Shown piece by piece: positions 1 through 24,304 of a stretch of 24,304 nucleotides of DNA. Origin of the DNA: a virus; IMG/VR virus record IMGVR_UViG_3300048091_000259, positions 1 through 24,304 of that record. One strand, written 5' to 3'. Both the position numbers and the translations under genes were made by a program. Numbering within the stretch: the first letter of the stretch is position 1; each line of letters opens with the position of its first letter. The notes beneath the pieces were generated by a model, which worked only from the letters and a program-made list of their open reading frames with translations, had not been told where the DNA came from and made no database searches.

Positions 1-183
1 CATACCTGCGCCATTATCCTTCGCATTATACTCCGCCGCCTCCGTTTCCGCATACGTCTGCAGCTCCGTTATATTCGTACGTAGACGCTTAACTTCCGCA
101 GTCAATTCCGCGATCCGCGCCGTATAATACGCTTCCGACTGCTGCGTAACCTCCATCATTCTCTGCGCAAATGGATCGTTCAT
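1..183 (-). CDS. hypothetical coiled-coil protein (C-terminus outside window)
   Basis: The frame starts at ATG 183 (MNDPFAQRMMEVTQQ) and stays open to the window edge, so 61 residues are visible and the 3' end is missing. An AGGTGA Shine-Dalgarno lies about 4-9 bases upstream, and the start follows the stop of the 192-542 gene by a few bases, so the two form one operon. Residues about 15-50 show a heptad-like pattern rich in E, A, L and R (for example IAELTAEVKRLRTNITELQ), as expected for a helical coiled coil. I do not recognise the family; the function is unknown. Its place at the head of the leftward operon suggests a small early phage protein. Confidence 0.7.
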   Translation of the reverse strand, partial: MNDPFAQRMMEVTQQSEAYYTARIAELTAEVKRLRTNITELQTYAETEAAEYNAKDNGAGM

Positions 184-191
184 CGCGTCAC

Positions 192-542
192 CTACTCCGA
201 AGCTACTGGCGCGGAACATGCCGCCAGCGCAGGAAGTATCGCGGACGTTATAGCGTTATTGAGTCGCGCAGTCTCCTTCGTATACTCGACAACTAAGTCC
301 GCAATTGTACGCGCCTCCGTTGCGTTATTCACGTCACGTACGATCGCGCTCCGTACTGCAGACGCCAGGCCGTCCGATGTTAGCGGATAGTAACCGATAG
401 GGCGCCAGTCTTCGCGTATCTCAACGCCCATTTCCGGCTTATACCACGGTGAGCGCGTCGGGTCTACGAGGTGGCGGCGCTGTAAGGTGAACTGCGTATC
501 GTCCGCAGCTAGAGCGTAATTCGCGGTTATCGTAACGTTCAT
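192..542 (-). CDS. small hypothetical phage protein, early region
   Basis: This is a 116-residue protein starting at ATG 542 (MNVTITANYALAADD). I chose this start over an in-frame ATG at 578 because GGAGGAGG sits 8 bases upstream of 542 and nothing comparable precedes 578. The pattern is a short beta-rich N-terminus, a PTRSPWYKP stretch, an EIREDWRPIGYYPLTSDGL segment and a helical C-terminus. It resembles the small phage proteins of unknown function that describe a gene-product pair of beta strands followed by WxxxGYYPxL; I cannot assign a family with certainty. It is the first well-marked gene after the 543-1124 non-coding control region and is followed directly by the 1-183 gene. No signal peptide or membrane segment is visible. 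Confidence 0.75.
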   Translation of the reverse strand: MNVTITANYALAADDTQFTLQRRHLVDPTRSPWYKPEMGVEIREDWRPIGYYPLTSDGLASAVRSAIVRDVNNATEARTIADLVVEYTKETARLNNAITSAILPALAACSAPVASE

Positions 543-618
543 ATTTCGTTCCTCCTCCGAATGTGTAAAATAGTGCAAACGATTTGGCGCGCGGTCACTA
601 CCTGATGAAAATTACGTG

Positions 619-647
619 TTGACTTACGTGGCGTGCTCCGTTATTTT
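619..647 (+). promoter_or_regulatory. sigma-A-like promoter, rightward
   Basis: TTGACT (619-624), a 17-base spacer and TATTTT (642-647) give 5/6 and 4/6 matches to the -35 and -10 consensus. No plus-strand gene with a ribosome site follows within 1 kb, so a transcript from here would be non-coding or antisense to the early leader. Confidence 0.4.
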
Positions 648-657
648 AATGATCTTT

Positions 658-720
658 TCTTTAAAGATTTAAGTACTTAAGACCTTAACTCACTTAATAA
701 TCACTATGTTCTTATTAAGT
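658..720. repeat. cluster of three AT-rich dyads
   Basis: Three perfect dyads lie in 63 bases: TCTTTAAAGA (658-667), TTAAGTACTTAA (669-680) and ACTTAATAA (692-700) paired with TTATTAAGT (712-720) across 11 bases. CTTAA also recurs as short direct repeats at about 677, 684 and 693. Such clusters serve as repressor operators or as parts of replication origins; which one cannot be decided here. Confidence 0.6.
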
Positions 721-1124
721 TCGTACGCTTAGAGACCGAAAAACCCGTTTATCGCGGTATATTTAACATATAAGGAACCGCGTGGACCTTAAAAGATAAA
801 AGAATAACACCGTACAACTCGCCGCGCCGCCCGCGTATGTTTCGCGCTCACCTCTCGTATAGGATCATCCACGTAATTTCCACACGTTTTAGGCTCGTTA
901 GGGTATCGGAGGTATTATCGGAACCCCTACGGTACTGGACGCGGTAATTATAGTGGAAAATCTGTGGACGTTTTACGTCCCGCTAATTCCGGTGTGCCTC
1001 CGCTATAGAACTTTATACCGCCAACGATCTGCTAAGGAGTATTCGCGTTACAAAAAATAGTTCTAAGCGCGTAATATGCAAATAGTGCAAATACCTATGG
1101 TTGACTCGGGATTGGCTACGCTAA

Positions 1125-1226
1125 CTACTCATGCTGATCATCCTCCTCCGCGTTGTAAAGGCCGAATGAAAACGCGATAATACCGACCGCGCATACACAT
1201 AACCAAACGATGAAGAACGTGTCCAT
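1125..1226 (-). CDS. putative 33-aa single-pass membrane peptide
   Basis: ATG 1226 opens a 33-codon frame ending at TAG 1125. The product begins MDTFFIVWLCVCAVGIIAF, a continuous hydrophobic stretch of about 20 residues, followed by a short polar acidic tail (NAEEDDQHE). This N-in or N-out single-span plan with a charged tail is typical of tiny phage membrane proteins. Weak point: the nearest purine-rich site (GGAAGGGG) is about 14 bases before the ATG, longer than usual. A promoter-like pair lies at 1323-1352. Another frame over the same DNA encodes an arginine-rich product that looks unnatural. No function can be assigned. Confidence 0.4.
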   Translation of the reverse strand: MDTFFIVWLCVCAVGIIAFSFGLYNAEEDDQHE

Positions 1227-1289
1227 AAGTACAACGTCATCCCCTTCCGTAGAATTTGCGTTATGGTACGGTAACGATGGCCGATTCCA

Positions 1290-1420
1290 TTTCGCACACA
1301 TTACCGTAAAATTATTTCGCCTATACTATTGATACCTGCTCATAGTACGCAAACCTGGGACATTGCCCTTACACTTACATAGTCGTTCGTCGATCGCGTT
1401 TCGCACACTTTCCGTAAAAT
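1290..1420. repeat. two ~22-base direct repeats flanking a promoter-like site
   Basis: TTTCGCACACATTACCGTAAAAT starts at 1290 (1290-1312) and a near copy with one deletion and few changes lies at 1399-1420; TTTCGCACAC and CCGTAAAAT are shared exactly. The copies are about 109 bases apart, close to ten helical turns, and sit on either side of the -35/-10 pair at 1323-1352. They are good candidates for operator half-sites of a looping repressor or for activator sites. The rest of 1227-1420 shows no gene. Confidence 0.5.
1323..1352 (-). promoter_or_regulatory. possible leftward promoter
   Basis: Read on the minus strand: TTGCGT (1352-1347), an 18-base spacer and TAGTAT (1328-1323). It lies between the two direct repeats and upstream of the 33-aa ORF. 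The matches are moderate. Confidence 0.3.
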
Positions 1421-1456
1421 AAAAAAAAAACGGACACCAACGGAGGTTAGTCCGTT
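1421..1456 (-). terminator. intrinsic terminator after the DUF4177 gene
   Basis: On the minus strand AACGGAC (1456-1450) pairs with GTCCGTT (1435-1429), with a partial inner stem, followed by an uninterrupted run of ten T. It lies 24 bases past the stop codon of the gene at 1480. Confidence 0.85.
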
Positions 1457-1479
1457 AAGTGCCCGTTATTGTCGCTGCG

Positions 1480-1671
1480 TTACGCGCTCTTACGTTTAAA
1501 TGTCGCGAAGAGCTCATCGGAAGAACCTACGCCGGCTCCCGCAGTGTACATCGATACTAGTTCCCAACCTTCCGCGCCTAAACGGTTGAGTTCCTCGTCC
1601 GGATTAAACTTCGATTTAAATACGCCTTTACGTTCGAATCTGATCGTTTGATACTCGAATCTGTCCGCCAT
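1480..1671 (-). CDS. DUF4177 family protein
   Basis: The 63-residue product starts MADRFEYQTIRFERKGVFK and contains NRLGAEGWELVSMYTAG followed by a final strand (DELFATFKR). This strand, charged helix with AEGWELV, strand plan is the signature of the DUF4177 family, small proteins common in Firmicutes genomes and their phages and of unknown function. GGGGAG lies 10 bases before ATG 1671 and a terminator follows the stop, so it appears to be a single-gene transcript. Its upstream leader overlaps the plus-strand ORF at 1675-1836. The family call is from memory of the motif, not from a search. Confidence 0.85.
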   Translation of the reverse strand: MADRFEYQTIRFERKGVFKSKFNPDEELNRLGAEGWELVSMYTAGAGVGSSDELFATFKRKSA

Positions 1672-1674
1672 TAA

Positions 1675-1836
1675 ATGATCGCTCCCCGTGATTTAGATAA
1701 ACTGCGTATACATATAAATTCTCCGTATATTTGCCAATTTCCTTTACGTTGTATTGCGTGTCCTATTTGCGGTAAAATAACGTTAACTGTAGGAGCTCGT
1801 ATAAACTGTGTACCTACGCCTGAATGTACGTATTAG
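1675..1836 (+). CDS. putative 53-aa zinc-ribbon protein (topoisomerase C4 finger-like)
   Basis: ATG 1675 begins a 53-codon plus-strand frame ending TAG 1834-1836. The C-terminal half reads CIACPICGK, then GARINCVPTPECTY at the very end. The CPxCGK ... C ... PEC-x-Y spacing closely follows the C4 zinc finger found at the C-terminus of bacterial topoisomerase I, and its codons (CGT, ACG, GCG, TTA) match the neighbouring genes. Against it: there is no Shine-Dalgarno before the ATG, a stop codon (TAA) immediately precedes it, and the frame lies over the leader of the divergent DUF4177 gene. A weak rightward promoter (TTTACG 1627-1632, 17-base spacer, GATACT 1650-1655) would give a very short leader. 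Nucleic-acid binding would be the natural guess. Confidence 0.42.
   Translation: MIAPRDLDKLRIHINSPYICQFPLRCIACPICGKITLTVGARINCVPTPECTY
1709..1737 (-). promoter_or_regulatory. possible promoter of the DUF4177 gene
   Basis: On the minus strand TTGGCA (1737-1732) is followed after 17 bases by TATGTA (1714-1709). The -35 is strong and the -10 weak. It would drive the 1480-1671 gene and lies inside the zinc-ribbon ORF on the other strand. Confidence 0.35.
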
Positions 1837-1849
1837 GCACCGTAAAGGT
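1821..1849 (+). repeat. arm-type-like repeat, left of the attP core
   Basis: The segment begins TGAATGTACGT and ends AAAGGT; it aligns over its whole 29 bases with 1963-1990, allowing a few one- or two-base gaps (about 22 identities). The two copies are direct repeats and flank the tRNA-like core at nearly equal distances (about 30 and 38 bases), as expected of integrase arm-binding sites. Confidence 0.45.
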
Positions 1850-1878
1850 TTCGGAGTGCAAACCGTGACCCATACGCT

Positions 1879-1924
1879 TTCCTAAACTATGCGTCGCGGG
1901 TTCGAATCCCGCCGTGGCGCGCCA
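1879..1924 (+). other. attP: attP candidate: 3' half of a tRNA-Arg(CCT)
   Basis: The segment starts with TTCCTAA, a textbook 7-base anticodon loop with anticodon CCT (T32 T33 C C T A A). It continues with a 3' anticodon-stem arm, a 5-base variable loop GCGTC, then GCGGG-TTCGAAT-CCCGC (1896-1912), a perfect T-arm, and ends CGTGGCG-C-GCCA. The 5' half of a tRNA is absent: no proper anticodon-stem partner or D-arm precedes it. Phages that use tyrosine recombinases commonly carry exactly this tRNA 3' half as the attP core beside int, and an int gene begins 118 bases downstream. There is one base more than expected between the T-arm and CCA, so the identity with the host tRNA may stop within the acceptor arm. 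Confidence 0.7.
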
Positions 1925-1962
1925 TACCTAAAATCCGCGCTATATCAACGTTTTACCTACGT

Positions 1963-1990
1963 TGAATGGTACGTTCAGGCAACGGAAGGT
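1963..1990 (+). repeat. arm-type-like repeat, right of the attP core
   Basis: Partner of 1821-1849 in the same orientation (TGAATGGTACGT ... GGAAGGT). Just to its left an inverted repeat CAACGT-N7-ACGTTG spans 1946-1964. Both would suit integrase or excisionase binding. Confidence 0.45.
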
Positions 1991-2006
1991 ACACAGTCTA
2001 ATACGT

Positions 2007-2038
2007 CCTCCTACGATAACTATACGTAGGGGGTTTTT
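2007..2038 (+). terminator. intrinsic terminator between attP and int
   Basis: CCTCCTACG (2007-2015) pairs completely with CGTAGGGGG (2025-2033; one G-T pair) over a 9-base loop and is followed by TTTTT. It lies 82 bases after the tRNA-like core and 3 bases before the TTG start of int. The 3' arm (AGGGGG) is also the only Shine-Dalgarno-like site for int, so folding would hide the int ribosome site. Confidence 0.85.
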
Positions 2039-2041
2039 CGT

Positions 2042-3079
2042 TTGGATCCGAGAAAAGGACGCGCGGTCGTTAAAGGTAACCGCAGTATTGTACGCACGAA
2101 CCTGGCGCTCAGCCTTAGCGACGCGTTCGATTTGTTCTATAACGCTAAGAAGGCGGCCGGCATGCGTGGTAGTACGCTATTTAATGATTACACCGTCAAC
2201 TGGCGTTATTTCCGCGAGTGGGTGGACGAATCTTATCCACATGTTAATAACGTTGATGAAGTGACTTCCGAACATATACGCGATTACGTAAATTATATGA
2301 GCACTAAGCCGAAATATAGCGGTATTGAAAATCGCGAGACGGGCAAAACTTTATCTCCGTATACAGTCACGGCCCGACTGCGCACAATACGTACGTTCTT
2401 CAACTTCATAACCGGAGAGGGCTTGTTGAACGTTAACCCAATCCGCAATATAAAGAATCCGCGTTTCGATAAGGAAGATAAGGAAACGTTCAATGACGAT
2501 GAGTTACGCAGCCTGCTATCGGCACCAGACACGACAACTTACGCCGGCCTACGCGATCGTACGTTAATGCTATTACTCGCGGACACTGGTATGCGTATTA
2601 ATGAAGCGCTCGGTTTAAGTAAGGAGCACGTTAACTTTAAAGGCCGCTGTATCGAGTTACCGGCGTCGATGAACAAGAACCGGAAGCCGCGTGTTGTCCC
2701 AATGTCCGCAGATGCTACACGCGAGCTTCTAACGTTAATTAACGAGAACCAACGCTATTTCGATACGGACTACATCTTCCTCGCTAACTACGGCGACCCG
2801 TTACGCGCGGACCACTTCCGTAAACGTCTGAAGGAACACGCGAAGAAAGCCGGTATCGATCTTGCGCTGGCCCATCCGCATCAGTTCCGTAGTTACTTCT
2901 GTACAACGTTCTTGCTTAACGGAGGCTCGCTATTCGTACTGCAACGTATTGTCGCGCACGCCAATATCGAGACTACACGCGGTTACGCTAAGATGAACGA
3001 TACGCACGCGCTCGAGCAACACTCGCAGTTCTCACCGTTGGCCCGACTCGGCTTATCGCGTGTCAATAAACGTAAGTAA
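2042..3079 (+). CDS. int: tyrosine recombinase (phage integrase, XerC/D-like)
   Basis: The 345-residue protein catalyses site-specific recombination between attP and a host att site. Residues about 20-135 form the SAM-like core-binding domain (FNDYTVNWRYFREWV, LSPYTVTARLRTIRTFFNF). The catalytic domain follows, with all six expected residues visible: R185 (DTGMRINEAL), K215 (KNRKPRVVPM), H280-x-x-R283 (HPHQFRS), H306 (IVAHANIETT) and Y315 (TTRGYAKM). The start is TTG 2042, because an in-frame TAG lies at 2027 and no other start occurs before residue 41; AGGGGG is 8 bases upstream, inside the terminator stem. It is one of only three plus-strand genes proposed here and converges on the ATPase gene at 3092. 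No N-terminal arm-binding domain of lambda type is evident, so arm contacts would have to use the first 20-odd basic residues. Confidence 0.95.
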   Translation: MDPRKGRAVVKGNRSIVRTNLALSLSDAFDLFYNAKKAAGMRGSTLFNDYTVNWRYFREWVDESYPHVNNVDEVTSEHIRDYVNYMSTKPKYSGIENRETGKTLSPYTVTARLRTIRTFFNFITGEGLLNVNPIRNIKNPRFDKEDKETFNDDELRSLLSAPDTTTYAGLRDRTLMLLLADTGMRINEALGLSKEHVNFKGRCIELPASMNKNRKPRVVPMSADATRELLTLINENQRYFDTDYIFLANYGDPLRADHFRKRLKEHAKKAGIDLALAHPHQFRSYFCTTFLLNGGSLFVLQRIVAHANIETTRGYAKMNDTHALEQHSQFSPLARLGLSRVNKRK

Positions 3080-3083
3080 ACGT

Positions 3084-3115
3084 AAGGGGAGTTATTCAGC
3101 GTTCTTCCTCCCCTT
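3084..3115. terminator. hairpin between convergent int and ATPase genes
   Basis: AAGGGGAG (3084-3091) and CTCCCCTT (3108-3115) form a perfect 8-bp stem, followed by AATTT on the plus strand. It overlaps the last codons of the ATPase gene. The U-run is weak, so it may act as a bidirectional barrier rather than a strong terminator. Confidence 0.5.
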
Positions 3116-5542
3116 AATTTCCGCTAACACTTCCTTCGTCGGACGCCCGTACGCGACTATGTGTTTCTTCGTAAGGAACTCGTTATCCATCGTTTTATAC
3201 CGATCGGCTACGCGAGGCAATGCGTCTGCTACGAATGGCGGCGCATAGTCTCCGGTGCTGTCGAGCCATACTCCGATATACTGGAACGCCTTCGTAGCCT
3301 CGAACGCTTGCTGCGGATCGGAAAACGTTTGTGAAAGATACGGCATCAACCGTTTATACGCGTCCTGGTTCGTATTCTTAAACAGGTGCCAGTTAACGGA
3401 GGACGACAGTAGAATATCGACGAAGCCCGGATACTTTTTAAATTGCGCGAAGTTGTGAAATGCCATAACGAGCATCAACTTATACTTCGGTGCTTCGCTG
3501 AATATGCGCTCGATAAAGTGTACGAGTCCGGACGATAGGAATTGATGCGGTTCATTAAGCGCGAGTATCGTACCGGCACCGCGGCCATCGAGCGATAGTT
3601 TAATGAGGAACGTTAGCATGACGAGCCAGTATCCGAATATCTTTTTGACCGGTTCGGGCATCGCGGCTCCCTGCGGCATCTTTATACGGAGGATAACGAT
3701 TTTACCTTCGCTAATCCATTTGTATAAATCCGCGGTTGGGTTCGGGTTCGGCTGGCAAAACATCGGCTTCGAATACTCGCGGTTAGCTAACATGTCGATA
3801 CGCCGAATAACCGGAGCTGCGAGTTGCCCTTGCCTACCGGACATCATGCCGCCCTTATCCGTCAACGAATCGTAATCGCGCCATAAATCCATATCGAGTG
3901 TATCGTCGAGGTCCGCGATCTTCTGCTTACGGAATTTTTGCTCTTTGAACATCCGCTTCATATCCTGCAGGTCGCCCATCGTTGCTTTCGCAGCTTCGCG
4001 GCAAAACTCCTGCGTCTGAAACTTATCTTCGTCACCGTCCGATAGTAAAAAGTCCGAAAGGTACTCGCTCACTAAGTCCGCAGCGATACGCGGATCCTCT
4101 ACGTTACGGAATATCGTCTGCAGTCCGAGATAGAACGCGTACGCCGTATTGGAGAAGTCGAGGTCGATAACGTGTTCCGGTTCGATATGATCACGTATTG
4201 CGTTCGCCATTCCTTTCCAGTGACCGTCGCTATCCTTATTCCGCTCGTCGATAAAGTCCGGTATGATCGCGCCTATCTTGTGCTTACGGAATGACTCGAC
4301 GATAAAGTTGATCATCGCTTGGTCCTTACCCATACGCGGCGACCCCGAGAATGCGCGGAAAGTGTACAGTAGATTCGCGTTCTCCGTCGGTACGTGTACG
4401 TTATGCGCTACGCCTCTATCCGTAGCCGTGCCCGCGAGTATACCGCTATCATCCAGGAACACACGCGGCAACTCGATCTCAACGCGGCGATTCGACGACA
4501 TTACATCCGCAAACTCCGTTTGTAACTCCGCGGTCGGTAGCTGCGTTAATTTGCCGAGCTCATCAACGGACATAAGTGCCGGAGTGAAATCGCGGCGACT
4601 ACGTATATTAACCTTCACGGATTCCAAGCGGTTATCACCCGCGAGCGATCCGTAAGCGCCCGCCACCGATCGCGCTAGCATACCGCGTTTCACTTCGTCC
4701 TCTGCCGTAACTGCATATCGGATTGACGTTTTGAATACGGGAAGATTCCGTTTGTTCTTCGTCATCGCGGACAGATCACCGTTAACTAATAACTCCGCGC
4801 GCTCAGGATTACGGAAGACTGGCCGCTCCAGCTTCGTACGCGAACCACCTCCGTGGAAGAACGTTTTCTCAATGCCGGACATCACGTCGTTAACGAGCGC
4901 GTGTACTTCGTAAATAACGTACACAATTCCGTTAGCTACGCCGCGTAATACCCGTAGCGGATCAACACCGGCTTTCTGCGGTACACCGCCTTTATCCCAC
5001 GTTTCCCATGCGTAATCAACTAACCGTTTCCACTTACCGCGGCCGACCGTTTCCTGGCGAATGAACAATGTGACTGCTTCGTTACCGGCCAGTTCGTTCA
5101 TAACGGATAACACTTCGCGCACCGGCGTTTGCTGTTCGTTATAGCGGAAGTCGAGCGAGAACATATCGTGACGTTTATACTTTAGCGCGTATAAGTCCGT
5201 ATTCTCTTCCGCGTATAGTTCGAAGTCATCGACGATCCCGAGCGTAGATTTCCTCCACTGTTCGTGATTGCGGAATTTCGTACGGAACGCATCGGCAAAC
5301 TCGGCGGGCACCCTAACGTAATAGGCGATGGATTCCGTAGTCAGCTTCGTAATCCAATAGAAGTCCGGTGCTGGCTGCGTTACGATACGGAAGCCTTCAC
5401 GTTTCGGTTTTTGTCTAACGCTGAGCAGTTCGTATAGTGCGCGTTGGAAGTTACGGGACGCCGAGTTGAGTACGGTATGGTGCGGAATAATTCGATACGT
5501 TACGTACACACTAGTCGCCTCCTTTACGTAAAAGCGCTCCAT
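3092..5542 (-). CDS. VirD4/TraG- and FtsK-HerA-like DNA-translocating ATPase
   Basis: About 816 residues from ATG 5542 (MERFYVKEATSVYVTYRII); an in-frame ATG at 5584 would add 14 residues lying over the upstream gene, and neither has a clear Shine-Dalgarno. The N-terminal 400 residues resemble the N-domain of conjugation-type ATPases, with PALMSVDELGKLTQLPT just before the motor domain, as in VirD4-like proteins. A P-loop follows, AFSGSPRMGKDQAM (K406), but with D where S/T is usual. The later hydrophobic strand TILALNEPHQFL takes the Walker B place with N in place of the usual D, and VMAFHNFAQF resembles a sensor motif. A hydrophobic stretch (residues about 200-220, VANGIVYVIYEVHALV) may anchor it. 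It is the last gene of the 3092-6743 operon. I infer a hexameric DNA pump; cargo unknown. FtsK/SpoIIIE-type genes near lysis genes are, from memory, known in Gamma/Wbeta-like Bacillus phages. Confidence 0.82.
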   Translation of the reverse strand: MERFYVKEATSVYVTYRIIPHHTVLNSASRNFQRALYELLSVRQKPKREGFRIVTQPAPDFYWITKLTTESIAYYVRVPAEFADAFRTKFRNHEQWRKSTLGIVDDFELYAEENTDLYALKYKRHDMFSLDFRYNEQQTPVREVLSVMNELAGNEAVTLFIRQETVGRGKWKRLVDYAWETWDKGGVPQKAGVDPLRVLRGVANGIVYVIYEVHALVNDVMSGIEKTFFHGGGSRTKLERPVFRNPERAELLVNGDLSAMTKNKRNLPVFKTSIRYAVTAEDEVKRGMLARSVAGAYGSLAGDNRLESVKVNIRSRRDFTPALMSVDELGKLTQLPTAELQTEFADVMSSNRRVEIELPRVFLDDSGILAGTATDRGVAHNVHVPTENANLLYTFRAFSGSPRMGKDQAMINFIVESFRKHKIGAIIPDFIDERNKDSDGHWKGMANAIRDHIEPEHVIDLDFSNTAYAFYLGLQTIFRNVEDPRIAADLVSEYLSDFLLSDGDEDKFQTQEFCREAAKATMGDLQDMKRMFKEQKFRKQKIADLDDTLDMDLWRDYDSLTDKGGMMSGRQGQLAAPVIRRIDMLANREYSKPMFCQPNPNPTADLYKWISEGKIVILRIKMPQGAAMPEPVKKIFGYWLVMLTFLIKLSLDGRGAGTILALNEPHQFLSSGLVHFIERIFSEAPKYKLMLVMAFHNFAQFKKYPGFVDILLSSSVNWHLFKNTNQDAYKRLMPYLSQTFSDPQQAFEATKAFQYIGVWLDSTGDYAPPFVADALPRVADRYKTMDNEFLTKKHIVAYGRPTKEVLAEIKGRKNAE

Positions 5543-5856
5543 ATTACGCCGGCCCAAAACGTTACGAACAGGCGGCCGACCCATTTACTACCGGAACCAA
5601 GTAGCGGACCGACCATCATGCCGACCGCGCAGACAACGATCGCAAGCGTAGCGATTTCCGCAGAGTTTGCGTTAAGTACATCCGCAATATGACGCGCCCA
5701 ATCGGTCAACGTATTAGACGCGGGCTTAACGAGTAACTCCGCTTCCTGACCGATGAACCAATCCGCAAAGTTGTTCAGTTGTTCCATAATACCGCCGCTG
5801 CCCGTAGGATCCGCCGTACCACTCGGTAACGCTATTCCGTTTATTCGAAGTATCAT
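5524..5856 (-). CDS. small membrane protein, conjugation-like module
   Basis: Starting at ATG 5856 (MILRINGIALPSGTADPTGSG), with GAGG about 11 bases upstream, this gives 110 residues; a GTG three codons earlier is possible. A polar N-terminal half with a predicted amphipathic helix (MEQLNNFADWFIGQEAELL) is followed by two closely spaced membrane segments: ATLAIVVCAVGMMVGPLLG and WVGRLFVTFWAGVIWSAF. It overlaps the ATPase start by 19 bases, so the two are probably translationally coupled. The hydrophobic hairpin recalls small inner-membrane subunits such as VirB3 or VirB2, but the resemblance is only in plan. I do not recognise a family. Confidence 0.75.
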   Translation of the reverse strand: MILRINGIALPSGTADPTGSGGIMEQLNNFADWFIGQEAELLVKPASNTLTDWARHIADVLNANSAEIATLAIVVCAVGMMVGPLLGSGSKWVGRLFVTFWAGVIWSAFT

Positions 5857-5870
5857 CGCGACCACCGCCT

Positions 5871-6221
5871 CTATAACGTTTTCAGCCAGTTACGGATATC
5901 TAACGCGTGCCGAACGATAATGTATCCGATGCTGCCGCCCATGATAAACTCGATCGCCTTCGTACGGTTATTGAACATCCACGTAACACCTGCGTAAACG
6001 ATGACGCCCGCACATAACCAATCCGCGATATTGAGTACCGTAGTGAATATCTCCGTCCACGTATCCTGACCGGGCACCGCAGCGAATACGGTCGTCGGCA
6101 ACAACGCGAGGTGAACGGTGCTGGCCGTTTTCTTAACGAGACTTAGCGTAGACTTACGCTCTTTTTCAACGACATTACCGCGCATAAAGTCCGCCCAATC
6201 TAACGCTTCAATACGTGCCAT
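5871..6221 (-). CDS. VirB2/TrbC-pilin-like small membrane protein
   Basis: Start ATG 6221 (MARIEALDWADF) has AAGGA nine bases upstream; an earlier ATG at 6230 would overlap the previous stop as ATGA but leaves no spacing for that site. The basic N-terminus (VEKERKSTLSLVKK) leads into a hydrophobic stretch ending LLPTTVFAAVPGQ, which looks like a signal sequence with an A-x-A cleavage point. Two membrane helices follow: VLNIADWLCAGVIVYAGVTW, then a short polar NNRTK turn and AIEFIMGGSIGYIIVRHAL. Long leader, two glycine-containing helices and a short cytoplasmic loop are the layout of VirB2/TrbC T4SS pilins, so I call it pilin-like by architecture; there is no sequence match I can prove. Confidence 0.7.
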   Translation of the reverse strand: MARIEALDWADFMRGNVVEKERKSTLSLVKKTASTVHLALLPTTVFAAVPGQDTWTEIFTTVLNIADWLCAGVIVYAGVTWMFNNRTKAIEFIMGGSIGYIIVRHALDIRNWLKTL

Positions 6222-6226
6222 AACGA

Positions 6227-6511
6227 TCATTCCTTCCCGGTATAATTACGCTTTGTAGCGGGAACTATATTAGAAAAAGGAGGCGACGTTTTATGCACTT
6301 TCTCATCGGACTTATTATCGGAGGAGCTATCGGAGCTCTTACGCATCTGTTCTAAAACTCGGCGGTTCTCGGCGTGCATATGTGCGTATAGGACCGCCTT
6401 TACATATCCGCTAAAATTGTCTCCGCAGTGATCCATTACCCATTTCAGTAACGCTTCCTGGTTCGGATTCTTCGCGTTGAAGCTGACCGCTTTCCGTACG
6501 TACTGATCCAT
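6227..6511 (-). CDS. ribbon-helix-helix-like small protein (ParR/CopG-type plan)
   Basis: ATG 6511 (MDQYVRKAVSFNAKNPNQE) with GGAAGGGG about 8 bases upstream gives 94 residues; a longer frame from 6553 lacks this site. Residues 5-45 show the order beta strand (RKAVSFNAK), helix (PNQEALLKWVMDHC), GDN turn, helix (FSGYVKAVLYAHMHAENRR), which matches ribbon-helix-helix DNA-binding proteins such as CopG, AlfB and ParR. The C-terminal third is serine- and lysine-rich and probably disordered. In conjugative plasmids such proteins bind oriT or centromere repeats, so it is a candidate specificity factor for the ATPase downstream. No ParM- or TubZ-like filament gene is present in the window. Confidence 0.7.
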   Translation of the reverse strand: MDQYVRKAVSFNAKNPNQEALLKWVMDHCGDNFSGYVKAVLYAHMHAENRRVLEQMRKSSDSSSDNKSDEKVHKTSPPFSNIVPATKRNYTGKE

Positions 6512-6743
6512 CCGCGTTATCCCCTTCCGTTTGTTTCTTACGTTTACCTTCACGCCGTTTTTCAGTTACACCACCGCGTGATTTCAATTCCGCGATTAAC
6601 GTTTCGATCGCAGCTATATCGTCTAAGAGTTCGTTAGTTATCGCGTTATTTTTTGCGACTGATTGCGCGTAATTAACGAGCATACCTCCGAGTGTTTTTA
6701 CGGAAACTTCGCCCGCCATACGCTTCAATAACGCCTTATCCAT
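6411..6743 (-). CDS. helical hypothetical protein, first gene of the conjugation-like operon
   Basis: I start it at ATG 6743 (MDKALLKRMAGEVSVKTLG) because AAAGGAGG lies 11 bases upstream; a TTG at 6803 in the same frame has no ribosome site. It gives 110 residues. Residues 1-65 are natural-looking and helical (GGMLVNYAQSVAKNNAI, LLDDIAAIETLIAELKSR). The last 45 residues are low-complexity and hydrophilic, and they share 101 bases with the start of the next gene in another frame, so they may carry little function. The family is not recognised. An operator-like palindrome lies about 60 bases upstream. Confidence 0.6.
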   Translation of the reverse strand: MDKALLKRMAGEVSVKTLGGMLVNYAQSVAKNNAITNELLDDIAAIETLIAELKSRGGVTEKRREGKRKKQTEGDNADGSVRTESGQLQREESEPGSVTEMGNGSLRRQF

Positions 6744-6805
6744 AGCTTCCGTCGCCTCCTTTAAACGTTTGATGTTAGAGGATACGGTGTACGGCTCGGT
6801 CAATA

Positions 6806-6823
6806 TTCCGTATTTTTACGGAA
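6806..6823. promoter_or_regulatory. operator-like palindrome between divergent genes
   Basis: TTCCGTA (6806-6812) and TACGGAA (6817-6823) form a perfect 7-bp inverted repeat across TTTT. It sits next to a minus-strand TTGACC (6803-6798) that could be a -35 element and about 70 bases before the plus-strand HTH gene, a natural place for a repressor of the divergent pair. Confidence 0.5.
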
Positions 6824-6893
6824 AGGTATGTATTGATTTTAGTAGGCTCGTCGACACTCGTAGATATATAGCGATAGAGACGGGTGGTGTAGT

Positions 6894-7118
6894 ATGTTTG
6901 GATTAGGTAAGAAGCGTAGTAAATACGGAAGGTTTCTAGATGAACACGGGATCAATCAGGAGAGAGTGCGCGAGGTTACGAAGTTAAATAAAGACACGTT
7001 AACGAGGGTATGTAATACGGATCAATACCCGAGCGGTACGACGATGCGGAAGTTAGTAGATGCTGCGCGAAAACTAACGGGTAAGGACGTAAAGGCTGAC
7101 GATTTTTGGACGATGTAA
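6894..7118 (+). CDS. small helix-turn-helix regulator (XRE/Cro-like)
   Basis: The 74-residue product starts at ATG 6894 (MFGLGKKRSKYGRFLDEHG). It contains INQERVREVTKLNKDTLTRV as helices 2-3 and YPSGTTMRKLVDAARKL as the following helix, the usual order in Cro/C1-type DNA-binding domains; the final segment (VKADDFW) is the short wing-like ending seen in phage Cro proteins. The protein is basic. It is divergent from the 3092-6743 operon, and it ends against the lysis terminator at 7122-7165. By position it would control the conjugation-like operon, possibly through 6806-6823. The ribosome site (GGGTGGTG) is mediocre. Confidence 0.85.
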   Translation: MFGLGKKRSKYGRFLDEHGINQERVREVTKLNKDTLTRVCNTDQYPSGTTMRKLVDAARKLTGKDVKADDFWTM

Positions 7119-7121
7119 CGC

Positions 7122-7165
7122 AAAAAGGGAGCGACAATAGGGCGTTAATCCCCATCATCGCTCCC
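7122..7165 (-). terminator. intrinsic terminator of the lysis/late transcript
   Basis: On the minus strand GGGAGCGA (7165-7158) pairs perfectly with TCGCTCCC (7134-7127), with an inner GGG/CCC, and is followed by TTTTT. It lies 86 bases past the endolysin stop and also abuts the end of the convergent HTH gene. In the plus direction there is no U-run. Confidence 0.85.
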
Positions 7166-7167
7166 AG

Positions 7168-7201
7168 CGCTACGCCCGTAGGGGCTACGCTACCCCTAGC
7201 G
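7168..7201. repeat. small hairpin beside the lysis terminator
   Basis: TAGGGG (7179-7184) and CCCCTA (7193-7198) form a 6-bp stem; an outer CGCTA/TAGCG pair overlaps it and would compete. No U-run follows in either direction. Its role is unknown. Confidence 0.35.
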
Positions 7202-7250
7202 TATTCCGCGTGGCTCGTACATTATGACAGTTATCGCGTTACTTATAACG

Positions 7251-8036
7251 TTAGAATAACTCTTTCCGGTGCATGATCGTTATGAACCGGTAGAAGTCTT
7301 CCGAGCCTCCGTCCGGCGTATCGATAAGTTTCGCGCAGACAGCCGCATCCACTGCCGCTTTCGCCCACGTTGGTACTGCCGCCATCTTAAGCGTTCCCTC
7401 TAACGTTTTAATCCGTTCCGCTTGCGCTTCGACCGTAGCCTGGAGCGCGCTAAACGCCTTCTTCTCATCCGCTGTCATTGACGTATCCTCCTCCGCTTTT
7501 TCCGTTCCATATGCGATAACTGCCGCGACAAACTCCGCTTTATCTATTCCGCTACCCGGGCACGTTTTGAGTGACGTCATCTCGCGGTGAAATACGATGC
7601 GGCTACCGAACATATCCGCTAGTGCACGCGTTAAGCCGACCGCCGTACGTAGTTGCGCGCCCTCTAACTTCTCCGCGCCTTTATCGAAGTTACCGATCAT
7701 CTCGAACATGAACGGATGCACTCCGTCATTATCCGAATCGTTAAATCCGGTCGCTGACGCCGGTGCTTGCGTTAACGGACGCCCATCCCATATGTAACCG
7801 TCCGGATCAATCGTAGCGTGCTGCGCAATATCAGACCATCCGTTAACTTGCGTATGCGTACGGTACATCGCCTGAATATAAAACGATGGATCCGCTTTAC
7901 TCCGATACATTGCGATCGTCGGCTTCCACGTTCCATGCACGTGTACTTCTGGAAACTTAACGCGGCCAATGTACGTACGCAGATACGCGGTAAACTCTTC
8001 GAGTGTATAGCGTCTAAACGTTTTTGGTACCGTCAT
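7251..8036 (-). CDS. endolysin, N-acetylmuramoyl-L-alanine amidase
   Basis: This 261-residue enzyme would cut the amide bond between muramic acid and the stem peptide of the host wall at lysis. Residues about 20-170 form an Amidase_2/PGRP-type zinc domain: VHVHGTW gives H34, FHREMTSL gives H150, and TCPG gives C159, the three zinc ligands expected. A coiled-coil linker (residues about 180-220, EAQAERIKTLEGTLK) leads to a C-terminal WAKAAVDAAVCAKLIDTPDG segment resembling an SLH-like wall-binding unit. No signal peptide is present, so it depends on the holin next to it. The start overlaps the holin gene by 23 bases. It is the last gene of the late operon before the 7122-7165 terminator. Confidence 0.93.
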   Translation of the reverse strand: MTVPKTFRRYTLEEFTAYLRTYIGRVKFPEVHVHGTWKPTIAMYRSKADPSFYIQAMYRTHTQVNGWSDIAQHATIDPDGYIWDGRPLTQAPASATGFNDSDNDGVHPFMFEMIGNFDKGAEKLEGAQLRTAVGLTRALADMFGSRIVFHREMTSLKTCPGSGIDKAEFVAAVIAYGTEKAEEDTSMTADEKKAFSALQATVEAQAERIKTLEGTLKMAAVPTWAKAAVDAAVCAKLIDTPDGGSEDFYRFITIMHRKELF

Positions 8037-8439
8037 CGTTTACGCCACCTTTATCCTTAAGTACGGTGATAATACGTTTAACTGCGTCCGGTAGAGGTAA
8101 CCCGTGCCGTCCGTAATTTTCCGCTAACGAAATCATCTCGTTCGCGATATAGAAGTACGTCGCTGCGCCCATTGTTACGTCGTCTAACTCGAGCAAAACG
8201 TCCATACGGTGCGCGAGTATAATAACGAGTAGCATGAGCCCTTTCTTCGCGAGACCGACCGCTCCTACCGCGCTACTAATGCCGCGCCCCTCTTTAATAG
8301 ACGCAGAGACGCCGGAGATAATATCGACGCCAATCACGCATAAGAGAAACGTTAACGCCTCCGTCCAGTGACCGAAAGCGAACGTAATAAAAGCGCCAGC
8401 TATGCCGACGCCCGTAGTAACCGCTATTTGACTATTCAA
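8014..8439 (-). CDS. phage holin, toxin-secretion/holin_4 family
   Basis: The 141-residue product starts at TTG 8439, chosen because GAGGAGG lies 7 bases upstream and the start overlaps the stop of the preceding small gene. Membrane segments are visible at VGIAGAFITFAFG, ALTFLLCVIGVDIISG and KKGLMLLVIILAHRM, with a fourth weak one at AATYFYIANEMISL. The DIISGVSASIKEGRG and YIANEMISLAENYGRHGLPLP motifs are typical of the Bacteriophage_holin_4 family of Firmicutes phages. It makes the membrane lesion that releases the endolysin encoded next. Confidence 0.93.
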   Translation of the reverse strand: MNSQIAVTTGVGIAGAFITFAFGHWTEALTFLLCVIGVDIISGVSASIKEGRGISSAVGAVGLAKKGLMLLVIILAHRMDVLLELDDVTMGAATYFYIANEMISLAENYGRHGLPLPDAVKRIITVLKDKGGVNDDGTKNV

Positions 8440-8573
8440 ACCGTAACCTCCTCGTTTAACTCCGCTAATCCTGCCGCTACCTCTTCGCGTACAGTAACCG
8501 GTACCGTATCAATCGTCCGTAAGCCAGCGCGTATTAATTTAACGTAGATTGGTACGAGTGGATTCGTACTCAT
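8436..8573 (-). CDS. CD1375-type small phage protein (45 aa)
   Basis: ATG 8573 has GGGAGGGG about 8 bases upstream, and the frame ends with TGA 8438-8436, inside the holin start. The sequence begins MSTNPLVPIYVKLIRAG, continues RTIDTVPVTVREEV and ends in an acidic helix. The N-P-L-V-P-x-Y-V-K-L-I-x-A-G-x-R-T-I-D pattern is that of the CD1375 family found just before holins in Clostridium and Bacillus phages. Its role is unknown. ATGA overlap with the previous gene shows coupling. Confidence 0.85.
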   Translation of the reverse strand: MSTNPLVPIYVKLIRAGLRTIDTVPVTVREEVAAGLAELNEEVTV

Positions 8574-8917
8574 ACGGCAACCCCTCCCGCTAAGATCATT
8601 TCGTAGAGATCCGCGATTGCTTCCATTAGCGTAAGGTTATCGGATTCCAACTGTTCGATGCGGAGTTCCTCCGGTGTCTTTTGCGGTAACGGCGGATCAA
8701 CCGTTTCAATGTCCGCGGAGACGAACGCACCGTCTTCATCTATTACGATTGTGACCGCGCCTCCGTTAACGTGAGATTCCCATATTTGCGCGGATAACAC
8801 CTCGTCATCTACGGTAAGGCTACCGGATGTTTCCGCGAGATCAACGAAGGATATTCCGTTAGGAACCGCTCCGATAACTTTGCCTGTTGCAACTTCAAAT
8901 TCGATTAATAGTTTCAT
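8570..8917 (-). CDS. hypothetical tail-region protein (XkdW-like position)
   Basis: The 115-residue product starts MKLLIEFEVATGKVIG, with AGGAGG upstream. The middle is a beta-rich acidic domain (VVDEDGAF-type loops, SADIETVDPPLP) and the last third is the helix TPEELRIEQLESDNLTLMEA. Small proteins of this plan with a PTPEEL linker and a leucine-rich C-terminal helix sit between fibres and holin in many Firmicutes siphophages, where XkdW is found in PBSX. A structural or chaperone role for the fibre is inference. Its stop overlaps the next start as ATGA. Confidence 0.75.
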   Translation of the reverse strand: MKLLIEFEVATGKVIGAVPNGISFVDLAETSGSLTVDDEVLSAQIWESHVNGGAVTIVIDEDGAFVSADIETVDPPLPQKTPEELRIEQLESDNLTLMEAIADLYEMILAGGVAV

Positions 8918-8926
8918 ACGGCCTCC

Positions 8927-9682
8927 TTAACTCAATACGTCTTGATCGCCTACAACTTCGACACCGCATAGCGTGAGATTCCTGACGCGACAAGTTGTTC
9001 CCGACGAGGCATAGAGTAACATTCTGCAGTGTCCTGGAATATACGGTAAGTCGATGCTGAAGCTTGAGTATGTCGAAGATGTAGTAGATGCTCCGCTTAC
9101 ACTATCCGCAGTTAAGTTACCGGCTGAAACGAGTCCAAAGCGACAGTCAAATCCCGCGCTTGATCCGTTTGTTCCCGACTGTATCTCACCCTTTAACCGG
9201 TATCTTCCCGGCTTGCTTATATGGAAAAACCCTACTCCGCCGCCATTATTACCGACTTCATCCGGCTTACTTAATAGAACGTCATCACTCAACGCAATGT
9301 GCTTACTTAAGTTATCCGCGTACACTTTCGTCGCGGTATGCGTATCCGCTGTCGGTGTCCCTACGTTAAACTGTCCGTTCGCGTCTCGATGAGCGAGCGT
9401 GTTAGGTGTTGCTGCGCTCGTTGATCCGTGAACCGGCGCAGTTGTAATAGCCGCGTGTGTATCCACCGTACTCTTAAGCGCAACGTCATCGCTCGCCGCC
9501 GGTGCCACTGCTTTCATACGTCCGTTAGCGTCACGCTTTACGATTACGTCCGGTGTTGCCGCGCTAGTTGCCGCGTTGAGCGTATCGTGTGCGTCGCCGA
9601 TACCCGTTTCAATCTTGTTCATATTCGCGGCTGATATCGGAGTTTCGTTATCCGCCCATACCGTTTTGTTATACACCGTCAA
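8927..9682 (-). CDS. tail fibre / receptor-binding protein
   Basis: 251 residues from TTG 9682, with AGGTGA 7 bases upstream. The N-terminus (VWADNETPISAANMNKIETG) is the attachment motif often found in phage fibres. Residues about 38-130 contain two copies of a TSAATP-x5-RDANG-x6-P repeat ending in an A-x-K-x-VD-like element, typical of a fibre shaft. The C-terminal 110 residues are a glycine- and serine-rich beta domain (GGGVGFFHISKPGRYRLKGE) that probably forms the trimeric tip and binds the host surface. It follows a terminator (9706-9737) with no room for a promoter, so it relies on read-through. Confidence 0.8.
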   Translation of the reverse strand: MTVYNKTVWADNETPISAANMNKIETGIGDAHDTLNAATSAATPDVIVKRDANGRMKAVAPAASDDVALKSTVDTHAAITTAPVHGSTSAATPNTLAHRDANGQFNVGTPTADTHTATKVYADNLSKHIALSDDVLLSKPDEVGNNGGGVGFFHISKPGRYRLKGEIQSGTNGSSAGFDCRFGLVSAGNLTADSVSGASTTSSTYSSFSIDLPYIPGHCRMLLYASSGTTCRVRNLTLCGVEVVGDQDVLS

Positions 9683-9705
9683 ATTGCGTCACCTCTCCCG
9701 TAAAT

Positions 9706-9737
9706 AAAAAAGAGCCCCGCGTATTAAGTCGAGGCTC
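9706..9737 (-). terminator. intrinsic terminator before the fibre gene
   Basis: On the minus strand GAGCCTCG (9737-9730) pairs with CGGGGCTC (9719-9712; one G-T pair) and is followed by TTTTTT. It overlaps the final codons of the gene at 9724. Confidence 0.9.
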
Positions 9738-10083
9738 TCCGTATGGTTATTTCCGCCGATAACGTTAAGCTATCGATATTCGTCTTCGTAAAATCGGATG
9801 GGCCCGCGATAATCAACGTGCCCGTATTCGCCGAGTCTGTCGCGCCAACGCCGAACGTGCCCCAACCGCCTATAAGTCCGTTGGCTTCCGTTTCGTCAAA
9901 GTACGTTTCCTTGACGACCGTTAAGCCGTCCGTAAAGGATAGCGTAACTTCTTTGCGGGCGAACTCCGTAGGGAGCTGCGTATCCGTTTCGGTCGGCGCG
10001 TCGGTACTTACGGCGATGTGCGTTAAATCTGCGTCAATTAGCGCGAGAATACGTAATAGGCCCGCGTCTGGTACGAACGCCAT
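9724..10083 (-). CDS. small hypothetical tail/baseplate protein
   Basis: 119 residues from ATG 10083, preceded by AAAAGGAG. The sequence begins MAFVPDAGLLRILALIDADL, then carries a threonine-rich loop and beta strands (KEVTLSFTDGLTVVKETYF), a GGWGTFGVGATD glycine turn and a final strand pair (LTLSAEITIRR). This is a compact all-beta domain lying between two fibre genes; a baseplate or fibre-connector role is inferred from position only. Its last residues are encoded in the terminator stem. Confidence 0.7.
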   Translation of the reverse strand: MAFVPDAGLLRILALIDADLTHIAVSTDAPTETDTQLPTEFARKEVTLSFTDGLTVVKETYFDETEANGLIGGWGTFGVGATDSANTGTLIIAGPSDFTKTNIDSLTLSAEITIRRAST

Positions 10084-10099
10084 GCGTGATCAACTCCTT

Positions 10100-12685
10100 T
10101 TATTGATGCGCGCAGATAGTTGAATACATGATGTCCGCCATCTGCAGGTAACCAGGCGTTTGAGGATGAACGCTATCAATCGGATAAACCTCTGTCACAC
10201 CTGAATTTCTCGGGTTTACGGCTACGTTCTGCTGGCCAAAATTGAACTCGCTGTCATGAGCCAGTGCGATCGGCATAAAGTAAACCTTCGTGTAAGAATC
10301 AAGCAAAATCGATAATGACTTCATCAAACCGAAAATTTTCATATCCTCTTTCAGTTTATACTTGTTTTGGGCATCGCTATATCCGTCAGTGTTAACAGTA
10401 TTTCCGATACCGTTCTGACTTGGCCTGTACAAAGTATTAACTACGAAAATAGGGATATTTGCGTCATCTTGACGAATGTAATCAACTACCTGCTTAATCC
10501 CAACTGCAGCAGCGTTGGTAGTAAAATCTGAAGTATAATCAGGCAACGAGTTAGTACCTAAGAAAATCTGTACAGTACTCGGATTAAGACCAGACGTTGA
10601 TTTATAGTAATTCCAGTCAAACCTTGAGGTTGTAGGGTTCCAGAACGGGTTGGCCGAGGATACCCCGTTGTTATCGAATGTATAAGTCGCGTTAGACATA
10701 TAACTTCCGTATGACCAACCGCTTCTGCCTTCATGGTTCAAATTACCGCCTTGTGTATCACCGTTCCAACGAGTTCCGACGTACTTAATCATATTGCCTG
10801 ACAGTGTTCTGGTCTCAGCTAACCACGGTTTACTGTTCGTTAGACTATCGCCGATAGGACATACAGTTATTGGCGCGGTAATTACGTTATTAACGATCTT
10901 TACAGTTGTCGTACCGAACCATACAACGTTATTATTCTTATCGCGGATATTTAGTTTGAGTGAGTATTCCCCTATGTTAGCGCTCGTGCCTGTAATCGAG
11001 AATTTACGTGTCAGGTTCGCTCCTACGTTACATATCCACTCGAAATAATACCTATCTGCGTAGACACAGACTTGCTTATTATACAGTTCGATTGTTCTAC
11101 CGACAGCTACGCAAATTTCCTTCGGCAAGAAGGCTTTAAAGTCCGGCACAGTTAAAAGATCGTCAGGAATTTTAGAGCCGTAGGATTGAAACGAAGGATT
11201 GGCTACGGTTGTCACGATACAATTTTGGATTCTGCCATAAACAGCAGCCCGAATGTATCCATCGTGAGTCGCGGTAAATTGGTAAACATCACTTACCGTT
11301 TCCGCGGTAACTTGAGTTAAAAAGTTATCAAATGACCGTATCTCGCGCGCTTTTACTCCAAAATTATAAGTCTTACCGCTCAAAACCTTCATGTACCCTG
11401 TTGTGTCGTAATTAGTGTTCGGTGTTCCGAAATAGGATTGAACCAAGACATTAGCGTCATTAGGATTCGCCAGGTTAATAGAAGGAACTGTAAAAGCAAG
11501 TTGCTCAACCGTTAAGTTAGGATTATCTTGTTTTGGGAGGTTTTCTTTTTTAACCGTCCAACTGTATGCTTGATAACTCGTGGGTAAGCTCGCATTCACA
11601 GTTACCATAAATGTCGCTTTTACGGATTGCGCAAAAGAAATAACCACATAACCATCAAACGGCGCAGTGGCTGTTGTAACACTTTGAATACTGGTGTTGT
11701 TTGCTCCTGTTGCTCCGTTTACAAAAGTGACGTACCTCATACTGTTTGACGCAGTAAGCACGTCGCCTGACTTTATTTTAAGTAAGGTAAATGAAGTGTA
11801 GGTGGCTGAGCTTTGGTAACCAGTTGTGTTTGAGTAGTAATAGCCATCTCTTACACTGGAGTCGCTCGGGTTATATTTATTTAAGCTTTCCTCAAAAAAA
11901 CTTACTTTCTGAGGAGCAATGCTTGCATCTGGTAAATCATTCAACGGATCTAAATCCTGCTTCTCAATAGAGCCTTTAGGGATTATATACTTAAACGGTT
12001 CGTATGAGGTGAATTTGGTACCTACCTCAATTTGAACTGCTCCCAAGTCAGTAGTCGCAGCACCCACCTGCATAAACGCCGCATTAGCTGGAGAAGTGAA
12101 TAAAGTATTTATAGTTGCTGTGTTTCTAATGATGAATACTTTATTGGAATCGTACCAGGCAACCGTCGCTACTTTTGTGAATGCATAAGTAGTGTTGCCT
12201 GAGGTCTCAATGTCGTAAGTTGTTGCTGAATACCCAACGCGTGTGAACTTAACCCCCGTAGAGGTAATGTCAGTGTCCGCAACCACTCGGCTCTTATCGA
12301 ACAGGTTTTTGCCTACTTTACTCACGGATAATATTTCAATCGATTGTGACTTTTGTGGGATTACTGCTGCTTGGTACACCCCACCTACTACCCAAGCGGC
12401 ACTGTTCCAGTAATACCACTTATTATCTGCAGCAACGATATAGTTGTGCTCATCTCCGGAAGGGAACGCTGCCTGAAGCGCGGTCAAAGTAGCGTAACTT
12501 CCTTTCGGTCCGCCGTTTACCTTCGCTAACTGCGTATCGACGTATATTTTATCCGCTTTATATATGTCGTGATCACCGATCTTCGCATCTATAGTACCGA
12601 AGTTATCGTTAAATTCCGTACGCTCAACAGGATCCGTTCCTGCCCATTTATGCAACGCAAGGTTTGTTGTTTTATCGCTACTCAA
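10100..12685 (-). CDS. tail fibre with C-terminal SGNH/GDSL hydrolase domain
   Basis: 861 residues from TTG 12685, the only usable start, with a weak GGTGC site. The N-terminal 25 residues (TTNLALHKWAGTDPVERTEF) form a fibre attachment motif. A long beta-rich, poorly conserved middle follows. The last 260 residues are an SGNH hydrolase: PIGDSLTNS (S614 nucleophile), GTNS (N712, oxyanion block) and DSVHP (D837, H840), giving a complete catalytic set. Such domains on phage fibres remove acetyl groups or cut esters on host surface polysaccharides, a likely role here. From about 12480 down to 10120 the TACG/CGTA-rich texture of all other genes is lost and the sequence is more AT-rich, while the first 70 residues keep the phage texture, so the tip appears to be a recent module swap. 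Confidence 0.88.
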   Translation of the reverse strand: MSSDKTTNLALHKWAGTDPVERTEFNDNFGTIDAKIGDHDIYKADKIYVDTQLAKVNGGPKGSYATLTALQAAFPSGDEHNYIVAADNKWYYWNSAAWVVGGVYQAAVIPQKSQSIEILSVSKVGKNLFDKSRVVADTDITSTGVKFTRVGYSATTYDIETSGNTTYAFTKVATVAWYDSNKVFIIRNTATINTLFTSPANAAFMQVGAATTDLGAVQIEVGTKFTSYEPFKYIIPKGSIEKQDLDPLNDLPDASIAPQKVSFFEESLNKYNPSDSSVRDGYYYSNTTGYQSSATYTSFTLLKIKSGDVLTASNSMRYVTFVNGATGANNTSIQSVTTATAPFDGYVVISFAQSVKATFMVTVNASLPTSYQAYSWTVKKENLPKQDNPNLTVEQLAFTVPSINLANPNDANVLVQSYFGTPNTNYDTTGYMKVLSGKTYNFGVKAREIRSFDNFLTQVTAETVSDVYQFTATHDGYIRAAVYGRIQNCIVTTVANPSFQSYGSKIPDDLLTVPDFKAFLPKEICVAVGRTIELYNKQVCVYADRYYFEWICNVGANLTRKFSITGTSANIGEYSLKLNIRDKNNNVVWFGTTTVKIVNNVITAPITVCPIGDSLTNSKPWLAETRTLSGNMIKYVGTRWNGDTQGGNLNHEGRSGWSYGSYMSNATYTFDNNGVSSANPFWNPTTSRFDWNYYKSTSGLNPSTVQIFLGTNSLPDYTSDFTTNAAAVGIKQVVDYIRQDDANIPIFVVNTLYRPSQNGIGNTVNTDGYSDAQNKYKLKEDMKIFGLMKSLSILLDSYTKVYFMPIALAHDSEFNFGQQNVAVNPRNSGVTEVYPIDSVHPQTPGYLQMADIMYSTICAHQ

Positions 12686-12702
12686 TCGGGTTGCACCGTC
12701 CT

Positions 12703-13059
12703 TTATACGTATAAGTTAAATAAGTCATTCCACACGTAATTCATCGAATCGTAATCCGCACCGTGCCGTAATTCGTCCCATGTCATTGCGCTAAGTCCGT
12801 TCCAATCGTCTTCTTCTAACGATTCGAACTCCGTTACGTCCTGCATCTCGTCCCACGATATCGCGCCCTGCCCTACGATTACCTGTCCGCAGAGGTGATA
12901 ACGGTGTAAGCGGTAATTCAGCTTCACCTCGACTTCGAAGTCCGCAAATAGCTTCAGAATGGACGTTAGCGCACCGGCCGCGGCATCGTCGAGGCGTTCG
13001 GATTCGAGCGCGCCTACACGCCGTTCGAGGTTCTTTAATATGTCTGTTGCGCTGCTCAC
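12703..13059 (-). CDS. hypothetical baseplate/tail protein with WDE repeats
   Basis: 118 residues from GTG 13059, with GAGGAGG upstream and a GTGA overlap with the previous stop. The N-terminus is a short coiled coil (ILKNLERRVGALESERL). The C-terminal half carries a repeated motif, AISWDEMQDVTEFESLEEDD then AMTWDELRHGADYDSMNYVW, i.e. SWDEM/TWDEL followed by an acidic segment. It lies between the hub and the fibre, so a linker or baseplate part is likely. The family is not recognised. Confidence 0.7.
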   Translation of the reverse strand: MSSATDILKNLERRVGALESERLDDAAAGALTSILKLFADFEVEVKLNYRLHRYHLCGQVIVGQGAISWDEMQDVTEFESLEEDDWNGLSAMTWDELRHGADYDSMNYVWNDLFNLYV

Positions 13060-14285
13060 GACGTTACCTCCTCGAACTCGACCGATTTAGTCACGTTAAT
13101 CGTATCGGGCGCGCTTACCGTAGTCGTCACGGATTTACACAGCCAGTACGAGTCCACGTCGAGCTCGGGCACCACCACGCGGTATTTAAGTCCGCGCTTC
13201 ACGTCGTGGTCGAGCGTCTCGAACGACATCGTACGTATCTTCGAACTCCTACGTTTAAGCTCCGCCCGTCCACGTGCCCGCGCCGCCATCTTCTCCGTAA
13301 TCTGCTTATCCTTAACGGCTTTCTCGTAGATACCGTATTTAGCGATCGACGCGGTATCTTCGAAATAGTCGATAATCTGAATAGTCGGCCGGTATTTAAA
13401 GTGAAGCTGTACTCCGTTCGGCAACGGACCGCCTACGCGTTTGAGGTACTTATCCTTCTTGCCGTAAACGTAATCCTTATCGGACGGCGATCCTTTATCG
13501 ACCTCGACCGTCTTCTTAACGCCATCCTCGTACACTTCCGGATAGTTCGGCGTAAACGCAATCGTGAAGATATCGTTCTTACCGTCGCCCGTCCAGAATT
13601 GCTCCGTATACTGCGGTGAAGACGATTGCGATCCGATAACCCATACGCGGTTAGCCGTTTTATCGTTAATCTCCGACGTAAGGTTAATCGTGTCTTTACG
13701 GATGTTCCGCGTTAGACCGCCGTCCGTTGTCGTGGAGAATACGGTCGCGCCCGTACCTTCGTCCGTTTGGAAGAAATGTAACGCGCTATCCTCGTCAACG
13801 TACCAGCGGTAACCGGTAATGTCCGCGAGTTGCTGTACGCAATCAATCAACGGTAAATACATGAAGTCGACGCGTTCTATGAGCGGTGTGTTAGCGACAT
13901 TTGACGCGAGTGTAATACCGCACGGATACCGCGTAAAGATGTCCGTAATGATGTCCGCCGCTTTCTTGTTCTCGTAGATACGGTTAACAATGCGGTTCTG
14001 CAGCTTTAGCGAGCGGTCCGTACCTTTCCACGTAGAAAAGCGGTAGAGCTGAGCCCCACCGCGTAGTTCATCCGTTTGATCTTCGATAACGCCGACGAAT
14101 ATCGCCGCGCCACCGTAAGTAACTGCGATATCGCTCATCGCGTGTGTTTCCGATAAGTTGATTATAGCGACGTCAATCGTAGACGCTCCGTCTATCGTCT
14201 CTTTAATGCTAACGCTCTGCACACGCTCGGTAACGCTGATCGTTTCGTCGAGGTCGTAATCGTAAATCGCGACTTCCATCGCCAT
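13056..14285 (-). CDS. tail hub / tail-associated protein (gpD/gp27-like)
   Basis: 409 residues from ATG 14285, with GGAGG upstream and a TAATG overlap with the tape-measure stop. The first 90 residues form a beta domain (SVSIKETIDGASTIDVAI, VTYGGAAIFVGVIEDQT) and are followed by a helical and beta segment with KKAADIITDIFTRYPCG and the DITGYRWYVDEDSALHFF motif. This is the plan of the late-control-D/gp27 hub proteins that close the tail end in siphophages and myophages. It would bind the tape-measure C-terminus and carry the fibre proteins encoded next. No separate distal-tail (Dit) gene is visible between this gene and the tape measure. Confidence 0.82.
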   Translation of the reverse strand: MAMEVAIYDYDLDETISVTERVQSVSIKETIDGASTIDVAIINLSETHAMSDIAVTYGGAAIFVGVIEDQTDELRGGAQLYRFSTWKGTDRSLKLQNRIVNRIYENKKAADIITDIFTRYPCGITLASNVANTPLIERVDFMYLPLIDCVQQLADITGYRWYVDEDSALHFFQTDEGTGATVFSTTTDGGLTRNIRKDTINLTSEINDKTANRVWVIGSQSSSPQYTEQFWTGDGKNDIFTIAFTPNYPEVYEDGVKKTVEVDKGSPSDKDYVYGKKDKYLKRVGGPLPNGVQLHFKYRPTIQIIDYFEDTASIAKYGIYEKAVKDKQITEKMAARARGRAELKRRSSKIRTMSFETLDHDVKRGLKYRVVVPELDVDSYWLCKSVTTTVSAPDTINVTKSVEFEEVTS

Positions 14286-16522
14286 TAGCGTTTACCTCCT
14301 ATCGCGCGGCCCTGTACGCGACTGACTTCCGTAGCGAACCGCGTAAGTGCTTCGCGGTCAACGTACGCCGCGTTAATCACGAACGTTGGTCCGGCCGCTG
14401 ATGCTGCGCGAGAGTCTGCGATACTCGAACGTGCCACGCTGATTGGTGCTTCCGATGACGCTCCGTTAATCGCTGCGTTCGCGAGCGAGCCTGTAGCGGA
14501 TTGGATTGCGCTAATCGTGCTCGCTATACCGATCGCAAAACCATCGCCAGTGTAACCGCCGAGTTCCATAAATACGCGCGATGGCGAGTGGATGCCGAGA
14601 ACTTTAGCAGCGGTATCTTTTACGCTGTTCGCGATTGTTGATATCGTATCCTTGACCGCATTTATCATGGATTTCATACCGTTAATCAACCCTTGAATAA
14701 TGTCTCTACCGATATCGGCAAGGTCTATATTTTTGAAAAAGGCTACGATGTTACCCATGATATTGCTCGCTGTATCTTTAATCTCATCCCAAGCGCCCGC
14801 CCAATCACCTTGAAGTATCTTAATCCAGACGGACACAATACCCATAATCACGTCGAGTACGGTCGAGATAACCAACTTGATTGCTTCCCAGGCTACTCTC
14901 ACTACGTCCTGAATGATTGGCCACACAGCTAAAAAGATTCCTTTAATGAGATTGAGCTGCGTGGATATAATCGACCATACAAATTCCATCGCGTTCTTAA
15001 TAAGCGCCATGATGGCCGCACCGTTCTCATCCCAAAATTTACGAATCTCTTCAAGCTGACCGCTAAAGAACGCCGTTACTTCGGTCATAATGGTTGTTAC
15101 GAGCTCCTTGATGAACGAAAGCGCTACGTTAAAAGCTGCGGTTATTTGTTGCCAAATAGCATTAACGCCATCGCGGAAAGTCTCGTTATTTTTATACAAT
15201 GCTACAAAGATGGCAATGAGCGCTACAACGGCCGCAATTACTAATCCAACCGGCCCAATAAGCGCGCCTATCAACGGAATTAACGTACTGAATCCTGCGA
15301 TCAACGACGGTAAGAATCCGATGAGCATCAGTAGTGGACCGGCAAGTAACGCAACGCCTGCGGTCAAAGCCGCTACAACTGCGATTGTCGTTTGCGTTTT
15401 ATCCGACAGTCCGTTGAACCAATCGACTAATCCTCCGAGCATGTCCGTTATCTCACGTATAGCCGGCGTTAGTGCGTCCGAAATATTAATCGCGAGTGAC
15501 TCGAGTGAGCCCATTAGCTGATCGATAGAGCCCGCCAAGTTATCCTTCATAATCGCGGCCGCTTCCGCAGAGGATCCCGCGCTATTCTGTAATGACGCCG
15601 TCATCTCATCGATTGTAGCCGGACCTGCCGCCATCAGCGATAGCATGCCGGATACCGCTTCTTTACCGACCAACTGCGAGAGAGTCGCGGCCTTCTGCGT
15701 ATCGGTCATTCCGCTCATCGACTTCGATAAATTTTCGACTAACTGCGAGATGCCAACGAAGTCCCCGCTTGAGTCCGTTATCGCAACGCCCATGGCCGTC
15801 ATTAATTTCTTATTCTGTTTCGACGGGCTTAATAGTCCGAGGAGAGCTCCGCGAAGTGACGTACCCGCTTGTTCACCTTCCATGCCCGCATTTGTCATAA
15901 TACCGATGGAAGCCGATAACTCTTCGAGGCTAACACCGAGCGCGGCCGCAGGTGGACCAGCGTATTTCAACGCGTATTGCATATCCGTAATATCTGCCGC
16001 GGAAATGTTCGCTGTCTTAGCGAGAATATCCGCAACTGCCGACGCTTCTGACGCGTCCTTACTGAAGATGTTCAACGTAGATGCCATAACGGTAGCCACT
16101 TGCGCCATATCCGAACCGGACGCTTCCGCCGCGCTAATAACGCCAGGCATCGCCTTCATTACCTCGTTCGCGTTGAAGCCCATGGCGGCCATCTCTTGAA
16201 AGCCCGTTGCCACTTCGGATGCTGACTTCGACGTCGATGCGCCGAGGGATAGCGCTTGTTCACGCATGGCTTTAAACTCTTCTGAAGTGGCTCCGCTTAT
16301 CGCTTTAACCTTCGACATTTGCGCGTCAAACTCAGCGCCAGTTTTAATCGCAGCTGCGAGACCGGCCGCTAAGCCTACGCCAACACCGGTTACAGCTGCG
16401 CCAATTCCTTTTAGTGAACCCGACGCTCTGTCTAGTCCTTTAAGTCCGTTATCGAATTTCGAAAAAGTTTGCGAGAAATCGTCCAAAGCGGATATCTCAT
16501 ACGCGATATTTAGTCCAGACAT
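14285..16522 (-). CDS. tail tape measure protein
   Basis: 745 residues from ATG 16522. Residues about 50-340 contain the PhageMin_Tail/TP901 core: GAEFDAQMSKVKAISGATSE, ATGFQEMAAMGFNANEVMKA, QYALKYAGPPAAALGV and GTSLRGALLGLL. Hydrophobic helices follow at about 375-450 (TTIAVVAALTAGVALLAGPL, GLVIAAVVALIAIFVAL), which may enter the host membrane at DNA injection. Near the C-terminus GIHSPSRVFMELGGYTGDGF is the usual conserved motif. At roughly 0.15 nm per residue the tail would be about 110 nm (family rule of thumb). It is preceded by the terminator at 16554-16585 and by the frameshifted chaperone gene, as in most siphophages. Confidence 0.95.
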   Translation of the reverse strand: MSGLNIAYEISALDDFSQTFSKFDNGLKGLDRASGSLKGIGAAVTGVGVGLAAGLAAAIKTGAEFDAQMSKVKAISGATSEEFKAMREQALSLGASTSKSASEVATGFQEMAAMGFNANEVMKAMPGVISAAEASGSDMAQVATVMASTLNIFSKDASEASAVADILAKTANISAADITDMQYALKYAGPPAAALGVSLEELSASIGIMTNAGMEGEQAGTSLRGALLGLLSPSKQNKKLMTAMGVAITDSSGDFVGISQLVENLSKSMSGMTDTQKAATLSQLVGKEAVSGMLSLMAAGPATIDEMTASLQNSAGSSAEAAAIMKDNLAGSIDQLMGSLESLAINISDALTPAIREITDMLGGLVDWFNGLSDKTQTTIAVVAALTAGVALLAGPLLMLIGFLPSLIAGFSTLIPLIGALIGPVGLVIAAVVALIAIFVALYKNNETFRDGVNAIWQQITAAFNVALSFIKELVTTIMTEVTAFFSGQLEEIRKFWDENGAAIMALIKNAMEFVWSIISTQLNLIKGIFLAVWPIIQDVVRVAWEAIKLVISTVLDVIMGIVSVWIKILQGDWAGAWDEIKDTASNIMGNIVAFFKNIDLADIGRDIIQGLINGMKSMINAVKDTISTIANSVKDTAAKVLGIHSPSRVFMELGGYTGDGFAIGIASTISAIQSATGSLANAAINGASSEAPISVARSSIADSRAASAAGPTFVINAAYVDREALTRFATEVSRVQGRAIGGKR

Positions 16523-16553
16523 CTAGTATCTGCAACCTCCTTTCTACGCAAAT

Positions 16554-16585
16554 AAAAAAGGAGAACGCCTTAGTTGCGCCCTCCT
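16554..16585 (-). terminator. intrinsic terminator after the tail chaperone genes
   Basis: On the minus strand AGGAGGGCGC (16585-16576) pairs with GCGTTCTCCT (16568-16559; two G-T pairs) over a 7-base loop, followed by a run of T. It lies 12 bases past the chaperone stop and before the tape measure gene. Confidence 0.88.
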
Positions 16586-16597
16586 GGATTTTCATCG

Positions 16598-16846
16598 TTA
16601 TCGTTTTTTCTTTTCTCGCTCCGCTTCAATTTCATAAAATGAGTTCCAAAACGCGATCTCCGGAGCTGATATTCCCTCGCGTTCCTCCACGATTTCTAAC
16701 GTAGATTGACCGCACATTGCCGCCAATGCTGGCGGTAAGTTAACCGTAAACTTACGTTTTTCCGTCCCGAGTAACGCGCCGACCGTCGTATGTTTATCGT
16801 GAGCCAACGCGTATAACGTATAAAGCGACGGGTCCGCTTTTAAGAC
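16598..16846 (-). CDS. tail assembly chaperone, frameshifted extension (gpGT-type T part)
   Basis: This frame has no credible start of its own: a TTG at 16807 lacks a ribosome site. It is entered by a -1 shift at AAAAAAG (16852-16846) and adds 82 residues to the first 122 of the upstream gene, giving a 204-residue fusion. The junction reads ADAKKVLKADPSLYTLYALA; the frame is open throughout. The extension ends EIAFWNSFYEIEAEREKKKR, a short helical tail. In lambda, gpGT uses its T part to bind the tail tube protein while gpG coats the tape measure; the same division is expected here. Conservation of a short and a long form across long-tailed phages is well established. Confidence 0.88.
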   Translation of the reverse strand, partial: VLKADPSLYTLYALAHDKHTTVGALLGTEKRKFTVNLPPALAAMCGQSTLEIVEEREGISAPEIAFWNSFYEIEAEREKKKR

Positions 16847-16852
16847 TTTTTT
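16822..16852 (-). promoter_or_regulatory. programmed -1 ribosomal frameshift signal
   Basis: In the frame of the upstream gene the codons read GCA AAA AAG TCT TAA, so A-AAA-AAG is a canonical X-XXY-YYZ slippery heptamer (16852-16846). Five bases later AAAGCG (16840-16835) and CGCTTT (16827-16822) form a perfect 6-bp stem with a 7-base loop, a suitable stimulatory hairpin. The 0-frame stop is directly before the stem. Confidence 0.92.
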
Positions 16853-17211
16853 GCGTCTGCCTGTGCGCTGTCACTTAGCGCTGACAATTCGAGCACCGCT
16901 TTACCGATCTTCAAAATCGGAGCTGCGGATTTGCTATCGGATTCAAACACGGCCAAGTCCGTATCATCAAATACGCGTGTACCGGTCTCGTCCGCACATC
17001 CGATAATTGCCGCCAGCAGCGACATACGGATCTCATCGCGGTCACCTTTTGCGTTCTTCGACTTCGCAAGCACGTCTTTCAATCCCTTGCCGGACAGTGA
17101 GCGTACAGGAAACTCCGCGTCCCACTCATCTACGTATACCGATCCGTGCTTAATATCGTCCGTCTGAAGTGCCTTTTCGCGCAGTGCTTTAACGTCAAAT
17201 TTCGTTGTCAT
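16840..17211 (-). CDS. tail assembly chaperone, short form (gpG-type)
   Basis: 123 residues from ATG 17211 (MTTKFDVKALREKALQTDD), with GGAGG about 9 bases upstream. The protein begins with a short helix and contains VDEWDAEFPVRSLSGKGLKD, then a helical acidic half, similar in plan to XkdN-type tail assembly chaperones of Firmicutes phages. It is placed, as usual, between the tail tube and the tape measure and ends at the A-AAA-AAG slippery site, from which a minority of ribosomes make the long form. The short form should be in excess. Confidence 0.88.
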   Translation of the reverse strand: MTTKFDVKALREKALQTDDIKHGSVYVDEWDAEFPVRSLSGKGLKDVLAKSKNAKGDRDEIRMSLLAAIIGCADETGTRVFDDTDLAVFESDSKSAAPILKIGKAVLELSALSDSAQADAKKS

Positions 17212-17258
17212 ATGTGATTACCTCCGAATGGTATCGTTTATTTTAATCACCGAGAGTG

Positions 17259-17320
17259 AACGCCAAAAAACACGCCTCGGTCGCGTGCTTGTCGCGGAAT
17301 ACGTCCGCTATTTTGGCGTT
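17259..17320 (-). ncRNA. three-helix structured element with embedded terminator
   Basis: A perfect 10-bp outer stem (AACGCCAAAA 17259-17268 with TTTTGGCGTT 17311-17320) encloses two hairpins: CACGC-N7-GCGTG (17271-17287) and GCGGA-N5-TCCGC (17294-17308). On the minus strand the first hairpin is followed by TTTTTT, making a terminator after the tail-tube gene; the outer stem uses part of that U-run, so the two folds compete. I cannot name an RNA family for it. Confidence 0.6.
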
Positions 17321-17326
17321 GTTAAA

Positions 17327-17731
17327 TTAAGGCGTAATTGTGCTTCCGTCGACCAGTTCGCCATCGCCCGTAAATGTAACGCTGACTTCAATGACGTCAT
17401 CGTACGGAGACGTACGTTCGAAATCGATTAGCGCAGTTCCGCGGTACTTCGGCTTAATGTCGTCCTCGTGGTCGAAGAAGTCGATCGTAACCGGCGTAGT
17501 TGCCGTAACTAGATCGAGCCAGTACGGATCCGCGTCGACACACGTAGCCTCACCGCTCCAGGAAAGAACTCCCGTTAAATTACGTGTCCAAGCGTCACCC
17601 GCTGCTGTTGCGTCAATTTTTTCGGACTCTACCGATACCGACCATTCGCGCAGTTTAGCGAGGTTTACGGCCGATGCCGATCCGACCTTCGTTGTTACTT
17701 TCGCGAATTGCCCTGTTTTTGTGCTTGCCAT
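17327..17731 (-). CDS. major tail tube protein
   Basis: 134 residues from ATG 17731, with AAGGAGGG upstream. The sequence (VNLAKLREWSVSVESEKIDA, WTRNLTGVLSWSGEATC, YRGTALIDFERTSPYDDVIE, VSVTFTGDGEL) is an all-beta fold of the phage_tail_2/TP901-1 tail tube type, with the SVSVESEKID and VSVTFTGDGEL end strands characteristic of the family. It polymerises in hexameric rings round the tape measure. The gene is bracketed by hairpin terminators at 17752-17797 and 17259-17320, with only 20 bases before its start, so no separate promoter fits; expression must use read-through or processed message. Confidence 0.92.
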   Translation of the reverse strand: MASTKTGQFAKVTTKVGSASAVNLAKLREWSVSVESEKIDATAAGDAWTRNLTGVLSWSGEATCVDADPYWLDLVTATTPVTIDFFDHEDDIKPKYRGTALIDFERTSPYDDVIEVSVTFTGDGELVDGSTITP

Positions 17732-17751
17732 TTGGCGCCCTCCTTCAAATG

Positions 17752-17797
17752 AAAAAACGGCTTCACCTTCGCACTTACTGCGTAAAGGTCAAGCCGT
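17752..17797 (-). terminator. strong intrinsic terminator before the tail tube gene
   Basis: On the minus strand ACGGCTT-G-ACCTT (17797-17785) pairs with AAGGT-G-AAGCCGT (17769-17757), with a further CGCA/TGCG near the top, and TTTTTT follows. It overlaps the last codons of the preceding gene. Confidence 0.93.
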
Positions 17798-18236
17798 CAC
17801 TATTTACGTAATATGTTATTTCTACGTCTAGGTAAGCGCGGTGTTTGTTCGTCTCATCGTTTACATCTTCCGGTGAAATCGGAGTGATTCCCGTGACGCT
17901 CGCCGCGAATGTTTGCGCAGTTAGTACCGGCGAAGCACCGTCCGTATTAAATAGCGGTATAGGCTCGCGCAACGCCCGTTCGATTACCTCCGGTAGCTTC
18001 GAGCGTTCTGCTACGGATCGCGTATAGGCACCGATTTGTAATGCGTACGTCTGCGAATAATCACGTCGACCAGCCGCTATAGATGCGCCATTGTTCACGA
18101 GTTGCTCAACGGTAATGAACGGCTTTACTTTGCCGGTTAACGTTACGCCATCGTAGAGCCATATAACGCGTTGTGTTACGTCCGGAATGCTCGCCTTCAA
18201 ATGCTCGATGATGGAAAAAGTAAGCGCGTGAATCAA
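17775..18236 (-). CDS. tail completion/terminator protein (SPP1 gp17-like position)
   Basis: 153 residues from TTG 18236, with GGGTGA upstream. The sequence begins MIHALTFSIIEHLKASIPDV and shows PFITVEQLVNN, a TYALQIGAYTRSVAERSKL strand-helix unit and a C-terminal strand YLDVEITYYVNSDG. This mixed alpha/beta small protein sits just before the tail tube, the place of the protein that caps the head-proximal end of the tail (gp17 of SPP1, gpU of lambda). The assignment rests on position and size. Confidence 0.78.
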   Translation of the reverse strand: MIHALTFSIIEHLKASIPDVTQRVIWLYDGVTLTGKVKPFITVEQLVNNGASIAAGRRDYSQTYALQIGAYTRSVAERSKLPEVIERALREPIPLFNTDGASPVLTAQTFAASVTGITPISPEDVNDETNKHRAYLDVEITYYVNSDGLTFTQ

Positions 18237-18238
18237 CG

Positions 18239-18589
18239 TTAATCACCCGCCTTTTTAATAACGTTCTCGATCGCGCTGCGGAAAGTGTCGCGCTCTTTAT
18301 ATAGCGCCTTACGGAAGAAACCCTTTTTCGTAGGGTGCTCGTATTCCTGGCGTTGCGCATACGGACGGTCAGACCCAACCGTACGAAGTAACGTCTTCTT
18401 CTCGTAAACTTTGATCGAGTTTACCAAGAAGCTATCCCGTACAGGAGCGTTAACCCGAGCTTCGTTAACCACACGTAAGGCAGCGCGTTCCGTTTCGTCA
18501 TCGAGCTCTTTGAGAAGTTTCTGCGGAATCTCCTTAGCGGACTGCAACGCTTTGTCGAGCCCTTTGACCTTAACGTTAATGCCGGGCAT
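18239..18589 (-). CDS. HK97 gp10-like head-tail joining protein
   Basis: 116 residues from ATG 18589 (MPGINVKVKGLDKALQSAKE), chosen because it overlaps the previous stop as TAATG and has AGGTGA upstream; an in-frame start at 18613 would add eight residues. Features of the HK97-gp10 family are visible: the VKVKGLDKAL start, AALRVVNEARVNAPVRDSFLV (truncated here for length) and a GSDRPYAQRQEYEHPTKKGF segment with Y-x-x-x-x-E-Y/EH. The protein acts where the tail joins the head. It is followed by the tail completion gene two bases after its stop. Confidence 0.88.
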   Translation of the reverse strand: MPGINVKVKGLDKALQSAKEIPQKLLKELDDETERAALRVVNEARVNAPVRDSFLVNSIKVYEKKTLLRTVGSDRPYAQRQEYEHPTKKGFFRKALYKERDTFRSAIENVIKKAGD

Positions 18590-18969
18590 TACGTCACCTG
18601 CCTTACTACGCACTCGTAACGGTTAGGACCACCAAGGCCGAGTTCGTCAGCGGTGAAAACTGCGTACTCAACTCCGCTTTTAGTCAGACGCACAATATCC
18701 GCTAGGTTAACATCGGACATAAACGATACTTTAACGTCGCCATTCCGTATTTCTGTTCCGTTAACTAAATCGCGTTCAGTAACCGGTTTCCATACGACAG
18801 CAACCGTTTCGGCTACCGGTTCACCTGCGATTGGCTCTCCCGTATAAGGATCGTAGCCTCCTGCGGAATTAAATAAAACCGTAACCTCAACGGTCCGGTT
18901 CATAAGTATTTCCGTTCTATTGGCGCGAACCCAATCTACGTCATTTGTCGTTAGAATTTTTATCGCCAC
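18589..18969 (-). CDS. head closure / stopper protein (SPP1 gp16-like)
   Basis: 126 residues from GTG 18969. It contains RTEILMNRTVEVTVLFNSAG, a tyrosine-rich YDPYTGEP turn and beta strands ending NRYECVVRQVT. This beta-barrel pattern between the connector and the gp10-like gene agrees with the gp16/stopper proteins that close the packaged head. Its ribosome site is weak (AAGG directly at the previous stop), suggesting coupling to the gene before it. Confidence 0.78.
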   Translation of the reverse strand: MAIKILTTNDVDWVRANRTEILMNRTVEVTVLFNSAGGYDPYTGEPIAGEPVAETVAVVWKPVTERDLVNGTEIRNGDVKVSFMSDVNLADIVRLTKSGVEYAVFTADELGLGGPNRYECVVRQVT

Positions 18970-18970
18970 C

Positions 18971-19771
18971 TTACGTTAAAACGTACGTGAGGAACGAAGT
19001 ACAGTTCGGATGCGGATTGTAAATTTCCGTAGCGCTAGGCGGATAAATACCCGTTCCCATTCCGTAATTGTCCTCGCGTGATAGTACCGTACAGCGGTGA
19101 TTCGGACGGTCAGCTTTACCGCGGTGTATCTGCATGCCGCTTACTACGTCCGATCGTTGCGCATATATAGCGTCTGCTGTGCGGTACGCCGTATTACCCT
19201 CCGTAACCACGAGCCGTTTAATCTTCCACGTATCGTTAGCGTAAACACTACGTACCTGCGCCACCGTCGTTTTGAGGTCCTGACCGCGAATAATCGCCGA
19301 GCGTATAACTTTGTTTAGTTCGTCTCGCGTTTCGCCAGCCATACGCCAAATACGATCGGATAGCACGAGGCCGTCCGTGTCAAAGCGGTTAACAACGTAT
19401 TCGAATACATCCGCGTTCATACGGTTAAAGGAGATGCCGAGTCCCGCCGAGTCGCCTACCGTTTTGATTACCGCTGCTTCTGCCGCTGCTGTACCGTAAC
19501 TTGCCGTTTCTTTAATAATGCTATCGAGCGCTGACGTTCCATATTTCCGTATGTTATCCTCGATCTCAGCCAAATCGCGCAGTAACGTATTGACGCGGCC
19601 TCTTGGTATCGTACCGTCTTTTCCCGCGTATTCGTTGAGCAATTCGATGAGTTCGAGACGCGTACGGTCAATTTCACCGACAGCGAATTTTTGTTGCTGA
19701 GCGTTAAGTTTACCGTAGCCGGCCGCCGCCTTCTCGAGTAACTCTGCTAATTTGCGCTCATTCTCCGTCAA
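18971..19771 (-). CDS. MuF-like minor head protein (SPP1 gp7 family)
   Basis: The start is TTG 19771 (266 residues): GGAGG is 8 bases upstream, whereas the in-frame GTG at 19780 is too close to it. The N-terminal 90 residues are a long helix (RKLAELLEKAAAGYGKLNAQ). The C-terminus holds RLVVTEGNTAYRTADAIYAQ, then KADRPNHRCTVLSRED and finally YNPHPNCTSFL. The arginine-bearing helix followed by a C and HPNC pair is the phage Mu F signature, with likely metal-binding residues. Such proteins bind the portal and enter the head. Usually this gene lies between portal and scaffold; here it lies after the capsid and connector genes. Confidence 0.82.
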   Translation of the reverse strand: MTENERKLAELLEKAAAGYGKLNAQQQKFAVGEIDRTRLELIELLNEYAGKDGTIPRGRVNTLLRDLAEIEDNIRKYGTSALDSIIKETASYGTAAAEAAVIKTVGDSAGLGISFNRMNADVFEYVVNRFDTDGLVLSDRIWRMAGETRDELNKVIRSAIIRGQDLKTTVAQVRSVYANDTWKIKRLVVTEGNTAYRTADAIYAQRSDVVSGMQIHRGKADRPNHRCTVLSREDNYGMGTGIYPPSATEIYNPHPNCTSFLTYVLT

Positions 19772-19789
19772 GCGGCGCACCTCCTACGT

Positions 19790-20134
19790 TTATCTGCCGT
19801 CATAGCGTGCTGGCGCGTACATAAACGAAGTGCCGCCGCCTTTATAACGGGAATATCTTAAGCGCGCAATATCTGCGAGCTTCGTGTAATTAGCGAATAC
19901 TGCCGTTTTATCTACGGACTCCTCACCGTCTTTGTACGTGAAGTACCGAGCTGCATCCGTTGCAATGGATTCGCAGCCGAGCGCATACGCCAGGTATAAG
20001 AGTGCGTTATCTTGCGCCTCTCCTGCCGTAAGCCCTGACTCCGTCTCTGCTTCGGCGATCCAGTCGGTAACGTCCGTCTCAGCAACGCCAGGGACGTTAC
20101 GGAACCGCTTCGTTAACCGTTCTGCAATCGCCAT
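19790..20134 (-). CDS. head-tail connector (gp15/gp6-like adaptor)
   Basis: 114 residues starting MAIAERLTKRFRNVPGV. The pattern is a helix, an acidic DVTDWIAEAETESG segment, a helix NALLYLAYALGCESIATDAAR, then YFTYKDGEESVDKT and a last helix FANYTKLADIARLRYSRYK. This all-helical plan directly after the capsid is that of the gp6/gp15 adaptor proteins that dock on the portal. The basic tail (YKGGGTSF, YDGR) matches the extended C-terminus seen in the family. Confidence 0.85.
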   Translation of the reverse strand: MAIAERLTKRFRNVPGVAETDVTDWIAEAETESGLTAGEAQDNALLYLAYALGCESIATDAARYFTYKDGEESVDKTAVFANYTKLADIARLRYSRYKGGGTSFMYAPARYDGR

Positions 20135-20140
20135 GCTACG

Positions 20141-20350
20141 TCACTCCTTCGATTTAGCTTTCGTTTGAGTGCGTGCCGGCTTAACCGCTTCCTCTTCCGG
20201 TTCATCTACGCGAACAGCGTCGTTAATGCCGGAGAGGACTGCAATTTCTTCTGCGTCATCCGTATCGTAAATGCCTCCGCTAAATTTGCGGTAGTTGTCA
20301 CCAACGTAGAAGCCGAGCTCCTTATACCGCGGCGATTCGAATCTAGCCAT
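20141..20350 (-). CDS. small conserved head-region protein
   Basis: 69 residues from ATG 20350, with GGAGGT upstream. The first 45 residues (FESPRYKELGFYVGDNYRKF, GGIYDTDDAEEIAVLSGI) form a small beta domain resembling the F/Y-x-SP-x-YKELGF-Y proteins that follow capsid genes in Firmicutes phages; the last 20 are acidic then lysine-rich, probably disordered. A decoration or head-surface role is possible but unproven. Confidence 0.7.
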   Translation of the reverse strand: MARFESPRYKELGFYVGDNYRKFSGGIYDTDDAEEIAVLSGINDAVRVDEPEEEAVKPARTQTKAKSKE

Positions 20351-20366
20351 TCGTTATACCTCCGTT

Positions 20367-20399
20367 AAAAAGATAAGACGCGCAACAATACGCTGCGCG
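20367..20399 (-). terminator. intrinsic terminator after the major capsid gene
   Basis: On the minus strand CGCGCA (20399-20394) pairs with TGCGCG (20384-20379) over a 9-base loop, followed by TCTTATC and TTTTT. The U-run is displaced by seven bases, so it may be leaky. Confidence 0.65.
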
Positions 20400-20423
20400 C
20401 CTCCGTATATGATTCCGTTACGA

Positions 20424-21512
20424 TTACGACAAGCCTTTCAGGCGGCCGTGCGCACGCTCTTGCTCAACCTTGAACGTGTACTCACCGATGATTTGGCCAG
20501 TTTGGTAGTCGCCTTTAGTACCGAGGTACGTATGGCTGAACTCACGAGTAACCAGCGGGTGGATAGACAGGCGGTTCGCGTCAGTAAGGAACAACTCGTC
20601 TGCTGCGAGATTTTGGTTAAGAACGATCTCGAACTCGCCGAAATCTGTAACGATGAAGTCAACGACTTGACCGCGTTTGTTCTCGCCGCGAGTAAGTTGA
20701 ACTTTCGTTGCGTCCGCGTTAGAAAGAGCGATCTTTTGCTTCGCTGCGACCATGATTTTGTAGTCTCCGCCAGTTGCGAAACCACCCGCGTCATAGATCG
20801 TTTGTGCTAGCGTATTAACTTTATCGACAGTCAACGCACCGGCAACGTTAGTTACGTTAGTCGTGATGTAGTTACGCAGACCGCGCATTTGACGAACTTG
20901 GCCGTTTTCGTAGAAAGTACCGTTGATCAGTGCCTTCTCGAGTTGTAACGCCAGTTCAAGTTGTTTCTTCTGTTTCTCGTATTCGTACAGGTTGTCGATG
21001 CCGTATTGAGCAACCGCTTGAGCTGTACCGGAGATATCGATCGAGTCCGTAAAGATTTGCGTCAGGTTCGATTTACGAACGCGTGGTTTCGTACGTGCTG
21101 CACGAGCGTCCGCACCTTCCGTACCTTCATCGAACAAGAACTCAACTTTAGCACCGGATGCCACCGCAGCTGCAGTAGTTGATGCGTATGCGCGCGTTAC
21201 AGTCAGCGTCTTTGTCCCCGTATTAATTGCGGTTACGTTAAGCAGTTCGTCAACGATCTTAATCACGCTGCCTACGCGGAATGGTGTAACGTCAGCCACT
21301 ACAACAGCCGTGTCGCCTACGAGTGCAGACGCTGTAGTTGTTGTTTCATCCGCGAACATTTCGTCCTCGAACCATACGTGTTCTACCGCGTTTACTGCTT
21401 CAGCGAAGCCGAGTGCGTTAAGCAGCGGTGTTTGGTGCGGGTTAAGCAACAGGATTTCATCAACTACGGATTCTTTCTTACCTACGATGTTTGCATTGAA
21501 AATTTTAGCCAT
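20424..21512 (-). CDS. major capsid protein (SU10/DUF5309-type HK97 fold)
   Basis: 362 residues from ATG 21512, with AGGAGG upstream. The sequence opens MAKIFNANIVGKKESVVDEI and LLNPHQTPLLNALGFAEAVN, then FEDEMFADETTTTASA, RKSNLTQIFTDSIDISGTAQ, LINGTFYENGQVRQMRGLRN and TREFSHTYLGTKGDYQTGQI. This order is characteristic of the SU10 major-capsid family (DUF5309), an HK97-fold shell protein. Codon use is more even than in neighbours (e.g. more GTT, GAA), as expected of a highly expressed gene. It is bracketed by terminators at 21544-21577 and 20367-20399, with about 30 bases before its start, so no own promoter fits. Confidence 0.93.
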   Translation of the reverse strand: MAKIFNANIVGKKESVVDEILLLNPHQTPLLNALGFAEAVNAVEHVWFEDEMFADETTTTASALVGDTAVVVADVTPFRVGSVIKIVDELLNVTAINTGTKTLTVTRAYASTTAAAVASGAKVEFLFDEGTEGADARAARTKPRVRKSNLTQIFTDSIDISGTAQAVAQYGIDNLYEYEKQKKQLELALQLEKALINGTFYENGQVRQMRGLRNYITTNVTNVAGALTVDKVNTLAQTIYDAGGFATGGDYKIMVAAKQKIALSNADATKVQLTRGENKRGQVVDFIVTDFGEFEIVLNQNLAADELFLTDANRLSIHPLVTREFSHTYLGTKGDYQTGQIIGEYTFKVEQERAHGRLKGLS

Positions 21513-21543
21513 TAAGGGTATTCCTCCTTGGATTTTGAGTTAT

Positions 21544-21577
21544 AAAAAAGACGCATCCCCAATTTGAGGTGCGCCTT
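21544..21577 (-). terminator. intrinsic terminator between scaffold and capsid
   Basis: On the minus strand GGCGCACCTC (21575-21566) and GGGGATGCGTC (21560-21550) form a near-perfect stem round AAATT, followed by TTTTTT. It lies a few bases past the scaffold stop and about 30 before the capsid start. Confidence 0.9.
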
Positions 21578-21586
21578 TAATAACTG

Positions 21587-22291
21587 TTAGGATTCAATTT
21601 CACGTTTGTATTCTGCGTAAGCCATTTTGTCTTCAATACGGCCGGATCTACGCGCAATATCCGCGAGCTCTTTTAGCTTCGCTTGCTTATCTGCACCAGC
21701 ATCACGTCGAGGATTCGGTGGGTTACCTGGCGATGGATCACCGTATTGCTTGCTTCCGAACAGGTACGGTTTGCTTTCACGCAGCGACTCGACCGCCTCC
21801 TTCGCTCCTTGTACGTTGCCCTCGTCATCGACCGTAATACCTTGTCGGTTAGAGAGAACGAACGCATCATCGAGCGCTTCCGGTTTAACGCCGAGCTCCT
21901 TCGCAATAAGCTTAAACTCCGCCTTAACCAACCGGTTATTTGCGGATTCCAGCGCTTTCGTGCGGCCTTCTTCGGCTTCCTGCGCCTTTTTCAACGCTTC
22001 TGCCTTTTCAGCTTCCAAACGTTCACGCTCCGTCATGTCAGCGCGTTTACGTTCTTCTTCGGCCTTCTCATAATCAGTAAGCTTCGTCTTAACCTCGTCA
22101 TAGTCCGCATACTTTTTACGTTCGCGGGCGAGACGTTCCGCAATCTTCGCGTCAAACTCTTCCTGCGTTAGTTCGAGCTTCTTCGGTGCTGGCGGGTCTT
22201 GTGGCGGATCACCTACGGGATCATCGTCACCTTCCGCAAACAACTGCAGATCGAGTTTTATCGGAAACTTGCGTTCTAATTCGTTTGTCAT
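21587..22291 (-). CDS. capsid scaffolding protein (GP20/DUF4355-type)
   Basis: 234 residues from ATG 22291, with GGGAGG upstream. The N-terminus has KFPIKLDLQLFAEGDDDP, the LDLQLFA motif that marks phage scaffolds and capsid precursors, followed by a proline-rich linker (DPPQDPPAPK). A long coiled coil occupies about residues 40-120 (FDAKIAERLARERKKYADYD, KAEALKKAQEAEEGRTKAL). The C-terminus is helical and basic (KLKELADIARRSGRIEDKMA), as in scaffolds that bind the shell. It lies between portal and capsid as usual. Confidence 0.93.
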   Translation of the reverse strand: MTNELERKFPIKLDLQLFAEGDDDPVGDPPQDPPAPKKLELTQEEFDAKIAERLARERKKYADYDEVKTKLTDYEKAEEERKRADMTERERLEAEKAEALKKAQEAEEGRTKALESANNRLVKAEFKLIAKELGVKPEALDDAFVLSNRQGITVDDEGNVQGAKEAVESLRESKPYLFGSKQYGDPSPGNPPNPRRDAGADKQAKLKELADIARRSGRIEDKMAYAEYKREIES

Positions 22292-22373
22292 CGTTATCCT
22301 CCCGTTTAAAGGCCGTCGCCTATCGTATAGCTAACCGTAGCAGTTTTACGTCATGTACGTTCGGACAATTGCG

Positions 22374-23894
22374 TTACTCAGCCGTTGGATCCGCGTCACT
22401 TGCATCGCGGTAAGGATCCGTTTGACTGCGTAATAGCTTACGTTCAGCGAGTATCTCCATCAACTTAGCCTCCGGATTCTCAACGCCACGCCGCGCCAAT
22501 GCGCCCTTTATCGATTCCAGGTCCGAAGCCATCTCCGTAGTCAGTTGCGTGATCAGCGCGACTTGATCTTCCGGAAGCGGTAAGCGGAAGTGGACCGTGT
22601 TTGTGTAATTACCGTCGACTTTACGTACCATATCGCGGTCATAAGAAAAACGCGGATCATCAACCCGCGCCTTCATGTAACGTAAGATATATTCGTTTAA
22701 TTGCTGCAATCGCGATCGCCATATGATCCACGAGCGCTGCGTCTTCGAGATAATCGCGCTGAATAACAGCTTAACGGCCATATCGTTAATGCCGCCGACG
22801 TTCATTTCCGCAGTGTTAACCGTTGGGACTTCCGCGATCTTATGAAGGTTAGCGTATAAGCGGTCGATGTATGCTTCGGTCGCTTCTTTGAACTTGAAGT
22901 TGCTCTCGAGCTTCTTCGCGTCTGGACGTTCACCTTCGAGTAGGCCACCGGCTCCTTGCAGATTCCACATAGCGCCAGGTGCAACCGATAATCCGCGGTC
23001 ATCATCTACGTTAGTAAGCAATGTTATCGCGAACATTTCGAAGCGAATCGCGTCACTATAGTCCGATAACTTACGGTTAATCTCGTCGGTAATATCCGCG
23101 AACTTCTCGATCTCCGAGTAACCGCGCGCCATGCCCGCTAACCGTTCGTTCGGAATCTCAACGACCGGAATGAAATCGAGTCCCATTGACGTTTTCGGTA
23201 CGCGATCCTCAATGATACGTACAACCGTACGCTTTTTCTCCGCGTCCTCTTCGATACCATATACGGCTTCCTCGATAAAACACTCGTACTGACCGTCGTC
23301 TTCGTTCCATTCGAGGTAATACGATTGTTTCCATAGGCGCGTAGAGTTTAAGTCCAGGTACGCGACGAAGTGAACCTCTTCGAGTTGGTCCGGATCCTCC
23401 GGATTGTATATCGCAATGACTTCCGTATCGGGACGGAAGAAGATGCGCAGTTTACCGGTGCGCTTATCGTAAAGTAACTTCGCCCATACGGTGCCGGCGA
23501 TCTTACGGTCCTTCGCGGCCTCCAACAGCTTCTCGTGCGTACGGTTATCGCCGTGTACCCAGTTGATAAGCTGTTCTTTCGCGGCTGCCCGTCTGTTCTC
23601 CGTATCCTGTAACGTGCTTGGCGCGTATCCCTCCGTTACCATATCGATCGGATCGTCGATAACGTCCGGTTCAACGTCGTATTTCGGAGCCATTTCGAAC
23701 TCCCACGCGGCCATCGTATCGATGAGCAACCGGTCAAAGTTAACGGTAAGCGTAGTCGGATCGTATTCCAAACCGTCAGGCTTCGCGTATTGCGTATCGA
23801 AGTATTGACGTCCTTCGTATCGTTCGTAATTACGAATTACGCGATTAATCCGCTCAACTTCGGTCTCGCCGAGCATTACCTGGTCGAGCCGCAT
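22374..23894 (-). CDS. portal protein (SPP1 gp6-like)
   Basis: 506 residues from ATG 23894. It contains RNYERYEGRQYFDTQYAK near the N-terminus, VNFDRLLIDTMAAWEF, GTVWAKLLYDKRTGKLRIFF, VEIPNERLAGMARGYSEIEK, LLFSAIISKTQRSWIIWRSR and a C-terminal helical domain. The order matches the phage portal Gp6 family, the dodecameric ring through which DNA enters and leaves the head. Odd point: no Shine-Dalgarno precedes ATG 23894, while AGAGGAGG lies at 23946-23939, about 45 bases upstream. The frame is open back past that site, but no ATG, GTG or TTG stands at a normal distance from it. Product identity is not in doubt; the exact start is. Confidence 0.95.
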   Translation of the reverse strand: MRLDQVMLGETEVERINRVIRNYERYEGRQYFDTQYAKPDGLEYDPTTLTVNFDRLLIDTMAAWEFEMAPKYDVEPDVIDDPIDMVTEGYAPSTLQDTENRRAAAKEQLINWVHGDNRTHEKLLEAAKDRKIAGTVWAKLLYDKRTGKLRIFFRPDTEVIAIYNPEDPDQLEEVHFVAYLDLNSTRLWKQSYYLEWNEDDGQYECFIEEAVYGIEEDAEKKRTVVRIIEDRVPKTSMGLDFIPVVEIPNERLAGMARGYSEIEKFADITDEINRKLSDYSDAIRFEMFAITLLTNVDDDRGLSVAPGAMWNLQGAGGLLEGERPDAKKLESNFKFKEATEAYIDRLYANLHKIAEVPTVNTAEMNVGGINDMAVKLLFSAIISKTQRSWIIWRSRLQQLNEYILRYMKARVDDPRFSYDRDMVRKVDGNYTNTVHFRLPLPEDQVALITQLTTEMASDLESIKGALARRGVENPEAKLMEILAERKLLRSQTDPYRDASDADPTAE

Positions 23895-23947
23895 GATTAT
23901 CGCGTTTAAGTGATCGGGATTGTACGAAACAGTTAACGCCTCCTCTC

Positions 23948-24304
23948 TTAACGTAGTCGTTTCGATGACGTCGTAACTACGCGTGATTTTTGTTTAACGG
24001 CCGCTATCGCCATTTCTAAAGCGTCAATTACGTCGTCATGCGAGTTAGTGCCGTATTGTTCGAATTGCTCGAGTAAAAGTGCGTGTCGGCGCGAAAACTG
24101 TATCGTCCGACTCTCGATATCCGGCAGCATCGCCTCAATCCGCAACTCTTTACGGGAGCGCTGATATATCTTCTTTAATCGCGTATGTGACGGGTAGCCT
24201 TTAGCTACGAGCGCTTCGTGTAACTTATCTACGAAGAACTCCTGCGCTGCTTGCGCTTCGGCCGAAACGGTGTCCGGCATATACTGCAGCACGCGATCGA
24301 CTAT
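23948..24304 (-). CDS. terL: terminase large subunit, C-terminal part (gene continues outside window)
   Basis: The frame is open to the window edge, so 118 residues of the C-terminus are visible and the ATPase domain lies outside. The sequence has RKELRIEAMLPDIESRTIQF, RRHALLLEQFEQYGTNSHDD and DDVIDALEMAI. The final HDDVIDALE is the last acidic cluster of the RNase-H-like nuclease domain that cuts DNA during packaging (usual form D-D-x-x-D-A-L/x). The stop is followed after 53 bases by the portal start, the normal order. Confidence 0.93.
   Translation of the reverse strand: MVDRVLQYMPDTVSAEAQAAQEFFVDKLHEALVAKGYPSHTRLKKIYQRSRKELRIEAMLPDIESRTIQFSRRHALLLEQFEQYGTNSHDDVIDALEMAIAAVKQKSRVVTTSSKRLR

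Follow-up and report, generated by a model that had tools for sequence, protein, structure and literature searches.

How can an integrase be made from a gene whose only ribosome site (SD) is built into a hairpin that would also end the transcript? The question is raised by the window, the whole 24,304-nucleotide stretch of DNA analysed here, in which a tyrosine integrase gene (int) directly follows such a hairpin (table 1). Because the window is a virus record and carries the 3' half of a tRNA alone (~1878-1924; ARAGORN detected no complete tRNA in it), we take it to be attP and not an integrated copy. A sequence-only reading of the locus had interpreted the hairpin as a terminator that also hides the SD. 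The sequence supports this interpretation, yet it is incomplete, giving no route to int expression. We propose that the hairpin belongs to a two-part RNA switch, the second part of which is situated at the far phage end, a reading to which we assign a probability of roughly 0.7.

The hairpin in front of int

The hairpin stem consists of nine pairs, one of them G-U, and is followed by TTTTT, CGT and the TTG codon of int (2042-2044). An in-frame TAG (2027-2029) falls inside the 3' arm, and thus TTG 2042 is the earliest possible start. The sole SD-like run, AGGGGG, lies 8 nt before the TTG and entirely within the 3' arm. The sequence therefore bears out the coordinates previously given for the hairpin and the int start (2007-2044), as well as the claims that the 3' arm holds the only SD of int and that the terminator stands three bases before the TTG; in relatives, the SD has the same position and the stem is kept.

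At the sequence level, the GC-rich 9-bp stem with a U-run immediately 3' is that of a terminator, and the SD is paired in a stable stem, its predicted accessibility being 0.00 in transcripts that lack the complementary arm described below. The hairpin is, on this basis, a predicted intrinsic terminator with the int SD built into its 3' arm. Folded in isolation it reaches -12.9 kcal/mol, which is moderately above chance, given that 12 of 200 shuffles of 2000-2060 fold equally well (z -1.8). When the upstream side was shuffled and the 3' arm held fixed, none of 200 shuffles matched the stem score of the window. A simple terminator scan overlooked this hairpin because its loop limit was 8 nt and the loop has 9 nt, and Rfam gave no match in window positions 1-3500.

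Table 1. Features of the window from the putative far-end promoter to int
Feature	Position	Strand	Sequence, basis or remark
Candidate far-end promoter P3'end	1749..1778	+	TTGTAT, 18-nt spacer, TAAAAT
Anti-arm	1787..1812	+	CTGTAGGAGCTCGTATAAACTGTGTA; complementary to 1991-2016
Partner of 1969-1980	1818..1829	+	GCCTGAATGTAC; inverted repeat, 92% complementary
attP core: 3' half of tRNA-Arg(CCU), anticodon loop to CCA	1878..1924	+	Sequence
Partner of 1818-1829	1969..1980	+	Inverted-repeat search
5'-arm flank, likewise predicted to pair with anti-arm	1991..2006	+	Duplex prediction
Hairpin 5' arm, anti-SD like	2007..2015	+	CCTCCTACG; sequence, folding, stem conservation
Hairpin loop	2016..2024	+	ATAACTATA; folding
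Hairpin 3' arm, with int SD at 2028-2033	2025..2033	+	CGTAGGGGG; sequence, folding, relatives
T-run of predicted terminator, doubling as SD-to-start spacer	2034..2038	+	TTTTT; sequence
int, tyrosine integrase, 345 aa, TTG start	2042..3079	+	PF00589, E 1.3e-33

Integrated relatives and the displaced host terminator

A pattern-based scan of viral contigs with int, and near and distant DNA searches of a phage collection, returned no match, so relatives were taken from genome searches. One of them is a prophage of Paenibacillus sp. BK033 (L002), whose int is 90% identical to that of the window. Here an intact tRNA-Arg(CCT) gene and its promoter are followed, all co-directional, by the conserved hairpin and then by int. 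In the BK033 hairpin (CCTCCTACG / CGTGGGAGG) G-U and A-U pairs are exchanged at two stem positions, and the int SD is GGGAGG. A second copy of the tRNA 3' end is found 62.5 kb further on, at the far att site (L004), with a terminator-like hairpin (CCCTTGATCATCAAGGG-TTTTATTTTTT) directly 3' of it, and in sister genomes most intact tRNA-Arg(CCT) genes have a terminator of their own just downstream. The layout of both prophage ends, in combination with the sister-genome terminators, shows that integration displaced the host terminator and that the phage hairpin now stands in its place. Two further proposals of the sequence-only reading thus agree with the integrated arrangement, namely that the host tRNA promoter reads toward int after integration and that the phage supplies a substitute for the displaced terminator. 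From this we infer that the hairpin would keep int silent in the lysogen.

The attP core of the window is near-identical to the BK033 tRNA and to its second copy. At position 1889, within the anticodon stem, the core reads AACTATGCG and the BK033 tRNA-Arg AACTGTGCG; possible explanations are a different tRNA in the host of the window phage and a crossover 3' of 1889.

The distribution of the arrangement was assessed in 93 int homologs, 27-100% identical, with 292 ORFs from BK033 and the window as a control set. An SD-terminator was defined as a stem with the SD in its 3' arm, followed by a T-run and the start codon, with a score of at least 20. Such a structure precedes 49 of the 93 int homologs versus one of the 292 control ORFs, and for 46 of the 49 no more than 2 of 200 shuffles did as well when the 3' arm was held constant. 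It is found in 44 of the 51 ints that lie after a host tRNA (Arg, Thr, Ser, Leu, Ala or Pro, whole or partial) or after an erpA/HesB-like 3' end, versus 5 of the 42 others (Fisher p 1.4e-13, an optimistic value, the sequences being related). L031, L058, L081 and L024 are misses by threshold, judged by eye, and L025, scored among the 42 others, actually follows tRNA-Arg. In an alignment of 16 leaders of the Arg, Thr and Ser types, the 9-bp stem is paired in 143 of 144 cells (44-60% with sliding partners as a control), two stem pairs having changed on both sides. A class-level search recovered the same design in more elements beyond the family sample, together with some tRNA-adjacent ints that do not have it. 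Among 36 other tyrosine recombinases sampled from a PF00589 list, a single SD-terminator was present; it belongs to one member of the only pair situated shortly after a tRNA.

Nine elements (L007, L036, L041, L045, L047, L049, L057, L061 and L064) have an erpA/HesB-like sequence upstream of int; they target an iron-sulfur protein gene of the erpA/HesB-like kind, whose product has the C-terminus ..CGCGSSF.., inserting at its 3' end and recreating the gene end. In L014 and L015, after tRNA-Ser(TGA), the int SD lies outside the terminator-like hairpin, a looser form of the same layout. In L068 (Pro) and L078 (Ala), int is preceded by a tRNA 5' half alone, broken near the anticodon, and the tRNA does not look restored at the int end.

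The genes adjoining int on its other side also deserve mention. The minus strand of 3092-6230 encodes an 830-aa ORF without a Pfam match, a 113-aa ORF and a 119-aa ORF, the last with a sub-threshold match to TrbC/VirB2 pilin (E 5e-5). Relatives of the 830-aa and 113-aa ORFs are also kept beside int in BK033. The window phage has an SU10-like major capsid protein, and the region, as judged from its sequence, resembles a conjugation-type module in a tailed phage.

A complementary arm at the opposite phage end

The attP order provides a clue to how int might be released. In one continuous stretch, a far-end promoter candidate is followed by a sequence complementary to the 5' arm and its flank (the anti-arm), the tRNA 3' half, the hairpin and int. 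The promoter candidate of the window (8.3 bits in the matrix of our script; predicted start ~1785) is kept in the BK033 prophage. The predicted duplex between 1787-1812 and 1991-2016 reaches -27.1 kcal/mol, compared with -12.9 for the hairpin, and none of 200 shuffles was as good. Among 5,392 windows on both strands, 1787-1812 is the top partner of 1991-2016, its own complementary strand excepted, and an independent repeat search recovers the inverted repeat 1789-1802 / 2001-2014.

To place this observation in a comparative frame, the far att sites of 14 tRNA-type elements were considered along with two intact attP sequences, one from the window and one from Bacillus phage phi18-2 (L054). Of the 16 tRNA-type elements, 15 have a promoter-like match that is followed, 4-21 nt on, by the complement of the element's own 5' arm and flank, mostly about 85-128 nt before the core. 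The promoter-like match has a constant place in the 14 other elements, in the majority as TATAAT, and that of the window is weaker than most. The sole exception is L030/L211, where the anti-arm is absent; its int has an internal stop and the element, of 3.9 kb only, has probably decayed. Individual shuffle tests are weak in some elements (16/200 in L034, 22/200 in L044). Across elements, cognate arms and anti-arms average -27.0 kcal/mol versus -19.5 for permuted pairs, and none of 20,000 permutations reaches the cognate mean; within groups, 2 of 5,040 (Ser) and 35 of 5,040 (Arg/Thr) do so, all these figures taking the elements as unrelated and retaining shared ancestry within sub-lineages.

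The erpA-type elements have very different arms, each with a matching complement at its own far end. The far end of L061, CGTCATAGAGGCC, matches its arm GGCCTCTATGACG; CGCTGTAGAGG matches CCTCTACAGCG in L036, and CACAAGCTTGG matches CCAAGCTTGTG in L047. For eight erpA elements, only one of 40,320 permutations, the true pairing itself, attains the observed mean. The automatic duplex of L064 falls off the usual place; visual inspection places a partial match after its TATAAT box.

An alternative scenario, which we regard as unlikely, is that of a one-way lock. The hairpin would end the tRNA transcript and hide the SD of any read-through RNA, the complementarity at the far end would be idle, and int would be expressed by leakage. 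The hairpin and its genomic context fit this scenario, and leaky expression could be enough for an integrase. Nevertheless, it leaves unexplained why 15 tRNA-type elements have an anti-arm at the same place, covarying with the arm.

The inverted repeat might instead be a feature of the DNA, with arm-type sites for Int or Xis in the P and P' arms, one of them overlapping the hairpin; this we consider rather improbable. The arm sites used by tyrosine integrases lie to the left and right of the core, and the further inverted repeats that flank it here (1818-1829 / 1969-1980) may well be Int sites, or may prolong the long-range helix. The erpA-type elements also conserve a TTGTGRATYACG-like motif next to the hairpin, and in the ungapped complementary segments only 23 of 67 mismatches are G-U, a share that was set aside as a discriminator between RNA and DNA because it is not decisive. 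However, a protein site would be shared, whereas arms and anti-arms vary among related integrases and stay complementary within each element, and this change under maintained complementarity makes the DNA-site explanation less likely. The anti-arms are, moreover, found directly 3' of the promoter-like match, in the transcribed part. DNA-site and RNA-pairing roles of the repeat could also coexist.

A third possibility, resembling the protection from impinging transcription of IS10, IS50 and IS200 and in our view very improbable, is a weak int promoter inside the hairpin yielding its own translated RNA without the 5' arm. In its favour, promoter scores averaged across 44 elements peak at the inner end of the 5' arm, and two erpA-type elements have TATAAT there, but the window scores 5.0 bits, most tRNA-type elements are near zero, and AT-rich loops could inflate the score. 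With a low mean and strong matches in few erpA-type elements only, a promoter inside the hairpin was dropped as a general feature.

Folding predictions are consistent with the RNA switch that we favour. When the transcript ends just ahead of the 3' arm, the predicted probability of 5' arm pairing to the anti-arm is 0.58-0.91 in all 15 elements. For the window transcript extended through the U-tract, inclusion of the left arm lowers the probability of the terminator stem from 0.99 to 0.09 and raises SD accessibility from 0.00 to 0.63; other elements extended through the U-tract gave 0.05 to 0.93. At equilibrium the terminator is still preferred in several attP transcripts, and with 60 nt of int added its probability is 0.79 in the window and 0.07 in BK033, and in the window the switch is visible only if the transcript stops at the U-tract or short of the 3' arm. 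Because equilibrium folding can still favour the terminator, the switch would hinge on which segment is transcribed first. The prediction is thus of a bistable switch with an outcome set by transcription order, as in attenuators.

The promoter and anti-arm share a transcript with the hairpin and int only in the excised circle (attP). In the circle, the far-end promoter would be active and the anti-arm would be transcribed before the hairpin; it would then capture the 5' arm, so that no terminator forms and the SD is freed, and the Int thus made would integrate the phage. Integration would place the whole prophage between int on the one side and promoter and anti-arm on the other. Only tRNA read-through would remain, terminated just before the int start codon, any leaked read-through RNA would still conceal its own SD, and the tRNA transcript would receive a replacement terminator. 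Since integration parts the anti-arm from int, Int would mainly be made when it is able to integrate; we infer from these sequences that the circle expresses int and that integration locks it. The model accounts for the Int needed for integration and not for that needed for excision on induction.

The SD-embedded terminator, the displaced host terminator, and the anti-arm with its covariation are evident in the sequences, and the comparative support drawn from them is strong. A broader formulation, toward which we lean with somewhat less assurance, is that of a split RNA switch joined by circularization only, which controls both termination and ribosome access of the integrase, has spread through elements of Bacillota (at tRNA-Arg, -Thr, -Ser, -Ala and the erpA-like 3' end), and has halves that coevolve by pairing. 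An element behind a host tRNA inherits a strong promoter aimed at its integrase. With this design, the product of recombination would silence the enzyme that made it, no repressor being needed; the tRNA would gain a new terminator, and Int would be confined to DNA yet to integrate.

Two other observations concern the far end. Right of the attR core, L224, L225 and L230 each show a further hairpin, complete with SD, T-run and ATG, such as would be expected if a second element sat in tandem at the same tRNA-Ser; in that case, the promoter and anti-arm of the first element would face the int of the second. In the window, a small ORF at the far phage end (~1484-1670, minus strand) reads away from att, and its translation, examined by eye, resembles DUF4177 proteins.

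Comparison with known systems

In phage lambda, sib lies downstream of int and destabilises int RNA in attP. As with sib, att recombination here separates a cis RNA element from int and would thereby alter int expression; unlike sib, the element lies upstream of int and would activate it in attP. The intS gene of KplE1 similarly adjoins a tRNA in the same direction, with control tied to attL, where the int promoter overlaps Int sites and is repressed by Int (PMC2951348). In contrast, the window has no strong promoter-like match between core and int (best 5.8 bits in a consensus scan, which can miss promoters).

The combination of a terminator with a hidden ribosome site on the entry side of a mobile element is shared with IS200, with which IS10 and IS50 are grouped. 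The available passages on IS200 present a terminator and an SD-hiding stem-loop as two separate structures and do not describe a far-end anti-arm (PMC3196728), whereas a single hairpin here would serve both functions. In Tn916, likewise of Gram-positive bacteria, host read-through is stopped by an insulating terminator (T1) close to one end of the element, and antitermination by a cis-acting RNA (canT) follows excision (PLoS Genet 2024; PMC11658703). According to that paper, canT is processive, acts on heterologous terminators and belongs to a system controlling replication and transfer genes, while the anti-arm is specific to one arm and the gene concerned is an integrase.

The nearest experimental parallel for int silence in the lysogen, by analogy, is ICEKp1 of Klebsiella (Nucleic Acids Res 2026; PMC13023037), with which ICEclc and ICEEc1 are grouped for state-dependent int control. 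In ICEKp1 the host tRNA terminator is displaced and int is tRNA-driven, stem-loops in the int 5' UTR lower the full-length tRNA-int RNA (deletion of SL3 raised activity by 194.2%), and in the circle int is transcribed from a promoter at the opposite end of the element. Repression by the int leader stem-loops was relieved experimentally by a 15-bp stretch taken from the 3' end, and base pairing was only proposed by the authors as the basis of this relief (PMC13023037). Both systems have int 3' of and parallel to the tRNA, a displaced terminator and a terminator-like leader stem-loop. The far-end promoter has a candidate counterpart here in promoter-like matches at a constant place, and relief is predicted from the covarying anti-arm and favourable folding. 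ICEKp1 is, however, a conjugative element of Proteobacteria, whereas phages and other elements of Bacillota are concerned here; its relief sequence of 15 bp compares with an anti-arm of 20-26 nt that covaries across many elements. The compact terminator with the SD as its 3' arm also differs from ICEKp1, the text of whose paper, as searched, does not mention the ribosome (PMC13023037).

Since ICEKp1 (2026) and Tn916 (2024) operate in related ways, the general logic is already known. A literature search with few subscription journals covered found no paper on a switch composed of such a fused hairpin and an anti-arm. The covariation across many elements provides evidence for a pairing that was merely proposed in ICEKp1, and phi18-2 of Bacillus subtilis, a common laboratory host, is a candidate system in which the switch could be tested. 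With regard to the systems above, the novelty consists in a single hairpin that unites terminator and SD, in the long and specific anti-arm, and in the covariation across many elements of Bacillota.

Follow-up and report, generated by a model that had tools for sequence, protein, structure and literature searches.

Why would a tailed phage carry, between its lysis genes and its attachment site, a set of genes resembling parts of a conjugation apparatus? This question is raised by an operon in the window, i.e. the whole analysed stretch of 24,304 nucleotides (positions 1 to 24,304 of the IMG/VR virus record IMGVR_UViG_3300048091_000259). The initial annotation had placed five closely packed minus-strand genes at 3092-6743 and proposed that they encode a membrane device for DNA translocation.

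Organization and conservation of the operon

All five minus-strand genes are present and closely packed. They encode: a helical protein, HEL (6411..6743, 110 aa; alignment A9), a ribbon-helix-helix (RHH)-type DNA-binding protein (6227..6511, 94 aa; alignment A8), a TrbC/VirB2-like protein (5871..6221, 116 aa; Pfam TrbC, PDB profile search, alignment A11 and AF2), a two-span membrane protein (5524..5856, 110 aa; alignments A7 and A12, hydropathy) and a VirD4/VirB4/HerA-class ATPase (3092..5509). The open reading frame of the ATPase extends back to 5584 and its product had been given 816 aa. Since the Shine-Dalgarno sequence AAAGGAGG precedes the GTG codon at 5509, this codon is most likely the gene start, which yields a protein of 805 aa instead of 816 or 830 aa. 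Pfam matches of the small proteins to eukaryotic families were treated as low-complexity noise.

Directly upstream of the operon, genes for an endolysin (7251-8036, minus strand; PF01510, E=7.6e-7) and a holin (8014-8439, minus strand; PF05105, E=3.8e-30) were identified with Pfam and PHROGs, and beyond them the window contains tape measure, capsid, portal and terminase genes, which confirms the phage setting. Downstream, a tyrosine integrase gene (2042..3079, plus strand; PF00589, E=1.3e-33) is convergent with the operon and adjoins it. Beyond the integrase lies the attP core (1878..1929, plus strand), composed of the 3' half of a tRNA-Arg gene plus flank and common to the attachment site of a Paenibacillus sp. 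BK033 prophage. The phage is of the Paenibacillus type, and both it and several close relatives use a tRNA gene as their chromosomal integration site. A divergent gene (6894..7118, plus strand) encodes a putative XRE/Cro-type regulator, its match to Pfam HTH_26 (E=7e-4) being slightly under the cut-off, and a palindrome between this gene and the operon (TTCCGTAAAAATACGGAA, 6806..6823, no strand) is a candidate operator. Regulator homologues are placed divergently at the equivalent position in related loci (L010, L011, L013, L014, L016, L020 and L031).

The exact five-gene order was found in nine other fetched loci, some of them near-duplicates (L010, L012, L014, L015, L016, L017, L019, L020 and L021), and the order RHH-pilin-two-span-ATPase in about a dozen further ones. 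It recurs in Paenibacillus and Neobacillus prophages and is under purifying selection: all five genes are open and their dN/dS values (window versus L010) range from 0.09 to 0.46. The conserved order and these values rule out a chance co-location of unrelated small genes; conservation in other phages, the lack of which would have spoken against a module, was looked for and found.

Protein families of the module and its relatives

The window ATPase matches phrog_5156, a family annotated as of unknown function, over its full length (E=7.3e-149, residues 20-825) and thus belongs to it. Its AF2 model (pLDDT 69.8) gave R388 VirB4/TrwK and TrwB as top Foldseek matches, followed by HerA (E about 1e-9 to 1e-6), with TMt values of up to 0.59 versus TrwB and up to 0.65 versus VirB4. 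The VirD4/HerA-like character originally proposed is consistent with this model, and a non-translocase fold did not appear. Because the homologues in phage G and in an Embleya plasmid adjoin a separate VirB4-like gene, the protein was put on the VirD4 side; it is accordingly a VirD4/T4CP-class ATPase, predicted to be hexameric. The Walker A motif is GSPRMGKD (4322-4345), and the Walker B region (LALNEPHQ, 3542-3565) has, as in the whole clade, NE and not DE. No Pfam match to FtsK_SpoIIIE was obtained for this protein, which sets it apart from the ATPases of single-translocase (TraB/AICE) systems. The family, whose members were handled through clade-wise alignments, extends to the virulent phages SPO1, TP-84 and phage G, and to plasmids.

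The TrbC/VirB2-like protein reached 23.8 bits with Pfam TrbC (E=5e-5), under the curated cut-off of 27.9. Sub-cut-off VirB2-like matches arose independently for the window, TP-84 and 031MP002, and the family profile, compared with all PDB sequences, retrieved two chains only, both VirB2, with weak E-values of 0.64 and 2.9. The protein has the leader-then-hydrophobic-hairpin topology with a basic loop: a leader helix precedes a transmembrane hairpin with a conserved G-N-R loop (alignment A11), and the AF2 helices span residues 53-82 and 86-115. Foldseek searches with this model gave unspecific helical matches only. Its designation as TrbC/VirB2-like, i.e. as a putative pilin, is therefore based on sub-threshold matches and topology.

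The neighbouring two-span protein corresponds to the membrane part of an M23-2TM fusion found in relatives (alignments A7 and A12). Its interpretation as a second VirB2-like pilin was rejected, since the profile comparison with the pilin-like family was negative and its relatives are M23 fusions. The M23 domain (PF01551) was found in 6 of the 17 relative records, either at the N-terminus of the two-span protein or as a separate gene, with intact catalytic motifs (HxxxD and HxH). PF01551 is absent from the window, where the VirB1 role of a peptidoglycan hydrolase is vacant. Because the window gene matches the membrane part of the fusion, this absence is best read, from sequence comparison, as a secondary loss. 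A hydrolase is thus missing here, as initially stated, but it belongs to the wider module.

The RHH protein shares its profile family with the gene that partners ParM in related phages. Matches of the profile lie directly behind ParM in D6E, PJN02, L011 and L013; comparison of the profile with PDB gave no useful match. A ParM-RHH pair precedes the module in many relatives (ParM is present in L011, L013, L034, L038 and L073), and in the window HEL occupies the place that ParM has in L013 and L011. The window module contains no ParM and no centromere-like array was seen, so that, despite the RHH gene, it does not constitute a ParMRC partition system. The RHH-like protein reported first is present and kept in relatives, but its reading was amended: as its family partners ParM, the module probably also has a DNA-segregation side.

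When ATPase homologues were clustered at 60% identity, a small membrane protein was encoded upstream of the ATPase in 15 of the 21 clusters, ParM in 8 and M23 in 7; an RHH gene was present in 9, and Replic_Relax was found downstream in 5. SPO1, PJN02 and plasmids have a Replic_Relax gene behind that of the ATPase. A Paenibacillus prophage (L073) unites most of these elements in one line: holin - GH25 lysozyme - regulator - ParM - RHH - small membrane protein - M23 - ATPase. In SPO1, homologues of both ParM and Replic_Relax are among the neighbours of the family member gp27.4. Phage G carries TrbL/VirB6- (gp153), VirB4- (gp155) and VirD4-like genes side by side, and on the Embleya plasmid the homologous ATPase adjoins VirB4-like, PrgI-annotated, Replic_Relax and NlpC/P60-annotated genes. 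New among these observations are the M23 fusion in relatives, the ParM-RHH pairs, Replic_Relax after the ATPase, the T4SS-like cluster of phage G, and the divergent XRE-type regulator with attP.

Relaxase profiles PF13814 (Replic_Relax, searched without a positive control), PF02486 and PF03432 gave no matches in the records of close relatives, and neither PF02486 nor PF03432 matched the window's own record, which is a fragment. Near the operon, the search for an oriT, iteron or centromere revealed short two-copy repeats only, save one three-copy set in L012. No second, VirB4-type ATPase was found among the window genes scanned, and neither VirB6 nor VirB8 was identified in the window with Pfam (module genes) or PHROGs; VirB4 occurs only in distant relatives (phage G and Embleya) and VirB6/TrbL only in phage G. 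With relaxase, VirB4, VirB6 and VirB8 not found in the window, its module does not, judged by sequence, qualify formally as a T4SS. The lack of relaxase and VirB4 noted earlier applies to the window and its close relatives, but in other phages the homologous ATPase has a Replic_Relax gene or a VirB4 gene beside it.

Possible functions of the module

On account of its composition, synteny and recurrence, the operon is read as a reduced conjugation-like module. It is somewhat more probable than otherwise that it represents a phage-encoded, T4SS-derived minimal DNA-translocation module, its cargo most likely being the phage genome and its destination most likely a neighbouring cell (with the forespore as an alternative). 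The membrane device first suggested is partly supported in this form, as a putative mover of DNA. We infer pore formation, cargo, destination and timing as follows. The RHH protein would bind a site on the phage genome, and ParM filaments, where ParM is present, would place the bound DNA. The VirD4/VirB4-like ATPase may then pump DNA through a membrane pore of the VirB2-like and two-span proteins, and in fuller versions of the module the M23 domain could open peptidoglycan locally. The dedicated XRE-type repressor would hold the operon off until needed.

An unlikely rival is that the ATPase, acting like SpoIIIE, pumps the phage genome through a septum that is closing at division or sporulation. 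ParM/RHH positioning and remodelling of the nearby wall would assist, and the phage would pass to both daughter cells or to the forespore. ParM/RHH pairs do recur, and the named hosts are endospore-forming Bacillota in all records except Microcystis phage MaeS, though this bias may reflect phylogenetic inertia. Phage DNA is known to become trapped in spores, a process that segregation genes of phages were proposed to serve (PMC10294663). However, the window phage and several close relatives have no ParM and integrate at a tRNA gene, which makes partition unnecessary there, and neither a VirB2-like protein nor an M23 domain with a complete active site is expected in a septal pump.

Quite improbable is a role in superinfection exclusion, defence or protein export, in which a prophage membrane complex would block or act on incoming DNA, or secrete protein. 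The interval between lysis genes and attachment site, in which this operon lies with its own regulator, is a usual place for lysogenic-conversion genes, and HerA/TdpA-type ATPases, similar to the window model, act in anti-phage defence. Nevertheless, HerA-type defence ATPases are paired with nucleases, of which the module has none, the family also occurs in SPO1, TP-84 and phage G, and exclusion is hard to reconcile with ParM, Replic_Relax and M23 as partners.

More doubtful still is a mobilization remnant, i.e. a coupling protein and accessory genes taken over from a conjugative plasmid, which would use a host conjugation apparatus or be decaying. No relaxase was found, the window lineage is devoid of M23 and ParM, and a plasmid origin was proposed for the ParM-RHH-T4S-Replic_Relax block by the authors of the Tyrovirus paper (PMC9703825). 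Five open genes with the dN/dS values given above, and the spread of the family over many divergent phage clusters, argue against it. Finally, an intracellular function in replicating, packaging or ejecting phage DNA, without envelope transport, is highly improbable: the ATPase gene is near recombination and replication genes in some phages, but upstream it is accompanied by genes for membrane proteins and wall hydrolases, and the window has its own terminase and tape measure genes.

The occurrence of related operons in many otherwise different phages of spore-formers suggests that a pared-down DNA mover akin to conjugation systems is in use among viruses. A bolder version of the translocation-module reading, possible though rather doubtful, is that tailed phages of spore-formers encode a miniature conjugation apparatus and spread from cell to cell as naked DNA, without virions, as an alternative route, with one common core serving lytic, temperate and plasmid-like phages and enlarged, in phage G, to a fuller T4SS. 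If phages do run a reduced T4SS, the boundary between viral and conjugative transmission blurs, as one genome could exit in capsids and via a membrane channel, or be pumped into a spore. The module would then be among the smallest for DNA translocation, raising the question of what minimum set of T4SS parts a monoderm envelope requires. The size of the family allows study in model phages, and the SPO1 gp27.4 neighbourhood, an old gene set without an assigned role, is now testable.

Comparison with known systems

An FtsK/SpoIIIE DNA translocase gene reportedly lies near the lysis genes of Gamma/Wbeta-like phages, but its product would belong to an ATPase family different from that of the window. 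ParMRC partition systems of phages share ParM and RHH with many relatives of the module; the window keeps RHH, with HEL instead of ParM, and ParMRC systems include neither the ATPase gene nor the pilin-like and M23 genes.

A literature search for phage-encoded T4SS or conjugation-like systems gave little beyond a remark on Tyrovirus (Thrax), whose gp11-18 region comprises ParM, RHH, a type IV secretion protein and Replic_Relax (PMC9703825). A T4SS-type ATPase thus accompanies ParM, RHH and Replic_Relax, an arrangement also shown by PJN02 (L046), the ATPase of which matches the family profile. In the passage available, the block is treated as plasmid-derived genes of one phage group, with no pilin-like protein, M23-membrane fusion or family-wide module (PMC9703825). 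The window differs from it in having neither ParM nor Replic_Relax.

With the conjugative T4SSs of Gram-positive bacteria (pCF10, pIP501 and Tn916) the module has in common a VirD4-class ATPase, a putative VirB2-like protein and a DNA-binding accessory protein (PMC12857230). Membrane-anchored LytM hydrolases are part of these systems (PMC12857230), and such a LytM-type (VirB1-like) enzyme is found in relatives of the module. The window differs in that no VirB3/B4/B6/B8 or relaxase was found and that the carrier is a tailed phage. The word phage does not occur in the review, which calls a VirB2-like pilin array remarkable in the monoderm Patescibacteria (PMC12857230). A precedent for very small conjugation systems is provided by actinobacterial AICEs and Streptomyces, in which a single ATPase needed for DNA translocation replaces the complex T4SS (PMC3218068). 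That ATPase is of the FtsK/SpoIIIE type, whereas the one encoded in the window is of the VirD4/VirB4/HerA type, has a pilin-like partner and resides in a phage.

Gene order of the module and its position in the prophage

The window is a virus record of 24,304 bases in which, from right to left and all on the minus strand, genes for a terminase (fragment), portal, scaffold, capsid, head/tail proteins, tape measure, tail fibre region, holin and endolysin are followed by the five module genes, likewise on the minus strand. The latter encode a helical protein, HEL (6411-6743), an RHH-type protein (6227-6511), a VirB2-like (pilin-like) protein (5871-6221), a two-span protein (5524-5856) and an ATPase (3092-5509). 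Start sites were refined by Shine-Dalgarno spacing on the window sequence; AAAGGAGG precedes the GTG codon at 5509, which gives an ATPase of 805 aa. A tyrosine integrase gene (2042-3079) is convergent with the operon on the far side of the ATPase gene, and a gene for an XRE-type regulator (6894-7118) diverges from it, as in the equivalent position in most close relatives. The five-gene minus-strand operon in a phage late region, as seen in the initial annotation, was confirmed.

Positions 1878-1929 correspond to the 3' half of a tRNA-Arg and its flank in Paenibacillus sp. BK033 (locus L018), and positions 16-1671 match the other end of the BK033 prophage, so that the window joins the two prophage ends and has an attP-like site. 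The BK033 order is lysis genes, module, integrase, tRNA-Arg and host genes; in a lysogen, the module therefore lies at the prophage edge. The module contig of Paenibacillus sediminis (NZ_JAGGKP010000011.1; G004/L050, L051), of 66,180 bases, begins and ends with an exact direct repeat of 45 bases and possibly represents an excised or circular molecule; its module copy retains ParM.

Conservation, the M23 domain and the RHH protein

Scanning contigs in IMG/VR and GTDB gave relatives in Paenibacillus and Neobacillus whose ATPases are 60-92% identical to that of the window; related loci carry L-numbers. The order HEL - RHH - pilin-like - two-span - ATPase is identical in nine loci, some of them near-duplicates (L010, L012, L014, L015, L016, L017, L019, L020 and L021), and the last four genes keep their order in L002, L003, L008, L011, L013, L027, L031, L034-L038 and L076. 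Between the window and L010, dN/dS was 0.09 for the ATPase, 0.12 for the pilin-like protein, 0.18 for the two-span protein, 0.39 for the RHH protein and 0.46 for HEL.

The two-span gene starts with an M23/LytM domain in L011, L015, L021, L027, L031, L035, L036 and L076. PF01551 was found in 6 of 17 relative records tested, always in this gene (E about 1e-27), and the fusions examined retain intact HxxxD and HxH motifs. LytM domains occur among Gram-positive VirB1 proteins, according to a 2025 T4SS review (PMC12857230), and these fusions thus imply that fuller versions of the module include a VirB1-like role. The window protein still begins with MILRING and still has the membrane part, but M23 is missing. 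As M23 is present in two divergent ATPase clusters and elsewhere as a separate gene, we infer from the sequences that it was lost in the window lineage rather than gained by the others.

The gene immediately before the RHH gene in L013 and L011 encodes ParM and occupies the position of HEL in the window, and an RHH profile built from the window relatives matches the gene immediately after ParM in D6E and PJN02. The RHH protein is hence best read as ParR/ParG-like and, being retained even where ParM is gone, may also serve the ATPase.

The ATPase family and its neighbours

The window ATPase matches phrog_5156 (function not known; E=7e-149), a family present in 52 phage records, among them SPO1 (gp27.4) and its relatives, CampHawk, GBK2, Ray17, 049ML001, LysYB1, D6E, vB_BboS-125 and TP-84; with a distant query, phage G and PJN02 join the list, and a few plasmids also encode the ATPase. 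Matches at E<=1e-20 occur in 28 of 300 Paenibacillaceae genomes and in 10 of 399 across the phylum; the weaker matches in both sets may be other coupling ATPases. The sole non-Bacillota phage record is Microcystis phage MaeS (MT362618.1, 73423-74982), whose size (80 kb) resembles that of B. megaterium Slash-type phages, likewise matching the family; its host assignment or its relatedness to these phages deserves a check.

With profiles built for this analysis, 48 loci (21 ATPase clusters at 60% identity) were compared. Upstream of the ATPase lie a small membrane protein (15/21 clusters), ParM (8/21) and M23 (7/21); an RHH gene is found in nine clusters and Replic_Relax follows downstream in five. 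Pfam confirmed representative neighbours, namely ParM/ALP in SPO1, D6E, vB_BboS-125, L011 and L073, M23 in MMB025, L011 and L073, and Replic_Relax in SPO1, PJN02 and a B. amyloliquefaciens plasmid, with sub-threshold TrbC-like matches in TP-84 and 031MP002. Pairs of M23 and family ATPase genes occur in Paenibacillaceae chromosomes (L059-L063, L073, L074), and both pairs inspected in a wider context (L073, L074) adjoin phage-type genes. In the Paenibacillus prophage L073, the stretch just downstream of the module (12998-14135) has an AgrB homologue (PF04647, E=2e-18), beside which lies an unassigned membrane protein resembling it in size and sequence start; such a protein also lies downstream of the L031 module.

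The structure predicted for the ATPase (pLDDT 69.8, and mostly 80-96 across the motor) matches those of R388 VirB4/TrwK, TrwB, HerA and other VirD4-class ATPases, a fold that alone does not separate VirD4 from VirB4. The neighbours of two homologues favour VirD4: phage G (L042, 761-6325) contiguously encodes TrbL/VirB6 (gp153, E=1.8e-11), VirB4 (gp155, E=1.6e-15) and the family ATPase (gp156), and an Embleya plasmid homologue adjoins PrgI-annotated, VirB4-like, Replic_Relax and NlpC/P60-annotated genes. The block in phage G, a jumbo phage, also includes a small membrane protein gene and is apparently a T4SS far more complete than the window module. The Walker B region reads LALNEPHQ in the window (3542-3565), NE being found in the window and GBK2 clades and DE in SPO1, D6E, vB_BboS-125 and an A. 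dauci plasmid homologue.

In the pilin-like model, a leader helix is followed by a long hairpin (53-82, 86-115); for this model, Foldseek returned unspecific helical matches only. No relationship was detectable between the pilin-like and two-span families. A short motif like TIKWxDFF or ALDWADFM near the N-terminus occurs in 18 of 27 pilin-like proteins (window 5871-6221 among the loci), in 7 of 48 ATPases (L002, L003, L008, L034, L036, L037 and L076) compared with 8/641 (first 45 aa) and 13/641 (first 110 aa) among other ORFs. It is possibly a docking motif common to both proteins.

Proposed mechanism and known systems

Gene content and order, their conservation, the class of the ATPase, M23 in relatives, the pairing of ParM with RHH and the regulator are observed; the steps of transport are proposed. 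The RHH protein would load phage DNA, the ATPase would pump it along a path formed by the membrane proteins and, in versions carrying M23, this domain would open the wall. The preferred destination is a neighbouring cell. Alternatively, the DNA may enter the forespore, a reading kept alive by the hosts, since all named phages except one cyanophage record have endospore-forming Bacillota as hosts. The initial proposal of a miniature conjugation-like, DNA-translocating operon is partly supported and has gained in strength. The window does not formally qualify as a T4SS. If transfer to a neighbouring cell is true, the module would be a novel transmission route.

The word phage is absent from the T4SS review (PMC12857230), and a search of the open literature found no account of the pilin-like/M23/ATPase module as a phage system; we claim no priority. 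The nearest described arrangement is the block of ParM, RHH, T4S and Replic_Relax genes in the Tyrovirus paper, for which that paper suggests a plasmid origin (PMC9703825).
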